Source of the DNA: Paenibacillus sp.
GTDB taxonomy: Bacteria > Bacillota > Bacilli > Paenibacillales > YIM-B00363
Length of the DNA stretch: 64,000 nt
Assembly: GCF_031177825.1 (NCBI RefSeq)
Contig: NZ_JAPSKE010000011.1
Location: forward strand, 1-64,000
Direction of reading: 5' to 3'
The translations under genes were made by a program, and so were the position numbers. Position 1 is the first letter of the stretch; the number at the start of each line of letters is the position of its first letter. Below the pieces are notes generated by a model. It saw nothing but the letters and a program-made list of their open reading frames with translations. It had not been told where the DNA came from and did not search any database. Below are positions 1 to 64,000 of this stretch, one piece after another.

Positions 1-109
1 TAATGGCGGAAGGGAACCACGCGTACCCATCCCGAACACGAACGTTAAGCCTTCCAGCGCCGATGGTACTTGGACCGCAGGGTCCCGGGAGAGTAGGACG
101 TCGCCAAGC
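1..109 (+). rRNA. rrf: 5S ribosomal RNA, 3' part
   Basis: The first ~109 bases match the conserved body of bacterial 5S rRNA: the CCCATCCCGAACACG loop, the GTTAAGC segment, GCGCCGATGGTA and the closing GAGAGTAGGACGTCGCCAAGC-like end. The 5' strand of helix I (a few bases) lies off the window edge, so the gene is partial. It is followed by a strong terminator, so this is the end of an rRNA operon read left to right. The open reading frame that overlaps it is not a gene. Confidence 0.95.
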
Positions 110-124
110 CGAGAAGCAAAGAAT

Positions 125-161
125 GCCTCAGAATCGAGCTATCGATCCTGAGGCGTTTTTT
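125..161 (+). terminator. Terminator of the rRNA operon
   Basis: GCCTCAG pairs with CTGAGGC across a 15-base loop and is followed directly by a run of T, a typical intrinsic terminator right after the 5S gene. Confidence 0.9.
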
Positions 162-233
162 GTGTTATACCGAATACGTGATTAGGAAACTCTAAAGTCA
201 ACCCCGATCAAAATGGAAAAGAGGGATTGGCAT

Positions 234-368
234 ATGGATAAACGGTCAGCCAAGAGGGACGACGTCCCGAAATCGGAACGGACAGGCGCCGCATGGTCGA
301 AGAAGCCGGTGAAAGTCGACGGGATGACGGAAGCCGAAACGCAAACGAATGAATTCGGAAAGAAGTAA
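234..368 (+). CDS. Small hydrophilic protein, 44 aa, function unknown
   Basis: An ATG with a good ribosome-binding site (AAAAGAGGG, 8 bases upstream) opens a 44-codon frame. The product is very charged: eight Lys, four Arg and many Asp/Glu, with one Trp and no hydrophobic stretch. It would be soluble and possibly disordered. It lies between the rRNA terminator and the manganese catalase gene. The composition resembles small spore-associated proteins of bacilli (for example the YuzL/YfhD type), but no diagnostic motif is visible, so this is only a suggestion. The ribosome site and lack of any overlapping gene are the reasons to call it real. Confidence 0.55.
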   Translation: MDKRSAKRDDVPKSERTGAAWSKKPVKVDGMTEAETQTNEFGKK

Positions 369-397
369 TATCGCATAACGGACAACCGGCTTTTCGT

Positions 398-426
398 AAA
401 GATAGTATCTATAAGGTACTATCCTT
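398..426. promoter_or_regulatory. Inverted repeat upstream of the catalase gene
   Basis: GATAGTA (401-407) and TACTATC (417-423) form a perfect 7-bp inverted repeat around a 9-base spacer. Flanking AA/TT bases extend it with one mismatch. It lies about 25 bases before the catalase start codon, so it may be an operator or a leader hairpin. No known regulator consensus is recognised. Confidence 0.4.
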
Positions 427-447
427 CGAAGGGGCGGATGCGGAGAG

Positions 448-1323
448 ATGTTCTTCCATATTAAGGAGATGCAATATCACGCCAAGCCGGAACGCCCGGA
501 TCCGGTGTACGCTAGAAAGCTGCAGGAAGTCCTCGGCGGGCAGTTCGGTGAAATCACGGTCATGATGCAATATTTATTTCAAGGTTGGAATTGCCGATTA
601 GAAGGAAAGTACAAGGATTTGCTTCTGGACCTCGGTACGGAAGAGATGGCCCATGTGGAGATGTTGGCGACGATGATCGCGCGCTTGCTTGACGGCACCC
701 CGGCCGATGCGCAGGAAGAGGCGGCGAAGCAGAACCCGGTGCTAGGCGCCATTCTCGGAGGAATGAATCCGCAGCATATTATCGTTTCGGGACTGGGCGC
801 GATGCCCGCAGACAGCGTGGGGTATCCCTGGAATGCGAAGTATACGATCGCGAGCGGGAACCTACTCGCCGACTTCAGACATAATCTTGCCGCCGAATCG
901 CAAGGCCGGCTGCAGGTTTGCCGATTGTACGAGATGACCGACGACCGCGGGGTCAAGGATATGCTGTCCTGGTTGATCGCCCGCGACACGTACCATCAGA
1001 ACCTATGGATCGCCGCTATCGCCGAGCTCGAGATGCAGGAAGGCGACCCTGTCGTGCCGTCGACGTTCCCGAAGGAGCTTGAGAAACGGCAGGTGTCTTA
1101 CACGCTCTTCAATCTTTCGGAAGGCGACGCGAGCGCGAACGGCCGCTGGGCGCAAGGGCCGAGCATGGACGGCGACGGCACCTTCAATTATGTCGCCCGC
1201 GCGGGAGCCTACGGCGAAAAATCCAGCCTGATGCCCGCTCCGCCGAACGTCTATGATACGCCGCCCTTGCCGGAAACCGGCCCGCTGCCCGTTCCTCCCA
1301 AGCAGCCTCCGATGAAGAAATAG
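448..1323 (+). CDS. Manganese-containing (non-haem) catalase
   Basis: Dismutates hydrogen peroxide to water and oxygen using a di-manganese centre in a four-helix bundle. All five metal ligands of the family are in place at near-canonical spacing: Glu35 (GEITVMMQY), Glu66 and His69 (TEEMAHVEM), Glu150 (AAESQGRLQ) and His183 (ARDTYHQN). At 291 residues it has the usual length, including a Pro-rich C-terminal tail (PPLPETGPLPVPPKQPP). In bacilli such proteins are often associated with the spore coat (CotJC/YjqC type), so protection of the spore or forespore is possible but not shown here. The gene stands alone, with an inverted repeat upstream and a terminator downstream. Confidence 0.95.
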   Translation: MFFHIKEMQYHAKPERPDPVYARKLQEVLGGQFGEITVMMQYLFQGWNCRLEGKYKDLLLDLGTEEMAHVEMLATMIARLLDGTPADAQEEAAKQNPVLGAILGGMNPQHIIVSGLGAMPADSVGYPWNAKYTIASGNLLADFRHNLAAESQGRLQVCRLYEMTDDRGVKDMLSWLIARDTYHQNLWIAAIAELEMQEGDPVVPSTFPKELEKRQVSYTLFNLSEGDASANGRWAQGPSMDGDGTFNYVARAGAYGEKSSLMPAPPNVYDTPPLPETGPLPVPPKQPPMKK

Positions 1324-1360
1324 TTCGGCTAAACGCTGATTGCCCATAATGAAACGGAAA

Positions 1361-1390
1361 AGTCCTTGCGCCTCAAGGGCTTTTTTCTTT
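1361..1390 (+). terminator. Terminator after the catalase gene
   Basis: AGTCCTTG pairs with CAAGGGCT (one G-T pair) around a short loop, followed by TTTTTTCTTTT. Confidence 0.85.
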
Positions 1391-1435
1391 TGGAAGCAAG
1401 GCAACGTTCAAACCATGGTACAATCCGGTTAATAA

Positions 1436-1615
1436 GCAGCGGTCCATGGACGATTCCTCTACGTCTATAAGCTGCTCTTCCCGGTGTCGACGGGGTCCGT
1501 CGTGGAGCAGCAGCTCGGCTACGGCAGCGCCGTCGGCTTCGCCAGCGCGATCATCGTGAGCGCATTGACGTTGCTCTATTTCTACGCGTCCCGTCGCCTG
1601 AATCAGGTGTATTGA
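1436..1615 (+). pseudogene. 3' remnant of a sugar ABC permease gene (MalF type)
   Basis: Reading codons back from the TGA at 1613-1615 gives about 55 residues that look like the end of a MalF/UgpA-type permease: LGYGSAVGFASAIIVSALTL, a final membrane helix, then FYASRRLNQVY. Upstream the frame closes at a TAA (1433-1435), and the five other helices and the EAA loop are missing. No start codon or ribosome site fits. The remnant directly precedes an intact MalG-type permease at the spacing expected inside an operon. The 5' part of the operon, and presumably the binding-protein gene, has therefore been deleted, with the break close to the catalase terminator. Confidence 0.75.
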
Positions 1616-1637
1616 GGAAAAAGGGGGAGTCAGCCTT

Positions 1638-2525
1638 ATGCAGCAATTGACTGAACGGAAAAGCGAAGCGCGGCTGCGTCTCGCGCCGGGCCGGGCGTCG
1701 CGTCTCGCGGGCCGAACCGCCCTTTGGGCGTTCCTGCTCGCCGTCGCGGGCGCGGTCCTGTTCCCGGTCGTCGTCGCCCTGCTCGGCTCGTTCAAGACGA
1801 ACGCGGAGCTGATCGCCGGCGGCACGTTCCTGCCCTCGGAGTGGCAGTTCGCCAACTACGCCTACGCCTGGAGGGAAGCGAACTTCGCCCGATATACGTG
1901 GAACAGCTTGTTCGTAGCCGCCGCGACGACGGCGCTGACGCTCTTGATCGCCTCCATGGCGGCTTGCGCGATCGATCGATTGCATTTTCCGGGGAAGAAG
2001 TGGTTCGTCGCCATCCAAGGCTTCACGATGTTCGTCTCGATCGGGGCGGTCGTGCTGCGGCCGCAGTTCGAATTGATGGTGTCCATGAAGCTCCATACGT
2101 CGCTGTGGGGCGTCGTCTTCATCCTGGTCAGCGCGCACGCGTCGCTCTTCTTCATATTGCTGAGCTATATGAAGTCGATTCCGCGCGACCTGGACGAGGC
2201 GGCGACGATCGACGGCGCGGGCTTCTGGCGGACGTACCGGTCGGTCATCCTGCCGCTGCTGCTGCCGGGTCTCGGCGTCGCCGGCTTGTTCACGTTCCGG
2301 GCGGCGTGGAACGAATTCATTCTGCCGCAGGTGTTCACGATGAACGCGCCGCAGCTGCAGACGCTTACCGTCGGGCTGGCCGCGCTTCGCTACGGCTCCT
2401 CGGCCGCGATGCAGACGCATATCATGCTGGCCGGCGCCTGCCTGTCGATATTGCCGATGCTGGCCGTGTACGCGCTGACGAACAAGACGTTCATGCAGGT
2501 GACGGCGGGATCGCTGAAGGGATAA
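1638..2525 (+). CDS. Carbohydrate ABC transporter permease (MalG family)
   Basis: Inner-membrane subunit of a binding-protein-dependent sugar importer. The 295-residue protein has about six membrane helices (first at ~30-50) and the EAA loop that docks the ATPase: DEAATIDGAGFWRTYRSVIL, at ~190-210. The N-terminal SFKTNAEL motif and the C-terminal TAGSLKG end are typical of MalG/LacG permeases. The start has a GGGGGAG ribosome site. Its partner permease survives only as a stub just upstream and no binding protein is present, so this transporter is probably not functional on its own. The downstream GH130 gene suggests that the lost system imported manno- or related oligosaccharides. Confidence 0.9.
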   Translation: MQQLTERKSEARLRLAPGRASRLAGRTALWAFLLAVAGAVLFPVVVALLGSFKTNAELIAGGTFLPSEWQFANYAYAWREANFARYTWNSLFVAAATTALTLLIASMAACAIDRLHFPGKKWFVAIQGFTMFVSIGAVVLRPQFELMVSMKLHTSLWGVVFILVSAHASLFFILLSYMKSIPRDLDEAATIDGAGFWRTYRSVILPLLLPGLGVAGLFTFRAAWNEFILPQVFTMNAPQLQTLTVGLAALRYGSSAAMQTHIMLAGACLSILPMLAVYALTNKTFMQVTAGSLKG

Positions 2526-2561
2526 GAAAGCCAGCGGATCGAGGAAGAAGGAGGAGAAGAC

Positions 2562-3569
2562 ATGGAATTGCCAGTTCGCGTCGGGCCGCTGACCTCGAGC
2601 CCGATCGTGTCGAGATCGCCGGCGAATCCGATATTGACCGCGGCGCAGGTGCCTTACGCTCCCGCGCTCGTCTTTAACGCGGGCGTCTGCAAATACGAAG
2701 GCCGGTACGTCATGGTGTTTCGCAACGACTACGGGAACGCGGCCGCGCATACGCTCGAGCCGCATCATACGACGAATCTCGGCCTCGCGTTCAGCGACGA
2801 CGGGGTAGCGTGGCGCGTCGCGCCCAAGCCGATCTTAACGTGGAACGACGAGGAGGTCGTTCGCGTGTACGACCCAAGGCTCACCGTCCTCGACGGCCGG
2901 GTCTACCTGTGCTTCGCCGTCGATACGAAGCACGGCATCCGCGGCGGCATCGCCGTCACGGACGACTTCGCCTCGTTCGAAGTGCTCAGCTTGTCGCTGC
3001 CGGACAACCGCAACATGGTGTTGTTCCCGGAGCGGTTCGCCGGGAAGTACGTACGCCTCGAGCGTCCGTTCACCGTATACGGACGAGGCGGCGTCGACCG
3101 GTTCGACCTGTGGGCGTCGGATTCGCCCGATCTGAAGTATTGGGGCAACGCGCGGCTCGTGCTCGGCGTCGAGGACGTGCCGTTCGCCAACGATAAGATC
3201 GGGCCGGCCGCCCCGCCGATCAAGACGCCGCGCGGATGGCTCGCGTCGTTCCACGCGGTCGACCGGGACGATGCCCGCGGGAAGAACGGCTGGGAAGCGA
3301 GCTGGAAGAAGCGGTATACGGCGGGGATCATGCTGCTGGACATAGAAAACCCGCATCGGGTGATCGGCATGAGCCGCGAGCCGTTGCTCGCGCCGGAAGC
3401 GCCTTACGAGAAGGACGGCTTCCGGGGCGACGTCATCTTCCCCGGCGGCATGATCTTGGAGGAGTCGGGCGAAGTAAAGATCTATTATGGCGCCGCGGAT
3501 ACGGTCGAATGTCTCGCGACGGCGCACGTCGACGATCTCGTCGCGTCGTGCCTGGCCGGCGGCCGCTAG
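2562..3569 (+). CDS. GH130-family glycoside phosphorylase/hydrolase
   Basis: A 335-residue cytoplasmic five-bladed beta-propeller protein of the GH130 family, whose members phosphorolyse or hydrolyse beta-mannosides. Family marks seen: VFNAGVCKYEGRYVMVFRND near residue 38, RVYDPRLT with the likely catalytic Asp near residue 108, DNRNMVLFPE near 148, KIGPAAPPIKTPRGWL near 205 and YYGAADT near 308. Phosphorylase or hydrolase activity cannot be decided by eye; it depends on the phosphate-binding Arg/His set. There is no signal peptide, so it acts on imported sugar. It starts 36 bases after the permease with a strong GGAGGAG site and ends at a terminator, so the two genes form the remaining operon. 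Confidence 0.88.
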   Translation: MELPVRVGPLTSSPIVSRSPANPILTAAQVPYAPALVFNAGVCKYEGRYVMVFRNDYGNAAAHTLEPHHTTNLGLAFSDDGVAWRVAPKPILTWNDEEVVRVYDPRLTVLDGRVYLCFAVDTKHGIRGGIAVTDDFASFEVLSLSLPDNRNMVLFPERFAGKYVRLERPFTVYGRGGVDRFDLWASDSPDLKYWGNARLVLGVEDVPFANDKIGPAAPPIKTPRGWLASFHAVDRDDARGKNGWEASWKKRYTAGIMLLDIENPHRVIGMSREPLLAPEAPYEKDGFRGDVIFPGGMILEESGEVKIYYGAADTVECLATAHVDDLVASCLAGGR

Positions 3570-3582
3570 TTTTTCCCAATCA

Positions 3583-3638
3583 AGGGCTCCGACGGAGCGG
3601 CCGCGACGAAATACGGCTGCGCGCGGAGCCCTTTTTTT
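3583..3638 (+). terminator. Terminator after the GH130 gene
   Basis: AGGGCTCCG pairs with CGGAGCCCT across a GC-rich internal loop, followed by seven T. Confidence 0.8.
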
Positions 3639-3657
3639 GGTAAGATGGAGGAGGACA

Positions 3658-3690
3658 TGACATTTATCATACCCTCGTACTGACGTTTAT
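3658..3690 (+). promoter_or_regulatory. Direct repeat TGACRTTTAT, candidate DesR site
   Basis: TGACATTTAT (3658-3667) and TGACGTTTAT (3681-3690) differ by one base and lie 23 bp apart, about two helical turns, upstream of the desaturase gene. In Bacillus subtilis, phosphorylated DesR binds tandem sites just upstream of the des promoter. The spacing and place fit, but the match to a DesR consensus was not tested. Confidence 0.45.
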
Positions 3691-3740
3691 GTCTTCTTCC
3701 GAACGGATGCATTTTCTAAAATGAGATTAGGAAAACTGCA

Positions 3741-3758
3741 CCTATAGAAAACTATAGG
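3741..3758 (+). promoter_or_regulatory. Perfect hairpin in the desaturase leader
   Basis: CCTATAG-AAAA-CTATAGG is a perfect 7-bp stem with a four-base loop, about 50 bases before the start codon. It could be an operator or an mRNA leader hairpin that influences translation or stability. It has no T run, so it is not a standard terminator. Confidence 0.45.
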
Positions 3759-3806
3759 AAGAGGCTCGGAGTTACTCCGCGCGTCGGAACGAGGAGGACA
3801 CCTATC

Positions 3807-4874
3807 ATGTCGCAGGACAAAACGAAAGTCGCACAACTCAAAAAGGAAATCGCTCCTTTCGAAAAAACGGACACGGCGAAGAGCGTCCGTCAAATGATGA
3901 ACACGATCATTCCCTTAATAGCGCTCTGGTATGCGGCATACGCCGCTTTATCCGTATCGTACTGGCTGACGCTCGCGCTTGCGGCGATCGCCGGGGGCTT
4001 TCTGGTTCGCACGTTCATCATCTTCCACGATTGCTGCCACGGGTCGTTCTTCAAAAGCCGGAGGGCGAACGCGATCGTCGGCACGATCACGGGCATTCTT
4101 ACGGTCGTGCCGTATGCGCAGTGGAAGCATTCGCATTCCGTCCATCACGCAACGAGCGGCAACCTGGATAAGCGCGGCGTAGGCGATATGTGGGTCATGA
4201 CCGTCAAAGAATATGCCGCCGCGTCGTTCTGGCGCCGTCTGGCGTATCGATTGTACCGAAACCCGCTCGTCATGCTCGGCCTCGGGCCGGCGTTCACGTT
4301 CTTGATCGAATACCGCTTTAACCGTCAGGGCGCCCGATGGAAGGAACGTCTGAACGTGTACTTGACGAACGTGAGCATCGTAGGATTGTACGCGTCGCTG
4401 TGCTGGGCGATCGGTTGGGAAGCGTTCCTGCTCGTGCAAGTGCCGGTGTTCCTGGTATCGGGAATGGCCGGGGTATGGCTGTTCTACGTGCAGCACAACT
4501 TCGAGGATTCGTATTTCGAGCACGAGAGCGAATGGAGTTACGTACAGGCGGCCGTCGAAGGCAGCTCTTACTATAAGCTTCCGAAGCCGCTGCAGTGGAT
4601 TACGGGCAACATCGGCTTCCATCATGTGCATCACTTAAGCCCGAAGGTGCCGAATTATTATTTGGAACAGGCGCACAACTCGACGCCGCCGCTGCAGCAG
4701 GCGACGACGATCGGCGTCTCCGAAAGCTTGAAGTCGCTATGGTTCCGCCTCTGGGACGAAGACGCGAAGCGATTCGTCGGGTTCCGCGAAGCGAAGCTTA
4801 AGATGCGCGCCGCGGCAGCGGAGGTCGCCAAGGTCGGCAACAATCCGATGCGTCCCAAATTGCAGCGGGAATAG
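3807..4874 (+). CDS. des: Membrane acyl-lipid desaturase (Des type)
   Basis: Introduces a cis double bond into acyl chains of membrane phospholipids and so restores fluidity in the cold. The 355-residue protein has three histidine clusters that hold the di-iron centre: HDCCH at ~76-80, HSVHH at ~112-116 and HHVHH at ~273-277. Paired membrane helices lie at ~34-75 and ~190-228. The start is set by a GAGGAGG site. It is immediately followed by desK and desR, the same order as in B. subtilis, where the kinase/regulator pair switches the desaturase on after a temperature drop. The double-bond position (delta-5 in B. subtilis) is inferred only from this context. Confidence 0.93.
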   Translation: MSQDKTKVAQLKKEIAPFEKTDTAKSVRQMMNTIIPLIALWYAAYAALSVSYWLTLALAAIAGGFLVRTFIIFHDCCHGSFFKSRRANAIVGTITGILTVVPYAQWKHSHSVHHATSGNLDKRGVGDMWVMTVKEYAAASFWRRLAYRLYRNPLVMLGLGPAFTFLIEYRFNRQGARWKERLNVYLTNVSIVGLYASLCWAIGWEAFLLVQVPVFLVSGMAGVWLFYVQHNFEDSYFEHESEWSYVQAAVEGSSYYKLPKPLQWITGNIGFHHVHHLSPKVPNYYLEQAHNSTPPLQQATTIGVSESLKSLWFRLWDEDAKRFVGFREAKLKMRAAAAEVAKVGNNPMRPKLQRE

Positions 4875-4895
4875 CCGGCGGGAGGAGGAGCGGAC

Positions 4896-6032
4896 ATTTC
4901 CAAGTGGAGCCAATTTTTCATTAAAAACACCGGACTCGGCCCATACGTATGGGTCGTGTTCTACATTCTGCCCTTTTATTTCATTATCCGTTCCTCCTCG
5001 CCTTACGAAATCGCGCTGGGCATCGGATTGATCGTATTGTTCTTCGCTTGTTACGTGATGGCGTTCGTCTCGAAGAAAGGGTGGCTCGTCTTCTTCTGGA
5101 CGAGCGTGCAAATTCTCATCTCCATCGTCATGACCGTGCTGTTCGGCTATGTGTACTTCTCGTTGTTCCTGGCGTTCTTCATCGGGAACCTGCAGAACCG
5201 CGTCGCTTTCTTCACGTTCTATACGATTCATCTGATCAGTACGATCGTGACCGTCAACATCGGCTTCGCGACGAAAAATCCGATCTTCATCACGCAGCTG
5301 CCGTTCGTGCTCGTCTGTCTGATCGGCGTCGTCCTGCTTCCGGTCAGCACGCATAACAAAAATCGGCAGGATAAGCTGGAGGGCCAGTTGGAACATGCGA
5401 ACAAGCGCATCTCCGAGCTCGTCAAGCTCGAAGAGCGTCAACGCATCGCCCGCGACCTGCACGACACGCTCGGCCAGAAGTTGTCGCTGATCGGGCTGAA
5501 GACCGATCTCGCCGGGAAGCTGATCGACCTCGACGCGAAGCAAGCGCGCGCGGAGCTCGACGACATCCGGCAGACGGCGCGGACGGCGCTGAAAGAAGTG
5601 AGGGAGTTGGTCACCTCGATGCGCGGCGACCGGGTGGAAGACGAGTTGTTCCGCGTCCGGCAAATCCTGAAAGCCGCCGAAATCGAGCTGCGGCTCGAAG
5701 GAGACCCGACGCATCTGGATACGTCGCTCATGATCGAGAACGTGCTCAGCATGTGCTTGAAAGAAGCGGTCACGAACGTCGTAAGGCACAGCAAGGCGTC
5801 GGTATGCACGATCGCCTTCGAGCCGTCGCGCACCGAGCTCGTCTTGCGGGTGTCGGACAACGGCGTCGGCATGGCGAAAAACACGGTTCGCGGCAACGGC
5901 CTGCGCGGCATGCGAGAGCGGCTCGAATTCGTGAACGGATCGTTCGACATCGAGTCCGTTCAAGGGACGACGGTCGTCATCCGGGTGCCGAATATGCCCA
6001 AGCCGCCGGAGAAGGAGGAGATTCGCGCATGA
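4896..6032 (+). CDS. desK: DesK-type membrane thermosensor histidine kinase, probable ATT start
   Basis: Senses membrane order and phosphorylates or dephosphorylates DesR. About five membrane helices fill residues 12-155, followed by the coiled-coil linker, the DHp helix with His189 in RIARDLHDTLGQKL, and an HATPase domain (EAVTNVVRHS, SDNGVGM, GLRGMRERL). No ATG, GTG or TTG lies between the des stop and the GTG at 4956, which falls inside the first helix. The frame instead runs back to ATT at 4896, five bases after GGAGGAGGAG. That start gives ISKWSQFFIKNTGLGPYVW, which aligns with the B. subtilis N terminus and keeps the polar Lys10/Asn11 cap of the 'sunken buoy' sensor. The predicted length is 378 aa, against 370 in B. 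subtilis. The GTG start would lose the sensor cap. Confidence 0.9.
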   Translation: MSKWSQFFIKNTGLGPYVWVVFYILPFYFIIRSSSPYEIALGIGLIVLFFACYVMAFVSKKGWLVFFWTSVQILISIVMTVLFGYVYFSLFLAFFIGNLQNRVAFFTFYTIHLISTIVTVNIGFATKNPIFITQLPFVLVCLIGVVLLPVSTHNKNRQDKLEGQLEHANKRISELVKLEERQRIARDLHDTLGQKLSLIGLKTDLAGKLIDLDAKQARAELDDIRQTARTALKEVRELVTSMRGDRVEDELFRVRQILKAAEIELRLEGDPTHLDTSLMIENVLSMCLKEAVTNVVRHSKASVCTIAFEPSRTELVLRVSDNGVGMAKNTVRGNGLRGMRERLEFVNGSFDIESVQGTTVVIRVPNMPKPPEKEEIRA

Positions 6033-6628
6033 TTCGCATCGTGATCGCGGAGGATCAACGGATGATGCTGGGCGCGCTCGCCTCCTTGCTGGATCTCGAG
6101 CCCGACATGAAGGTCGTCGGTCGGGCGAACAACGGCGAGGAGGCCGTGCGTCTCGTGAAGGAGCATCGGCCGGATATATGCGTAATGGACATCGAGATGC
6201 CGGCCAAGAGCGGCCTCGAGGCGGCGGAGGAGCTGAAGGGGAGCGGTTGCAAGGTCGTCATTTTGACGACGTTCGCGCGTTCCGGGTATTTCGAGCGGGC
6301 GCTCAAGGCGGGCGTCAGCGGCTATTTGCTGAAGGACAGTCCGATCGAGGAACTGGCGGACTCGATCCGCAGCGTCATGTCCGGACGGCGCATCTACGCG
6401 CCCGACCTCGTCGACGATGCGTACGCCGAGAGCAATCCGCTCACCGAACGGGAAACCGAGGTGCTCGAGCTGATGGCCGACGGGAAAAACACGAAGGAAA
6501 TCGCGAGCCAGCTGTTCATTACAACCGGCACGGTGCGCAACTATATTTCCGTCATTCTCGACAAGCTCGACGTCGGGAATCGGATCGAAGCGATCAAGCG
6601 GTTCAAGGACAAAGGATGGTTCAAGTAG
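6029..6628 (+). CDS. desR: DesR-type response regulator (NarL/FixJ family)
   Basis: Partner of the kinase just upstream, with which it overlaps in an ATGA junction. Residues 1-120 form a receiver domain with the acidic pocket Glu8-Asp9, phospho-acceptor Asp54 (CVMDIEMP), Thr82-Thr83 and the conserved Lys104 (LLKDSP). Residues ~135-199 form a LuxR-type helix-turn-helix (PLTERETEVLELMADGKNTK). The 199-residue length and Asp54 match B. subtilis DesR. It is expected to bind upstream of the desaturase gene when phosphorylated. Longer reading frames that extend upstream into desK are artefacts, because ATG 6029 is coupled to the desK stop. Confidence 0.94.
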   Translation: MIRIVIAEDQRMMLGALASLLDLEPDMKVVGRANNGEEAVRLVKEHRPDICVMDIEMPAKSGLEAAEELKGSGCKVVILTTFARSGYFERALKAGVSGYLLKDSPIEELADSIRSVMSGRRIYAPDLVDDAYAESNPLTERETEVLELMADGKNTKEIASQLFITTGTVRNYISVILDKLDVGNRIEAIKRFKDKGWFK

Positions 6629-6644
6629 GGGAGGAGCGGCACGA

Positions 6645-7430
6645 ATGATTCGCACGGGATTGGTATCGATTACGTTCCGGTCGCTGTCGCCCGCGCGCGT
6701 CGCCGCGCTCGCGGCGGAGGCCGGATTGGAAGCGATCGAATGGGGCGGAGATATTCACGTCCCCCACGGCGACGTCGCCGCCGCTCGCGAAGCGGCGCGT
6801 TGGACGCGGGAGGCCGGGCTGGCGGTCGCATCCTACGGCTCGTATTACCGGCTCGCGGCCGGGGCCGAGCAATCGTTCGACTTCGACGACGTCCTATCGA
6901 CCGCGCTCGCGCTCGGCGCGCCGTCGATCCGCGTCTGGGCGGGCGATCGCGGCTCGGAAGGGGCCGACGACGCTTGGCGCGGGCGGGCGACGGCCGACGC
7001 GCGGCGCATCGCGGAAGCGGCGGCGCGCGAAGGCGTGCTCGTCTGCCTTGAGTACCACGCCAGGACGTTGACCGATACGTGCGATTCCGCGATTCGCTTG
7101 CTTCGAGAAGCGGACCATCCGAACTTGCGCACGCTGTGGCAGCCGGCGGTCGGCGGCTCTCCCGATCGGCTGCTCGAGGAGCTGCGGCGGCTGGCGCCGT
7201 GGCTCGAATACGTGCACGCGTACCATTGGGAGGGCCGCGAACGGCGTCCGTTCGCCGAAGGCGCCGAGGAGTGGCGCTTCTACCTGGAAGCGTTGAACGC
7301 GCTGCCCGGCGACCGATTCGCCCTGCTCGAGTTCGTGCGGGACGACGCCCCGCCGCAGCTCGCGGATGACGCGAAGGCGCTGCGGCGGCTCGCGGCGGAC
7401 GTATCCGGACAGGCGGGGTATAGCTTGTAG
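6645..7430 (+). CDS. Sugar phosphate isomerase/epimerase-like TIM-barrel protein
   Basis: A 261-residue protein of the xylose-isomerase-like/AP-endonuclease-2 fold. The N-terminal GLVSITFRSLSPARVAALAAEAGLEAIEWGGD strand-helix unit is characteristic. Candidate metal ligands are Glu31 (IEWGGDIHV), Glu136 in VCLEYH with its following His, His193 in YVHAYHW and the C-terminal Glu in LLEFVRDD. Substrate is unknown; relatives act on sugars, inositols or hydroxypyruvate. It starts 16 bases after desR with a GGGGAGGAG site, so it may be co-transcribed with the desaturase operon, although no functional link is obvious. No signal peptide is present. Confidence 0.82.
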   Translation: MIRTGLVSITFRSLSPARVAALAAEAGLEAIEWGGDIHVPHGDVAAAREAARWTREAGLAVASYGSYYRLAAGAEQSFDFDDVLSTALALGAPSIRVWAGDRGSEGADDAWRGRATADARRIAEAAAREGVLVCLEYHARTLTDTCDSAIRLLREADHPNLRTLWQPAVGGSPDRLLEELRRLAPWLEYVHAYHWEGRERRPFAEGAEEWRFYLEALNALPGDRFALLEFVRDDAPPQLADDAKALRRLAADVSGQAGYSL

Positions 7431-7512
7431 CCGCGCGAAAATCCGCGGAACCCGAACCATCGTCATGCGGTCGGCGAAACCGAACTACAATAGTAGCGGG
7501 AGGGATGACTGC

Positions 7513-8109
7513 ATGAGCAGGTGGAGACGATACCGGGGCTTCGCTGCCGGCGCGCTCGTCGGCGGCGCAATGATGACGGCGTGGCCGACGCTGGCGGCGA
7601 CGGTGAAGCAAATCATCGCGACGGAAGCGAACTATTCGGCGTACGTAAACGGGGTTCCCTACATAGAAGGGGATCGGCCGCTTCTCAACGTCGATGGCGG
7701 CACGTACGTGCCGCTGCGCGCGGTCGGCGAGCTGCTCGGCGCGCAGGTGGAGTGGAACGAGGCGACGCGGGAAGTGCATATCGTTCGAGAGGCCGACGAG
7801 ACGGGCAACGTCGCCTTCCGAGCCGTGACCGTATCCGGTTCGGACGGCAGCTACACGGTTCGCGGCGAAGCTCGCGTGTTCGAAGCGACGCTGCAATACG
7901 CCGTGTCGGACGGCCACCGATACTTGCTCGAAGAGACGGCGCAGGTGCGCGAAGGCGCGCCCGCGTGGTCGGCGTTCGAGCTGAAGATCGCCGTCCCGGC
8001 GTCGCAGCGGCCCGCGAACGGGACGCTTATGCTCGAGCTGTTCGAGTACAGCGCGAAGGACGGCACCAAGGTCAACGTCTGGACCGTGCCGCTCGAAACC
8101 TTCCCGTAA
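7513..8109 (+). CDS. Secreted stalk-domain plus Gmad2-like protein
   Basis: The 198-residue product begins with a signal peptide (RRYRGFAAGALVGGAMMTAW, cleavage likely after LAA near residue 29). Residues ~40-95 match a copper-amine-oxidase-N/'stalk' domain (VNGVPY, YVPLRAVGELLGAQVEWN), a wall-exposed module common in Paenibacillus and not an enzyme. Residues ~105-198 look like the immunoglobulin-like Gmad2 domain found in spore germination proteins (GEARVFEATLQYAV, LELFEYSAKDG). The ATG at 7513 is used because it directly precedes the signal peptide; the frame is open further upstream, but that extension has no recognisable sequence. A role at the cell or spore surface is likely; its partner is unknown. 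Confidence 0.8.
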   Translation: MSRWRRYRGFAAGALVGGAMMTAWPTLAATVKQIIATEANYSAYVNGVPYIEGDRPLLNVDGGTYVPLRAVGELLGAQVEWNEATREVHIVREADETGNVAFRAVTVSGSDGSYTVRGEARVFEATLQYAVSDGHRYLLEETAQVREGAPAWSAFELKIAVPASQRPANGTLMLELFEYSAKDGTKVNVWTVPLETFP

Positions 8110-8117
8110 GCGAAGGA

Positions 8118-8159
8118 AGAAGGCTGTCCTAGAGCGCTTAGCGTTCGGGGCAGCCTTCT
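8118..8159 (+). terminator. Hairpin after the stalk-domain gene, weak T tail
   Basis: AGAAGGCTG pairs with CAGCCTTCT across a 23-base loop. The 3' tail has only scattered T, so termination may be partial. Confidence 0.6.
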
Positions 8160-8254
8160 GTGCGGAAAGCTCGAACCATCGCATGAAGGATTCCGCCTCG
8201 GCAGGGAGAATGTTACATGGTAGACATCGATGACGAAAGGATGGACGAACGAGC

Positions 8255-9832
8255 ATGAAACCGACGGAACTGTTGACGGAATCCAAAGCTCGTTGCATCC
8301 GGTCGGGGCTGGATCCGGGGGAGCTCCCCGCATTCTCGGATCGCGTGACCGCCTCGGAGCTGCAGGCTAGAAGAACCGCGTTTCAAGAAGTTTTGGATGT
8401 GACGAATTGTTTTATCGATAAATTTCTGTCCGCCGCGCCGGACGATCCGTTGCTCATACTCCTCACGGACGCCGAAGGATGCGTGCTGGCGCTGCGAGGC
8501 AACGCCGCGATGGAACGGCAAGTTCGACAGTTCGGCATCGAAGAAGGCGTGAAATTCACCGAGGACATGGGACCGAGTTCCATCGCATTGTCGCTGAGCT
8601 GCGGACAACCGGTGTTGCTGCTCGGGGAGGATCACTTTCACGAGGCGCTGTACGACGTAGCTTGCTGCACGGCGTTGTTGCGCCGCGACGCCGGCGCGAC
8701 GCCTGCGGGGACGCTGACGTTCATGACGGAGCTCGCCGACGCGCATCCCCATCTGCTCGCGCTGCTGTGCGCGACGGCGGATTCCATCGAGCGGGAGCTG
8801 CTGCAGCGCAGGCGCAACGAACAGCTTCACATGCTGAACCAAGCGCTCATCGAGAACAAGCATTATGGCGTCGTCGTGACCGATGGGGCGGGCGTCGTCG
8901 TCGAGTGTAACAAGGTAAGCGTCGGCATGCTCGGTCCGGCGCTCGGGCCGGGCGTCTCGGCGCTCTCGTTCGAGCCGATCGCGGCGATGTTCCGTCACGT
9001 GCTCGAGGAGCGAACGGAACGCATGGGCGCGGAGCTCGCGTTGACGGGGCGGGAGCCGTTCGAACGCGCGATGCTGGACGTCGTGCCGATCTTCGACGGC
9101 GCCGGCCGGCTCGTGCGCGTCTTCGGCTTGCTGCGGGACATGACCGAGCGACATAAGACCGAGGAGTTGCTGCGCAATACGGAGAAGCTGGTCGTGGCCG
9201 GACAACTCGCGGTCGGCATCGCGCACGAGGTGCGCAACCCGCTGACGACGGTCAAGGGATTGCTGCAATACTCTAAGTCGTTCGCCGAGCCGGCGTATTA
9301 CGACTTGATCATGTCGGAGCTGGACCGGATGAATCTCATCGTCAGCGAGTTCATGATACTCGGCAAGCCGGAGGCTCCGTCGCATCGTCCGATCGACGCT
9401 ATGGCCGTGCTGCGGGAGCTGCTGGCCATATTCGACACGCAGGCTTCGCGGAACGGGGTGGAGATCGTGACGACGGGGGTTGACGAACTGCCGCTCTCCG
9501 GCGATCCGAACCAGCTGAAGCAGGTGTATTTGAATGTATTGAAGAATGCGATGGACGCGCTGCCCTTCGGCGGTCGCATCGACATTCGGTTCGAGACGTC
9601 CGGAGGCGAGCGGCGCATTCGGTTCGCCGACGACGGCGAGGGAATGTCCGAAGAGACGCTGCGCCGCATCGGCGAACCGTTCTTCACGACGAAGCCGGAG
9701 GGTAACGGACTCGGCATGATGATCGTGAAGCGGATCGTGGCGTCGCACGGCGGTCGCCTGTCGATCGAAAGCGAGGTCGGCCGCGGGACGGTCGTGGAGC
9801 TGGCGTTTCCGGGCGAGGGACCGGCGGAATAA
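8255..9832 (+). CDS. Soluble GAF/PAS sensor histidine kinase
   Basis: The 525-residue kinase has no membrane helix. Residues ~1-185 resemble the N-terminal GAF-like sensor of AcoR/DhaR activators (IDKFLSAAPDDPLLILLTDAEGCVL). A PAS domain follows at ~195-310 (KHYGVVVTDGAGVVVECNKVS, ending LLRDMTERHKTEE). The HisKA domain has His324 in GIAHEVRNPLTTVKGLLQ, and the HATPase domain has NVLKNAMDALP, DDGEGM and GNGLGMMIVKRI. This layout is that of KinE/KinC-like sporulation phosphorelay kinases. No response regulator is nearby, which agrees with feeding an unlinked Spo0F. The stimulus is unknown. Confidence 0.88.
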   Translation: MKPTELLTESKARCIRSGLDPGELPAFSDRVTASELQARRTAFQEVLDVTNCFIDKFLSAAPDDPLLILLTDAEGCVLALRGNAAMERQVRQFGIEEGVKFTEDMGPSSIALSLSCGQPVLLLGEDHFHEALYDVACCTALLRRDAGATPAGTLTFMTELADAHPHLLALLCATADSIERELLQRRRNEQLHMLNQALIENKHYGVVVTDGAGVVVECNKVSVGMLGPALGPGVSALSFEPIAAMFRHVLEERTERMGAELALTGREPFERAMLDVVPIFDGAGRLVRVFGLLRDMTERHKTEELLRNTEKLVVAGQLAVGIAHEVRNPLTTVKGLLQYSKSFAEPAYYDLIMSELDRMNLIVSEFMILGKPEAPSHRPIDAMAVLRELLAIFDTQASRNGVEIVTTGVDELPLSGDPNQLKQVYLNVLKNAMDALPFGGRIDIRFETSGGERRIRFADDGEGMSEETLRRIGEPFFTTKPEGNGLGMMIVKRIVASHGGRLSIESEVGRGTVVELAFPGEGPAE

Positions 9833-9845
9833 CCCGTTCTACCGG

Positions 9846-10763
9846 CTACGCGTACGTCAGCGACACATGGATGTCCTGGTTATAGTTGCCGAAGCCCTTC
9901 CCGAACAGCGTAACCCCGCCGACGTGGCGCGCCGTCTCGAGGGCGGCGATGCGGAACGAGATCGTCTCGCCGTAGGCGAGCCCGAGCGCGTCGAGCGTCA
10001 CGTCCGACAGGCGGACGCCGTCGATGTAGGCGCCCGTCGGCCCGACGGACAGCGTCTTCAGCAAGCCGTACTGCGAACGGTTGATCCACCACTCCGGCGT
10101 ATAGACCCCGCGCGTCTCCCCGAAATCGCCCGGACACGTCCACGTGCCGAGCAGAAAATCGTTCACGTAGAAGCTAATATCGGAAGGCCAGTTTTCGTTG
10201 AAGCCCGGCGCCTCCGAGCAGATTTCCAACGAGATGTCGAGGCTGAGCGCCGTCTGATTCCGCAGCAAGTAATTCGGTATGCGGTATTCCACGAAGCCGC
10301 TGCCGAACCAAAGATGGCTCGCCTTCACATGCTCCGGGTCGGAGAAATACCGCGGATCGTCGACCATGCCGATCATGCCGTGCTCCGAGGCGAGGCCGCA
10401 GGTCGGCTTGACCGCGCAGCTCGAATATTGGCCGACCGGGAGCGACACCTCGTACCGGTTGGCCGGGGCGAGGCGCCGTTCCGCGGCAGGTCCTTGCTTC
10501 AGGACGAGCGTCAGCTCGTCCAGCGCGATCCGGCACAGCTTCTGCATGCCCCGCTTGCCCGCGATCGACTCGGTGACGAGAAGTCCGGCTTCCTCCATTT
10601 TCTGTACATGCTTCGTTACGATCGCGGAGGACAAGCCCACCGCGTCCGCCAGCTCCTTAATGTTCATCGGCCGTTCGTTCAACAGCTCGATCATGCGAAG
10701 CCTCGTTTCGGACGAGAAGCATTCGAAGATCGCTAAATTCGTACGATCCGCTTGCAGCCGCAC
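9846..10763 (-). CDS. ArsR-like regulator with a long C-terminal sensor domain
   Basis: Residues ~8-80 form a winged helix-turn-helix of ArsR type (FSSETRLRMIELLNERPMNIKELADAVGLSSAIVTKHVQKMEE). It lacks the usual metal-binding Cys pair. Residues ~100-305 are an added beta-rich domain with several Cys and Trp (PVGQYSSCAVKPTCGLASEHG, WPSDISFYVNDFLLGTWTCP, EWWINRSQYG), probably a ligand-binding jelly roll. The GTG at 10763 is chosen because GGAGGGG lies six bases upstream; a TTG at 10802 is possible. The gene is divergent from the GH2 gene, with an AT-rich operator-like stretch between them, so it probably controls that enzyme in response to a sugar. Such fusions exist in Firmicutes, but I know no characterised ligand. 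Confidence 0.82.
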   Translation of the reverse strand: MRLQADRTNLAIFECFSSETRLRMIELLNERPMNIKELADAVGLSSAIVTKHVQKMEEAGLLVTESIAGKRGMQKLCRIALDELTLVLKQGPAAERRLAPANRYEVSLPVGQYSSCAVKPTCGLASEHGMIGMVDDPRYFSDPEHVKASHLWFGSGFVEYRIPNYLLRNQTALSLDISLEICSEAPGFNENWPSDISFYVNDFLLGTWTCPGDFGETRGVYTPEWWINRSQYGLLKTLSVGPTGAYIDGVRLSDVTLDALGLAYGETISFRIAALETARHVGGVTLFGKGFGNYNQDIHVSLTYA

Positions 10764-10810
10764 GGACACCCCTCCTGTCGTTGCAGCGACCCTTTTTCGC
10801 AATTATATAA

Positions 10811-10830
10811 CTTAACAGTTAACTAATCAA
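10811..10830. promoter_or_regulatory. Candidate operator of the ArsR-like regulator
   Basis: The AT-rich stretch CTTAACAGTTAACTAATCAA contains repeated TTAAC/GTTAA half sites and the palindrome AGTTAACT. It lies between the divergent regulator and GH2 genes, just upstream of the GH2 promoter. Confidence 0.45.
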
Positions 10831-10838
10831 CTTGTATG

Positions 10839-10867
10839 TTGACGAAATGAATAGGTGCGATTACAAT
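10839..10867 (+). promoter_or_regulatory. Sigma-A-type promoter of the GH2 gene
   Basis: TTGACG, a 17-base spacer and TACAAT form a near-consensus promoter 72 bases before the GH2 start. Confidence 0.65.
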
Positions 10868-10938
10868 TGGGTTGGAAACGTGAACTCGTTCATTAATTGC
10901 TTAACCATTATATTTACGAAAAGGGAGCTGTTTCGAAG

Positions 10939-12693
10939 ATGACGTCGCCAAGACCGGATTATCCGCGCCCGCAATTCGTGCGGGACGCTTGGGAGAGCTT
11001 GAACGGAGAGTGGGAGTTTGCGTTCGACGACGCGCGCGTCGGCCTGTCGGCCAAGTGGCAGAAGGGAGAGACGCCGCTCGACAAGCGGATACAAGTGCCG
11101 TTCTCGTTCGAGAGCCGGCTGAGCGGCATCGGCGAGACGGGCTTCCACGACGTCGTCTGGTACCGGAAGTCATGGAAGGCGCCGGCTTCGTTCGCGGGCA
11201 AGCGGGTGCTGCTGCACTTCGGCGCAGTCGATTACGAGTCCAGCGTGTGGGTGAACGGCGAGCTCGTCGCGACGCATCTCGGCGGCCACACGCCGTTCTC
11301 GGCGGACGTCACGGAAGCGCTGCGCGCGAGCGGCGATAACGTGATCGTCGTGCGGGCGGAGGACCGCGGGAAGGACTTGTTCCAACCGCGAGGCAAGCAG
11401 TTCTGGGAAGAGAAATCCCGCGCCATCTGGTACACGCGGACGACGGGCATCTGGCAGTCGGTGTGGGCGGAGGCCGTATCGCCGATCTACTTGGAGAAGG
11501 TGAAGTACGCGCCGGACATCGATACGAACGAAATTCGCATCCGCGCGTTCGTGAACGGGCCGATCGAGGGCCGGGACGTGCTGCTGCGGACCGTCATCAC
11601 GTTCCGGGGCGAATTCGTGGCGGAGGACCTCGTCCGCGTCCGCAATGCCGAAGAGAGCCGTCGGGTGAAGCTGCCCGGCTTGAACGATCACGGCATGGAC
11701 CGGCTGTGGTCGCCGGACCGGCCGAACCTGTACGACGTCGCATACGAGCTGCTCGTCGACGGCGCGTCGGTCGACCGGGCGACGAGCTATTTCGGCATGC
11801 GCAAGGTATCGATCGAAAACGGGAAGTTCAATTTGAACAACCGGCCGTACTTCATGAAGCTCGTGCTCGATCAAGGCTACTTCCCGGACGGCAACTTGAC
11901 GCCGCCGAGCGACGAAGCGATCAAGCGCGACGTCGAGCTGACGAAGGCGATGGGCTTCAACGGGGCGCGGAAGCATCAGAAGGTAGAGGATCCGCGTTAT
12001 CTGTATTGGTGCGACGTGCTCGGGCTTCTCGTCTGGGGCGAGATGGCGAACGCCTGCGACTTCTCGGAGACGTATTCGCGCCGCATGACCGCGGAATGGC
12101 AGGAGGCGGTCGAGCGCGACTACAACCATCCTTGCATCGTGGCGTGGGTGCCGATCAACGAAAGCTGGGGCGTGCCGAACATCCAGATCGACGAGCGGCA
12201 GCAGCAGCACGCGCTGGCGATGTACCATCTGACGAAGTCGCTCGACCCGTCGCGGCCGGTCATCTCGAACGACGGCTGGGAGCTCGTGAAGACGGACCTG
12301 TTCACGATTCACGATTACGAGTCGCGCGAAGAGGTGCTCGAGCAGCGGTACAGCACCGTGGAGAGCGCGGTGAACGCGATGCCGGCGAACCGTCGGCTCA
12401 GCGTCGGCGGCTTCGAGTACGAGGGGCAGCCGATTCTCGTCACGGAGTTCGGCGGCATCGCGTTCAAGAAGAGCGATTGGGAAGGCTGGGGGTATTCCGG
12501 CGCCAGCGACGACGAAGATTTCTTGAAGCGGCTGCGCGCCGTCATCCAGCCGCTCCGCCGCTCCGGCGTCGTGCAAGGGTACTGCTATACGCAGCTTACC
12601 GACGTCGAGCAAGAAATCAACGGCCTGCTTACGTACGACCGTACGCCGAAGGTGCCGCTCGAGAAAATCAAAGGAATTTTGGACGCGAGGTAG
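10939..12693 (+). CDS. Glycoside hydrolase family 2 enzyme
   Basis: A 584-residue cytoplasmic GH2 enzyme (beta-galactosidase/glucuronidase/mannosidase superfamily). The order is an N-terminal sugar-binding jelly roll (~1-165; VWYRKSW, VWVNGE, HLGGHTPFS), an immunoglobulin-like domain (~175-280), then a TIM barrel. The likely acid/base is Glu408 (VPINESWG) and the nucleophile Glu503 (LVTEFGG). NGARKHQKVEDPRYLYWCDVLGLLVWGEM is the GH2 signature region. It is shorter than LacZ and lacks the C-terminal domain. The exact substrate cannot be named. ATG 10939 follows AAGGGAG; a TTG at 10897 would add 14 residues. The divergent ArsR-like gene is its likely regulator. Confidence 0.9.
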   Translation: MTSPRPDYPRPQFVRDAWESLNGEWEFAFDDARVGLSAKWQKGETPLDKRIQVPFSFESRLSGIGETGFHDVVWYRKSWKAPASFAGKRVLLHFGAVDYESSVWVNGELVATHLGGHTPFSADVTEALRASGDNVIVVRAEDRGKDLFQPRGKQFWEEKSRAIWYTRTTGIWQSVWAEAVSPIYLEKVKYAPDIDTNEIRIRAFVNGPIEGRDVLLRTVITFRGEFVAEDLVRVRNAEESRRVKLPGLNDHGMDRLWSPDRPNLYDVAYELLVDGASVDRATSYFGMRKVSIENGKFNLNNRPYFMKLVLDQGYFPDGNLTPPSDEAIKRDVELTKAMGFNGARKHQKVEDPRYLYWCDVLGLLVWGEMANACDFSETYSRRMTAEWQEAVERDYNHPCIVAWVPINESWGVPNIQIDERQQQHALAMYHLTKSLDPSRPVISNDGWELVKTDLFTIHDYESREEVLEQRYSTVESAVNAMPANRRLSVGGFEYEGQPILVTEFGGIAFKKSDWEGWGYSGASDDEDFLKRLRAVIQPLRRSGVVQGYCYTQLTDVEQEINGLLTYDRTPKVPLEKIKGILDAR

Positions 12694-12703
12694 GACGCGT
12701 CGG

Positions 12704-12738
12704 ACCGCAAGGCGGCATGCCGCCTTGCGGTTTTTTTT
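12704..12738. terminator. Strong terminator between convergent genes
   Basis: ACCGCAAGGCGG and CCGCCTTGCGGT form a 12-bp perfect stem with a four-base loop and eight T on the plus strand. It ends the GH2 transcript and lies at the 3' end of the convergent LacI-type gene. Confidence 0.92.
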
Positions 12739-12742
12739 GCGT

Positions 12743-13765
12743 TTATCCGGACGCCCGGGGGACGAGCCGCGCGGAAAGCAGAATCTTCTCCGGCTGCTCC
12801 CCGGGCTTCTCCTTCCGCCGGGCGAGCTGTTCCGCAGCGCGGCGGCCGAGCGCTTCCTTGGCGAGCTCGACCGTCGTGAGCGGCGGGTCCCCGGCGGCCG
12901 ACGCTTCGACGTTGTCGAAGCCGGCGACGGCGCAGTCGTCCGGGACGCGCCGGCCGGCGCGGCGAAGCCCGCGCAGCGTCTCGAGCGCGATATGGTCGTT
13001 CGCGCAGACGAACGCGTCCGGCAGCTCGCCGGCGCCGAGCGCGGCCAGCGTCGCATGCAGGCCGTCGGCCCAGCGGGGCTCGGCGTACGGCACCGTCCAC
13101 TTGCGCAGCCGCGCGCCTTTGGCGCCGCCGAAGGCGTCGATCGCCTGCCGGCAGCCGCGCCAGCGTTCCCGGAAGCTCGGCGCGAACGCGTCGTCGCCGA
13201 CGAAGACGAACGAGCGCCGCCCGGCGAACAGGAGATGGTTCGTCAGCAGCTCGGCGCCGTCCGCGTTGGCGTTCAAGACGGCGTCGGCCCGGACGAGCGG
13301 CTCCTCGTGGTCGAGCAGCACGAGCGGCCCGCCCATCGCCTGCACCGAAGCGAGCGTCTCCGCGGACAGCGTGCCGACGGCGATGTGGCCGATGCACGCC
13401 TCGCGGTCCATGTAGGCGGGGAACGTCGGCGGGGCGTCGGGTCTCGGCGAGACGACGGCGTGTTCCCAGCCGAGGTCGCGGCAGGCCGTCGTCACGCCCG
13501 TCAGCAGGCGCGCCCAGTAGGAGGATTCGTTTTGCATCGTCGGATCCATCCAAATTAATGCGTATGCAGACCCGTCGTTCCGCTCGGCCGCTTCCGCCTC
13601 GGGGGCGCCCTTCGGCAGCCGGTAGCCGAGCGCGCGCGCCGCGGCGAGGACGGAGCGGCGCGTGTCCTCGCTGACGCCGGGCTTGCCGGACAGCGCGCGG
13701 GAAACGGCGAATTTCGAAAGGCGCAGCGAATCGGCGATCGTCTGCATGGAGACGCGTCGAGACAT
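12743..13765 (-). CDS. LacI-family transcriptional regulator
   Basis: A 340-residue repressor-type protein. Residues 1-55 form the LacI helix-turn-helix and hinge (SMQTIADSLRLSKFAVSRALSGKPGVSEDTRRSVLAAARALGY). Residues ~75-335 form the periplasmic-binding-protein-like sensor domain (ALIWMDPT, HIAVGTLS, FVFVGDDAF, DAFVCANDHIALE, VAGFDNVEASA). ATG 13765 is seven bases after AAGGAGG; the frame runs further upstream without support. It is divergent from the 1,032-residue glycosidase gene, with a striking set of CTAACGA repeats between them, so local sugar-dependent control of that gene and itself is the best guess. Confidence 0.92.
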   Translation of the reverse strand: MSRRVSMQTIADSLRLSKFAVSRALSGKPGVSEDTRRSVLAAARALGYRLPKGAPEAEAAERNDGSAYALIWMDPTMQNESSYWARLLTGVTTACRDLGWEHAVVSPRPDAPPTFPAYMDREACIGHIAVGTLSAETLASVQAMGGPLVLLDHEEPLVRADAVLNANADGAELLTNHLLFAGRRSFVFVGDDAFAPSFRERWRGCRQAIDAFGGAKGARLRKWTVPYAEPRWADGLHATLAALGAGELPDAFVCANDHIALETLRGLRRAGRRVPDDCAVAGFDNVEASAAGDPPLTTVELAKEALGRRAAEQLARRKEKPGEQPEKILLSARLVPRASG

Positions 13766-13787
13766 CGAATTTCCTCCTTGACGGTTT

Positions 13788-13847
13788 GTTAGGTTGTCAC
13801 TAGAATAAAGCAAATTTCAGCTAACGACAACCTAACGAAACTAACGA
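13788..13847. promoter_or_regulatory. Operator array: inverted repeat and three CTAACGA copies
   Basis: GTTAGGTTGTC (13788-13798) and GACAACCTAAC (13826-13836) are perfect 11-bp inverted copies separated by 27 bases. In addition CTAACGA occurs at 13821-13827, 13832-13838 and 13841-13847, spaced 11 and 9 bp apart. The group covers the space between the divergent LacI-family gene and its glycosidase target, so it is the likely binding site of that regulator. Confidence 0.65.
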
Positions 13848-13871
13848 TAAGACATTGGGAGGGCATGATTT

Positions 13872-16800
13872 ATGGTGGCTGCCGGCAAGAAAGTAGTTTT
13901 CTACGACGAGACGTTCCCCTATGACGGAACGAGACCGGACGAAGCGCAGCGAAGCGGCATCGGCGCATGGGGATTGATCGTCGACGCCGAGGGGATCGCC
14001 GAAGCGTTGGCGACGGCGGACAGCTTCGTCACGTTGCACGGGCCGTATTTTCCGAAGGCGGTTTGGCCCGAGCTGCTGGCGTATCTCGAGCGCGGCGGCG
14101 GGCTCGTCCTGCTCGGCGGCGCGCCGTTCCGCATCCCGGTCTACCGGGAAGACGGCGCGTGGAAGACGGAGCGGGAGCAGACGGCGTATCACCGCCAGCT
14201 GCTGATTCACGAAGCGCTGCGGGTCGACGGCTCGCGGGCGGCGTCGCTTCGGGCGAACGAGGACATCCCGCTGCTGAGCGGGCGCGAATCGCTGTTCGAC
14301 GTCGCGGATACGTACGGGTTCATCCTGCATGTCACGCGTCAGAGCGACAACCCGCACGAGCACGGCTCGGCCGGTCCGATGGACGCGCGCATCTATCCGT
14401 TGCTGACGGGCGTCTCCGCGGACGGTCGGGAGACGGCGGCGCCGGCCGTGCTGATGGAGCATGCGAAAGGCGCGTACGCGGGAGGACGATGGGCGTTCGT
14501 CAGCCAGCCGATCGGCGAGCGGTTCTGGACGCAGGGCGGCGCGGCCGCGCTCGCCGACTGGGCGGACTTCGTCTCGAAGGGCGTGACGGAGCTGTGGCTG
14601 AAGCCCGGGTACGGCAGCTACGAGCCCGGGGAGCGGGCGAGCTTCGCGCTGCAGGCGCAGACGGTCGGCCGCGCCGCGCCGCGGACGTGGACGTTCCGCT
14701 GCGAGGCGTCGCTCGAGCGGAACGGGCAGGTCGTCCCGGCGTGGGAGCGCGAGTGGACGCTTCCCGTCGACGGCGGGCTGCGCTTCGAACGGTTCGCGAC
14801 GCCCGATCTCGTGGAGCCCGGTCGGTACAGCGTCGTCTGCGTGGCGACGGCGGACGACGGGGAGCGGCGCGTCCTTCGGCAAGGCTACTGGGGCATGGAT
14901 CGCGCGCTGCTCGAGGCGGGCGAGCCGCTCGCCGTCGGACGCGACTATTTCGTCAAGAACGGCAAGCCGCTCCCGATCGTAGGCATGACCTATATGACGA
15001 GCGACGTCGCGCGCAAGTTCTTGTTCCTGCCGAACGTCGAGGCATGGGACCGCGATATGGCGCAGATGAAGAAAGCCGGCATCAACTTGATTCGAACCGG
15101 GGTTTGGACCGCATGGCGGCAGATGATGTTCGCCGACGGCCACTTCTCCGAAGAGGTGCTGCGCGCGATCGACGCGTTCGTTCTGACGGCGAAGAAGCAC
15201 GAGCTCGAGGTGACGTTCAACTTCTTCTCGTTCACGCCGGAGACGTGGGAGGGGGCGAACCCGTACCTCGACCCGCGCAGCGTAGAGGCGCAGAAGCGGT
15301 TCATCCTGTCGGTCGTCTCCCGCCATCGGACGACGACGAACGTGCAGTGGGATTTGATCAACGAGCCTTCGATGTTCGACCCGAAGCGGGTGTTCTCCGG
15401 GCCGGCCTCCGCCCGCGACCGCTTCGAGCAAGCCGCGTACGTCGAGTGGCTGAAGCGGCGCCACGGCTCGATCCGGCTGCTGCAGGAGCGCTGGAACATG
15501 ACGCCGGCCGAGCTGCCGAGCTTCGAAGCGGCGCGGCCGCCGGAGCGGGACGACATCAACTTCCACGTCCAAGACGTGGGACGCGCGAAGAAGGGGCTCG
15601 TCTGGCTCGATTATGCGCTCTTCACGATGGAGATGCACAACCGATGGGCGCGAGAGCTGGTCGGCGCGATCAAGGCGGCCGCGCCGCACCAGCTCGTCAC
15701 CGTCGGGCAGGACGAAGGCCTTGCCGGCGGGCGGCCGTCGCCGTTCTTCTACGCGGAAGCGGTCGATTATACGACGGTCCATACGTGGTGGATGATGGAC
15801 GCGCTCGTGTGGGACGGTCTGTTTACGAAGGACGGGCTTAAGCCGAATCTCGTTCAGGAAACGGGAATCATGTACGTCGAAGCGGCGAACGGCTTTGCGA
15901 AGCGCTCCGAGGAAGAGCTCCGCAACATTCTCGAGCGGAAGTACGCGTACGCGTTCGCGACGGGCGGCGCGGGCGCGGTGCAGTGGATTTGGAATACGAA
16001 TTACTTCATGGACAACGTGAACGAGTCGAACATCGGCGCGCTGCGGGCGGACGGCACGGAGAAGCCGGAGGCCGACGTCTCCTACGACTTCGGCGCGTTC
16101 GTCGGGAAGACGGGGGAGAGGTTCGAAGGCCGCGCGCTCGAGGAGATCGCGGTCGTATATCCGTATTCCAACGACTTCTCGAATCGGAAGTTCTCGTACG
16201 ACGCGACGACGAGGCTGACGCGGGTGCTCGCGTACGAGATGAAGACGCCGTTCCGCGGCGTGTCCGAATACCATCTGGACCGGACGGAGGGCGAGCGGCC
16301 GAAGCTGTGGATCGTGCCGAGCGCGCATAACTTCAGCGACGAGGCGCTCGCCGCGTTAGCGGAAGACGTCCGCGCGAACGGAGGGACGGTGCTCCTGACG
16401 GGGCCGATCGGACTGGACGCTTACTGGGGACCGACCGGCCGCTTCGCCGACGTCGTCGGTCCGACGGTCGTCGAGAACGTGCTTCGCGAAGAGCGTCTTA
16501 CGATCGACGGCCGCAGCTACCCGGCGTCGTTCGGCGGGGCGGGCATCGCGTCGCTCGCGAAGGAGCGTCCCGAGAGCGAGGGCGAGCTCGCCCTCCGATC
16601 GTACCCGCTCGGGAAGGGAACGCTGCTCTGGTGCCCGCTGCCGATCGAGCTGAACGAGCGGAGCGACGTCCTGCGCGCGGTATACGCGAAGGCGATGCAG
16701 GAAGCCGGGGTCGCCGCGGAGCTGGAGTGGGAAGCCGGCGGAGACGCGCCGGGCGTATACGGCCGCAAGCTGACGTTCCGAGACGGGGCGCTGTTCGTCT

Positions 16801-16970
16801 TCGTCTCCGAATCGGGCGCGGACGCGGACATCCGGGTGAAGGATCCGGCGACGGGCCGGCGCTATGCGTTCGCGCTGGAGCGGGAGCGGAGCGTCTTGTT
16901 TTTCGTCGGCCGGGACGGCGAGGTCGAGGCGGCGTATCGGCCGCATCAAGTCCGGATCGACGTGGAATAA
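13872..16970 (+). CDS. Large clan GH-A glycoside hydrolase with two GATase-like domains
   Basis: A 1,032-residue intracellular enzyme. Residues ~360-720 form a TIM barrel of the GH5/GH42 clan: GINLIRTGVWTAWR, NVQWDLINEPSMFD with the likely acid/base Glu, and LVQETGIMYVEA with the likely nucleophile Glu. Residues ~1-110 (VTLHGPYFP, LAYLERGGGLVLLGGAPFRIP) and ~800-870 (LWIVPSAHNFSDEALAALAE, GGTVLLTGP) resemble the class I glutamine-amidotransferase-like trimerisation domain of GH42 beta-galactosidases, so the barrel is framed by two such units. A beta domain lies at ~230-350 and a small domain ends the protein. No signal peptide is seen. The family number and substrate are not certain. It is probably controlled by the divergent LacI-type regulator. 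Confidence 0.8.
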   Translation: MVAAGKKVVFYDETFPYDGTRPDEAQRSGIGAWGLIVDAEGIAEALATADSFVTLHGPYFPKAVWPELLAYLERGGGLVLLGGAPFRIPVYREDGAWKTEREQTAYHRQLLIHEALRVDGSRAASLRANEDIPLLSGRESLFDVADTYGFILHVTRQSDNPHEHGSAGPMDARIYPLLTGVSADGRETAAPAVLMEHAKGAYAGGRWAFVSQPIGERFWTQGGAAALADWADFVSKGVTELWLKPGYGSYEPGERASFALQAQTVGRAAPRTWTFRCEASLERNGQVVPAWEREWTLPVDGGLRFERFATPDLVEPGRYSVVCVATADDGERRVLRQGYWGMDRALLEAGEPLAVGRDYFVKNGKPLPIVGMTYMTSDVARKFLFLPNVEAWDRDMAQMKKAGINLIRTGVWTAWRQMMFADGHFSEEVLRAIDAFVLTAKKHELEVTFNFFSFTPETWEGANPYLDPRSVEAQKRFILSVVSRHRTTTNVQWDLINEPSMFDPKRVFSGPASARDRFEQAAYVEWLKRRHGSIRLLQERWNMTPAELPSFEAARPPERDDINFHVQDVGRAKKGLVWLDYALFTMEMHNRWARELVGAIKAAAPHQLVTVGQDEGLAGGRPSPFFYAEAVDYTTVHTWWMMDALVWDGLFTKDGLKPNLVQETGIMYVEAANGFAKRSEEELRNILERKYAYAFATGGAGAVQWIWNTNYFMDNVNESNIGALRADGTEKPEADVSYDFGAFVGKTGERFEGRALEEIAVVYPYSNDFSNRKFSYDATTRLTRVLAYEMKTPFRGVSEYHLDRTEGERPKLWIVPSAHNFSDEALAALAEDVRANGGTVLLTGPIGLDAYWGPTGRFADVVGPTVVENVLREERLTIDGRSYPASFGGAGIASLAKERPESEGELALRSYPLGKGTLLWCPLPIELNERSDVLRAVYAKAMQEAGVAAELEWEAGGDAPGVYGRKLTFRDGALFVFVSESGADADIRVKDPATGRRYAFALERERSVLFFVGRDGEVEAAYRPHQVRIDVE

Positions 16971-16987
16971 TCTATATCGCATTGCAG

Positions 16988-17018
16988 AACGGCTCGGCCC
17001 TTATATGGCCGAGCCGTT
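16988..17018 (+). terminator. Terminator-like hairpin after the GH-A gene
   Basis: AACGGCTCGGCC and GGCCGAGCCGTT form a perfect 12-bp stem around a seven-base loop. It has a short TTT tail only. Confidence 0.75.
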
Positions 17019-17208
17019 TGCGTTGCCGGGACAGGGGGCGTGCTCCGGGCTCTTCTCCGGCGGTAACGGCCCGTTTGCGGAGGCGCGCCTTCCGCACCAT
17101 AGGAGCGTGTTCTGGTCGGTAAAGCGAATGAGCGGGAACGGGGGTAAGAGGAGACGCTCTTGGGCAAACTGGTAATTAAAGGACTACCAGGAACAAGGAG
17201 CGGACCCG

Positions 17209-18048
17209 ATGACATTATCCCCATTAACGCACGAGCAGCGCGTCACCTTGCACGGCTTCAACAATTTGACGAAATCGCTGAGCTTTAACATGTACGATAT
17301 TTGTTACACGGAGACGAAGCAAGAGCGGGAGGCGTATCTCGAGTATATCGACGAGCAGTACAATTCCGACCGCCTGCGCATGATTCTCGGCCATGTCGCC
17401 GAAATTATCGGCGCCCACGTGCTGAACGTGGCGCAGCAGGATTACGTGCCGCAGGGCGCGAGCGTGACGCTGCTCGTCTCGGAGGGACCGGTGGTGGAGG
17501 TACCGAACGAGTCGTACTCCGAATCGCCCGGTCCGTTGCCGGAATCGGTCGTCATGCAGCTCGACAAGAGCCATATTACGGTGCATACGTACCCCGAGTA
17601 CCACCCGGACGAGGGGATCAGCACGTTCCGAGCCGACATCGACGTCTCGACGTGCGGGGAGATCTCGCCGCTGAAGGCGCTCAACTTCCTGATCCATTCG
17701 TTCGACACCGACATTATGACGATCGATTATCGGGTGCGGGGCTTTACGCGGGACATCGAAGGGAACAAGCTGTTCATCGATCACGACATCAGCTCGATTC
17801 AGAACTACATCCCGGAGGAAGTCAAAGAGGAGTTCCACATGATCGACGTGAACGTGTACCAGGAAAACATCTTCCATACGAAGTGTAAGCTGAAGGAGTT
17901 CGACCTGAACAATTACTTGTTCGGGTATACGAAGGAACGGTTGACGCCGGAGCAGGCGGAGACGATCGAAGATCGGCTGCGGACGGAGATGGACGAGATT
18001 TTCTACGGTCGGACGATTTCGAGCGGCTCGATCGATCAGGTGCAATAG
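17209..18048 (+). CDS. speD: S-adenosylmethionine decarboxylase proenzyme, E. coli type
   Basis: Makes decarboxylated AdoMet, the aminopropyl donor for spermidine synthesis. The proenzyme self-cleaves to create a pyruvoyl group. The cleavage site is visible in [13 protein letters not shown], with Ser121 as the future pyruvoyl residue. [20 protein letters not shown] carries the conserved Cys and Glu, and [10 protein letters not shown] is the family's N-terminal motif. At 279 residues it is the long class 1A form, not the ~125-residue SpeH form of B. subtilis. The start follows AAGGAG. A small inverted repeat, CTGGTA/TACCAG (17169-17190), lies just upstream. No spermidine synthase is near, so its partner must be elsewhere. 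Confidence 0.93.
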
Positions 18049-18117
18049 GCGGAGAGGACGAGACGGAAAGGCTCCTCTCCTTTTCGCGAGCTGCCCGCGA
18101 ATGGCCCCAACGAAACG

Positions 18118-18188
18118 GAAAACCTCCCGCTAAAGAGGCGCGAGATCGTCGAATTGACGGTTTCGGCGCCGATTAGCGGGAGGTTTTC
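18118..18188. terminator. Long bidirectional hairpin between speD and the lactonase gene
   Basis: GAAAACCTCCCGCTAA (18118-18133) and TTAGCGGGAGGTTTTC (18173-18188) are perfect 16-bp inverted copies with a 39-base loop. The T-rich ends serve both strands, as expected between convergent genes. Confidence 0.8.
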
Positions 18189-18200
18189 CCGTTCGCGGGT

Positions 18201-19262
18201 TTACGATAAGAACTTAATGCACACCGGCTTCGCGACGGAGAAGCGGGACACCGGCTCGCTCAGGCGACCCGTGACTACGCTCCGTCGGAAGACGACGACG
18301 TCGTTCGTGTCGCGGTTCGCCGCGAACAGGTACGCCGCGTCCGGGTCCGGCGACAAGGCGAAGTTGCGCGGATGGCGGCCGGAGACGGACGCGTGCTCGA
18401 CGAGCGACAGCGCGCCCCCGTTCTCGACGCGGAAGACGGCGACGCTGTCGTGCCCGCGGTTCGAGCCGTACAGGAAGCGGCCGTCCGGCGAGACGTGAAT
18501 GTCGGCGCATGCATTCTCTCCTTCGTACGATGCGGGAAGGGTCGGCACGGTTTGGAATTCCTCGAGCGCGCCGGACGATTCGTCGTAAGCGAACGCCGTA
18601 ATCGTAGCGTTGAGCTCGTTAATGACGTACCCGACCGGCAGCGTCGGGTGGAAGGCGAAGTGGCGCGGCCCCGCGCCCGGAGCGAGCGAGACGGACGAGA
18701 CGGGCTCCATCGCGCCGGCCGGGAGGTCCAGCCGGTACGTTACGATCTTGTCCGCGCCGAGGTCGCACGCGACCGCGAATCGGTTGTTCCGGTCGACCGT
18801 GACGGAATGCGCCCGCGGACGGTCCTGCGCCGGATGGACGCTTGCGCCCTCGTGCCGGCGAACGTCGGTGGAAAGTCCGACGCCGCCGTCCGTCTCGATG
18901 CGGTTCATGCCGACCATGCCGCCATGGTAGCTCGATACCATCAACGCCGTGCGCGTACGATCGAGCTCGACATGGCAGGTCGGGGCCGGTATCGTCTCCG
19001 CGATGTTCAGGAGCGACAGCCCGAAACCGGCGTCGATGTCGAACGCCGCGACCGCGCCGCGCTTCGCGCCGTCCTCGCCGGCAAGCTCGGTAATCGCGTA
19101 CAGCTTGCGGCTCGGCTCGTGGACCGCGAGGAACGTCGGGTTTTGCAGGCCGGCATAACTGCCGAGCAGCGCGATCTCGCCCGTCGCGCGGTCGAATTCG
19201 CAAACGTAAACGCCGCTGGAATCGGCGTTCGCATAAGATCCTATGAAGAAGATGTCTTTCAT
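18201..19262 (-). CDS. Lactonase-family seven-bladed beta-propeller protein
   Basis: A 353-residue cytoplasmic protein of the 6-phosphogluconolactonase/YkgB (PF10282) family. The start FFIGSYANADSSGVYVCEFD and repeated blade motifs (NPTFLAVHEPSRKLYAITE, PRAHSVTVDRNNRFAVACDLGADKIV, GPRHFAFHPTLPVGYVINE, ENACADIHVSPDGRFLYGSNRGHDSVAVF) define seven blades, and HPRNFALSPD closes the ring. Members hydrolyse sugar-acid lactones; 6-phosphogluconolactone is the classical substrate, but many paralogues near sugar genes act on other lactones or are untested. The ribosome site (GAGGTG) is somewhat distant, and no nearer in-frame start exists. Confidence 0.88.
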   Translation of the reverse strand: MKDIFFIGSYANADSSGVYVCEFDRATGEIALLGSYAGLQNPTFLAVHEPSRKLYAITELAGEDGAKRGAVAAFDIDAGFGLSLLNIAETIPAPTCHVELDRTRTALMVSSYHGGMVGMNRIETDGGVGLSTDVRRHEGASVHPAQDRPRAHSVTVDRNNRFAVACDLGADKIVTYRLDLPAGAMEPVSSVSLAPGAGPRHFAFHPTLPVGYVINELNATITAFAYDESSGALEEFQTVPTLPASYEGENACADIHVSPDGRFLYGSNRGHDSVAVFRVENGGALSLVEHASVSGRHPRNFALSPDPDAAYLFAANRDTNDVVVFRRSVVTGRLSEPVSRFSVAKPVCIKFLS

Positions 19263-19321
19263 TCCGAAGATGCACCTCGCGTCTAGAAAATGTCACCTCC
19301 TATTATCGCCTACCGGACGAT

Positions 19322-19366
19322 ACAAAAACAAATGCAAGCCGGCTCTCGCGCACGAGAACCGGCTTG
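19322..19366 (-). terminator. Terminator of the GH44 gene
   Basis: On the minus strand GCAAGCCGG and CCGGCTTGC pair, extended inward by CTCG/CGAG, and ATTTGTTTTTG follows. Confidence 0.82.
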
Positions 19367-19384
19367 CTTGGCGCGGAGCGCGGA

Positions 19385-22300
19385 TTATTCCGCGCTCAGC
19401 ACGATGTGGGCTACCGTCAATTTCGGAATGTTCAACGTGAAGGCGTTGCCCTCGATCGACGCGACCGGCGCGCGTTCCGTAATGGCCGCGCTCGCCCCGT
19501 CGAAGGCGAACACGCGAGCGGACGTATACGTCGTATCGCCGGCGATCTCGAACGCCGCGTTCATGTCGAAATCGTAATTTTTGTTGATGACGATCATGTG
19601 CAGATCGCCGTTGTCGTCTTCGAACGTGGAGCTGTAGATCGAGCTGTTTTCGATATCGGACGTCTCGGCCTTCACCTTCGTGTCGCCGTACGTGCCGTTC
19701 GCGCCGTCGTAATTATTGAAGATTTTGAACGCGGCGGAGGCGTATGGAGCGTCGGGACGGCCGTTGACCATTTTCCAATAGGTGCCTAAGTGAACTCCGT
19801 ATTTTCCGAAAATGCCCAACACGTCCGCGACCGCGATGCCGCCCGAAATATGCGTTTCCCCGCCGTAGTTGTACTCCGTGAACGCGAGTTTCGTGCCGGC
19901 GTTGTACGTGTCGATCGAGTCCTGCAGCTTCGGAATGAGCGGCAGGAAGCGGGAGTACCAGGTGCCGATCCAGCTGTTCTCGGTGTAGCTCGGGTCCCAC
20001 AGCGAACGCGGCGCTTGAATGCGCGTCTTGTTCGCTTCGATATTGTCGTCGGTGCCGCTGTTCGTGATGCGCACGCCGCCGCCGGACACTTCCGGGTACC
20101 AGTGCAGGTCGAGCACGTCGAGCAGGCGCTTCCCTTGCTGCGCGGACGCCACGCGCATCCCGTCGAGATAGTAGTCGATGTACCAGTCGTAGTTGCCCTT
20201 GACCGTCGACCAATCCGGCGAGCTCTGCATGTCGAGGTACTCGCTGAAGCCGTACAGAACCGGCCCGTATACCTCCGCCGACGGGTCGACGCTCTTCACG
20301 GCGGAGGCGAGCGCCACGCCCTTGTTCAACACTTCGGCCGAGCCGGTATGCTCCGGATGCATGAACGGATGCGTCTCGCGCCAGAGGCCCGGCTCGTTGT
20401 CGAGCTCGTAGCCCTTAATGCCCGTCGCGGAGGAAGCCGGTCCGAACGTATGGACGAGATGGTTGACGAATTCGTCCATATAGACGTAGCCGTCGGTCGT
20501 GTCCGGCGTCTCCGCGAACGGCGCGCCCTTCGTCGGCTTCACCTCGACCCAGCGGTCACCCGGCGCGGCGTCGCCCGCCGCGAGCGGCCCGTTCTTATCC
20601 TTGGCGACGTAGCCGGCGGACTGCAGCGTGACGAGCGAGTAGGCGCCCTTCGCGAGCGACTTCTCGTGGAACGCGGTCGTCCCGATGCCAGGCACGTCGT
20701 GCAGCGCCCAGTCGACGCCGCCGTAATACCAAGGCACATATCCGTCGCTGGAGTGATGCCAGTCGGCGCCCGCGTTGGACGCGTTGTTTTCCCAGTTGTA
20801 CGTCGAGAGGCGGTTGCCGCCGAGACGGCGCGCCGTCCAGTTTTCCGAGCCGTCCAGGTCGTCGTTCGTTCCGTAAATATAAGGAGAGATCGGCGCGCGT
20901 TCCGCCGTCGGATCGACCTCGAACGCGACGTCGAACGCGCCCGTCGGGTTCCGCAGCGTGTTCAGGCGCAGCGGATCGCTCCACGGTCCTGCCGTCGCGC
21001 CGTCCTTCGCGCGGACGCGGTACGTGTGCACCTCGCCGGACGTCAATCCGGCATGCGTATAGGACGTTTGCAGCCCCGCGTCGACGACGACGCCGTCGAT
21101 TTCGACGTCGTAGCCGGTAATTTCTTCGTCCAGCGCGTTCCACGTCAGCGCGATCGACGCCTCCGTCTTCTCGGCGCGTACGTTCGCCGGCGGCGGCAGC
21201 AGCTGCGCGCCCGTCGTCTTCAGCGTAACCGGCGCGCTCCAGACGCTGGGCATCGCCGCGCCGCGGGCGCGCACCTTATACGTGTGCTTCGTGCCCGGGT
21301 TCAGCCAGTCGTGCGTGAACGTAACGTCCTGCACGTTCTCGATCAAGCGGCCGTCCGCTTCGACGTCGTACCCGAGCGCGCCGTCGACCGGCTGCCACGT
21401 CAGCGTAATCGCATGATCGCTCGGCGTCGCGACGATCCCTTCGGGGAACGCCGGCATGTCGTACAGCGTCGGCTCCGTTCCCCAGGCGAGCTCGCCGTCC
21501 AGGTAGCCGACGATCGTCGTCGCCGCGGCCATCGTGCCGTCGTTCCGGAACGAGTAGTCGTTCGATTGGTCGAAGACGGACCAATCCTTCTTGTTGATCC
21601 ACGTATAGACGCCGGCTTTGGCGCCGGGCGCGAGCGTGCCGGAACCTTCGGCGAAGCCGATCTCGAGGTAGTGGTCGGCCGTCTCGGACGGGATCGGCAT
21701 CTTCGCGAACCGCGTCGACACGTTCGCCTTCGTCACCGTCGACCAGAAGCCGATCGAGAGCGGCTGTTCGCCGTCGATCGTGAAGTAGTAGCGTGCTTTC
21801 AAGCCGCTCAGCTCGATCGGAGCCGCCGTGTTGTTGACGATCTCGAACTCCGGCGAAGGCATCTGGGTCGATGCGTTCGTTCCCGTCTTGCCGTACACCG
21901 TAATCGTCGTCGTCGGCGTTGGCTCCGGCTCCGGCTCCGGCTCCGGCTCTGGGTCCGGATTCGGGTCCGGGTCGGGATTCGGATCCGGGATCGGGTCCGT
22001 CGTCGTCCCATCGTCGGCCAGCCGCTCGCCCCAGACGAGCTCGCCGTCCAGGAACGCCGGCACCTTCGTCCAGTCGACGTAATCCGAGTCGACGCCGTTG
22101 AAGGAGTAGTCGTTCGTCTGCGTGAACGAATGCCAATTCGTCTTGTTGAACCAGCCGACGATCGAGAGAGAAGCTCCCGCCGCCAACTCGCCGGCGCCGC
22201 TCGTAAATCCGATCTCCAGGGAATGGTCGGCGCCGTCGACCGGCGTCGCCAGCTTGACGAAGCGAACGGTCAAGCGTTCCTTGCCGACCGGCGTCCAGCA

Positions 22301-22597
22301 ATCGAACGCCATCGGGGCGTCGCCGTCCGCCGTGAAATAATACTTCAGCGTCACGTCCTCGAGCGCGATCGGCGCGTCTCCGGCGTTCACGACCTTAAAT
22401 TGCGGGCTCGGCTGCTGCGTCGTCTCCGAACGCCCCGCGTTGTAAAACTGTACTTTCACTTGCCCTTCGGCCGCCGCCGAAGCGACAGGGGCCTTGTTCC
22501 ATCCGCCGAACGCCAATACCCCGTTCAGCGCTACCGTGCAGGCCAATGCCATGGCCCATCCGCGTTTGCCGCGGTTCGTCTGCGTTGTTTTCCCCAT
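19385..22597 (-). CDS. Secreted CBM3-CBM3-FN3-FN3-GH44 glucanase/xyloglucanase
   Basis: A 1,070-residue extracellular enzyme. Signal peptide: MGKTTQTNRGKRGWAMALAC, then a hydrophobic core ending VASAAA near residue 44. CBM3 modules lie at ~47-190 (VKVQFYNAGRSETTQQPSP) and ~235-385 (ITVYGKTGTNASTQMPSPEF), separated by a Pro-Asp/Pro-Glu linker of about 28 residues. Two FN3 domains follow at ~400-560. The GH44 catalytic domain (~565-1070) has acid/base Glu in YELDNEPGLW and nucleophile Glu in FTEYNYGGE. GH44 enzymes cleave beta-1,4-glucan, xyloglucan or mixed substrates; CBM3 binds crystalline cellulose. The ATG at 22597 is preceded by GAGAGGAAG and starts the signal peptide; the longer frame upstream is not used. 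Confidence 0.93.
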   Translation of the reverse strand: MGKTTQTNRGKRGWAMALACTVALNGVLAFGGWNKAPVASAAAEGQVKVQFYNAGRSETTQQPSPQFKVVNAGDAPIALEDVTLKYYFTADGDAPMAFDCWTPVGKERLTVRFVKLATPVDGADHSLEIGFTSGAGELAAGASLSIVGWFNKTNWHSFTQTNDYSFNGVDSDYVDWTKVPAFLDGELVWGERLADDGTTTDPIPDPNPDPDPNPDPEPEPEPEPEPTPTTTITVYGKTGTNASTQMPSPEFEIVNNTAAPIELSGLKARYYFTIDGEQPLSIGFWSTVTKANVSTRFAKMPIPSETADHYLEIGFAEGSGTLAPGAKAGVYTWINKKDWSVFDQSNDYSFRNDGTMAAATTIVGYLDGELAWGTEPTLYDMPAFPEGIVATPSDHAITLTWQPVDGALGYDVEADGRLIENVQDVTFTHDWLNPGTKHTYKVRARGAAMPSVWSAPVTLKTTGAQLLPPPANVRAEKTEASIALTWNALDEEITGYDVEIDGVVVDAGLQTSYTHAGLTSGEVHTYRVRAKDGATAGPWSDPLRLNTLRNPTGAFDVAFEVDPTAERAPISPYIYGTNDDLDGSENWTARRLGGNRLSTYNWENNASNAGADWHHSSDGYVPWYYGGVDWALHDVPGIGTTAFHEKSLAKGAYSLVTLQSAGYVAKDKNGPLAAGDAAPGDRWVEVKPTKGAPFAETPDTTDGYVYMDEFVNHLVHTFGPASSATGIKGYELDNEPGLWRETHPFMHPEHTGSAEVLNKGVALASAVKSVDPSAEVYGPVLYGFSEYLDMQSSPDWSTVKGNYDWYIDYYLDGMRVASAQQGKRLLDVLDLHWYPEVSGGGVRITNSGTDDNIEANKTRIQAPRSLWDPSYTENSWIGTWYSRFLPLIPKLQDSIDTYNAGTKLAFTEYNYGGETHISGGIAVADVLGIFGKYGVHLGTYWKMVNGRPDAPYASAAFKIFNNYDGANGTYGDTKVKAETSDIENSSIYSSTFEDDNGDLHMIVINKNYDFDMNAAFEIAGDTTYTSARVFAFDGASAAITERAPVASIEGNAFTLNIPKLTVAHIVLSAE

Positions 22598-22661
22598 TTC
22601 CACAATCTTCCTCTCCCATTTGGTCACAGGTGCTATCATACCGAATGTTGAAACTATTTTT

Positions 22662-22677
22662 TGTGGCGCGCACCACA
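22662..22677 (-). promoter_or_regulatory. Inverted repeat in the GH44 upstream region
   Basis: TGTGG-N6-CCACA, flanked by A/T runs, lies 65-80 bases upstream of the GH44 start and about 120 bases before the divergent GH43-like gene. It is a possible operator; no regulator is recognised. Confidence 0.35.
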
Positions 22678-22723
22678 TTTTGAAAATTTATTTCACGAGT
22701 CGATCTCCCAGCCGACCATGAAG

Positions 22724-22737
22724 GGAAAACGCTTCCT
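22724..22737. promoter_or_regulatory. cre-like site between GH44 and GH43-like genes
   Basis: GGAAAACGCTTCCT matches the CcpA operator TGNAANCGNWNNCA at every fixed position except the two outer bases. Its place between two divergent polysaccharide-utilisation genes suggests carbon catabolite repression of one or both. Confidence 0.6.
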
Positions 22738-22794
22738 ACGTCGAATCGGAATGCGTAAGCGGCGAGGCCGCATTGACCAAGGGGAGGAATGTTG

Positions 22795-23682
22795 ATGGAG
22801 GCGAAACCGCATCAACCCGCGATCGCGGGGGAGTGGAGGCTGCTGTTCCGGCCCGAGAAGACGGGGAACTACGTGAACGATCACAGCCTTGTCCGCGCGG
22901 CCGACGGGAAGTGGCATCTCTTCGGCATTACGAGTTTGGGCGCGTCGATCGATCCGGAGCACGAACGGTATTTCGTGCATGCGAGCGGGGAAAGCCTGGA
23001 AGACGGGTTCAGGGAAAAGGGGAAGACGATCGACCACGGCACCCGCGCGTGGGCGCCCGGCGTCGTCGCGGCGAACGGCCGCTATTACATGTACTACGGC
23101 CCCGCGCCGACGAAGCTGGCCGTCTCCAACGAGCTGTACCATTGGATCAATAACGACGTCGCCTTGATCGGCTCGCCGATCGACGCCTGCCATCGGGATC
23201 ATATGGTGATGCGACTGAACGAGTACACGTGGGTCATGTACGCGACCGGCGTCCGCCCGGGAGGCTACGGGTGCATTTCGGTTTACGTGTCCAACGATAT
23301 GCAGCAGTGGAGGTTCGTCCAATACGCGCTGACGACGTCGGGAGCGGCGCCGCTGCGCTGCGCTTGGGGGGCGACCGAGTCGCCTTACGTCGTTTTCCAC
23401 GAAGGGTTCTATTACTTATTCATCACGTACACGGACTGCAGCGACGAAACGTACAACGATACGCTCGTCTTTCGTTCGGCGAATCCGTTCGACTTCGGCG
23501 ATTACCGAGGCGGCGACGGCGGGGCGATCCCGGTCGCGAAGCTGTTCGGACACGCGCCGGAGGTCGTTCGCGATCCGGATACCGGGACGTGGTGGATGAC
23601 GACGTGCGGATGGCGGGGCAAGGGGGCGCCTCACGAAGGAGGCGTGTCGATTGCGCCTCTGGTTTGGGAAGCGGTGGAATAA
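22795..23682 (+). CDS. GH43-like five-bladed propeller glycosidase
   Basis: A 295-residue protein without signal peptide, so probably cytoplasmic. It shows the clan GH-F/GH-J beta-propeller pattern: YVNDHSLVRAADGKWHLFGI with the first acidic residue, TRAWAPGVVAANGRYYMYYG, DHMVMRLNEYTWVMYATG, ATESPYVVFHEGFYYLFIT (likely catalytic Glu) and GHAPEVVRDPDTGTWWMT. It resembles arabinanases or galactosidases of GH43/GH117-like groups; the exact family and substrate are uncertain. ATG 22795 is seven bases after GGGGAGG; the ATG two codons earlier is too close to that site. A cre-like site lies upstream. Confidence 0.75.
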   Translation: MEAKPHQPAIAGEWRLLFRPEKTGNYVNDHSLVRAADGKWHLFGITSLGASIDPEHERYFVHASGESLEDGFREKGKTIDHGTRAWAPGVVAANGRYYMYYGPAPTKLAVSNELYHWINNDVALIGSPIDACHRDHMVMRLNEYTWVMYATGVRPGGYGCISVYVSNDMQQWRFVQYALTTSGAAPLRCAWGATESPYVVFHEGFYYLFITYTDCSDETYNDTLVFRSANPFDFGDYRGGDGGAIPVAKLFGHAPEVVRDPDTGTWWMTTCGWRGKGAPHEGGVSIAPLVWEAVE

Positions 23683-23738
23683 TTCGGGAATGGTTATGCG
23701 GATCGGGCGCTTTTACCGGCGTTCGATCCGTTTTCTGT

Positions 23739-24859
23739 CATTTGCACGTGAACGAGATTCCGAATCTGAAGCCCGCGAAGATGAACCTGCTGCGCGTCTG
23801 GTACTCGTGCCGGTGGAGCAGCTTCGCGGCGGAGTGGGGGCCGATCGCGGCGAACGAATCCGGCCTTAGCATCGTCTACGAAGGGATCGGGCGCTACCGG
23901 CTCGACAATCAGCAGCGAATGGATACGCTGCTGGAGACGGCCGCCGCCAACGACGTGTACATCATGCTGACGATGCACAGCTTCGGCGACGGACCGTCCA
24001 CCGATTCCGAAAACAACTACAGCTTCTGGACCGATCCGGTCGCGAAGGCGTACCAGAAGAAGCTGCTCCGCTACCTATTCGCGCGGTACGGCTACAGCCG
24101 GGCGCTCGGCATGCCGGAGTATTGGAACGAGTCCGACAACCGCGTCGACACGACGCCGGCGATCCGGGCCGCGTGGCATAACGAGATGGACGCGTACTGG
24201 AAGAGTTAGGATTTCTACAATCACCCGACGACGACGAGCTACGCCTGGCGGGACGCCTTCGATCAAAACCGCCAGACGTGGGAGACGATGCCGACGCTCG
24301 TGCGGGGCTGACCGGAGACGACGTACTCGTACGACGTACGGGCGCGCGACGCGCGGAACAACGCGTCGGGCAACAGCGATACGATACAAGTCACGACGCT
24401 TCCGCTCATTCCGGAGAACCGGTTGGCGAACCCCGGCTTCGACCAGAGCAACAGTTCGAGCAAACCGGCGAGCCGGGCGTGCGAGAAGGACACGGACGTG
24501 AAGCGGAGCGGCACGGCGTCCATGCGGATGTCCGGCGATTCCTGGCCTTGGCTCGGCTTCTATCAGGACGTGACCGCTTCGGTCGGCGAGTCGTTCGCGT
24601 TCGGCGGCTACTACAACTCTGGTTTGAACTCGGACGCGACGATCGAGTTCCATCTGCGGTTTTTGAATGCGTCCAATAGCGTCATTCAGGATCATCTGCT
24701 GCTGCGCCTCGCAAATCCCGCAAGTAAATATACACTTGCGCCTTGGTCGTCTGCAGCGGCGCGACGCGGCTGCCGTTCACGTTGACCCAGCCGGACGAAT
24801 TGCCGCCGGTCGATGTCTACTTCGACGACTTCTCGCTGATCGGCAACCGGCGAAGTTAA
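23739..24859 (+). pseudogene. Decayed GH5-like/FN3/CBM4-9 glycosidase gene
   Basis: One reading frame carries a glycosidase broken in several ways. Residues from HLHVNEIPNLKP through NLLRVWYS, YEGIGRYRLDNQQRMDTLLE, NDVYIMLTMHSFG and EYWNESDN look like the first half of a GH5-type barrel with its acid/base Glu. An in-frame TAG at 24207 and a TGA at 24309 interrupt it, and the second half of the barrel, with the nucleophile, is missing. An FN3 piece (TTYSYDVRARDARNNASGNS) and a CBM4/9-like module (NRLANPGFDQ, SWPWLGFYQDVTASVGESFA) follow. Near 24730-24770 a frameshift separates the end, VDVYFDDFSLIGNRRS, which stops at 24859. There is no start codon or signal peptide. The fragment directly follows the GH43-like gene. 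Confidence 0.85.
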
Positions 24860-24946
24860 GCGCACATGTGAGGCTACAGTTGGCGGTCGGCACGGGATTG
24901 GCGAACGTTGAGGTTGAGGCCGGCCCCATCCGTCGCAAACTTCTAG

Positions 24947-24975
24947 TTCACGCGGCGGCGCCCGGGCGATATGAT
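24947..24975 (+). promoter_or_regulatory. Promoter of the alkyltransferase-like gene
   Basis: TTCACG, a 17-base spacer and TATGAT lie 54 bases before the start codon, between the pseudogene and the small DNA-repair gene. Confidence 0.5.
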
Positions 24976-25028
24976 AGATACATTGAAGAAAGCGCGCTCA
25001 AGCGCGACGAACAGAGGAGGAAGACGCC

Positions 25029-25364
25029 ATGCAGCCGTTCACCGCGCGCGCGGTCGCGGTCATCCGGGGGATTCCGGCCGGGCGCGTCATGACGTACGGC
25101 CAAGTGGCCGAAGCCGCCGGCAGCCGCAGAGCCGCGCGGCAGGTCGTGCGCATTCTGCACGCCATGAGCGAGAAGCACGGCCTGCCGTGGCACCGCGTCG
25201 TCAATGCGCAGGGGCGCATCGCGCTCGCGGACGACGAGGGCCGATACACGCAGCGGGAGCTGCTTCGACGGGAGGGCGTCCACGTCGACGATGACGGCCG
25301 CCTCGACCTAGAGACCTACTTGCACCGCGACCCCGACCCCGACCTCCCCCCGCACAGCGGCTAA
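25029..25364 (+). CDS. Alkyltransferase-like protein (ATL), non-catalytic MGMT homologue
   Basis: A 111-residue protein equal to the DNA-binding domain of O6-alkylguanine-DNA alkyltransferase: VIRGIPAGRVMTYGQVAEAAGSRRAARQV is the helix-turn-helix region, and the active-site motif reads PWHRVV in place of PCHRVV. The acceptor Cys is therefore Trp54, which is the defining mark of ATL proteins such as E. coli YbaZ/AtlA and yeast Atl1. These bind O6-alkylguanine and hand the lesion to nucleotide excision repair rather than repairing it directly. The gene has a strong GAGGAGG site and its own promoter-like sequence. It is unrelated to its sugar-utilisation neighbours. Confidence 0.9.
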   Translation: MQPFTARAVAVIRGIPAGRVMTYGQVAEAAGSRRAARQVVRILHAMSEKHGLPWHRVVNAQGRIALADDEGRYTQRELLRREGVHVDDDGRLDLETYLHRDPDPDLPPHSG

Positions 25365-25415
25365 GGAGTGGTCTATTTTCCCCGGCGACGACCTCCCTCT
25401 TCCCGGGTTCAAAAC

Positions 25416-25436
25416 CGAAAGCGCTTGCCGGATAAT
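25416..25436 (+). promoter_or_regulatory. cre-like site with -10 element before the lipoprotein gene
   Basis: CGAAAGCGCTTGCC (25416-25429) fits the CcpA operator consensus except at the outer bases. It is followed at once by GATAAT (25431-25436), a good -10 element, about 43 bases before the start codon. Binding there would block the promoter. Confidence 0.5.
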
Positions 25437-25478
25437 GATAGAAGCGCCCGCTGCGTCGACATTTGGGAGAAGAGGGGG

Positions 25479-27185
25479 ATGCGTGACTTCATGGGCCGAT
25501 ATTCGAAACCGATGCTGCCGCTCCTGTTGTTCGCCGCGTCGCTCGCGGGCTGCGCCTGGATGCCGGGCGGCGCCCGCGAAGCCGAGCCGGGAGCCGGCGA
25601 ACCGGAGGCCGCCGCCCGAGAACGAAGCGAGGGCCCGGCGACGTATTCGATCAACACGGCGGACGATAAGCTGCGCTGGGGGACGCCGATCACCGACGTC
25701 ATTACGGCGAAGACCGGCGTCGCGCTCGAATACGAGCTGACGATCGGCGAGCAGTTCCAGCGCTGGGATCTGTGGCTCGCCGGCAACGACTACCCGGACA
25801 TCATCGTGCTCGATCCGAAATATACGGCGCGCTACAAGGAAGCGGGAGCGATCATTCCGCTGAACGACCTCATCGACGCGTACGGCCCCCACATCAAGCA
25901 GAAATACGGCGAGTACTACAATCTGCTCAAGGACGAGAACGGCGACATCTACTCGCTCTACTCCGTCAAGAACGCGCAGGAGGCCCCGGCCGACAGCAGC
26001 GGCAACTTCATCGTGCAGTACGACGCGCTGCGGGAAGCCGGCTACCCGGAGCTCCGGACGTTCGACCAGCTGTACGAGCTCATCCGCGCGTACGCCGACA
26101 AGCATCCGACCGTCGACGGGAACGAGACGATCGGCTTCGGCGCGTACATGAACGGGTGGACGATGAAGCATGCGTTCAACAATCCGGTCATTTTCGGAAA
26201 AGGGTACCCCGACCACGGCAACTACACGATCGACTCCGACGGCGACGTTCGCTACAATCCCGTGTCCGACGATACGAAGGCATATTACAAGTTTCTAAAC
26301 AAGCTGTATGTGGAGGGGCTGTTCGATCGCGAAGCGTTTTCCATGGACGAAACGACGTTGAAGGCGAAGATCGCCCAAGGGCGGGTGCTCGCGGCGTACG
26401 CGCCGAGCTGGATGGTCGGCGAAGCGGAGAAAGCGCTGCGCGCGGCCGGCAAGCCCGAGCGGGCGTATGCCCATCTTCCGCTGTATTTCGACGCGGAGAC
26501 GGTCGACCGCTCCAATGCGATTACGCCGACGAGCGCCGGCAGCTTCCAATGGACGATCTCGAGCAAGGCGAAGGAGCCCGAGCGGATCGTGAAGATGATC
26601 GACTTTTTGTTTTCCGACGAAGGGCAAATTTTGACGCAATGGGGGATCGAGGGCGAAGACTACACGGTGGAGGACGGCAAACGGACGATCGACCCGGAGC
26701 TGCTGCGACGCCGGCAGACGGACGTGGACATCGACTACGAGCGCGGCTTCAAGAGCGTGGCGACCGGCGACTATATGTGGTTCGGCGTCGGACACGGCGC
26801 GCTTCTCGCCGACGGCGATTACGCGACGCCGCTGACGAAGGACTACGTCCGGGCGAGCTACGACGAGACGACGAAAGCGGTGCTCGACGCCTATGGGAAG
26901 CGGGTGTGGGCGGATTTCCTGCCGCCGGTCGAGAAGGTGCCGGCCTTCCTGTGGCAGCTGACGCCGCCGGAGGAGACGAAGATCGAGGAGCAGCGGATGG
27001 ACGATACGTGGCGCAAGCATGTGCCGAACATCGTTATGGCGCCGACCGAAGCCGAGTTCGAAGCGGCGTGGGCCGCGTTCGTCGCCGAGGAAGAGGAAGC
27101 GGGCGTCCGGAAGGCGAACGCCGCCTACACGCGGCTCTGGCGCCGATTCATGACGACGTACAGCGAAAGCTTAGGCGGCGATTGA
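25479..27185 (+). CDS. Extracellular sugar-binding lipoprotein (LplA/YtcQ type)
   Basis: A 568-residue lipoprotein that would deliver oligosaccharide to an ABC importer. The signal peptide ends in a lipobox (LFAASLAGC, Cys near residue 26), then a short Ala/Glu-rich linker and a type I extracellular solute-binding fold (PDIIVLDPKYTARYKEAGAIIPLNDLIDAYG, FDQLYELIRAYADKHP, RIVKMIDFLFSDEGQI, WGIEGEDYTVEDG). No permease is encoded with it; the next three genes are a YesM-type kinase, a YesN-type regulator and a GH78-like enzyme. It may use permeases from elsewhere, or present ligand to the kinase. ATG 25479 follows GGGAGA by eight bases; ATG 25491 is an alternative. Confidence 0.9.
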   Translation: MRDFMGRYSKPMLPLLLFAASLAGCAWMPGGAREAEPGAGEPEAAARERSEGPATYSINTADDKLRWGTPITDVITAKTGVALEYELTIGEQFQRWDLWLAGNDYPDIIVLDPKYTARYKEAGAIIPLNDLIDAYGPHIKQKYGEYYNLLKDENGDIYSLYSVKNAQEAPADSSGNFIVQYDALREAGYPELRTFDQLYELIRAYADKHPTVDGNETIGFGAYMNGWTMKHAFNNPVIFGKGYPDHGNYTIDSDGDVRYNPVSDDTKAYYKFLNKLYVEGLFDREAFSMDETTLKAKIAQGRVLAAYAPSWMVGEAEKALRAAGKPERAYAHLPLYFDAETVDRSNAITPTSAGSFQWTISSKAKEPERIVKMIDFLFSDEGQILTQWGIEGEDYTVEDGKRTIDPELLRRRQTDVDIDYERGFKSVATGDYMWFGVGHGALLADGDYATPLTKDYVRASYDETTKAVLDAYGKRVWADFLPPVEKVPAFLWQLTPPEETKIEEQRMDDTWRKHVPNIVMAPTEAEFEAAWAAFVAEEEEAGVRKANAAYTRLWRRFMTTYSESLGGD

Positions 27186-27186
27186 G

Positions 27187-28977
27187 ATGAAAATACGAAC
27201 GAAGCTTATATTGACGAATCTGTTTCTCGTCCTGTTTCTGCTCGGCTCGCTTACGTACGTCTTCATGAAGCGGAGCACCGACCTCGTCTTCGAGACGATC
27301 ACCGAAAATAACGAGCTGTCGCTGTCGCAGGTCGCCTCCAACTTGGATAACAAGCTGCAATCGTACGAGGAGATCGCGAATGCGATCTTCCTGAACAACG
27401 CGCTGGACTTAGCCGCGACGAAGGAGTACGCGGACGACCGGGAGGCGTACCGGATGTACTTCGACTACTATCAGCCGTTCGTCTCGGCGATTCAAATTTC
27501 GAAGGATATTTATAACTTCCATCAGTACAGCGACAATCCGACGTTCCGGTTCGCCAACGTGTTCGCGATCGACGAGACGGTGCGCGACAGCGACTGGTAC
27601 CGCCGAACGCTCGAGACGCGGAACGGCGGCATCTGGACGATGCCGTACGTCGCGGCGGGCGACAACCGTCCGGTATTCAGCTTCCACAAGCGCCTGAACA
27701 ACTTCGATCGCGATTCGGTGCGGGTCGTCTCGCTCGAGATCAAGATCGACGTCTTGCTCGATCTTATTAACGAGGAGAGCAAGAGCAAGCGGTTCCTGTT
27801 TATTTTGCCGAACGGAGACGTGCTGTTGGACACCGCGGCCGAGGAGCCGTACGCCTCGATCGACGCGCTGCCCTTCCGGGAGCAGCTCGCCTCCGGCGCG
27901 CCGAGCGGCAACTTCACGTACCGCAACTCGGGGGAGACGTATCAAATTTTTTTCCAGACGCTCGATTCGCGCAACACGATTAAAGGCATGAAGGTCGTCA
28001 GCTACGTTCCGCTCACCGAGATTATGCCGAAGATCGATCAGCTGAAGTCGCTGGCCGTCGCGCTGCTGCTCGTCGCGTTCCTCGTCTCGGCGCTGCTCAT
28101 CTCGATCATCTCCGTCGGCCTGACGAGACGGCTGTCGGAGCTGTCGGGCAAGATGCGGACGCTGAGCCGCGACAACTTCGAAAGCTTCGTCGTCGTGAAG
28201 GGCAAGGACGAGGTCGCGCAGCTCGGCGAGATGTTCAACATGATGGTGCGCCGCCTGCGGGAGTTGATTCGGGAGGTGTACCAATCGGAGCTGGATCGCC
28301 GGGAGCATGAGCTTCGCACGAAGGAGGTCGAGCTGTACGCGCTCCAGACGCAGATCAACCCTCACTTCTTATTCAACGTGCTCAACATGATCCGCGGCAA
28401 GCTGCTCATCTCCGGCGAGCGGGAGAACGCGAAGGTCGTCGGGCTGCTCGCGAAGTCGTTCCGCATGATGCTGAAGAAAGGCGGCCAGACGATCCCGTTG
28501 TCCGAGGAGATGGAGTTCGTCGACATCTACCTGCAAATCCAGCAGTACCGATTCGGAGATAAATTCTCGTATTCGATCGAGCTGGACGAATCGTCCGGCG
28601 GGGCGGACGTGCCGAAGCTGTGCGTGCAGCCTCTCGTCGAGAACGCGCTGTCGCACGGCGTCGAGCTGAACCCGGTCCGTTCGCATATCCGCATCCGCGA
28701 GGAGACGAAGGACGGCCGGCTGCATATTACGGTCGCCGACGACGGGCTCGGCATGCCGGCGGAGCGGCTGGCCGAGGTGCGAAGCTGGCTTCGCCAGGCG
28801 GACAGTCTCGAGCTCGACGCGCATATCGGCCTGCGCAACGTGCATCTTCGGCTCCGGCAGCTGTACGGGGACGAATACGGGCTCGTCGTCGACAGCGAAG
28901 AAGGCCGCGGCACGCAGGTCACGATGATTATTCCGACAACGAGGGCGACGGCGACCCGAAAGGAGGACATTTCCTGA
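27187..28977 (+). CDS. YesM-type sensor histidine kinase
   Basis: A 596-residue membrane kinase. One helix at ~8-25 and another at ~285-310 flank an extracellular double-Cache-like sensor. A HAMP domain (GLTRRLSELSGKMRTLSRDNF) leads to the His_kinase domain, with the phospho-acceptor His393 in QINPHFLFNVLNMIRGK and the HATPase motifs ENALSHGVELN and DDGLGM. This family pairs with AraC-type response regulators, and the partner follows directly. It starts one base after the lipoprotein stop, so translation is probably coupled. The signal is probably an extracellular pectin-derived sugar, judging from the neighbouring GH78-like gene; this is inference. Confidence 0.93.
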   Translation: MKIRTKLILTNLFLVLFLLGSLTYVFMKRSTDLVFETITENNELSLSQVASNLDNKLQSYEEIANAIFLNNALDLAATKEYADDREAYRMYFDYYQPFVSAIQISKDIYNFHQYSDNPTFRFANVFAIDETVRDSDWYRRTLETRNGGIWTMPYVAAGDNRPVFSFHKRLNNFDRDSVRVVSLEIKIDVLLDLINEESKSKRFLFILPNGDVLLDTAAEEPYASIDALPFREQLASGAPSGNFTYRNSGETYQIFFQTLDSRNTIKGMKVVSYVPLTEIMPKIDQLKSLAVALLLVAFLVSALLISIISVGLTRRLSELSGKMRTLSRDNFESFVVVKGKDEVAQLGEMFNMMVRRLRELIREVYQSELDRREHELRTKEVELYALQTQINPHFLFNVLNMIRGKLLISGERENAKVVGLLAKSFRMMLKKGGQTIPLSEEMEFVDIYLQIQQYRFGDKFSYSIELDESSGGADVPKLCVQPLVENALSHGVELNPVRSHIRIREETKDGRLHITVADDGLGMPAERLAEVRSWLRQADSLELDAHIGLRNVHLRLRQLYGDEYGLVVDSEEGRGTQVTMIIPTTRATATRKEDIS

Positions 28978-28978
28978 C

Positions 28979-30556
28979 ATGTACGACGTATTGATCGTGG
29001 ACGACGAGCCGGTCGCAAGGGAGTCCCTCCGCTACTTGATCGACTGGGAGGAACAAGGCTTCGCGATCCGCTCGGAGGCGGCGAACGGGCTTCAGGCGCT
29101 CGAGCTGCTGAAGGAGCGCCATTACGCGCTGGTGCTGACCGACATCCGGATGCCGACGATGAACGGCCTCGACTTGATCGCCCGGATGAAGGAGGTGACG
29201 GATTGCCCCGTCGTCATCTTGAGCGGCTACGACGACTTCGAATACGCGCGGCAAGGGCTGAAGCTCGGGGCGAGGGAGTATTTGCTCAAGCCCGTCGACG
29301 AAGACGAGCTGATCGCGACGCTGCGGCGGACGGCCGAGGAGCTCGAGGAGCGGCGCTTCGCGGAGCGGCGGCACCGGCTCGGACTGTCGGCGATGCGCGA
29401 CCAGCTGCTGCGCCGGTTGGCGCACGGGGCGGTCGGGCGCAAGGAGTTCGAAGAACAGCGCGCGCTCGTCGGCTTCCCGCCGCGGATCGAGGAGACGTTC
29501 GCCTGCCTCGTCGTCGAGATGGATTTCGTCTACGGCGGCGGGAAGGAAGGCGAGGGCCTCTCGGAAAAGGACACCGAACTCAAGCGCTACGCCGTCCGCA
29601 ACATCTGCGAGGAGCTCGCGGCGGGCGAAGGGTTCGTGTTCGAAGATACGGAGGACCGATACGGCGTCTTGTTTTATGCGGGCGCCGCGTCGACGGAGCC
29701 CGCCGCGCTCCGGGCGCGGGCCGAGCGCATCGCCGCGTCGACGGCGCTGTACGCGAAGGAGACGGTCAGCGTCGGGGTCGGCGCGTGCGCGCGCGGCTTC
29801 GCGGCGGTGCGCGAGTCGTTCCGCGCGGCGGAGGAGGCGCTCGACCGGAAGTTTCTGACCGGGGCGGGCGAAGCCGACGGGGCGGACGACGAGCGGTTTC
29901 GCTCGATCACGGCCCAACTGCTGGACGCGGTGCGCCACTTCCGCCGCGAGGACGCCGAGGGTTCGCTCGCGCGGCTGTGGGACGGCTTCCGCGCTTCAGG
30001 CGCGACGGCGCAGCGGGCGAAGCCGGTCGTCATCGAGCTGTTCGTGCAGCTGGCGCGCATCGCGCGGGAGACGGGCGCGAGTCAGGAGCTGCTGTTCGAC
30101 CGCGCGTTCGGCGACTACGAGTCGATCCTGCGGGCGAAGACGACGGAGGAGCTGCGCCGGCTGACCGAGCGGAAGTGCGAGGCGGTGCTCGCCGCGCTCG
30201 CGTCGCTCGGCGAGCTGCGCCCGAACAAGGTGATCGAGGAACTGAAGAGCATCGTGCGGGCGAGGTATATGGACAATGTCAGCCTGCGCAGCGTCGCCCA
30301 GCGCCTCTACATGAACCCGAACTACCTGGGGAAGCTGTTCAAGGCGAATACCGGCATGTCGTTCAACGATTACTTGCTTCAGGTTCGAATGGAGAAGGCG
30401 AAGGAGCTGCTGCTGCACAGCGACCTGAAGGTGTACGAAATCTCCGAGGCCGTCGGCTACGGAGAGCTGGATTGGTTTTATAAGCGATTCAAGGCGTATA
30501 CGGGCATCAGCGCAAGCGAATTTCGGAGCGGAGGGGAACGGAGATATGGAAAATAA
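28979..30556 (+). CDS. YesN-type response regulator, AraC output
   Basis: A 525-residue regulator. Residues 1-125 form a receiver domain with Asp55 (VLTDIRMPTMNGLD) and LLKPVDEDEL carrying the conserved Lys. A middle region of ~275 residues (~140-415) resembles the linker of YesN proteins. Residues ~420-525 form two AraC helix-turn-helix motifs (MDNVSLRSVAQRLYMNPNYLGKLFKANTGMSFNDYLLQVRMEKAKELL, then YEISEAVGYGELDWFYKRFKAYTGISASEFR). It is the cognate partner of the kinase just upstream and is expected to activate this region's genes. It overlaps the GH78-like gene by 11 bases. Confidence 0.93.
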   Translation: MYDVLIVDDEPVARESLRYLIDWEEQGFAIRSEAANGLQALELLKERHYALVLTDIRMPTMNGLDLIARMKEVTDCPVVILSGYDDFEYARQGLKLGAREYLLKPVDEDELIATLRRTAEELEERRFAERRHRLGLSAMRDQLLRRLAHGAVGRKEFEEQRALVGFPPRIEETFACLVVEMDFVYGGGKEGEGLSEKDTELKRYAVRNICEELAAGEGFVFEDTEDRYGVLFYAGAASTEPAALRARAERIAASTALYAKETVSVGVGACARGFAAVRESFRAAEEALDRKFLTGAGEADGADDERFRSITAQLLDAVRHFRREDAEGSLARLWDGFRASGATAQRAKPVVIELFVQLARIARETGASQELLFDRAFGDYESILRAKTTEELRRLTERKCEAVLAALASLGELRPNKVIEELKSIVRARYMDNVSLRSVAQRLYMNPNYLGKLFKANTGMSFNDYLLQVRMEKAKELLLHSDLKVYEISEAVGYGELDWFYKRFKAYTGISASEFRSGGERRYGK

Positions 30557-32930
30557 CCGAAAATGGCGCGCATCCTGGATCTGGGCGGACGGACCGGGCG
30601 AGGACGTCGACGTCGTGCGGTTCCGGCGCGCGTTCCATCTGCCGGAGGACGGTACGTATCGGTTGAACGTCCGCGTGTCCGCGGACAGCCGGTACCGGCT
30701 GTACGTGAACGGCGCGCTCGTCTCGTTCGGTCCGGCCAAGGGCGATCCATACACGCATTATTACGATACCGTCGAGGCGTCGTCGTATTTGCGGCCGGGG
30801 CGGAACGTCATCGCGGCGATCGCCGTCCATTACGGCACGGGGCGGGGGCCATTGTCCGTATGGCGTTCGCCGCGCGGGGCGTTCCTGCTCGAAGGGGACA
30901 TTCTGGACGGGGAAGGAACCGTCGGTACGATCGATACCGATGCGGCCTGGACGGCGTACCGGGCGCCGCGCGGGGCGTTCGCGTTGCAGCGGGAGACGTT
31001 CACGCTGTTCGTCGGCGGCGGCGAGACGGTCGACGGCCGGCTGCTGCCGCACGGCTGGGAGCGGCCGGAGTTCGACGGCGCCGACTGGCCGGCGGCTAGC
31101 ATCGTGTCGGCGACGCACGACCGGATGTACGGCCAGCTGACCCCGTGGCAGCTGACGGAGCGGACGATTCCGCCGATGCGCGACGACGAAGCGCCGTTCC
31201 GCGAGATCGTGCAAGGCCGGAACGGCGCCGGCGCGCTGGCGAAGACGGCGATCGGCGGCCCGCTCGAGGCGTCGACGGTCGCGGCGGGCGACGTCGCGCG
31301 GTTCGAGCTCGACGCCGGCGAGTTCATGTCGGGCCACGTCCGGCTCGAGCTGACCGGCGGCGCGGGCGCGACCGTGCGCATGCTCTACTCGGAATGCTAC
31401 GAGTACCCGCCGGGTCCGCACGGCGAACGGCGCAAGGCGGTCCGCGACGATCCCGAGGGGAAGGCGCTATACGGCTTCGAGGACGTCTACGTCGCCCTCG
31501 GCCTCGGCACGGAGCGGCGTCCGGAGACGTACGAGCCGCTGCATCGGCGCGCGTTCCGGTTCATCGCTCTGACCGTCGAGGCGGGCGAGGAGGCGGTCTG
31601 CGTCCGGCGGTTTTCGATCCGGCGCACCGGCTACCCTCTTGACGTCTCGGCATCGTTCTCCAGCTCGGACGCCTCGCTGCGGCCGCTCTGGGACATCAGC
31701 CTGAATACGCTGCGCAACTGCATGCACGAAACGTACGAGGATACGCCGTATTACGAGCAGATGCAATACGAGCTCGACACGCGGCTGCAGGCGTTGTTCA
31801 CGTATTACGTCAGCGCCGACGACCGGCTCGCCCGCAAGGCGATGTACGATTTCCACAGCTCGCTCCTGCCGTCCGGCATGCTGCAGAGCCGGTATCCGTC
31901 CGTCAGCCCGCAAGTGATCCCGGGCTTCGCCTTGTTCTGGATCATGATGGTGCACGATCATTATCGCTTCTTCGCCGACGAGTCGCTCGTGCGCATGTAC
32001 CGGCCGACGATGGACGCGGTGCTCGGCTGGTTCGAGGGGCGCCGCGGACCGGACGGTCTCGTCGGCGCGATGCCGGAGGCGTATTGGTCGTTCGTCGACT
32101 GGACGTTCGATTGGAGGGACACCGCAGGCGCGCCGCCGGCCGGGAAGGGCGGCCCGCTGACGGTGTACAACCTCATGTACGCGGCGTCGCTCGACATGGC
32201 GGCGGAGCTGAACGAGCGGACGGGCCGGCGCGATACGGCCGCGGAATACCGCGAACGCGCGGCATCGGTGCGCGACGCGGTGCGGCTCCGCTGCCGGTCG
32301 GCGGAGCGGGGGCTGTTCCGCGACGGTCCGGAGGCGGAGCAGTACAGCCAGCACGCCCAAATCTGGGCGGTGCTGAGCGGAACCGTCGCCGGCGAAGAAG
32401 CGGCGCGGCTGCTGCGGACGACGTTCGCCGACGCGTCGCTCGCGAAAGCGTCTTACGCGAACACGTATTACGCGTTCCGCGCGCTCGCGTCGGCCGGCTT
32501 GTACGCGGATTCGTTCTCGATGTGGGACGCGTGGCGCGAGCAGGTCGAGCTGCACCTGACCGCGTGGGTCGAGGACCCGGTGTCGGTTCGCAGCGACTGC
32601 CACGCTTGGGGCGCCATGCCGCTGCACGAGTTTCCCGCGGAGCTGCTCGGCGTGAAGCCGCGCGAGCCGGGCTTCGCCGCGATCGAGCTGTCCCCGACGC
32701 CGGGGCCGCTGACGTCCGCGGAAGGCGTCGTCGCGACGCCGCGCGGGCGCGTAGCGGTCGCTTGGTCGATCGCCGGCGGCGAGTTCGCGTTGCGCGCGAG
32801 CGGTCCGGCGGACACGCCGGTCGTCGTCGTCCTGCCGAACGGCGAGACGCGCGCGTTCGACCGGATGGACGGCGCCGGCATCGAGGTTTCGTGCGCGATC
32901 GCGCGTACGGAAGAGGAGGCGGCGGGATGA
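30546..32930 (+). CDS. Alpha-L-rhamnosidase-like enzyme (GH78-type)
   Basis: A 794-residue protein without signal peptide, so it probably acts on imported oligosaccharides. The N-terminal ~1-160 part is a jelly-roll of the rhamnosidase type (WRASWIWADG, RFRRAFHLPEDGTYRLNVRVSADSRYRLYVNG). A second beta domain follows, then an (alpha/alpha)6 catalytic domain from ~370 (SLRPLWDISLNTLRNCMHETYEDTPYYEQMQYELDTRLQALFTYY). The acidic residues of that segment are the likely catalytic ones in this GH78 subgroup. The C-terminal part is a beta sandwich. Rhamnosidase activity fits the surrounding pectin/rhamnogalacturonan genes. It overlaps the regulator gene and is the last clear gene of this operon. Confidence 0.87.
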   Translation: MENNRKWRASWIWADGPGEDVDVVRFRRAFHLPEDGTYRLNVRVSADSRYRLYVNGALVSFGPAKGDPYTHYYDTVEASSYLRPGRNVIAAIAVHYGTGRGPLSVWRSPRGAFLLEGDILDGEGTVGTIDTDAAWTAYRAPRGAFALQRETFTLFVGGGETVDGRLLPHGWERPEFDGADWPAASIVSATHDRMYGQLTPWQLTERTIPPMRDDEAPFREIVQGRNGAGALAKTAIGGPLEASTVAAGDVARFELDAGEFMSGHVRLELTGGAGATVRMLYSECYEYPPGPHGERRKAVRDDPEGKALYGFEDVYVALGLGTERRPETYEPLHRRAFRFIALTVEAGEEAVCVRRFSIRRTGYPLDVSASFSSSDASLRPLWDISLNTLRNCMHETYEDTPYYEQMQYELDTRLQALFTYYVSADDRLARKAMYDFHSSLLPSGMLQSRYPSVSPQVIPGFALFWIMMVHDHYRFFADESLVRMYRPTMDAVLGWFEGRRGPDGLVGAMPEAYWSFVDWTFDWRDTAGAPPAGKGGPLTVYNLMYAASLDMAAELNERTGRRDTAAEYRERAASVRDAVRLRCRSAERGLFRDGPEAEQYSQHAQIWAVLSGTVAGEEAARLLRTTFADASLAKASYANTYYAFRALASAGLYADSFSMWDAWREQVELHLTAWVEDPVSVRSDCHAWGAMPLHEFPAELLGVKPREPGFAAIELSPTPGPLTSAEGVVATPRGRVAVAWSIAGGEFALRASGPADTPVVVVLPNGETRAFDRMDGAGIEVSCAIARTEEEAAG

Positions 32931-33137
32931 AGCCGGGCGTCGCATATGATCCGGAACACGGGTCGCCGGACGCGCGGCCGGTCGATGATCGCAAGCTGAA
33001 GGACGCGCGGACGTCGGAACAACGGCGGCAAGGCGTGGATCGCAGCGCGGGACGCGACGGCGGAGGAGTGGCGCGAAGTTTTGGAGCAGGCGCTGCAAGA
33101 GGTTAATCAAGCAAATAATCAAATGTCCGCAACATAA
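32927..33137 (+). pseudogene. Small downstream gene broken by a one-base frameshift
   Basis: ATG 32927 overlaps the GH78 stop (ATGA). Its frame gives a plausible start (MKPGVAYDPEHGSPDARPVD, then KLKDARTSEQ), with G/C-rich third positions typical of this genome for ~33 codons. It then turns into a composition unlike a gene and stops at 33106. From about 33018 the next frame shows the coding pattern instead (GGKAWIAARDATAEEWREVL, then EQALQEVNQANNQMSAT) and ends at TAA 33135-33137. Skipping one base near 33015-33020 joins the two into a ~69-residue protein. Decay, a sequencing error or programmed frameshifting would each explain this. Function unknown. Confidence 0.6.
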
Positions 33138-33228
33138 TCATTAGATTAGGAAGGGTTGTCCGGTTCCCGGGCAGCCCTTCCGGCATATTCAGAGATTGTA
33201 TGCGTAACGAGGGGAGCTTCCATATAAT
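33134..33228 (+). promoter_or_regulatory. Upstream region of the pectinase gene: two blocks shared with 41.6 kb, plus -10
   Basis: ATAATCATTAGATTAGG (33134-33150) and GATTGTATGCGTAACG (33194-33209) recur with few changes before the binding-protein gene at 41701. TATAAT (33223-33228) lies 14 bases after the second block, so the blocks sit at and upstream of the -35 position, as activator sites would. No good -35 hexamer is seen. Confidence 0.5.
33149..33182 (+). terminator. Hairpin after the GH78 operon
   Basis: GGAAGGG and CCCTTCC close a stem extended by TTG/CAG-type pairs across a short loop. It has no T run, so it may terminate weakly or only protect the 3' end. It lies between the two shared blocks of the next promoter. 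Confidence 0.5.
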
Positions 33229-33274
33229 CGGGGGTGTCGCAAGACAGATCCCATCACATGGAAGGGGAATGGAT

Positions 33275-36200
33275 GTGAAACGAAGGAAGCTGGCAAGCAA
33301 GCGGGTCGTCGTTCCCTTGGCGCTGGTCATGACGTTCGCGCCTTTCGGCTCGGCATCGGCGTCGGCGGATCCGGCGGCCGAAGCATCGGCGGTCGCCTCC
33401 GCCGCGCAGACGGTCGTCGAAGAACGATTCGACGACATGACGACGGGGGAGACGCCCGCCGGATTTTCCGTATCCGAGGGCGGAGGCACGGTTCGCGTCG
33501 CCGAAATACCGGATGCGGCGAACAAGAGCTTATACCTCGAGGATACGAGCGCATCTACGAACGTGCTCGCCGGCAAGTCGTTCGACGCGTTGGCCGGCGA
33601 GGTTACGGTCGAGATGAAGTTTATGATGCCGGCGTACGTCAGCTCCACCAAGGTCGTGCGCCTCAAGGGGAGCGGGGGAACTCCGGTCGTCTTGGAGACG
33701 AAGAGCGACAGCGTTACGTACCGGCATGCCGGGGACACGTACGAGCCGATCGCGCCCGTCGCGGCGAACGAATGGATCGACTTCAAGATCGTAGCGGATA
33801 CGGTTCGCGATACGGCCGACGTGTACGTGAACGGCGAATTGAAAATCGACGGCGCGCCTTTCTACAGCGCCGCGGACACGGTCGACTTTCTGGAGACGTT
33901 CACGCCGAACGGCAGCACGGGCTCGCATTACGTGGACGACATCATCGTCTCCGGTACCCCTTACGCCGACCCGGAGGAGCCCGGCGACGGCGGCGAGGCG
34001 CCAACGCCGCCTGCGGACGGAATCTACGAAGCGGAGGATGCGGCGTTCTCGGGCGCCGTGATCGACAATAAGCACCCCGGCTACAGCGGTACGGGCTTCG
34101 TCGACTACAACCCGAATGCGCCGGGCGGGTGGATCGAATGGACGGTCAACGTACCCGCGGCGGGCGAGTACACGATCGAATTCCGGTACGCGTCCGGAGC
34201 GGCGGAAGACCGGCCGGCGGACATTCTCGTAAACGGCGCCGTCGCGATTCCGCAGCTGTCGTTCCCGTCCACGGGCGACTTCACGGCGTGGAAGACGACG
34301 TCCGGGAAAGCGTCGCTGGCGGCGGGCGTCAACGTCATCCGCGCGACGGCGACGGGCGCGAACGGCGGGGCGAACATCGACCGCCTGCGCGTGCACAACG
34401 ATCCGGACGACGGGGGACCGCCTCCGATCGTGACGGAGGAGGTCGAGGTCGAGGCGCTCTTGGGCGGGCTGCTCGCGAAGAAACTGGAATCGCTCGGCAT
34501 GCTGGCGGATCGCGAGCGTCCGGCGGACCGGGTCGTCGCGCGGATCGAATGGATGTCCATGCTGAACGATGCGCTGGGCTTCGTCGACGAGGAGACGTTC
34601 CCGTACTTGTCGGCGGAAGACCGGGTCTGGGACGTGCCGCTGGCGCAGTGGGACGCCTACGTGCTCCAAGCGGCGAAGGAGGCCGGATACGTCGAATCGT
34701 CCCAAGGCGAGGCTGTCCGACCGTACGAAGGCATTACCCGCGCGGAAGCGGCCGGCATGCTCGCGAAGGCGCTGAAGCTGAAGGCCGGAGGCGGCAACGG
34801 CGCCGTCGGCGCCGTCGTCCGGGAAGGCATCATGTCCGCTGGCGGCGGTAACGACTTCGGTTCGAAAAGCATGCTGAAGGCGTCGGAGGCGGCGACGATC
34901 CTGCAGCGTCTTCGCTCCTTCTCGGCGCGTCCGAACGACGTGCGCGTCGTCGGCGTCCATGCCGTCGCGGAACGCATCGCGGCGGTGACGCTGAACGCCC
35001 CGCTCGCCGACGTCGACTTCGGCGATGTCGCGATCAGCGTGCCCGAAGGCGCTTGGAAGACGCTCAACCCGGCGTTCCGCGACGTACCGGCGACGAGGGC
35101 GGCGGCGGGCGTGAACCGGTTCGGCAACACGGTCCTGTTTTACGAGTTGACCGAGTCGCTCGGGCCGGGAGCGACCTACGCGCCTGCACCGGGGAACCCG
35201 CCTGATTCCGGCGATTTGACGCAAGCGGTGCGGCAGGCGAACAATCTAGTGTCCTGGCAGATGGATCACGGCGGTTGGACGAAGGCGATGCCGTACGACC
35301 GACCGTGGAACGGCACGGAGAAGAAGTCGACGCAGTTCGGCTCGACGGGCATCGAGCTCGGAGCGATCGACAACGATGCGACCGTGAAGGAAATCCGCTT
35401 CCTCTCTCAAGTGTACCGCGAGACGAACGAAGCGGCATTCAAGGAGAGCGTGAGGAAGGGCATCGACTTCTTGCTCGGGATGCAGTACGAGACGGGCGGA
35501 TGGCCGCAGGTGTATCCGGAGCGGGGGACGCCCGGAGACGGCGTCTACTATTCGAATTACGTCACGTTCAACGACAATGCGATGATCAACGTGCTCGATC
35601 TGTTCGACGACGCGCTCGGCGGGGCGTACCCGTTCGATACGGACCTGCTCGACGAGGGGACGATCGAACGCATCCGGGCGGCGAAAGCGAAGGGCATCGA
35701 ATTCATTCTGAACGCCCAGATCGAAGCGAACGGCGTCCTAACGGCCTGGTGCGCGCAGCACGACCCGTTCACCTACGAGCCGAGAGGCGCCCGCGCTTAC
35801 GAGCATCCGTCGATCTCGGGCTCCGAGTCGGTCGGCATCGTGCGTTATTTGCTGTCGCAGCCGCAGACGCCGGACATTCAGCGCGCCGTCAAGGCCGCCC
35901 TGGAGTGGTTCGATCAGGCGAAGCTGGAGGGCGTCCGCTACGTCAGCGCGGACCCGAACGGCGTGTACTTCGTGGAGGATCCGAACGCGGTGTCCTGGTA
36001 CCGGTTCTATGAAATCGGCACGAACCGAGGCATCTTCTCGGGGAGGGACGGGGTGATCAAGTACAGCATTCAAGAGATCGAGCAGGAGCGCAGGAACGGC
36101 TATTCGTGGGGCGGCAGTTACGCGAAGGCGCTGCTCGAGACGGCGAAGTCGACCGGTTACTTCGTCGGACGCGTGTATGGGAGGGTGATCGATACGAATT

Positions 36201-37216
36201 CCGTCGATGCGGAAGGCAGAACGCTCCGGGCGGGCGACCTGCTGCGGGCCGGGGACGTTCGAGAGGCGCTGAGCGCGCTCCCGAGCCGAATCGTCGTGGC
36301 GCAGGACGGCTCGGGCGACTACGTATCCGTGCAAGCGGCCGTCGACGCCGTGCCGGCGAACAATGCGGAGCCGGTGGAGATTTACATTCATAACGGCGTG
36401 TACGAAGAGGTCGTGACGATTCCCGCGAACAAGCCGTTCATCACGATGATCGGGGAGAGCGCCGAGGGCACGGTCCTTACGTACGACAACTACTCGGGCA
36501 AGGAGCGCCCGACCGGTGGCACGTACGGCACGAGCGGCAGCGCGAGCATGTTCGTGAACGGCACCGACTTTACCGCGCGGAATCTGACGATCGCCAATTC
36601 GTTCGACGAGTCGTCCGTTACAGCGACGAATAAGCAGGCCGTGGCGCTGAACGTGCGCGGCGAGCGCCATCGGTTCATCGGCGTCCGACTTCTCGGCAAT
36701 CAAGACACGCTGCTGACGAACGGCGGCACGCAATATTTCTATCGGTGCTACATCGAGGGCGACGTCGACTTCATCTTCGGCGGATCGAGCGCCGTCTTCG
36801 AGGAGTGCGTCATCCATTCGCTGGACCGCGGTTCCGCTACGAATAACGGCTATATCACCGCCGCGAGCACGATGATTACGGAGCCGTACGGCTACTTGAT
36901 CGTGAACAGCAAGCTGACGAGCGACGCGGCGCCGGGCACCGTCTGGCTCGGCCGCCCGTGGCATCCGAGCGGCAATCCGGACGCGATCGCGAGCGTGCTG
37001 TACATGAACGTCGAGATGGGCGCGCACATCAACCCGATCGGGTGGACCGATATGTCCGGCTTCCTTGCGAAGGACGCGCGCTTCGCCGAGTACGGCAGCT
37101 ACGGACCCGGCGCCGTCGTCGCGGACACGCGTCCGCAGCTGACCGAAGGGGAAGCGGCGTTGTGGACGATCGAGAACGTGCTGAAGGGCTGGAATCCGAA
37201 AGAAGCGGCGGAATAA
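33275..37216 (+). CDS. Secreted pectate lyase (PL10) - pectin methylesterase (CE8) fusion
   Basis: A 1,313-residue extracellular enzyme. Signal peptide (KRRKLASKRVVVPLALVMTF, cleavage after SASA). A LamG-like domain (~47-230) and a CBM35/6-like module (~248-375; YEAEDAAFSG, GGWIEWTVNVPAAGEYTIEF) follow. An internal SLH-like stretch lies at ~387-545 (VRPYEGITRAEAAGMLAKAL). The PL10 domain is at ~647-975 (GGWTKAMPYDRPW, AIDNDATVKEIRFLSQVYRE, GGWPQVYPERG, YVTFNDNAMINVL). The CE8 domain is at ~1003-1312 with GNQDTLL, GDVDFIFGG and LGRPW. CE8 removes methyl esters so that PL10 can cleave the polygalacturonate by beta-elimination. GTG 33275 is seven bases after GAAGGGG; ATG 33269 is the alternative but lies almost on that site. 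Confidence 0.92.
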   Translation: MKRRKLASKRVVVPLALVMTFAPFGSASASADPAAEASAVASAAQTVVEERFDDMTTGETPAGFSVSEGGGTVRVAEIPDAANKSLYLEDTSASTNVLAGKSFDALAGEVTVEMKFMMPAYVSSTKVVRLKGSGGTPVVLETKSDSVTYRHAGDTYEPIAPVAANEWIDFKIVADTVRDTADVYVNGELKIDGAPFYSAADTVDFLETFTPNGSTGSHYVDDIIVSGTPYADPEEPGDGGEAPTPPADGIYEAEDAAFSGAVIDNKHPGYSGTGFVDYNPNAPGGWIEWTVNVPAAGEYTIEFRYASGAAEDRPADILVNGAVAIPQLSFPSTGDFTAWKTTSGKASLAAGVNVIRATATGANGGANIDRLRVHNDPDDGGPPPIVTEEVEVEALLGGLLAKKLESLGMLADRERPADRVVARIEWMSMLNDALGFVDEETFPYLSAEDRVWDVPLAQWDAYVLQAAKEAGYVESSQGEAVRPYEGITRAEAAGMLAKALKLKAGGGNGAVGAVVREGIMSAGGGNDFGSKSMLKASEAATILQRLRSFSARPNDVRVVGVHAVAERIAAVTLNAPLADVDFGDVAISVPEGAWKTLNPAFRDVPATRAAAGVNRFGNTVLFYELTESLGPGATYAPAPGNPPDSGDLTQAVRQANNLVSWQMDHGGWTKAMPYDRPWNGTEKKSTQFGSTGIELGAIDNDATVKEIRFLSQVYRETNEAAFKESVRKGIDFLLGMQYETGGWPQVYPERGTPGDGVYYSNYVTFNDNAMINVLDLFDDALGGAYPFDTDLLDEGTIERIRAAKAKGIEFILNAQIEANGVLTAWCAQHDPFTYEPRGARAYEHPSISGSESVGIVRYLLSQPQTPDIQRAVKAALEWFDQAKLEGVRYVSADPNGVYFVEDPNAVSWYRFYEIGTNRGIFSGRDGVIKYSIQEIEQERRNGYSWGGSYAKALLETAKSTGYFVGRVYGRVIDTNSVDAEGRTLRAGDLLRAGDVREALSALPSRIVVAQDGSGDYVSVQAAVDAVPANNAEPVEIYIHNGVYEEVVTIPANKPFITMIGESAEGTVLTYDNYSGKERPTGGTYGTSGSASMFVNGTDFTARNLTIANSFDESSVTATNKQAVALNVRGERHRFIGVRLLGNQDTLLTNGGTQYFYRCYIEGDVDFIFGGSSAVFEECVIHSLDRGSATNNGYITAASTMITEPYGYLIVNSKLTSDAAPGTVWLGRPWHPSGNPDAIASVLYMNVEMGAHINPIGWTDMSGFLAKDARFAEYGSYGPGAVVADTRPQLTEGEAALWTIENVLKGWNPKEAAE

Positions 37217-37258
37217 AACCAAGGGCTGTCCCCGGGGATTGGGGCAGCCCTTGGTTTT
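37217..37258 (+). terminator. Terminator of the pectinase gene
   Basis: AACCAAGGGCTG and CAGCCCTTGGTT pair, extended by CCCC/GGGG with one mismatch, and TTTT follows. Confidence 0.88.
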
Positions 37259-37281
37259 AGCCAGGCGTCGAGACCAAGACC

Positions 37282-37475
37282 AATAGAGAACACGGATGTT
37301 CCTTATTTCCGAGGCAGACGCCGAAAAGAGCCGAATAGGGAACAGCAATGTTCGCTATTTCCGGAAAATCGGCTGAAGTCGAGCTGATCCGGCGAATTAG
37401 GGAACATTCGTATTCCTTATTTCGCTATATTCGAACTTGCCGACCGGAATAGGGAACATTCCTGTTCCCTAAGCG
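37282..37475. repeat. Four imperfect palindromic repeats, ~30 bp each
   Basis: Four related units lie at 37282-37311, 37334-37363, 37395-37424 and 37448-37475. The consensus is about AATAGGGAACA-N4-TGTTCCCTATTT, itself an inverted repeat. Start-to-start distances are 52, 61 and 53 bp, and the spacers share no sequence. Copies 1-3 keep the TATTTC end; copy 4 ends CCCTAA. The array fills the space between the convergent pectinase and membrane-AraC genes. It looks like an intergenic palindromic element (REP/BIME-like). The spacers are too short and the units too divergent for CRISPR. Confidence 0.8.
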
Positions 37476-37518
37476 CGTACCCGCGCTCTTGCCGCCGGCG
37501 CGCTCGCCGAGGCCGCGG

Positions 37519-39834
37519 TCATACGCCGGGCTTGCCGTACTTGGCCCGGTACTGGCCGGGCGTCATGTCCTCCTGCTTTTTGAAGGAGCGAATGAAATTT
37601 TGCGGGTTCGTGTACGTCAACCGTTCGGCGATGTCCTTCACGGACATGTCGGTTTCGACGAGCCACTTCTTCGACATGTTCATCCGGTACTGCGATAAGT
37701 AATCGCTGAACGACATATCCGTCTCCTTCTTGAAGACGCTGCTTAAATAAAAGACGTTATAATGCAATCGGGAGGCGCATTCCTCCAACGTCAAATCGCG
37801 GTCGAATTCGCTGCGGATGATATCGATGATCTGCTCCGAGATGTTCTGGTATTGCGACGCCTGCCGATCTTGAAAGACGCGGATCAGACGGCCGACGATG
37901 CGAGTGTTGTACCAGTTCTCGATCTCTGCGCTGACGTACAGCTGCAACAGCTCTTCGTATAAGGAACTCTCCTTGGCGTCCAGCTGGTCCAGCCCGATCC
38001 CGGCCTCCTGCATGACGACCATCAGGCTGTTCAACAGGCGGATGAGCGAGATCTGGTATTCATGAGGCGTGCGATCCTTCAAAAACACTTCTCCCAGCCA
38101 TTGCTTCAGCAGCTTCGAGGCGAGCTCCTCGTCGGCCAGCTTGATGGCGTCGATGAGCTGATTCTCGATCTGCGTCGGATAGAAGTACACCTGCGTGTGC
38201 TTCCCGGAGTTGAGGCTCGAGTAGGGAACGATGACGCCCTTGCCCAGCTTCATCCGATGCTTCAGCGCTTCGAGCCCTTCCTGATAGCCGCGCGACGCGC
38301 GATGGACGCCGGCGAACGGAAGGCTGATGCCGATGCTGACGTCGAGATCGAGGTAGCGGCGCATGTTTTGCTGCACGGCTTCCGTTACCTTGTAGATGTA
38401 CAGGTTGAAGTCGTCATGCGACATGCCGGCGCCGCCGATAAGCGTCACGAGCGTCTGATCCAAGATGACGGGAGGCAGCCGATCGGACTTCGGCACCATC
38501 TCTTCGACGATGTTGCCGGCTGCGAACAGCAGCAGGTCCAAATCCTTCTGATCGTAGCGCGTCTCGACCAGAATGTCGATCTGCAGCGTGAGCACGGCCA
38601 AGTGATTCCAGTTCCGGATCACCTCCCGATAGCCGAACAGCTCGAGCTTCTCCTCGATTTCCGATGCGCCGAGCTGGCCTTGGAACAGCTTGTGCAGGAA
38701 GAAGGTGCGCACCTGCAGACTGTTCTGGTGCAGCTCGTGCCGCATCTTCTCGTTGGAGGCGAACAAGTCGCGAATATGCTCGTCGATGATCTGCAGCTCG
38801 TTCTTCTTGGAGGCCGTCGACTCCGGCAGCCGCTCGGCGATCAAGCGGAACATCTCGCGGATCGGCGTGTACACCCTGCGGCTGCCGAGCCAGACGAACA
38901 ACACGCACAGGCATAGGATCAGCAAGCAGACGGAGGCGGTGAACCATCCGATCGAGCGCGCTTCCTTCGTAAACTCGGACATCGTCGTGAACGAGGCGTA
39001 CGTCCATCCGTTGAAGTCGGAACGGACGTACGTAACCGAGATCGGCTCGCCGCCGACGATCGTCTCGAACTGGCCGGAGGCGCCGCCGAACTTCGGGAGG
39101 TCCGCTTCGGCGATCGAGCCCGTCTCCGCGAGCGGAGCGCCGATCTTCGACGCGTCGGGATGGGCGACGATGCGAAGCCGCGCGTCGAGCACCATGACCT
39201 CGCTGGCCGCCGGCGGGTTGTCGAGCATCGCGCCGAGGCTGCAGCTCGGGATCGTCGCCAAGGCGACGCCGCGCTTGTTCGACGTGTGCAGCGGCATCTT
39301 CTTGACGAGCGTCACGGTCGTCGGACAGCCATAGCTTTCGGTGTCGCTGGAGCCGAGCGCGGCGGTGTCGAGCATGACCCAGCTCGTGCTGTGCTCCAGC
39401 TCCATCAGCTCGAGCAGCGTCGTCTTGGACGCGTATTCGTCGAACGTGTACAGACCGCGGTTGTTGATCACCCAATCGGAAGCGGGATTCGCCAGGATGA
39501 CGTCGGTGACGTACGTGTCCGGGGACTGCAGCAGGTTCAGCTCTTCCTTCAGCTGGTTATATAGCTGGAAATCCGTAAAGTTCAACGTCCGAAACAGCGC
39601 GTCTTGCACCTTATTCGTATTAATGACGTAATTCAGCGTGTAATCGACCGTCCGAAGCACCTGCTCCATATTGCCGTTCATCTGATTCATCATTTGGATG
39701 TTGCTGCGGTTCACATGCGTCTGGATCGCGTCCGACGATTTCATGTAAGAGAACAAGCCGAGCGTCAAGATCGGGAAAATGCTGATGGCGAATCCGAACA
39801 ATATCATATTCTTATACAGGCTAGACCTCTTCAA
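37519..39834 (-). CDS. Membrane-bound AraC-family regulator with extracellular sensor
   Basis: A 771-residue one-component regulator. Helices at ~11-31 (MILFGFAISIFPILTLGLFS) and ~296-318 (WFTASVCLLILCLCVLFVWL) enclose a Cache-like extracellular domain. A HAMP-like stretch (SRRVYTPIREMFRLIAERLP) and a ~250-residue cytoplasmic linker follow, then two AraC helix-turn-helix motifs at ~675-771 (FDRDLTLEECASRLHYNVFYLSSVFKKETDMSFSDYLSQYRM, DIAERLTYTNPQNFIRSFKKQEDMTPGQYRAKYG). No kinase or receiver domain is seen, so signal passes directly from sensor to DNA-binding part at the membrane. It is divergent from the tandem binding-protein genes and is their most likely regulator. Confidence 0.92.
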   Translation of the reverse strand: MKRSSLYKNMILFGFAISIFPILTLGLFSYMKSSDAIQTHVNRSNIQMMNQMNGNMEQVLRTVDYTLNYVINTNKVQDALFRTLNFTDFQLYNQLKEELNLLQSPDTYVTDVILANPASDWVINNRGLYTFDEYASKTTLLELMELEHSTSWVMLDTAALGSSDTESYGCPTTVTLVKKMPLHTSNKRGVALATIPSCSLGAMLDNPPAASEVMVLDARLRIVAHPDASKIGAPLAETGSIAEADLPKFGGASGQFETIVGGEPISVTYVRSDFNGWTYASFTTMSEFTKEARSIGWFTASVCLLILCLCVLFVWLGSRRVYTPIREMFRLIAERLPESTASKKNELQIIDEHIRDLFASNEKMRHELHQNSLQVRTFFLHKLFQGQLGASEIEEKLELFGYREVIRNWNHLAVLTLQIDILVETRYDQKDLDLLLFAAGNIVEEMVPKSDRLPPVILDQTLVTLIGGAGMSHDDFNLYIYKVTEAVQQNMRRYLDLDVSIGISLPFAGVHRASRGYQEGLEALKHRMKLGKGVIVPYSSLNSGKHTQVYFYPTQIENQLIDAIKLADEELASKLLKQWLGEVFLKDRTPHEYQISLIRLLNSLMVVMQEAGIGLDQLDAKESSLYEELLQLYVSAEIENWYNTRIVGRLIRVFQDRQASQYQNISEQIIDIIRSEFDRDLTLEECASRLHYNVFYLSSVFKKETDMSFSDYLSQYRMNMSKKWLVETDMSVKDIAERLTYTNPQNFIRSFKKQEDMTPGQYRAKYGKPGV

Positions 39835-39876
39835 TCGATTCGCCGCCTATCGCGTAGAATATTTTACAAAACCCGT

Positions 39877-39890
39877 TGAAAACGCTTTAA
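39877..39890. promoter_or_regulatory. cre-like site between membrane AraC and binding-protein genes
   Basis: TGAAAACGCTTTAA matches the CcpA operator TGNAANCGNWNNCA except at position 13. It lies between the two divergent genes, 67 bases before the start of the binding-protein gene, with TTATCAT-like -10 bases just after it. Confidence 0.6.
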
Positions 39891-39956
39891 TGTTATCATA
39901 CAAGAAAAACGATGCCACGCCCTAATTATACAGAAAATCGAGCGGAGGTCGAGAAT

Positions 39957-41477
39957 ATGAACCCGAGATGGATCTATGTCGCGTCGGCCGCGTCGTTCGC
40001 GCTCCTGTCGCTCTCGGGCTGCGCCGGTTCGATATCCGGCTTCGGCGGCGCAGCGGCGGAGCGAACCGCGGAAGGCGGCGGCGCCGACGTCGCGCGCATC
40101 TCGATCATGGCGAACCTGCATACGCCGGAGGTGCCGTCTCCCTTGATCGAGACGATGCTGGAGGAGGCGACCGGGGTAGAGCTGACGTTCCAGTGGACGC
40201 CGGACGGCAGCTACGAAGAGAAGTTCAACGCGTCCATGGCGACGGGAACGATGCCCGACGCGGTCTATTTGAAGAACGCGTCCATGCTGACGTTCCTGCG
40301 GGAACCGATGCAGAGCGGGTTGTTTTGGGAGATCGGGCCGTATCTCGAGGAGTTCCCGAACCTCGACCGGCTGCAGACCGAGGTGCTGCGCAATACGGCC
40401 GTCGAAGGCAAGGTGTACGGACTGTATCAGGAGCGGCCGTCGTCGCGGCAGGGCGTCATTTTCCGAAAAGATTGGGCGGACCGTCTCGGCTTGCAAGCGC
40501 CGGCGACGATCGACGAGCTGTATACCATGTTGTACCAATTCACTTATAACGATCCGGACGGCAACGGGGTCGACGATACGATCGGCTTAACGGACCGCAG
40601 CGATCTCGTCTACGGCGCGTTCAAGACGGTACTGTCCTATTTCGGCGCGCCGAACGGCTGGGGCGAGAAGGACGGGCGGCTCGCGCCGGAGTTTATGTTC
40701 CCGGAATATCGGGAGACGATGAACTTCTTCCGCAAGCTGCACGAGGAGGGGCTCATCAACCGCGACTTCCCGGTGACGGCGAAGGCGGATCAACAGGACT
40801 TGCTGACGATGGGCAAGGCGGGCGTGTACATCGGAGCGATGGGCGACGTGATCAGCCTGCAGACGAAGGCGGCGCAGTCGAATCCGAACGCGGTTCTCGA
40901 CGTGCACAACCGGATCGCGGGACCGAAGGGCGAGCGCGTATGGGCGACGCCGGGCTTCGGCACGGTGGTGCTGTTCCCGAAGTCCGCCGTCCGCTCGGAA
41001 GAGGAGCTTCGCCGGGTGCTCGGGTTTTTCGACGAGCTGATGACGCCCGAGCTGGCGAACCTGCTGCATTGGGGCGTGGAAGGCGTGCATTACACGGTGG
41101 AAAACGGTAAAGCCGTCCCGTCCGACGACTTCGACTTGAAATATAAAGACGTGAAACCGTACCAAGGTATCGAGATCGGGGGACCGAGTACGATCGAAGG
41201 CTTCCTGGAATCCGACTTCCGGATGCCGGTCAAGGGCAAGGCCGATCGGCTGACGAAGGATAACGATTCGATGCTGGTGCTCGATCCGACGGCGGGATTG
41301 CATTCCCGCACGTTCGACGAACGCGGCATGCGGCTGCAGGAAATCGTCAGAGACGCGACGTACCATTATATTTTGGGGATGATCGACGAAACGGGCTTCG
41401 AGGCCGAAGTGCAGCGGTGGCTGCGGGAGGGCGGCGAGCGCATCATCCAAGAGTTTAACGATTCGGACGGCATGTAG
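39957..41477 (+). CDS. Extracellular sugar-binding lipoprotein, paralogue 1
   Basis: A 506-residue lipoprotein (lipobox LLSLSGC, Cys near residue 22) with the extracellular solute-binding fold. It begins its mature domain with ISIMANLHTPEVPSPLIETMLEEATGV and contains DPDGNGVDDTIGLTDRSDLVYGAF, a Ca-binding-like segment conserved in LplA-type proteins. The next gene encodes a closely similar protein in which most of these motifs recur, so this is a tandem duplication. This copy has its own promoter region, a GGAGG site eight bases before ATG 39957, and a terminator that overlaps its stop codon, so it is expressed separately from the permeases. It may widen ligand range or act as a receptor for the divergent membrane AraC. 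Confidence 0.92.
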   Translation: MNPRWIYVASAASFALLSLSGCAGSISGFGGAAAERTAEGGGADVARISIMANLHTPEVPSPLIETMLEEATGVELTFQWTPDGSYEEKFNASMATGTMPDAVYLKNASMLTFLREPMQSGLFWEIGPYLEEFPNLDRLQTEVLRNTAVEGKVYGLYQERPSSRQGVIFRKDWADRLGLQAPATIDELYTMLYQFTYNDPDGNGVDDTIGLTDRSDLVYGAFKTVLSYFGAPNGWGEKDGRLAPEFMFPEYRETMNFFRKLHEEGLINRDFPVTAKADQQDLLTMGKAGVYIGAMGDVISLQTKAAQSNPNAVLDVHNRIAGPKGERVWATPGFGTVVLFPKSAVRSEEELRRVLGFFDELMTPELANLLHWGVEGVHYTVENGKAVPSDDFDLKYKDVKPYQGIEIGGPSTIEGFLESDFRMPVKGKADRLTKDNDSMLVLDPTAGLHSRTFDERGMRLQEIVRDATYHYILGMIDETGFEAEVQRWLREGGERIIQEFNDSDGM

Positions 41478-41508
41478 GAGATTCGTTCTCCGCATGCCGT
41501 TTTTTTTC
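41467..41508 (+). terminator. Terminator overlapping the stop codon of paralogue 1
   Basis: ACGGCATG (41467-41474) and CATGCCGT (41493-41500) pair, with GGAGA/TCTCC stacked inside, followed by eight T. The TAG stop codon lies in the stem-loop. Confidence 0.88.
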
Positions 41509-41551
41509 GCTTATCTATAGGATCATATGTTCGTAATCGCGCGCGTTGCGG

Positions 41552-41657
41552 ATAATCATTAGATTGGATTCGTCCGCGCGGCGCGGCGTTGCGGCTCTCG
41601 GCGCGCCTCCCGCAAATCCCGGGATTATGTACGTAACGGCCGCGATCGATTTACGGT
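41552..41657 (+). promoter_or_regulatory. Upstream region of paralogue 2: blocks shared with 33.1 kb
   Basis: ATAATCATTAGATTGG (41552-41567) and GATTATGTACGTAACG (41623-41638) match the two blocks before the pectinase gene at 33134 and 33194. The distance between them is 71 bp here and 60 bp there, differing by one helical turn. A weak -10 (TACGGT, 41652-41657) follows at the same offset as TATAAT in the other copy. This points to one shared activator. Confidence 0.5.
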
Positions 41658-41700
41658 AGAGGGGTAGGAAACATCATCTTACCCATTGGAGGTCATAATC

Positions 41701-43269
41701 ATGGCAAACAAGAGAGCCAGCATGCTATTGGCGGCATTGACCGCGCTGGCGGTTACGGCCGGCTGCGGAAGCGCCTCGACCGGCGGATCGGAAGCGCCGG
41801 AGCAGCCGGCGAACAACGCGGGGGCGGGCGCCCAGGCCGAAACGAAGACGGAGCCGGAAGCGCCGAAGGAGCCGTTCAAGCTTTCCATTATGGCGAACCT
41901 GCACACGCCGGAGGTTCCCTCGGATAAAATCGAGAAGCTCGTAGAGGAAGCGACGAACACCGAGCTGGACATCCAATGGGTGCCGGACGGCACGTACGAC
42001 GAGAAGATGAACGCCTCGTTCGCGACGGGCACGCTCCCGCAGGCGACGTACATTAAAAACCAAACCTCGCTCATCATGCTGCGCGACGCGATTCGGAACA
42101 ATCAATTTTGGGAAATCGGGCCGCTGCTCGAGCAGTACCCGAACCTGAGCAAGCTGAACCCCGAAGTGCTCAAGAACACGTCGGTCGACGGGAAGATCTA
42201 CGCCTTGTACCAAGAGCGTCCGCTCTCCCGTCAGGGCCTCATCTATCGGAAGGATTGGGCCGACAAGCTCGGCTTGTCCGCGCCGACGAACGTCGACGAG
42301 CTGTACGCGATGCTGAAGGCGTTCGCGGAGAACGACCCGGACGGCAACGGCGCGAAGGATACGATCGGATTGACGGACCGCAGCGATCTCGTCTACGGCG
42401 CGTTCAAATCGGTCAGCTCTTGGTTCGGCACGCCGAACGGCTGGGGCGAATCGGAAGGCAAGCTGGCGCCGGAATTCATGTTCCCGCAGTACATGGAGAC
42501 GATGAAGTACATCAAGAAGCTGCACGAGGAAGGCCTCATCAACCAGGATTTCCCGGTGACGAGCAAGACGGACCAGCAAAACCTGCTCATCACGGGCAAG
42601 GCCGGCGCGTACATCGGCTCCATGGCCGACGTCGTCAGCCTCGATTCGAAAATTACGGATGTCAATCCGAACGCGCTCCTCGACGTACAGAACCAAATCA
42701 GCGGTCCGGACGGCAAGTTCGGCATCTGGGCGATCCCGGGCTACGGCTCCGTCGTGCTGTTCCCGAAGTCGGCGGTCAAATCCGAAGACGAGCTGAAGAA
42801 CATCCTCGCCTTCTACGACAAGCTGATGAGCCCCGAGCTGGCGAACCTGATTTACTGGGGCGTCGAAGGAGAGCACTACGCGATGGAAGGCGACAAGGTC
42901 GTGCCGATCGAAGATACGAAGATTACCGATCGCGACGTGAAGCCGTACCAAGCGCTGCAGATCGGCGGCATCAGCACGATCGACGGCTTCTTCGAGGCGA
43001 AGCATCTGCTGCCGGCGAAGGAGAAGGCGGAGCAGCTGATCGTGGATAACAACAAGTACCTCATCCACGACCCGACGGCGCCGCTCGATTCCGCGACGTT
43101 CACGCAGGACGGCGTACGCTTGCAAGAGCTGATCAAGGACGCGACGTACAAGTTCATGCTCGGCGACATCGACGAGGCCGGCTTCCAAGCGGCGATCGAC
43201 ACGTGGCTGAAGCAGGGCGGACAGAAGATCATCGACGAGTTCAACGCTTCTTACGCGCAGGCGAAATAA
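41701..43269 (+). CDS. Extracellular sugar-binding lipoprotein, paralogue 2
   Basis: A 522-residue lipoprotein (lipobox LAVTAGC, Cys near residue 22), then a Gly/Ala/Glu/Pro-rich linker and the same solute-binding fold as the preceding gene: LSIMANLHTPEVPSDKIEKL, DPDGNGAKDTIGLTDRSDLV, YWGVEGEHYAMEGDKVVPIE. It is the ligand receptor of the two permeases that follow. The cargo is probably an unsaturated or rhamnogalacturonan oligosaccharide, judging from the GH105 and GH43 genes downstream. ATG 41701 lies eight bases after TTGGAGGT. Expression is expected to exceed that of the permeases because a strong hairpin lies between them. Confidence 0.93.
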   Translation: MANKRASMLLAALTALAVTAGCGSASTGGSEAPEQPANNAGAGAQAETKTEPEAPKEPFKLSIMANLHTPEVPSDKIEKLVEEATNTELDIQWVPDGTYDEKMNASFATGTLPQATYIKNQTSLIMLRDAIRNNQFWEIGPLLEQYPNLSKLNPEVLKNTSVDGKIYALYQERPLSRQGLIYRKDWADKLGLSAPTNVDELYAMLKAFAENDPDGNGAKDTIGLTDRSDLVYGAFKSVSSWFGTPNGWGESEGKLAPEFMFPQYMETMKYIKKLHEEGLINQDFPVTSKTDQQNLLITGKAGAYIGSMADVVSLDSKITDVNPNALLDVQNQISGPDGKFGIWAIPGYGSVVLFPKSAVKSEDELKNILAFYDKLMSPELANLIYWGVEGEHYAMEGDKVVPIEDTKITDRDVKPYQALQIGGISTIDGFFEAKHLLPAKEKAEQLIVDNNKYLIHDPTAPLDSATFTQDGVRLQELIKDATYKFMLGDIDEAGFQAAIDTWLKQGGQKIIDEFNASYAQAK

Positions 43270-43287
43270 CCGGTCGTTCCGAACGGC

Positions 43288-43340
43288 GGAGGCCGCGCGC
43301 GGCGGAACGCAAGCCGCAGCCGCGCGGCCTCCCATTTTCC
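43288..43340 (+). terminator. Intercistronic hairpin between binding protein and permeases
   Basis: GGAGGCCGCGCG and CGCGCGGCCTCC form a 12-bp GC stem with a loop of about 21 bases, followed by CATTTTCCC. The T run is weak, so read-through to the permeases is likely. Such elements commonly set higher binding-protein levels. Confidence 0.7.
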
Positions 43341-43363
43341 CACTATAGAAAGGAAGAGAAATC

Positions 43364-44317
43364 ATGCGAGATACGGCCGTAGGCAACGCGACGCTCGCCA
43401 AGACTAGAAGGAATTCGGAGCTGCTGAGGAGACTCGTGAAAAACCGGGCCTTGTATCTGATGATTCTCCCCGGCTTTCTGTTCTTCGTTATTTTTAAGTA
43501 CATCCCGATGGGCGGGCTCGTCATCGCTCTGCAGGATTATCAGCCGTACCTGGGCATCATGAACAGCCCGTGGGTCGGACTCAAACATTTCGAGCGATTG
43601 TTCGCCGAACCGATGTTTTTTACGATTCTAAGAAATACGCTGCTGTTGTTCTTCATGAACCTGTTGTTTTACTTCCCGGTGCCGATCGTCCTCGCGCTCA
43701 TGTTGAACGAGGTGCGGCGGGAGATGTTCAAGCGGTTCATTCAGACGCTCGTCTACATTCCGCACTTCATGTCTTGGGTCATTATCGTATCCATTTCCTT
43801 CGTCATGCTGTCCATGGACCGCGGCATCATCAACGAGCTGCTGGTCATGATGGGTTTCGAAAAGATCAACTTCCTCATGAGCAACGAGTGGTTTCGCCCG
43901 ATGTACGTCCTGCAGATCGTCTGGCGGGAAGCCGGATGGGGGACGATCATCTACTTGGCGGCCATGGCCGCGATCGATCCGGGGCTGTACGAAGCGGCTC
44001 GGATGGACGGCGCCAACCGGTTTCGCCAAATTTGGCACATTACGTTGCCTTCGATCCGCAGCGTCATCGTCGTGCTGCTCATCCTGAAGATCGGAGACGT
44101 GTTGGAACTCGGCTTCGAACATATTTATCTCTTGCTCAACTCGATGAATCGCGAGGTGGCGGAGATATTCGATACGTACGTCTATACGGCGGGCCTTCGC
44201 CAAGGGCAGTTCAGCTTCAGCACCGCGGTCGGATTTTTCAAGTCGATCGTCGGCTTGGTCTTGGTCATGGGCGCGAACTGGCTGTCGAAGAAGGTCGGCG
44301 AGGAAGGCATCTACTAA
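43364..44317 (+). CDS. Sugar ABC permease, LplB type
   Basis: A 317-residue inner-membrane permease with about six helices. It starts with the LplB-type LVKNRALYLMILPGFLFFVIFKYIPMGGLVIALQDYQPY and has the EAA loop EAARMDGANRFRQIWHITLPSI at ~215-235. The C-terminal part, GLVLVMGANWLSKKVGEEGIY, is typical. It forms the transport channel with the next gene's product. The ATPase is not encoded here; Gram-positive systems of this class share MsmX-type ATPases. The ribosome site AAAGGAAGAG precedes ATG 43364. Confidence 0.94.
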   Translation: MRDTAVGNATLAKTRRNSELLRRLVKNRALYLMILPGFLFFVIFKYIPMGGLVIALQDYQPYLGIMNSPWVGLKHFERLFAEPMFFTILRNTLLLFFMNLLFYFPVPIVLALMLNEVRREMFKRFIQTLVYIPHFMSWVIIVSISFVMLSMDRGIINELLVMMGFEKINFLMSNEWFRPMYVLQIVWREAGWGTIIYLAAMAAIDPGLYEAARMDGANRFRQIWHITLPSIRSVIVVLLILKIGDVLELGFEHIYLLLNSMNREVAEIFDTYVYTAGLRQGQFSFSTAVGFFKSIVGLVLVMGANWLSKKVGEEGIY

Positions 44318-44337
44318 GAGGGAGAGGCGAAAAAGCC

Positions 44338-45216
44338 ATGGTCCAAGACAAAACGCTGGGAAGCCGGCTGTTCGATATCGTCAATTACACGCTGTTGTCG
44401 CTCATCGGTCTCGTGACGATTCTTCCGTTCATCCACGTGATCGCGGGCTCGTTCACGACCGTTACGGAGCTTGCGACGAAGCAGTTCGTCATCATTCCGA
44501 CCGTATGGTCGCTCGACGCGTACAAATATATTTTCTCGACGAACACGTTGTTTCGGGCGCTAGGCGTCTCCGTCGTCGTGACGCTGTTCGGCACGCTGTT
44601 CAGCATGTTCCTGACGGCGCTGATGGCGTACGGCTTGTCGCGCAGAGACTTGGACGGACGGAGCGGCATCATGTTTCTGGTCGTGTTCACGATGCTGTTC
44701 AGCGGCGGGATGATTCCGACGTTCCTCGTCGTGAAGGAGATGGGCCTTATCGATTCGCTGGCGGCGCTCGTCGTGCCGACGGCGATCAACGCCTTCAACT
44801 TGATCATTATGCGCAACTTCTTCCAGAACTTGCCGGACGGGCTGGAGGAGTCCGCGAAGATCGACGGCTGCAACGACTGGGGCATCCTGTTCCGCATCGT
44901 CATTCCGCTGTCGATGCCGGCGATCGCGACGATTTCTCTGTTCTACGCGGTAACGTACTGGAACACGTATATGACGGCGATCTTGTACTTGAACGACGCG
45001 GCGAAATGGCCGGTGCAGGTCATCCTGCGTCAGATCGTCATCTTGGCCAGCGGCCTGACCGCCGATACGTCCGGCATGGAAGACTTCGTGCGCCCGCCGG
45101 AGCAGACGGTGAAGATGGCGGTCATCGTCGTGGCGACGCTGCCGATCTTGCTCGTGTATCCGTTCCTGCAGAAGCATTTCGCCAAGGGCGCGCTGCTCGG
45201 ATCGATCAAAGGATAA
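44338..45216 (+). CDS. Sugar ABC permease, YtcP/LplC type
   Basis: A 292-residue second permease of the importer. Its EAA loop is EESAKIDGCNDWGILFRIVI at ~175-195, and the end KHFAKGALLGSIKG is the usual MalG/LplC finish. Helices start with NYTLLSLIGLVTILPFIHVI. ATG 44338 lies 20 bases after the LplB stop with a GAGGGAGAGG site. The longer frame running upstream through the lplB region is not real. The GH43 gene follows closely, so transporter and enzymes form one operon. Confidence 0.94.
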   Translation: MVQDKTLGSRLFDIVNYTLLSLIGLVTILPFIHVIAGSFTTVTELATKQFVIIPTVWSLDAYKYIFSTNTLFRALGVSVVVTLFGTLFSMFLTALMAYGLSRRDLDGRSGIMFLVVFTMLFSGGMIPTFLVVKEMGLIDSLAALVVPTAINAFNLIIMRNFFQNLPDGLEESAKIDGCNDWGILFRIVIPLSMPAIATISLFYAVTYWNTYMTAILYLNDAAKWPVQVILRQIVILASGLTADTSGMEDFVRPPEQTVKMAVIVVATLPILLVYPFLQKHFAKGALLGSIKG

Positions 45217-45231
45217 GAGGGGGAGAACGCC

Positions 45232-46653
45232 GTGTTGGAAAAGGAACCTACGATCTACGCCCCGATCGTCGCGGGCAACTACGCCGACCCTGCCGTCATC
45301 CGCGTCGGCGAGGACTATTATATGACGCATTCCTCGTATAAGCTGACGCCCGGGCTCGTCATCTGGCATTCCCGGGACCTGCAGAGCTGGAAGCCCGTCG
45401 CCGCTGCGCTCCAGGAATATCTGGGCGACGTATGGGCGCCGGACTTCGCGGAGTACGAGGGAACCTATTATATTTACTTCCCGGCGAATCGGTCGAATTG
45501 GGTCGTCACGGCCCCGCATCCGACCGGCCCGTGGAGCCGCCCGATCGATCTCGGCATCAAGGGCATCGACCCCGGACACGTCGCCGGGCCGGACGGCAAG
45601 CGATACTTGCACATGTCCGGGGGCGAGTTCGTCGAACTGGCGAAGGACGGGCTGTCCGTCGTCTCGGAGCCCCGCCATGTGTACGACGGCTGGCGGTACC
45701 CCGACGACTGGGTCGTCGAAGCGTACAGCTTGGAAGGACCGAAGATCACGTACCATAATGGGTATTATTACCTCACCGTGGCGGTCGGCGGCACGGCCGG
45801 TCCCCCGACGAGCCATATGGCGGCGTCCTCCCGATCCCGAACGCCTTGGGGACCGTGGGAACATTCCCCATACAACCCGATCGTGCGGACGGCGTCGAGC
45901 GCGGAGCGTTGGTGGTCGAAGGGGCACGGCTCGCTCATCGACGCGCCGGACGGCACGTGGAGGATCGTGTACCATGCGTACTTGAACGGCTTCCACACGC
46001 TCGGGCGGCAGACGCTCGTCGAGCGGATCGAGTGGACGGACGACGGCTGGTTTCGCACGGCGCCGAACCCGATCGAAGCCTCCATCGACGCGGGAACGTT
46101 CGAGGACGACTTCGGAGGGGCGTCGCTCGCGCTGCACTGGCAATGCGAAGGGCGGCGTCCGGCGGACCGGTTCGCGCTAAGCCCGGACGGACTCGCCGTC
46201 GCCGGAGCGGAGGGCGCTTCGCCGCTGCTGTTCATGCCGAAGCACGAGCGGTACGAAGCCGAAGTCGAGGCGGTCGTCGAGGGGGACGCGGAGGCGAGAT
46301 TGTTGCTGTATTACAACGATTCGGCATACTTGGGCATCGGCTTGCATGCGGGGGGCGTGCGGCATTTCCGATCGTTCAAGAGCTACGCCACGATGCCGGA
46401 CCTCGGCCGCAAAGCGCGCATCCGCATTCGGAACGACCGGCATATCGTCACGTTCTACTACAGCTTCGACGACGGCGCGACGTGGGCGAGGTACGACAAG
46501 ACGATCGACGCCTCCGGTCTGCACCATAATACGTTCGGAGGGTTCTTAAGCCTTCGCGTCGGATTGGACGCCGTCGGGAACGGACGGGCGACGTTCCGCC
46601 GATTCTCGTACCGTCCGCTTGCCGAAGAAAGGGAGAGGGGAGTGCAGGCATGA
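45232..46653 (+). CDS. GH43-family glycosidase with C-terminal beta-sandwich
   Basis: A 473-residue cytoplasmic enzyme. Residues ~10-290 form the GH43 five-bladed propeller. NYADPAVIRVGEDYYMTHSS carries the general-base Asp near residue 19, GIDPGHVAGPDGKRYLHMSGG carries the pKa-modulating Asp, and VVEAYSLEGPKITYHNGYYYL carries the likely acid Glu. A C-terminal beta-sandwich (~300-460; FEDDFGGASLALHWQCEG, YYNDSAYLGIGLHAGGVRHF) is like that of GH43 beta-xylosidases and arabinofuranosidases. Probable substrates are arabinan or galactan side chains of pectin. The start is GTG 45232, six bases after AGAGGGGGAG. Its stop overlaps the next gene (ATGA). Confidence 0.9.
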   Translation: MLEKEPTIYAPIVAGNYADPAVIRVGEDYYMTHSSYKLTPGLVIWHSRDLQSWKPVAAALQEYLGDVWAPDFAEYEGTYYIYFPANRSNWVVTAPHPTGPWSRPIDLGIKGIDPGHVAGPDGKRYLHMSGGEFVELAKDGLSVVSEPRHVYDGWRYPDDWVVEAYSLEGPKITYHNGYYYLTVAVGGTAGPPTSHMAASSRSRTPWGPWEHSPYNPIVRTASSAERWWSKGHGSLIDAPDGTWRIVYHAYLNGFHTLGRQTLVERIEWTDDGWFRTAPNPIEASIDAGTFEDDFGGASLALHWQCEGRRPADRFALSPDGLAVAGAEGASPLLFMPKHERYEAEVEAVVEGDAEARLLLYYNDSAYLGIGLHAGGVRHFRSFKSYATMPDLGRKARIRIRNDRHIVTFYYSFDDGATWARYDKTIDASGLHHNTFGGFLSLRVGLDAVGNGRATFRRFSYRPLAEERERGVQA

Positions 46654-47795
46654 ATCGACGGATGGAGGCGCTCCTCGCGGACGGCGACGCGCTGTTCGAC
46701 GGTTTTTTCGACTGGCTGGAGGGGCAGTACGACAAGGCGTCGGGAGGATTTTATTACGCCCGGAGCTCCAGGGCGTCCGGCCGCTTCTCGCCCGACATCG
46801 AGTCGACGGCGCAGGCGCTCAACATCGTCGAGCGATGCGGCTTGCTGGACCGCTTGGACGAACGGATGCGCGAGGGAATGATCCGGTTTTTCCGATCGAA
46901 GCAGGATCCCGGCACCGGTTGGTTTTACGACGACGACCCGAATATGCGCCTAGACGACGTCATGGTCGGCCGCGCGCTCGGGTACGGCTTGCACGCGCTC
47001 GACAAGCTCGGCGCGGCGCCGCTCGATTCGCGGCCGGCGGAGAGCGGCGCGACGCCGGCGTATATGGCTTCGCCCCAGTCGTTCGGCGAATGGCTGCGCT
47101 CGATCAGCCTCGCGAACAGCTGGCGGGGCTGCGACAAGCTGTCGCATTGCGGCGCGCATCTCGCCGCGCTCGCGCCGGAGCGGCGGGAGCTTTACGTACG
47201 CGAGGCGTTCGACTACTTGAACGGCATTCAGGATCAAGACACCGGCTTCTGGGGCGAGGGCGCGCCGTACGTTCGGCTGTCCGGCACGTTCAAGCTGCAT
47301 CTGTTCTATCGGCGGTTCGGCGTGCCGATGCCGCGGCAGGACCGGATCTACCGATCCATCCTCGACGCGCTCCGGACGGAAACCGCCTTCGATATGTGTT
47401 ATATCCGCAACCCGATCAGCCTGTTGTCGTCCATGAGGCCGGCCATCGCGGCGGACGAGATGACGGAGATCGCCGAGACGACGCTCGCGAATATGGCGAA
47501 GCTGAAGCGGGCCGACGGCGGCTTCTCGCGGGAGCTCCACGGCTCCCCGCCGGCGCCGAACGTCGCGCAGGTGAAGCCGGGCGAGTCGTACCCCGACATG
47601 CCGGTCGCGGTGCCGCTCGGTCTCGGCCTCGTCGAAGGCGATATGAACGCAGGCACGCAGGCCGTCTTGATCCGTTATACGCTGCGCGAGCTGGCGGGAC
47701 TGCCGCACCGGCATTTGGCGGTGCCGGACGGTCGGTTCGGCGCCGAGAAACACACTTCGTTTTCCGAGAGGAGATCATCCGCCCATGAACACTGA
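46650..47795 (+). CDS. Uncharacterised alpha/alpha-toroid protein in the pectin operon
   Basis: A 381-residue cytoplasmic protein. It has repeated helix-loop units typical of an (alpha/alpha)6 toroid: WLEGQYDKASGGFYYARSS, RFFRSKQDPGTGWFYDDDPN, AFDYLNGIQDQDTGFWGEGAPY, MAKLKRADGGFSRELHGSPP. The Q-x-x-x-G-x-W/F elements recall prenyltransferase/squalene-cyclase or polysaccharide-lyase repeats, but no known catalytic set is recognised. It lies between a GH43 and a GH105 gene, overlapping both, so it must be co-translated with enzymes that process pectin fragments. A role as lyase, hydrolase or epimerase on such fragments is an inference from position and fold only. Confidence 0.8.
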   Translation: MNRRMEALLADGDALFDGFFDWLEGQYDKASGGFYYARSSRASGRFSPDIESTAQALNIVERCGLLDRLDERMREGMIRFFRSKQDPGTGWFYDDDPNMRLDDVMVGRALGYGLHALDKLGAAPLDSRPAESGATPAYMASPQSFGEWLRSISLANSWRGCDKLSHCGAHLAALAPERRELYVREAFDYLNGIQDQDTGFWGEGAPYVRLSGTFKLHLFYRRFGVPMPRQDRIYRSILDALRTETAFDMCYIRNPISLLSSMRPAIAADEMTEIAETTLANMAKLKRADGGFSRELHGSPPAPNVAQVKPGESYPDMPVAVPLGLGLVEGDMNAGTQAVLIRYTLRELAGLPHRHLAVPDGRFGAEKHTSFSERRSSAHEH

Positions 47796-48894
47796 AGAAC
47801 GCGCCGCGCTCGCGCTGCGCGCCCCGCTCGATTACGCGAAAGCCGCTTGCGATTCGTTGATGAAGACGTTCGCGCCGGAGGCGCTGCCGCCCGCGGGACG
47901 GTGGCATTACCATCAAGGGATTTTCCTTCAAGGGATGCTGCAGGTTTGGAAGCGCGCGGGGAACGATTCGTATTTCGAATATCCGAAGCGATACGTCGAC
48001 CATCTCGTGGACGAAGACGGCAACCTGCTCTTCGCCCGCGACGAGCTCGATTCGATCATGCCGGGGCTGCTGCTGCTCGCATTGGACGAACATACCGGCG
48101 ACCGGCGATACCGCATGGCGGCCGACAAGCTGCGCGGCTTGTTCCGCACGCTGAACGCGACGTCGGAGGGCGCGTACTGGCACAAGGATAAGTATCCGTA
48201 CCAGATGTGGCTCGACGGCTTGTATATGGGCGGCGTCTTCGCGCTGCAGTACGCTGCGAAGTACGGTGAACCCGAGCTCGTGCCGATGGTGCTGGAGTGG
48301 GAGAAGCTGATGCGCAGGCATATGTCCGACGAGGCGACGGGTCTCTTGTATCACGCGTGGGACGAAAGCCGGAAGGCGCCGTGGTCCGATCCGGACACCG
48401 GCAATTCTCCGGAATTTTGGGGGCGGTCGCTCGGCTGGTACGGCATGGCGCTCGCGGATTTCCTCGACGCGCTGCCGGCGGAGCACCCGGGCCGCCCGGA
48501 GATCGCGGCGGCGCTCGGCCGCTTCGTCGACGGGCTCGTACGGTTCCAGGACGAGAGCGGCCTCTGGTACCAAGTCGTGGACAAGGGCGATCGGGCCGAC
48601 AATTGGCTGGAGACGTCGTGCACGAGCCTGTTCGTCTACGCGATCGCCGGCGCCGCGAGGCACGGCTGCGCGGGGGAAGAGCGGCTGGAAGCGGCGCGCC
48701 GCGGTTACCGCGGCTTGATCGAGCGGCTGCGCACGGACGGCGAGGGGCGTCTCGTCGTGCCGGACATCTGCATCGGGACGTCGGCGGGGGATTACCGGAA
48801 CTACGTCACGCGTCCGGTCAGCGACAACGACCTGCACGGCGTCGGCGCTTTCGTCTTGGCCTGCGTCGCGATGGAAGCGTTGGGGGAGCGATAA
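47785..48894 (+). CDS. GH105 unsaturated rhamnogalacturonyl hydrolase (YteR/YesR type)
   Basis: Removes the unsaturated uronic acid left at the non-reducing end of pectin or rhamnogalacturonan fragments by lyases, working by hydration of the double bond. The 369-residue protein is an (alpha/alpha)6 barrel with the catalytic Asp144 in YPYQMWLDGLYMG (Asp143 in B. subtilis YteR). Other family marks are RWHYHQGIFLQGM, LLYHAWDESRKAPWSDPDTGNSPEFWGRSLGWYGMAL and CIGTSAGDYRNY. There is no signal peptide, so it acts on imported fragments. It overlaps the toroid gene by 11 bases and ends the operon at a strong terminator. Confidence 0.95.
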   Translation: MNTEERAALALRAPLDYAKAACDSLMKTFAPEALPPAGRWHYHQGIFLQGMLQVWKRAGNDSYFEYPKRYVDHLVDEDGNLLFARDELDSIMPGLLLLALDEHTGDRRYRMAADKLRGLFRTLNATSEGAYWHKDKYPYQMWLDGLYMGGVFALQYAAKYGEPELVPMVLEWEKLMRRHMSDEATGLLYHAWDESRKAPWSDPDTGNSPEFWGRSLGWYGMALADFLDALPAEHPGRPEIAAALGRFVDGLVRFQDESGLWYQVVDKGDRADNWLETSCTSLFVYAIAGAARHGCAGEERLEAARRGYRGLIERLRTDGEGRLVVPDICIGTSAGDYRNYVTRPVSDNDLHGVGAFVLACVAMEALGER

Positions 48895-48898
48895 GTAC

Positions 48899-48938
48899 AA
48901 AAGAGGGGCTGTTGCGCAGATCGCAACAGCCCCTCTTT
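48899..48938. terminator. Bidirectional terminator after the GH105 gene
   Basis: AAAAGAGGGGCTGTTGCG and CGCAACAGCCCCTCTTTT are perfect 18-bp inverted copies with a short loop, T-rich on both strands. It serves the GH105 operon and the convergent oxidoreductase gene. Confidence 0.95.
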
Positions 48939-48944
48939 TCTTTT

Positions 48945-50030
48945 CTAGAACTCCGGTATGAACACTTCGACCTCGCGTTTCGCCTTCGCGGAGCGCAGGA
49001 TGCCGTCGATGACCGCCTGATTGCGGACGATCTGTTCGCCGGGGATCGGCGCCGGGCGTCCGTCGCGCACCGCTTCGACGAAGTCGCGCACCTTCTCGTG
49101 GAACAAGTTTTTCTTATGCTCGACCGTCGGGATCGGGCTCTCCGTGTGGTGGCCGGCAATGTCGTGGAACATCGTGATCGAACCGACGCTGCCGTCCCAG
49201 ACGCCGCTCCACGGACCTTTGCCGGCCGGCGTCACCTTCAGCCCGGCGTCCGTGCCGAGAAACATCGTCGCGCCGAGCGTGTCCATGTGCATCGCCCACG
49301 AAATTTTGAAGTTCATGACGAGGCCGTTGTCGAATCGGACGAGCGCCGCGCCGAAATCCTCGACCTGGAACCGGTCGGCTTCCGGGTGATATTTTCGATT
49401 CGTGCCGAAATGATTCGACGTATACGCCGACACCGTCACCGGCTTCGGGTTCCCGAGCGTGTTCATCGCCATGTCGAGCGAATAGCAGCCGATATCCGCG
49501 ATCGCGCCGGCGCCGGCCAAGTCCTCGCGAATGAACGTGCCGCCCGGCATGCCCCGGCGTCTGCCGCCGCCCGTCTCCACGTAATACACGTCGCCGAGCT
49601 GTCCCGATTGCACCAAGTCCTTCAGCAGCGCCATATTCGGGTCATATCGCGGCTGGAAGCCGACGTTCAGCATGTTGCCGGTTTTCTTCGCCGTCTGCAC
49701 CATCTCGACCGCTTGCTCGAGCGTTACGGACATCGGCTTCTCCAACATGACCTGCTTGCCGGCATTTAGCGCATCGATCGTCGTCTGATAGTGCGCCACG
49801 TTCGGCGTACAAATGCTGACGCCGTCGAGGTCGAGCTCGAGCAGCTTCCGGTGGTCGTCGTACGCCGCCGCGAAGCCGAGCTCCCACCTCGCGATGAATT
49901 GCTCCGCGCGGCCCGGCACGACGTCCGCGACCGCGACGATGTCGACGTAATCCAATTCTTTGTAAGCTTTCACGTGCGCGCCGGCGATGCCGCCGCTGCC
50001 GATGATGCCGATCTTGATTCGTTTGTCCAT
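48945..50030 (-). CDS. Gfo/Idh/MocA-family NAD(P)-dependent oxidoreductase
   Basis: A 361-residue cytoplasmic dehydrogenase. The Rossmann motif GIIGSGGIAGAHVKAY is at ~7-22. VMLEKPMSVTLEQAVEMVQTA carries the family's EKP motif near residue 97. GGTFIREDLAGAGAIADIGCYSLDMAMNTLG contains the conserved D-x-x-x-Y substrate region. Members oxidise or epimerise sugars, inositols or pseudo-sugars; the substrate is unknown here. It is convergent with the pectin operon and so may belong functionally to sugar-acid breakdown, but that is only position. The start has a GGGAG site. Confidence 0.9.
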   Translation of the reverse strand: MDKRIKIGIIGSGGIAGAHVKAYKELDYVDIVAVADVVPGRAEQFIARWELGFAAAYDDHRKLLELDLDGVSICTPNVAHYQTTIDALNAGKQVMLEKPMSVTLEQAVEMVQTAKKTGNMLNVGFQPRYDPNMALLKDLVQSGQLGDVYYVETGGGRRRGMPGGTFIREDLAGAGAIADIGCYSLDMAMNTLGNPKPVTVSAYTSNHFGTNRKYHPEADRFQVEDFGAALVRFDNGLVMNFKISWAMHMDTLGATMFLGTDAGLKVTPAGKGPWSGVWDGSVGSITMFHDIAGHHTESPIPTVEHKKNLFHEKVRDFVEAVRDGRPAPIPGEQIVRNQAVIDGILRSAKAKREVEVFIPEF

Positions 50031-50149
50031 TCCGGATCTCCCGCCTTTATTCGAAAATATCCCCTGCTCGGCTACACTGTATCACAGCCAAGCCGCGGGT
50101 ACATTCGACGATTGCGACATGGATGCTATAATTTCGCGACAGGTATTGC

Positions 50150-50983
50150 TTATCGAAGCGCTGCCAGATCGAACGCGGGAACGAGCCCTTCCTTCGCGGC
50201 GCGGCCGAGCAGCGAATCGACCGCGGCGAACCCTTCTTCGCCGAGATTCGCGGTGAAGTCGTTGACGTATAAGTCGATATGCGACTTCGCGACGTCCGGA
50301 TCCATCTCTTGCGCATGCTCCGCGACGTAAGCGCGGGACGCTTCCGGATGCGCCCAGGCGTATTCGACGGACGCGCGCGCCCAGCCGGCGATCGCGTCGC
50401 GATCGAGGGAGCGTCGGGCGACGATGGCGCCGAGCGGAATCGGAAGGCCCGTGTCCGCTTCCCACCATTCGCCGAGGTCCGCCAGCTTGGTCAAGCCGTA
50501 GGACGGGTAGGTGAAGCGGGCTTCGTGAATGACGAGGCCGGCGTCGATGCTCCCGTCCCGCACGGCCGGCATGATTTCGTGGAACGGCATCACGACGATG
50601 TCGAGCGCGCCCTTCGCGTGCTGCGCCGCCCAAAGGCGGAACAGGAGGTACGCGGTCGAGCGCTCGCTCGGCACGGCGATCCGCTTGCCCGCAAGCGTCG
50701 CGGGGTCTTCGCTCTGCCGGCTGAGCACCAGCGGGCCGTTGCCCCGGCCGAGCGCGCCGCCGCACGGCACGAGGGCGTAATCCTTCAGCACCCACGGCAA
50801 GGCGGCGTAAGAAATCTTCATGACGTCGAGTCCGTTCGGCCCGGCGGCCAGATGGTTCGTTACGTCGATATCCGCGTACATGACGTCGAGCGGCGGCGCT
50901 CCGGGAATGAGGCCGTGCACCCAAGCGTGAAAGACGAACGTGTCGTTGGGACATGGGGAAAAGGCGATCTTCATCGCGTTCAT
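50150..50983 (-). CDS. mqnD: 1,4-dihydroxy-6-naphthoate synthase
   Basis: Splits cyclic dehypoxanthinyl futalosine to 1,4-dihydroxy-6-naphthoate in the futalosine route to menaquinone. The 277-residue protein has the MqnA/MqnD periplasmic-binding-like fold: MKIAFSPCPNDTFVFHAWVHG with the family SPCPNDT motif, DVMKISYAALPWVL, LVIHEARFTYPSYGL (His-Glu-x-Arg-Phe-Thr is characteristic of MqnD) and LPIPLGAIVARRSL. ATG 50983 overlaps the mqnB stop (ATGA), so the two are coupled. A longer upstream frame is open but lies inside mqnB. Confidence 0.93.
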   Translation of the reverse strand: MNAMKIAFSPCPNDTFVFHAWVHGLIPGAPPLDVMYADIDVTNHLAAGPNGLDVMKISYAALPWVLKDYALVPCGGALGRGNGPLVLSRQSEDPATLAGKRIAVPSERSTAYLLFRLWAAQHAKGALDIVVMPFHEIMPAVRDGSIDAGLVIHEARFTYPSYGLTKLADLGEWWEADTGLPIPLGAIVARRSLDRDAIAGWARASVEYAWAHPEASRAYVAEHAQEMDPDVAKSHIDLYVNDFTANLGEEGFAAVDSLLGRAAKEGLVPAFDLAALR

Positions 50984-51651
50984 CGGTTTCGTAACACCTC
51001 CGGAAATAGAGCGAACGCGGCTTCGAGCGCCGCGAGCGCGTCGCCGATCCGCCAAGCCGCGCGGTCCCGCGGACCGACGGCGTTGGAGATCGCGCGAATT
51101 TCGAGCGCCGGCACGCCGGCTTTGTAAGCCGCGGCGGCGACGCCGGCGCCTTCCATCGCTTCGGCGGCGACGCCGGGAATGCGCGCCGCGAGCGCGGCCG
51201 CGGTGACCGCGGTGCCGGTCGTCGTCGACACGGTCGCGATCGGTCCGACCGCCGCGGCGCGGCCGGCTTCCCGCAGCGCTTCGGCCCAGCGCGCCGCGAG
51301 CTTGGCTTCGACCGCGAACCGCGCGGAGCCGAAGCCGAGCGCTTCCACGTCGCGGAAGCCCTCCGGCGTCTCGGCGCCGAGGTCCGCGGCATGGATCGCG
51401 TCGGCGACGACGAGCTCGCCGACGCCGGCGCGGCCGGCGAAGCCGCCGCCGATGCCGGCGCTGATCGCCAGCGCGTAGCCGCCTTCGGCCAGCGCGAACG
51501 CCGCGCCCGCCGCGGCGAACGCCGGCCCGACGCCGGCCGCGGCGACGACGAAGCGCGGATCGTCGCCGATGCCGCGGAGCACCGCGTCCCGCTCGGCGTC
51601 GACGGCCGTAACGATCAGGATCCGGCCCTGCGAGGCGGTAGGTTCGTTCAT
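50980..51651 (-). CDS. mqnB: Futalosine hydrolase
   Basis: Removes hypoxanthine from futalosine in the futalosine pathway to menaquinone. The 223-residue protein belongs to the nucleoside phosphorylase/MTA-SAH nucleosidase fold: ILIVTAVDAERDAVLRGI at the start, ALAISAGIGGGFAGRAGVGELVVADAIHAADLG, and AEAMEGAGVAAAAYKAGVPALEIRAISNAVGPRD with the conserved MEG and the catalytic Asp. Its pairing with mqnD separates it from MTA nucleosidase. ATG 51651 has AAAGGAG upstream; GTG 51690 is an alternative. The other mqn genes (A, C, E) are not in the window. Confidence 0.9.
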   Translation of the reverse strand: MNEPTASQGRILIVTAVDAERDAVLRGIGDDPRFVVAAAGVGPAFAAAGAAFALAEGGYALAISAGIGGGFAGRAGVGELVVADAIHAADLGAETPEGFRDVEALGFGSARFAVEAKLAARWAEALREAGRAAAVGPIATVSTTTGTAVTAAALAARIPGVAAEAMEGAGVAAAAYKAGVPALEIRAISNAVGPRDRAAWRIGDALAALEAAFALFPEVLRNR

Positions 51652-51978
51652 GCGGCTGACAACTCCTTTGGCTTCGTTCGAGGTAGACACATTATGTAAC
51701 TAACTATATCGAACCGGTCGTACGAAGACAAACTTCCCCGCGGATGCGGACGGCGCCGCCTTGCATTTTCTATACGAATGCCAGCTGCTCCATGTATCCT
51801 CGGGGATCCCGGCGGAGGAGTCTCTCTTCGCTCTTCTTTCTAATCTGTGCGTTGGAAAGGGCAACGCCCGCACCCGAGGGGAAGAAATCAAGTTTGAAAG
51901 GAAGCACAGGGGAGGCGCAAGCGCGAAGATACATCATAAATAATCGAATATCAATGTGAATTAATAAATAATAGTCAC
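51652..51978. other. Intergenic space between mqnB and the padR gene
   Basis: About 330 bases between divergent genes. The right-hand part is AT-rich. Short open frames exist on the plus strand but have no ribosome site and no coding-like composition, so none is called. No RNA gene, repeat or mobile element was seen. Confidence 0.6.
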
Positions 51979-52008
51979 TTTACAATAGTGTGTGTCATAC
52001 AGTATATT
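51979..52008 (+). promoter_or_regulatory. Promoter of padR with overlapping palindrome
   Basis: TTTACA, an 18-base spacer and TATATT make a good vegetative promoter 20 bases before the start codon. ATACAGTAT (51997-52005), a 9-bp palindrome, overlaps the -10 and may be a PadR operator for autoregulation. Confidence 0.6.
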
Positions 52009-52027
52009 AAAACCAGGAGCTGATGAA

Positions 52028-52381
52028 ATGAGCGAAAAGGATACGCAGGACCTCGTAAACGGGTTCGTGCAAGAACTGCGGAGAGGAACGATCATCCTCG
52101 GGGTGCTCAGCCAGTTGAAGAAGGCGCAGTACGGATACTCGTTGGTCGGCGTGCTCGAGGAGAAGGGGATTCAGATCGACCCGGGCACGTTGTACCCGTT
52201 GCTTCGCAGGCTGGAGAAGCAGGGACTGCTCGAAAGCCAATGGGACACGAACGAGGCGCGCCCCCGCAAATATTATTTGCTCAGCGAGACGGGCAAGCGG
52301 GTGTACGAGGAATTATGCGCGGAATGGTCGCGGATGGCGGAAGGCATACAGGCGTTAGTCGAGCCGAATCAGAAATCGTAG
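52028..52381 (+). CDS. PadR-family transcriptional regulator
   Basis: A 117-residue winged helix-turn-helix protein: LRRGTIILGVLSQLKKAQYGYSLVGVLEEKGIQIDPGTLYPLLRRLEKQGLLES, then the wing WDTNEARPRKYYLLSETGKRV and a C-terminal dimerisation helix. It is the short class of PadR proteins. The gene directly precedes a HAAS-domain membrane protein, a very common pairing in Firmicutes in which the PadR protein probably controls the pair and may respond to the partner. ATG 52028 follows CCAGGAG by nine bases; the frame is open further upstream without support. Confidence 0.93.
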   Translation: MSEKDTQDLVNGFVQELRRGTIILGVLSQLKKAQYGYSLVGVLEEKGIQIDPGTLYPLLRRLEKQGLLESQWDTNEARPRKYYLLSETGKRVYEELCAEWSRMAEGIQALVEPNQKS

Positions 52382-52394
52382 GGAGGATGCTTAT

Positions 52395-53408
52395 ATGGAA
52401 ATCATCGATCGTTATGCGTACGCGGTGACGCAGCGGCTGCCGGAACGGCAGCGGAAGGATATCGACAAGGAGCTGCGAGGATTGATCGAAGACATGCTCG
52501 AAGAGCGCGTCGCGAGCGGAAGGACGCAGCGAGACGAGCGCGCGGCGGTGGAAGAGGTGCTGACGGAGCTGGGCGACCCGGCCGCGCTTGCGGAGAAGTA
52601 TCGAGGGCGTCCGCGATACGTGATCGCGCCGGAGCTGACGGATGCCTATATCGCCGTGCTGAAGGTCGTCGGCGCGTCGATCGGGATCGCGCTCATGGTC
52701 GTCTTCGCGATCCGGTCCGCGATCGATCCGATGAACATGCTGGAGTACTTCGTCGATGCGATCGTGTCGATCTTCACCTTCGCGATTCCGCATGGCTTCG
52801 GATGGGTGACGGCGATCTTCATCGCATGGAGCTTCGTCGGAGCGGACGGGAAGTCGTTGGAGCTGCACGCGCATAAGGAACCTTGGACGCCGCGGCAGTT
52901 GCCCGAAGTGCCCGACGCGAAACGGCGCATCCCGAAGAGCGATCCGATCGCGGGCATCGCGTTCACGGTGTTCTTTACGGCGCTGGTCGTGTTTTTCCCG
53001 AACGTCTTCGGGGTCGTGATCCCGTCCGACGGAGGAGGGAGAACGATCGTCCCGTTTTTCTCGGAGGCGGGCATTCGGCCTTACGCTTGGGGCTTTCTCG
53101 CCATCGCCGCGGCCACGGTGCTGCTCAGCGCTTGGAAGCTGCGGCTGCGCCGCTGGACGCCGCCGCTCGCTTGGACGTACATCGCGCTCCAAGCGCTCTC
53201 CGCCGTCTTCGTCGTCTTCGCGTTCACGGACGGCTCGGTATACAATCCAAACTTCGTCGACGAGCTCGTGCAAGCAGGCTTCTTCCCGATCGACGGGGAC
53301 GGTTTCCGGCTCTGGAGTCGATATGCGACGAAGTGGATCGCTCCGGTCGTCGCGTTGTTCCTGCTGCTGGACATCGGCCAGACGTTGTACAGGACTTATC
53401 GAAACTAA
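52395..53408 (+). CDS. HAAS-domain membrane protein (PadR partner)
   Basis: A 337-residue protein. Residues 1-75 form the HAAS all-alpha domain (IIDRYAYAVTQRLPERQRKDIDKELRGLIEDMLEE, VEEVLTELGDPAALAEKYRG), thought to sense or pass on signals. About six membrane helices follow: ~88-106, ~118-145, ~188-212, ~230-255, ~262-282 and ~312-332. It starts 13 bases after padR with GGGAGG and is therefore in its operon. The molecular role of such pairs is mostly unknown; control of envelope or antibiotic responses has been proposed for relatives. Confidence 0.88.
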   Translation: MEIIDRYAYAVTQRLPERQRKDIDKELRGLIEDMLEERVASGRTQRDERAAVEEVLTELGDPAALAEKYRGRPRYVIAPELTDAYIAVLKVVGASIGIALMVVFAIRSAIDPMNMLEYFVDAIVSIFTFAIPHGFGWVTAIFIAWSFVGADGKSLELHAHKEPWTPRQLPEVPDAKRRIPKSDPIAGIAFTVFFTALVVFFPNVFGVVIPSDGGGRTIVPFFSEAGIRPYAWGFLAIAAATVLLSAWKLRLRRWTPPLAWTYIALQALSAVFVVFAFTDGSVYNPNFVDELVQAGFFPIDGDGFRLWSRYATKWIAPVVALFLLLDIGQTLYRTYRN

Positions 53409-53425
53409 CGAAAAGCCGGAAGACG

Positions 53426-54313
53426 TTACAACCGGTCCCCGCCCCGCTCCTCCCGGTAGCGCCCGGGCGGGAGGCCGGTCTTTCGGGCGAAGGCGCGCGT
53501 GAACGAATGAACGGTGCCGAAGCCGGTCCGCTCGGCGATGTCCTTGATCGCTTGGTCGGTATGCGCCAATAAGTATTCGGCTTGGCGAATGCGTTCCTCC
53601 CGCACGTACCCGTTGAACGACTCGTGGATGCCGCCGGCGAAGATGCGCGAGACGTGCCGCTCGGACACGTTCAAATATTCCGCGACGCGCGCGAGCGTCA
53701 GCGGCGCGTCGAGGTTGTCGCGGACGAACAGCTTCGCCCGCCGGAGCAAGTGTTCCGTCGAGTGGGTGCGCCGGACGTCGTTCGGCGGTCGGCGCGGAGA
53801 GAAGACGTCCGCGAACGAACGAAGCAGCGCATGCGCGACGCCGGAAGCCGAGGCGCCGGACAGCCGCAGATGCGGTTCCGGCGGCAGCGACAGCGCCCGC
53901 CAGAGCGACACCGTCGGCGCGCCGCCCGCGTCGTGCAGGCACACCTCCGCGTCCAAGGCGAGCCTTCGGAATCGTTCGACCTCTTCCGCGGACGAACGGC
54001 TTTCGTCGACGTCGAAAGAGACGAACGACAGCGATAAGCCGGAAGCGCTCCGGATTTGATGAACGACGCCGGGCCGAGAGCAAAACAACGTCCCTTGGCG
54101 CAGCCGGTATACCCGCTCTTCCCCTTCGAATTCGCAGTATTCCCCGACGCCGTCCCATACGTAACAGATCTCGAAGAAGGAATGTTTATGCACCGGGTTG
54201 TCGTAATGATTCGGGTTGTTCCCCCAGAAGTGCACCCGGAACGAGACGTCCGCCCCCGGCAGCGTCAATGCCGTTCGGTTCAACAGCTCTTCGCTTTCTC
54301 GCATGCGTTCCAC
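53426..54313 (-). CDS. AraC-family regulator with cupin-type sensor
   Basis: A 295-residue one-component regulator. Residues ~20-110 form a cupin fold (FRVHFWGNNPNHYDNPVHKHSFFEICYVWDGVGEY, YRLRQGTLFCSRPGVVHQIRS). Residues ~190-290 carry two helix-turn-helix motifs (NLDAPLTLARVAEYLNVSERHVSRIFAGG, then IKDIAERTGFGTVHSFTRAFARKTGLPPGRYREE). GTG 54313 is chosen because AGAGGGGG lies seven bases upstream; ATG 54379 would add 22 residues without a ribosome site. It is divergent from the phytanoyl-CoA dioxygenase-like gene, which it probably controls. Confidence 0.9.
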   Translation of the reverse strand: MERMRESEELLNRTALTLPGADVSFRVHFWGNNPNHYDNPVHKHSFFEICYVWDGVGEYCEFEGEERVYRLRQGTLFCSRPGVVHQIRSASGLSLSFVSFDVDESRSSAEEVERFRRLALDAEVCLHDAGGAPTVSLWRALSLPPEPHLRLSGASASGVAHALLRSFADVFSPRRPPNDVRRTHSTEHLLRRAKLFVRDNLDAPLTLARVAEYLNVSERHVSRIFAGGIHESFNGYVREERIRQAEYLLAHTDQAIKDIAERTGFGTVHSFTRAFARKTGLPPGRYREERGGDRL

Positions 54314-54448
54314 CGCGAATCCCCCTCTGATGTCCGAATCGGGTAAAAACCTGTCTCCCCCGAACAAATACGATTCCATGGTACTCGAAATATAATAAAG
54401 TCACAAATCGCAATGATTTATTACACTTACACGAAGGGGACGCGAACG

Positions 54449-55231
54449 ATGATCGGAGCGAAGGAAGCGGAGTTTTATCGAGAGAACGGGTATCTGCTGG
54501 TAAAAGGAGTCATCCCGAAGGCGGACATCGAGGTCATGCGGGAAGGCGTGGAGCGCATCATCCAGCGCGCGGCGAAGGCGAAGAAGGATGCGAATCATGC
54601 GTGGCAAGGCGATTACTTGCCGGCCGACGAACTGAAGAAGCTGGTGCTCAAAGGGTTCCATGACGTGCATTATCACGACGCGTCGTTCATGCGCGCGATG
54701 ACGCATCCGAATATGGCGGCGGTGCTGACGCAGTTGATCGGACCGAACGTGCAGGTCCATCACTCCAAGATGCTGGTGAAGCCGCCGGAGAACGGCGCCG
54801 CCTTCCCGATGCATCAGGATCACCCGTACTTCCCGCACGCGAATCATACGATGCTGGCGGCGAGCCTACATCTGGACGACGCCGACGAGGCGAACGGGTG
54901 CCTGCACGTCATCCCGGGCTCGCATAAGCAAGGCCCGATTCCGCATGTCGGTCGGCATTACTTGAATCATGTCGAGTACCCGATTTCGATGGGGACGCCT
55001 TGCCCGGCGGAAGCGGGGGACGTCCTGTTCTTCAACTACTTGACGATTCACGGCTCGGGTCCGAACCGGAGCGAGCGCACGCGCCGTAACGTGCTGTTTC
55101 AATATAAGGACCCGTCGGACTTCCCGACGGAGATCACGCATATCGATTGGGGCGCAGGTCTCATGATCGCGGGCGAGAACCCGCACTTCGACAAGGTGGC
55201 TCCGAAATTTACGGTGAAGCCGGAGCAATAA
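54449..55231 (+). CDS. Phytanoyl-CoA dioxygenase-family protein
   Basis: A 260-residue Fe(II)/2-oxoglutarate-dependent oxygenase-like protein. The start KEAEFYRENGYLLVKGVIPKADIEVMREG is typical of the PhyH family. The metal triad is visible: His and Asp in FPMHQDHPYFPH (H-x-D near residues 126-128) and the distal His in YLTIHGSGPNRSERTRRN near residue 202, with Arg for 2-oxoglutarate. The substrate is unknown; many bacterial members hydroxylate small metabolites, ectoine or sugars. ATG 54449 follows GAAGGGG; the upstream frame is not supported. The divergent AraC gene suggests inducible expression. Confidence 0.88.
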   Translation: MIGAKEAEFYRENGYLLVKGVIPKADIEVMREGVERIIQRAAKAKKDANHAWQGDYLPADELKKLVLKGFHDVHYHDASFMRAMTHPNMAAVLTQLIGPNVQVHHSKMLVKPPENGAAFPMHQDHPYFPHANHTMLAASLHLDDADEANGCLHVIPGSHKQGPIPHVGRHYLNHVEYPISMGTPCPAEAGDVLFFNYLTIHGSGPNRSERTRRNVLFQYKDPSDFPTEITHIDWGAGLMIAGENPHFDKVAPKFTVKPEQ

Positions 55232-55247
55232 GGTTTTCCCGAGGGAA

Positions 55248-55291
55248 AAGGGCGAGTCGCAGCCGAACGGCTGACGACTCGCCCTTTTTTT
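55248..55291. terminator. Bidirectional terminator between dioxygenase and kinase genes
   Basis: AAGGGCGAGTCG and CGACTCGCCCTT pair around a loop with its own CAGCCG/CGGCTG hairpin, followed by T7 on the plus strand and preceded by AAAA on the other side. Confidence 0.9.
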
Positions 55292-57125
55292 AGGATTCGG
55301 TTGCGATCGGCAGGAAGATGTCTACGGTCGTTCCGGCGCCCGGCGCGCTCGTAAACCGGATCGACCCGCGATGCGCCTCGACGATCCGGTGGCAAATCAT
55401 AAGCCCGAGCCCCGTGCCGTCCGACTTCGTCGTGAAGAACGGATCGCCGATACGATCGATCAGCTCCTTCGGCATGCCGGGTCCCTCGTCGCGGATGCGG
55501 ACGAGCAGCTCGTCGTCGACGGCTTCCATCTTCAAGTGAATCGCGCCGCCGTCCGGCATGGCGTCGATCGCGTTCTTCAGCACGTTGAGGAACACCTGCT
55601 TCATGCGATGCTCGTCGCAGCGTACCGGCGGCAGGCCGCCGCGATGGTCCCAGTGCACGGTAATGTTGTGCAGGAGCGCTTCGCTCTCGATCACGAGCAG
55701 GACGGCGCGAAGCGTATCGGCGAGGTCGTGATTGCGGTACGCGACGAGCTGCGGCTTCGACAAGCTCATGAAATCGTTGACGATATAGGTCATGCGATCG
55801 AGCTCGCTAAGCATCGTCTCGATGTAATAGAAGCGGGCGGGATCCAGTTCCCGGCGGAGCAGCTGCGTGAATCCGCGGAGCGACGTCAACGGGTTGCGAA
55901 TTTCATGCGCGACGCCGGCCGCCAACTGCCCGATGACGGACAGCTTCTCGGAGCGGATCAAGAGCTCTTCGGCTTCCTTGCGTTCGGTGAGGTCCCGCAT
56001 GACGCTGAGGGTGACCGACTTTCCGTTATAGTGATCGATCCGAATGCTCGAAATTTCGACCGAGATGACGCTTCCGTCGCAGCAGATGATTTGGCGCTCT
56101 TGGAAGGGCGTAGCATCGTAAGTCTGCATGACGTCGCGCACGACTTGAGCGGAGTTCTGGTGATGATCGGAATGAATGAAGTCGAAGATGCTCTTGCCGA
56201 TAATTTCGTCTTTGCTCGAGGCGCGGACGAGCTTCGCCGTCGACTTATTGCAGTATATAATGGCGCCGCGGTCGGTGATCACGATCGGCTCGGGCAAAAA
56301 CTTCAACAGCCGTTCGAACCGTTGGGAATGGTCGAGCAGTTCCTTCTCGCGGGCGATGCGCTCCGTCACGTCGCGAAGCACCGTCTGCACGTAACGTCCA
56401 CCGAAGCGGTCGTCCGTATTTTCGATCACGACGCTGGACACTTCCGCATCGAACGTTTCGCCGTCGAGCCGGATAAACTTATGCACGGTGAAATCGAGCC
56501 TCGCGCCGATGCGGTCTTGCGCCTCGGACAGGCGCCGCTTCCCCGCTTCATGGAAATCCTTATGTATGAAATCATAGATGTTTCGTCCGATGAGCTCGGA
56601 CGCGCTGAAGGCGCGGAACATGCGGACCGTCGCGTCGTTCGCGTAATACACGATTTCGTCGGCGTGCAGCACGATCGCCTCCGGCGAATATTGCACGACG
56701 TTCAGCAAGAGCTGCTCGTTGCGGCGCAGCGATTGCTCGTATCCGATTTCGGCGGTCATGTCTTTGCAAATCATTAACACGGACGGTTCGCCATCATACA
56801 AAATAGGGAAAGATTTCGTCTGTACGGTGACGCGATAGCCGTCAAGGCGAAGCCAATGTCCGATGACGGGCTCGCCGGACGGCTCGAGCTGGGAAGGAAT
56901 GCCCGGCGCTTCCGGAGTGCGGTATTCCGGCGGAACGAAGTCGAGGATCGACCGGCCGATCAGCTGCCCGGAAGAGCGGGCGCCGACGACGGCCGCGGCG
57001 GCCGGATTCGCGTAGACGATGCAAAGCCCGGTATACACCGTTACGGGATCCGGCAGTTGTTCGAGGAGAAATCTATGTTGTTCAAGCGAAAATAGAGGAG
57101 TTGTAGTAAACGGCGGGTTCGGCAA
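55290..57125 (-). CDS. Soluble three-PAS sensor histidine kinase (sporulation-kinase type)
   Basis: A 611-residue cytoplasmic kinase without membrane helices. PAS domains lie at ~15-130 (LLEQLPDPVTVYTGLCIVYANPAAA), ~135-260 (YSPEAIVLHADEIVYYANDATVRMF) and ~265-385 (LPEPIVITDRGAIIYCNKSTAKL). The HisKA domain has His407 in AAGVAHEIRNPLTSLRGFTQLL, and the HATPase domain has NVLKNAIDAMP, DEGPGM and TGLGLMICHRIVE. The layout resembles KinA/KinE, which start the sporulation phosphorelay. No response regulator is adjacent. The only plausible start is TTG 57125; the preceding GAGAGG site is 12 bases away. The downstream terminator is shared with the convergent dioxygenase gene. Confidence 0.9.
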   Translation of the reverse strand: MPNPPFTTTPLFSLEQHRFLLEQLPDPVTVYTGLCIVYANPAAAAVVGARSSGQLIGRSILDFVPPEYRTPEAPGIPSQLEPSGEPVIGHWLRLDGYRVTVQTKSFPILYDGEPSVLMICKDMTAEIGYEQSLRRNEQLLLNVVQYSPEAIVLHADEIVYYANDATVRMFRAFSASELIGRNIYDFIHKDFHEAGKRRLSEAQDRIGARLDFTVHKFIRLDGETFDAEVSSVVIENTDDRFGGRYVQTVLRDVTERIAREKELLDHSQRFERLLKFLPEPIVITDRGAIIYCNKSTAKLVRASSKDEIIGKSIFDFIHSDHHQNSAQVVRDVMQTYDATPFQERQIICCDGSVISVEISSIRIDHYNGKSVTLSVMRDLTERKEAEELLIRSEKLSVIGQLAAGVAHEIRNPLTSLRGFTQLLRRELDPARFYYIETMLSELDRMTYIVNDFMSLSKPQLVAYRNHDLADTLRAVLLVIESEALLHNITVHWDHRGGLPPVRCDEHRMKQVFLNVLKNAIDAMPDGGAIHLKMEAVDDELLVRIRDEGPGMPKELIDRIGDPFFTTKSDGTGLGLMICHRIVEAHRGSIRFTSAPGAGTTVDIFLPIATES

Positions 57126-57202
57126 ATGACTCAGCCTCTCTTGTCTCTATCGAATCTAAACGTTTTCGCATCCGTAATAATATCATAAATTTATTAGATT
57201 TT

Positions 57203-57249
57203 GGCAAAAAAAATTAGACTGACCGGACAATTGTCTCGGAACAGTCTAA
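57203..57249 (-). terminator. Terminator of the mannitol/PTS operon
   Basis: On the minus strand TTAGACTG and CAGTCTAA pair around a loop that itself holds the palindrome GACAATTGTC, and TTTTTTTT follows. It ends the operon after ptsH. Confidence 0.9.
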
Positions 57250-57274
57250 CTTTACAAAATGTTACATGTTACAT

Positions 57275-57535
57275 CTACTCGTGGATTTGTCCGAAGAGCG
57301 GTCCTAACGCTTCCATAGCTTCTTGTTCCCGCTCGCCGTCGATTTCAAGCGTCACCTCGTCGCCTTGGGCGATGCCGAGCGTGAGCATGCTGAGCGAGCT
57401 CTTGCCGTTCACTTTTTTGCCTTTGTTGATCACGTTGATCTTGCAAGGGAAGGCGCTCGCCTTCTCGACGAACGTCTTCGTCGGACGGACGTGGAACCCT
57501 TGAGGGTTCGCGACGGTGAATGTTTGACGGATCAT
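57275..57535 (-). CDS. ptsH: HPr phosphocarrier protein
   Basis: An 86-residue HPr. It takes phosphate from enzyme I at His15 (QGFHVRPTK) and passes it to sugar-specific EIIA domains. Ser46 (NGKSSLSM), the site phosphorylated by HPr kinase in low-GC Gram-positives for catabolite repression, is at exactly the canonical position. The motif reads FHVRPT instead of the common IHARPA, a divergence near the active site. ATG 57535 overlaps the ptsI stop (ATGA). The order ptsI-ptsH is the reverse of the usual ptsHI order, and its place at the end of the mtl operon suggests a dedicated or second HPr. Confidence 0.92.
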
Positions 57536-59265
57536 ACGGTCACGCTCCTTCGTTGTTGTTGGACGAATTGCTTCACTTCCGCATGGCCGCTCATGCGAAG
57601 CGCCTGTTCCGCGTGCGCCTTCCACTCCTCGCGGGAGAGAGAGGCGATCTGTCTCCGCGCCGGCAGGACGGAGCCCGCGCTCATGCTGAATTCATCCAGC
57701 CCGAGGCCCAGCAAAAGCGGGATCGCCGTCTCGTCCCCGGCCATCTCGCCGCACATGCCGACCCACTTGCCCGCTCGTTCCGCCGCCTGAATGACCATCT
57801 GCACGAGCCGCAAGATCGACGGGTGGCACGGCTGGTACAGGTAGGACACCGTCTCGTTCATGCGGTCGGCGGCCATCGTATATTGAATGAGGTCGTTCGT
57901 GCCGATGCTGAAGAAATCGACGTCCTTCGCGAACGTATCCGCGGCGATGGCGGCGGCCGGAATTTCGATCATGATGCCGGTTTCGATTCGGTCCGCGACC
58001 TTCGCGCCTTCCGCCTTCAGCTTCTCTCGCTCTTCGTCCAGCAGCCGCTTCGCGGCGAGCCATTCCTCCCGCACCGCGACCATCGGGAACATGATTTTCA
58101 AGTTGCCGTGCGCGCTGGCTCGGAGCAAGGCGCGGAGCTGCGGGCGGAACACGTCCTCGCGACGCAGCGCGAATCGGAGCGCCCGCTCGCCGAGGAACGG
58201 GTTCGATTCCTTCGGGAGGCCGAGATACGGCAGCTCCTTGTCGCCGCCGATGTCGATCGTGCGGATGACGACCGGTTTGCCGTTCATCTTTTCCAAGACA
58301 TGCTTATAGGTTTGGTATTGTTCTTCTTCGGTCGGGAGAGAGGAACGTCCCATATATAAGAATTCCGTTCGGAATAGGCCGATCGCTTCGGCGCCGTTGT
58401 CCAGCACCTTCTCCAAATCCTTCACGCTGCCGATGTTCGCGGCCAGCTCGACGCGATGGCCGTCCTTCGAGACGGTCGGACGGTCCTTCAGCAGCGCGAG
58501 CTCCGCTTTGTTCTTGTCGTACGCCGCCTTCTTCGCTTCGTATTCGGCGAGCCGCTCGGGAGACGGGTCGACGTGAACGCGGCCTTCGACGGCGTCGAGA
58601 ATGACGGTCGTACCGGGCCGTATGACCAGCACCGCTTCGCCCGCGCCGACGACGGCCGGAATTTCGAGCGACCGCGCCATGATGGCCGAGTGGGACGTGC
58701 GGCTGCCGATTTCCGTCACGAAGCCCTGCACGTAGGCGAGATCGAGCTGCGCCGTATCCGACGGCGTCAGGTCGCGGGCGACGACGATGCACGGCTCGGC
58801 GATCGAGCTAAGGCTGGCGTGCGGCACGCCGCGCAGATGGCTCATGACGCGGCCGGAGACGTCTTTGACGTCGACCGCCCGCCCGCGGAGCAGCTCGTTG
58901 TCCATGGCGAGCAGCATGTCGACGAAGCCTTGCGCCGTCTCGTAGAGCGCATATTCGGCGGTGACGCCGTCGGACGTCAGCTTCTCGCGGATGCCGTCGA
59001 TCAGGTCCGGATCTTCGAGCAGGAGGAGATGGCCTTCGAAAATTTCCGCCTTGTCCGCGCCGATGCGCGCGGCCGCATCGTTCTTGATCGTCTCGAGCTC
59101 CGCGCGGGCTTTCGCGATCGCGGCGTCGAGCCGGGCTTCCTCCGCGGCGGGATTCGCCGCGCTGGCGAGCTCGGGCACGAACGATTCGGCCTTGGCCACG
59201 TACGCCTTCGCGATGACGATGCCGGGGGAGGCGGCGATGCCGGGAATCGGTTGTTTCGTCGTCAT
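57532..59265 (-). CDS. ptsI: PTS enzyme I (phosphoenolpyruvate-protein phosphotransferase)
   Basis: A 577-residue cytoplasmic enzyme that transfers phosphate from PEP to HPr. The N-terminal [15 protein letters not shown] and the swivelling domain with phospho-acceptor His192 ([20 protein letters not shown]) are followed by the PEP-binding TIM barrel: [12 protein letters not shown]-like [29 protein letters not shown] and [14 protein letters not shown] with the catalytic Cys. The length is normal. It overlaps mtlD at its start and ptsH at its end, so all are one transcript. All key residues are present, so it should be active. Confidence 0.96.
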
Positions 59266-60464
59266 GATCGGATCGCTCCTTTCGGGTCGTCGGTTCGGGA
59301 AGCCTCGGCGGCGAGGTCTTCGTACGCCGCGGCCGCTTGTTTATGGATCGGATGGTCCTCCGGCAGACCGGTCGCCTTCGTCAACACGGCATGCACGCCG
59401 TCGCGCCGCAGCGCCTGCTGCAGCTCCGCCGACTCCGGATCGTCCGGGACGTCGAAGCGGAGGGCGGCGCCCATCGCCTTGGCGAGATGCGGCACCGGGA
59501 TGCCGAGCTCGTGCGCGAGCGTCGCCGGCCGCACGAGGCGATCGTTCGGCGACAGCTTGCGAATCGGCGAGCGGCCGACCCGCGCGACCTCATCGGTCAG
59601 ATGCGGGTTGGCGAACCGTTCGACGGTCGTCTCGAGGTAGCGCCGGTGCTCCGCTTCGGGGAAGCCGTAGTTGCGGACGAGCATCGCGCCGGTCTCTTCA
59701 AGAATGCTGACGACTTCGGCGCGCACCGCGTCGTCCGCCATCGCCGACTGGATCGTCTCGTGACCGCGCAGGTAGCCGTGGTAGGCGGCGCAGCAATGGC
59801 CGGTGTTGACCGTGAACAGCTTCCGCTCGATGTACGGCTGCAGCCGGTCGACGTAATGGACGCCTTCGATCGGCGGGAGGCCGCCCGGCAGCATGGCGGA
59901 GCGGTCGACGATCCATTCGGCGAACGGCTCGACGGTGACGCGCAGCGGATCGTCATGCTTCTGCAGCGGCACGATCCGGTCGACCGCGGCGTCCGGGAAC
60001 GCGACGCTGCGGTTGGCCGCGTCGCGCGCCTCCGCGGGCAGGCGGGCGTAGACGTGTTCCTTGAGCTGCGTGCTGCCGCCGATCGCGTTCTCGCAGGCGA
60101 TCACGTGCAGCGGGGCGGGGGAGCCGCCGGCCGCCGCGGCGAGGCGGCGTTCGATGCCCCGAGCGATTCCGCCCGCGATGAACTTCAACGCGTTCACGCC
60201 GACCGCCGTCGTGACGAGATCCGCGCCGGCGATGCGTTCCGCCACGAGATCGACGCGCTTCCCGTCGACCGCGTCGACGTTCCGCACGACGACGGCTTCG
60301 CCCCGTCCGTCCGCGAATTCGACCTCGTATCGCTTGCGCTCCTGCAGCGCCGCGACGAGCGCTTCGTTGACGTCGACGAAGACGACGTCGTAGCCGGCTT
60401 GCGACAGCATGAGGCCGATGAAGCCGCGCCCGATGTTGCCCGCGCCGAAATGAACGGCGATCAT
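59262..60464 (-). CDS. mtlD: Mannitol-1-phosphate 5-dehydrogenase
   Basis: Oxidises mannitol 1-phosphate, made by the mannitol PTS, to fructose 6-phosphate with NAD. The 400-residue protein starts with the Rossmann motif [22 protein letters not shown]. The polyol dehydrogenase segment [17 protein letters not shown] (CENA-x-GG) is near residue 150, and [21 protein letters not shown] carries the catalytic Lys/His region near 215. It overlaps ptsI and mtlF by four bases each, indicating tight translational coupling. Confidence 0.96.
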
Positions 60465-60898
60465 TCGTCCATCCCGCTTTCGAAGATGGCGATCAGCCGC
60501 TCTTCCGAGTCGGCGGTTAGAATGCTATCGAAGCTGTCTTCGTCGGAGCAAATCATGGCGACGTTCGTCAGAATGTCGAGATGGTCGTCGCCGACGGCGG
60601 CGATGCCGACGACGAGCTTCGCGACTTGCCCGTCGCCGAAGGAGACGCCGTCCGGGAAGACGAGGATCGACATGCCGGTGGATTTCACGAGCGGCTTCGC
60701 CTCGTTGGTGCCGTGCGGGATGGCGAGGCCGCCGCCCATGTACGTCGAGGAGAGGGCGTCGCGCTCGATCATCTTCTCGATATATTCCTCCGGCACGTGC
60801 CCCGCGTCGACGAGCAGTCGGCCGGCCATGCGGATCGCCTCGTTTTTGTCCGCGGCTTTCGCGCCCAGCTTCACTTTGTTCGTAGATAGGATGGTCAT
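60461..60898 (-). CDS. mtlF: Mannitol-specific PTS EIIA component
   Basis: A 145-residue EIIA of the fructose/mannitol family that takes phosphate from HPr at His62 (GGGLAIPHGTNEAKPLV) and gives it to the EIIB domain of MtlA. VGIAAVGDDHLDILTNVAMI is a second family motif. ATG 60898 is nine bases after a GGAG and lies three bases from the mtlR stop; the open frame upstream lies within mtlR. Having it as a separate protein agrees with MtlA being only EIICB. Confidence 0.95.
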   Translation of the reverse strand: MTILSTNKVKLGAKAADKNEAIRMAGRLLVDAGHVPEEYIEKMIERDALSSTYMGGGLAIPHGTNEAKPLVKSTGMSILVFPDGVSFGDGQVAKLVVGIAAVGDDHLDILTNVAMICSDEDSFDSILTADSEERLIAIFESGMDE

Positions 60899-60900
60899 CG

Positions 60901-62979
60901 TCACTCGCTCCATTCGATATTGTTCTTTATATAAGCTTCTAGTTGATACGATAGGTATTGCTTGATGCACGCTTCGTCATCGGTTTGCAGCGCGTCGATG
61001 AAGTCTTCTTGCAGCAGCATCGCGCTGATTTCGCTCAGCAGCTCGAGCTCGCGCTTCGGAAGGCGTTTCGGCGCGAGCATGAGCAGGAAGCGGGAGACGG
61101 GGCGGTCCGCGCCCGTCTCAATCTTCTCGTCGAGGCGGAACAGCGCGAGCGTCGGCGCCTCGATCGCGTCGCTGCGCGTATGGAATAAGGCCAAATCGGT
61201 GTCCGGGATCAGCACGGAGCCTTGGCGCTCGCGTTCGAGCAGCCGGTCGGTCACCGCTTTCGCGACGTCCGCCGAGGCGGTCCGCCCGCACGCTTCGAGC
61301 AGCAGCTCGCGGATGCCGCGGCCGAACGTCGCCAGCCGGCCGACGACGAACGAGTCGAGCAGCCGGACCGCGCCGTCGGCGTATTGCTTCAGCGCGCGGA
61401 GCCGCTCGAGCGCGTCTTCGTTCGGGACCGAGGCTCCCGCCGGCGGCCCGGCTCCCGTCGGCGCGGCGCCTTGCGCCCGCTTGCGTTCGGCCGCGCCGCG
61501 AAGGAAGCGCCGCAGCCGATCCGTCTCCTCCTCGTTCAACAGAGGAGACAGCTTAATGTACTGCTCGGGCGGCAGCGGCAGGTCGACGGTCGACACGATC
61601 AGGTCGTAACGGTCCTTCGGGCTGTGCGCCGCTTCGTACCACGAGACGTTGCCGACGACGTTCAGCTGCGGGAATTCCTTCGCGAGTCGGACGGCCAGCA
61701 TCTTCGAGGAGCCGATGCCGCTCGTGCACACGAGCAGGGCGCGTACGGCGTCCGGCAGCTGCTTGGCCCGCTCGAGCGCCGCGCCGAAATGCATCGCGAG
61801 AAACCCGATCTCCTCGTCCGGCACCGTAAGCCCGGGCTCCCGTTGCCGCAGCGTTTCCTTCGCGGCTTCCTTGACGCTCAGGAAGAGCGTCTCGTAATCT
61901 TTCTTAATTTGCTGCAGCAGCGGGTTGCGGATCGAGCCGCCTTCGCGGAGCCGCGCGATGGCCGGCTCCAGATGCTGCAGCAGCCCCTCTCGGAGCTGCC
62001 GGTCGCCGGCGAGCGACGCGTGCATCCGGCGCTCCACGGCGGCGATGAGCGCGCTCGTCGTCTCGAGCAGCCGCGGATCCGCTCCCGCGACGCCGACGCC
62101 GTCGTCGTCCGTCTCGTCCTCCGTCAGCACGCCGGCGACGTAGGCGATCTCCTCGGGAGGCAGGTCGAGCCCGAGCTCCCGGCCGAGCGCGCCCGCGAGC
62201 GCGGCCGCCGCGTCCGGCGGCGGGGCGGCGCCCCCGGACGCGCCGATCCGATGGCCGGCGCCGAAGCGGGCGAGCGCGACGGACAGCCGCACGAGCTTGC
62301 GGGTGTACGCCGTCTCGGAGAGCTCCTTCGCTCCCGCCGCTTCGTTCGCCCACAGCGCACGTTCCAGCCGGAAGAAGTGCGGCTTGCCGATCGACTCGAG
62401 CAGCTTCGCGGTGACGGGGTGGAGCGGGCGACCGTCCGTTTCCGGCCGGCCGAACAGATCGGAGTCGTCCAGCGTCTCCCAGGCGAGACGCCGGATCGCG
62501 CTGCGTTTTCCGGCTTCGTCGCCTTCCAGCTGCACCCCGTACCCGCGCCTTCGGACGAGCGTCAATCCGTCCCGCGCCGCCCATCGCTCGACCTCGTCCA
62601 GATCGCTCGTCACGGTCGGCGTCGTCACTTGCAGCTCGTGGGCGAGCGCGAACAGCTTCACCGGTTCGTCCGCCTCGAGCAGCGCGCAGAGCAGCAGCGT
62701 CCGGCGATCCGTCGCCGACAGCTCGTCGGATTCCGCGTGGCGGAGAATCCGCTCGAGCGCTTCGAGCCGCCCCGGGTCGGCGTCGAGCCGGATGCCGGCG
62801 CCCGCCTTCTTCTGCAGGCCGACGCCGACGTCCGCGAGCAGCGATTCTACGTCCGCGAGCTCCCGGTGCACGGTGCGCGCGCTGACGTCGGCCGCCTTGG
62901 CCAGCTCGCCGGCGGATAGATCGCCCGGCGCGCGGAGCAGCGCCTCGACGATTTTCTTTTGACGTTGAGACACCTTCAT
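60901..62979 (-). CDS. mtlR: MtlR-type PRD transcriptional activator
   Basis: A 692-residue regulator of the mannitol operon. N-terminal helix-turn-helix domains (~1-160; QRQKKIVEALLRAPGDLSAGELAKAADVSARTVHRELADVE, then HELQVTTPTVTSDLDEVERW) are followed by two PRD domains (~190-405) whose histidines receive phosphate from HPr or EIIB (for example GFLAMHFGAALERAK). An EIIB-like domain has Cys in LLVCTSGIGSSKMLAVRLA (~415-505), and a C-terminal EIIA-like domain carries His in LALFHTRSDAIEAP (~545-692). This is the Gram-positive MtlR layout, where phosphorylation state sets activity. It lies inside the operon, after mtlA, and starts with a GAGGGGGG site. Confidence 0.94.
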   Translation of the reverse strand: MKVSQRQKKIVEALLRAPGDLSAGELAKAADVSARTVHRELADVESLLADVGVGLQKKAGAGIRLDADPGRLEALERILRHAESDELSATDRRTLLLCALLEADEPVKLFALAHELQVTTPTVTSDLDEVERWAARDGLTLVRRRGYGVQLEGDEAGKRSAIRRLAWETLDDSDLFGRPETDGRPLHPVTAKLLESIGKPHFFRLERALWANEAAGAKELSETAYTRKLVRLSVALARFGAGHRIGASGGAAPPPDAAAALAGALGRELGLDLPPEEIAYVAGVLTEDETDDDGVGVAGADPRLLETTSALIAAVERRMHASLAGDRQLREGLLQHLEPAIARLREGGSIRNPLLQQIKKDYETLFLSVKEAAKETLRQREPGLTVPDEEIGFLAMHFGAALERAKQLPDAVRALLVCTSGIGSSKMLAVRLAKEFPQLNVVGNVSWYEAAHSPKDRYDLIVSTVDLPLPPEQYIKLSPLLNEEETDRLRRFLRGAAERKRAQGAAPTGAGPPAGASVPNEDALERLRALKQYADGAVRLLDSFVVGRLATFGRGIRELLLEACGRTASADVAKAVTDRLLERERQGSVLIPDTDLALFHTRSDAIEAPTLALFRLDEKIETGADRPVSRFLLMLAPKRLPKRELELLSEISAMLLQEDFIDALQTDDEACIKQYLSYQLEAYIKNNIEWSE

Positions 62980-63012
62980 CGCGCCCGCCCCCCTCGTCGC
63001 TACAATGGACGC

Positions 63013-63044
63013 AACGCCGACGACAATACAGCGTCGTCAGCGTT
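63013..63044 (-). promoter_or_regulatory. Intercistronic hairpin between mtlA and mtlR
   Basis: AACGC-GACGAC and GTCGTC-GCGTT form an 11-bp stem with one mismatch and an eight-base loop. No T run follows in the direction of transcription, so it is more likely an mRNA processing or stability element than a terminator. Confidence 0.5.
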
Positions 63045-63066
63045 ACGGTTTATCCGGCATTTTCGA

Positions 63067-64000
63067 TTATTGGAGCCGCTTGACGAGCTCGTCGTATTCC
63101 GGACTCTTCAGGAAGTCGTCGATCGAAATATGTTCCGCGTTCGGCGCCTTCAGCCGCGCGCGGTCCGTAAGCGTCTTGTGCGTGATGACGATGTCCGCGT
63201 CCTGCGGAATATCGTTGATCGCCGTATTCGTGACGGTCAGCGGCAAGCCCGCCGCCTTCACCTTCTTGCGCAGGATGGAGGCGCCCATCGCGCTCGAACC
63301 CATACCCGCGTCGCAGGAGAAGACGATTTTGTTCACTTCGCCTTTCGCCTTCTGCGGCCCTCTGGCCGTCGTAGCCGTTGCCGATACGGAGCCGTTCGTA
63401 CCGGCGCTCTTCATCTCTTTCATTTTCGATTGAGCTTGCTCCAGATCGTCATCCGCTGGTTTGCCCGTCTTCAGCAGCAGCGCCGAGACGGCGAAGGAAG
63501 CGGCGGCGGACGTAACGACGCCGGTCAGCACCGGCAGCAGGCCGCCTCTAGGCGACATCGCGGCGAGGGCGAAGATGCTGCCCGGCGACGGCGTCGCCAC
63601 GAGACCCGCGCCCGTCAGGAGGAACGTGAACGTGCCGACGATGCCGCCCGCGATCGCGCCGAGGATGAGACGCGGGTTCATCAAGATGTACGGGAAGTAA
63701 ATTTCGTGAATCCCGCCGAGGAAGTGAATGATCGTCGCGCCCGGCGCCGATTGCTTCGCCATGCCGCGGCCGACGAGCCAGTACGCGAGCAGGATGCCGA
63801 GACCGGGGCCCGGATTCGCTTCCAGCAGGAAGATGATCGACTTGCCGGCGGTGGACGCTTGATCGAGCGCGATCGGGCTCAGCACCCCGTGGTTGATCGC
63901 GTTGTTCAGGAACAGCACCTTGCCGGGCTCGATCAGAACGTTCGCGAGCGGAAGCAGGCCGGTGTCGACGAGCGCTTGGACGCCCTCCGCGAGCGCTTGA
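63067..64000 (-). CDS. mtlA: Mannitol-specific PTS EIICB (MtlA), 3' part only
   Basis: The C-terminal ~310 residues of the mannitol permease; the gene continues past the right edge. The membrane EIIC part shows NNAINHGVLSPIALDQA and LEANPGPGLGILLAYWLVG, the family's substrate-binding region with the NPGPG loop, and then GGIHEIYFPYILMNPRLILG carrying the conserved G-x-H-E. After a linker rich in Ser, Thr and Ala, the EIIB domain has the phospho-Cys in IVFSCDAGMGSSAMGASILRKKV. No EIIA domain follows the EIIB, which is supplied by mtlF. It imports and phosphorylates mannitol. Confidence 0.96.
   Translation of the reverse strand, partial: QALAEGVQALVDTGLLPLANVLIEPGKVLFLNNAINHGVLSPIALDQASTAGKSIIFLLEANPGPGLGILLAYWLVGRGMAKQSAPGATIIHFLGGIHEIYFPYILMNPRLILGAIAGGIVGTFTFLLTGAGLVATPSPGSIFALAAMSPRGGLLPVLTGVVTSAAASFAVSALLLKTGKPADDDLEQAQSKMKEMKSAGTNGSVSATATTARGPQKAKGEVNKIVFSCDAGMGSSAMGASILRKKVKAAGLPLTVTNTAINDIPQDADIVITHKTLTDRARLKAPNAEHISIDDFLKSPEYDELVKRLQ

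Follow-up and report, generated by a model that had tools for sequence, protein, structure and literature searches.

Where does translation of desK, the gene for a thermosensor histidine kinase, begin when its frame seems to lack a usable start codon of the ordinary kind? The question is raised by a stretch of 64,000 nucleotides from Paenibacillus sp. (contig NZ_JAPSKE010000011.1, positions 1 to 64,000), here called the window, in which the open desK frame spans 4875 to 6029, just downstream of the stop codon of the desaturase gene des (TAG, 4872–4874). Reading the frame bore out the claim of an earlier sequence-only reading that no ATG, GTG or TTG lies between that stop and a GTG at 4956, which is the first canonical in-frame codon and codon 21 if the ATT at 4896 is counted as codon 1. 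The same reading had placed the start at this ATT, five bases past a Shine-Dalgarno (SD) sequence, and the letters do run from the extended SD through a spacer of 5 nt (CGGAC) into ATT (Table 1).

Table 1. Features around the desK start in the window
Feature	Position	Strand	Basis
des, membrane fatty-acid desaturase, first gene of the operon	3807..4874	+	NCBIfam NF052548; Pfam FA_desaturase
Extended Shine-Dalgarno GGAGGAGGAG	4881..4890	+	Sequence; duplex −14.9 kcal/mol; kept in G001 and G002
desK, thermosensor histidine kinase, 378 aa	4896..6032 (stop 6030-6032)	+	Pfam; phmmer
ATT, desK start codon (codon 1)	4896..4898	+	Forced by absence of in-frame ATG/GTG/TTG; aligns with ATG/GTG/TTG of relatives; shared by three species of the genus and by a second lineage
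Codons 10-16 (Lys10, Asn11, Thr12, Gly13, Pro16), head of first membrane helix	4923..4943	+	Translation
GTG, codon 21, first canonical in-frame start	4956..4958	+	Rejected as start: no SD (−1.7 kcal/mol); within first hydrophobic segment; start here would drop conserved N terminus
desR, response regulator	6029..6628	+	ATG overlaps desK stop (ATGA, 6029-6032); own SD GGAGAAGGAGGAG

As expected for a DesK kinase gene, desK shares its operon with genes for a desaturase and for a regulator of the DesR type. The des product matches the NCBIfam model NF052548 for Delta(5) desaturase DesA (E 8e-181; 600 bits against a cut-off of 500), the SD of desR is located inside the end of desK with a duplex energy of about −15 kcal/mol (anchored one base off), and both the desK/desR ATGA overlap and the gene order recur in Paenibacillus pabuli (L143). 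The protein read from ATT matches the Pfam families DesK_N (E 4e-55, residues 2–151), HisKA_3 (E 5e-21), and HATPase_c (E 7e-10), and the closest solved structures found with phmmer are those of Bacillus subtilis DesK (E 5.5e-67). The same genome encodes a second DesK-like kinase (G000:C55:78763-79857), 34% identical over residues 16–376.

The window proteins and B. subtilis DesK/DesR belong to the same family, share the functions of des-desK-desR, and place Lys10, Gly13, and Pro16 at the same positions, a numbering that agrees only if ATT is codon 1. In B. subtilis, desK starts with ATG. The G13-P16 pair is conserved in DesK (PMC6879721), and the residues of the B. subtilis “sunken buoy” are Gln9, Lys10, and Asn12 (PMC7726353). 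The sequence-only reading had aligned the N terminus with this sensor cap, of which the numbering and Lys10 stand; Gln9 and Asn12 do not, as residues 9–12 of the window protein are Ile9, Lys10, Asn11, and Thr12, so that Lys10 is the only sunken-buoy position shared and residues 9 and 12 differ. In the alignment, the N terminus matches relatives that start with ATG, GTG, or TTG codon for codon. Codons 2–20 differ from those of one sister species (G001) by two synonymous and no nonsynonymous changes and from those of another (G002) by six synonymous and one nonsynonymous change, and because synonymous changes outnumber nonsynonymous ones this stretch is under selection as protein.

With a consensus 16S rRNA tail assumed, pairing with the anti-SD is computed at −14.9 kcal/mol for ATT 4896 and at −1.7 kcal/mol for GTG 4956. 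As a motif the arrangement is common: GGAGG followed after 5–9 nt by ATT is seen eight times in the window against 6.9 expected, i.e., at chance level. In a wider scan of the window (GGAGG, 4–9 nt, then ATT, ATC, or ATA), 4896 is the single site whose long open frame lacks a canonical start both upstream and within the 20 codons downstream. The weight of the case for the predicted ATT start is carried by the comparative data, not by the SD motif itself. RNA structure at the desK start is no more stable than in shuffled sequences (z 0.94), and positions 3500–6800 gave no match to Rfam elements.

Within the genus of the window, ATT and the SD are identical in G001 and G002, the DesK proteins of which are 97% and 87% identical to that of the window and which, like the window, lack an in-frame canonical start close to the N terminus; the G002 contig stems from the metagenome-assembled genome Paenibacillus sp. 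RH52_bin.063. No close desK was found in G003, and desK starts with ATG in G004 and G005. A weak start is not essential, since another species of the same genus has ATG in the same operon. The sequence-only reading had looked to related genomes for conservation of ATT, which these sisters provide and to which a second lineage that evolved ATT separately adds. It had also held that relatives with ATG at this position would make the ATT a private mutation or a sequence error: most relatives do have ATG, but the sisters share ATT, and because the codon is kept in them, re-evolved elsewhere, and conserved there, both of these explanations are ruled out.

About 190 distinct desK starts were read across the order, where most are ATG and some GTG or TTG. 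The second lineage takes in the Paenibacillus amylolyticus/pabuli/taichungensis group (hereafter the P. amylolyticus group) with 47 species genomes, 46 of them with ATT and one with ATC, as well as three genomes farther away (L152 with ATT, L153 and L260 with ATC). Among the named isolates of the P. amylolyticus group are P. amylolyticus, P. pabuli, P. xylanexedens, P. taichungensis, P. illinoisensis, P. barcinonensis, and P. tundrae. Almost throughout this group, the desK leader reads (A)AGGAGGAGAAT. Several second-lineage genomes have no usable canonical start (e.g., L059, L083, L087, L091, L141, L151, L152, L153). Many others carry an ATG at codon 5 and some an in-frame GTG or TTG upstream, for which reason those species alone do not force ATT, and the ATC of L260 is likewise not forced, as an in-frame ATG lies 14 codons upstream. 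The codon-5 ATG (IQKWMQ subgroup) was rejected as the true start: at the loci computed, its SD reaches −2.7 to −7.1 kcal/mol versus about −12 kcal/mol for ATT, and it is missing in species with Ser5 or Thr5. Three further matches to the search pattern (L129, L130, L136) were discarded as not being desK.

In the complete genome of Paenibacillus sp. OVF10 (CP094668; L127), desK looks frameshifted with its SD-ATT region intact, which points to a pseudogene or else to an error in sequencing. Outside the ATT lineages the DesK N terminus varies by a few residues, since the ATG start is displaced in two further groups of Paenibacillaceae (L239, L240, L242-L246, L251, L269, L270, L272, L274-L281, L283; e.g., MQQKWHQ, MFKRLRKIQ).

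DesK trees were built without residue 1. The second ATT/ATC block forms one clade with support of 99/96 in one tree and 100/99 in another, and the genus of the window sits apart from it, its three ATT species nesting beside an ATG species. At least two start-codon changes are needed on the tree, the strongly supported branches alone already demand two, and a single origin appears in none of 200 bootstrap trees, with the bootstraps not fully settled and a long branch leading to the P. amylolyticus group. The trees require two origins of a desK start other than ATG, GTG, or TTG, one in the genus of the window and one in the second lineage. That L152, L153, and L260 join the P. amylolyticus group is less sure than that they are separate from the genus of the window. 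A count of four origins, with L152, L153, and the P. amylolyticus group separate, was set aside as they form one supported clade (100/99). Ancestral AUG starts have been found switched to AUU in 1 of 61,358 cases (PMC5622118), a rarity that makes two origins in one gene notable, with the proviso that the two data sets do not allow a direct comparison.

The codon has also been kept. Of the 47 P. amylolyticus group genomes, 46 have T as the third base of the start codon, a level of third-base conservation reached by none of 60 columns with a conserved amino acid (15 Ile, 23 fourfold, and 22 sixfold degenerate), the counts coming from related and thus not independent genomes. The start has moved between ATT and ATC, but no return to ATG, GTG, or TTG was seen in the clade (about 50 genomes sampled), although G is accepted in 19 of the 23 fourfold columns. 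In the P. amylolyticus group, it is thus the start codon itself that is conserved. Both ATT origins have strong SDs, and the median duplex energy is about −12.2 kcal/mol for desK genes with ATT or ATC versus −9.4 kcal/mol for those with ATG (Mann-Whitney p 4e-11, on rows that are not independent).

In this genome, desK almost certainly starts at AUU. The position of the start and its conservation, the two origins, the strong SD, and the layout of the operon, all of them observed, provide the setting for a mechanism in which AUU 4896, guided by the extended SD, would be read by fMet-tRNA to give full-length DesK with an intact N-terminal membrane sensor. AUU would be a weak start discriminated by initiation factor IF3 and in part rescued by the extended SD, so that little kinase would be made per desK mRNA, and DesR would be in excess through its own strong SD and the ATG overlapping the desK stop. 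The benefit would be a kinase/phosphatase kept at a low level compared with its regulator and buffered upon cold induction of des-desK-desR. We put the probability that desK starts at AUU 4896 and that weak, IF3-discriminated initiation keeps DesK scarce relative to DesR at about three in four. Use of AUU by the ribosomes of this genome is expected because its infC also has ATT after an SD (GGAGG). A low kinase level set by the start codon, as the sequence-only reading had proposed, is something we infer by analogy with the measured cases of cvfC1 (AUU) and sigR (GTC); the low yield, the dependence on IF3, and a benefit with the DesK:DesR ratio as the selected trait are likewise inferred, and the strong SD could restore the yield and leave no net reduction. 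Its separate adoption in one Paenibacillus group and its retention in about 47 species there suggest that cells benefit from inefficient DesK production from this unusual start. The most interesting extension of the mechanism would be an effect of temperature on AUU use: AUU initiation or the IF3:ribosome ratio might shift with temperature, such that cold would tune DesK translation and the start would have been selected twice for this property, an idea that we regard as a long shot.

As regards IF3 itself, the genome encodes a second, divergent IF3-like protein (G000:C9:419864-420112, L208; IF3_C 46.8 bits, 174 codons, apparent ATG), and more than one IF3_C match was present in 16 of 17 other Paenibacillales genomes searched. 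Both matches in G264 are weak (about 47–54 bits), and its own infC may be missing from the incomplete assembly.

Other readings of the start position would make ATT irrelevant. Initiation at GTG 4956, yielding a protein without the first 20 residues, has in its favor that this is the first canonical in-frame start codon, but it is very improbable: the codon has no SD and falls, as the sequence-only reading had noted, inside the first membrane helix (the first hydrophobic segment spans about residues 13–31), which a start there would cut with loss of Lys10, Gly13, and Pro16. Codons 2–20, moreover, evolve as protein and are coded in all relatives, and the GTG is a mere valine codon, its counterpart in G004 being GTC. 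Readthrough of TAG 4872 into a Des-DesK fusion is conceivable in the window, where des and desK share a frame 21 nt apart, but we consider it exceedingly improbable. At other ATT/ATC loci the des-desK gaps (134 nt in L060, 124 in L145, 104 in L141, 76 in L152, 86 in L153, 68 in L260) are not multiples of three, extra in-frame stops lie shortly upstream of ATT in most of them, and the SD is conserved. Single-base errors are common in draft genomes, and the AUU could in principle stand for a misread ATG, but the chance of this is vanishingly small when the same ATT and SD occur in three species with 87–97% protein identity and ATT was read independently in isolates of P. pabuli, P. amylolyticus, and P. 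taichungensis; the relatives refute it.

A further reading accepts the AUU start as real and takes it to be neutral or slightly harmful, offset by the stronger SD and devoid of a regulatory role. Compensation of weak starts by the SD is a general trend (PMC5622118) that the stronger SDs of the ATT genes fit, and G004, of the same genus, fares well with an ATG start. We nevertheless regard this reading as unlikely, for the rare change from AUG to AUU would have had to occur twice in one gene of one order, and the start exchanged ATT and ATC and did not revert among about 50 genomes in which most fourfold columns tolerate G. A back-change would presumably be favored if the weak start were harmful. 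The double origin and the long retention of the start speak for selected weak initiation and against an accident.

Genes with a conserved non-canonical start and an extended SD form a known class that includes infC, pcnB, sigR, cvfC1, and ccpN, and desK has the features that mark it: no usable canonical start, conservation across species, and an extended SD. Like desK, infC (AUU/AUC/AUA) has a conserved non-canonical start behind a strong SD, through which IF3 of Escherichia coli represses its own translation (reviewed in PMC5472188); that is a feedback loop on IF3 itself, whereas DesK has no known link to IF3. In Streptomyces, sigR likewise codes for a regulator of a stress response, shares an operon with the gene of its partner, and has a non-canonical start with an extensive SD (AGGAGGTG); the weak GTC start keeps its level below that of the partner, and repression by IF3 was measured (PMC5472188). 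Given the desR ATG that overlaps desK and the strong SD in front of it, the simplest reading is that a single mRNA would yield little kinase and much regulator, as for sigR-rsrA, although sigR involves GTC and a sigma/anti-sigma pair in an actinobacterium, and desK AUU and a kinase/regulator pair in Paenibacillales. Closer in phylogeny, cvfC1 (AUU) and ccpN (AUA) of Staphylococcus aureus are also Firmicutes genes with conserved AUN starts and extended SDs, and in poor medium the reporters of both reached about 10% of the level obtained with AUG (PMC13009471). These are other genes without a temperature sensor, and they are not known to have acquired the start in two separate origins. In E. coli pcnB, a poly(A) polymerase gene of a distant phylum, an AUU start limits expression (cited in PMC13009471).

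What is new here is the gene, a membrane thermosensor kinase, together with the two origins and the extent of conservation. To our knowledge, a handful of bacterial genes have a conserved AUU, AUC, or AUA start, none of them a sensor kinase, and a literature search for an ATT start codon in Paenibacillus or a histidine kinase with AUU found none. Because gene finders generally accept ATG, GTG, and TTG only, desK is predicted to be misannotated in dozens of Paenibacillus genomes, and the case of a weak start would be hosted by a model system for thermosensing.
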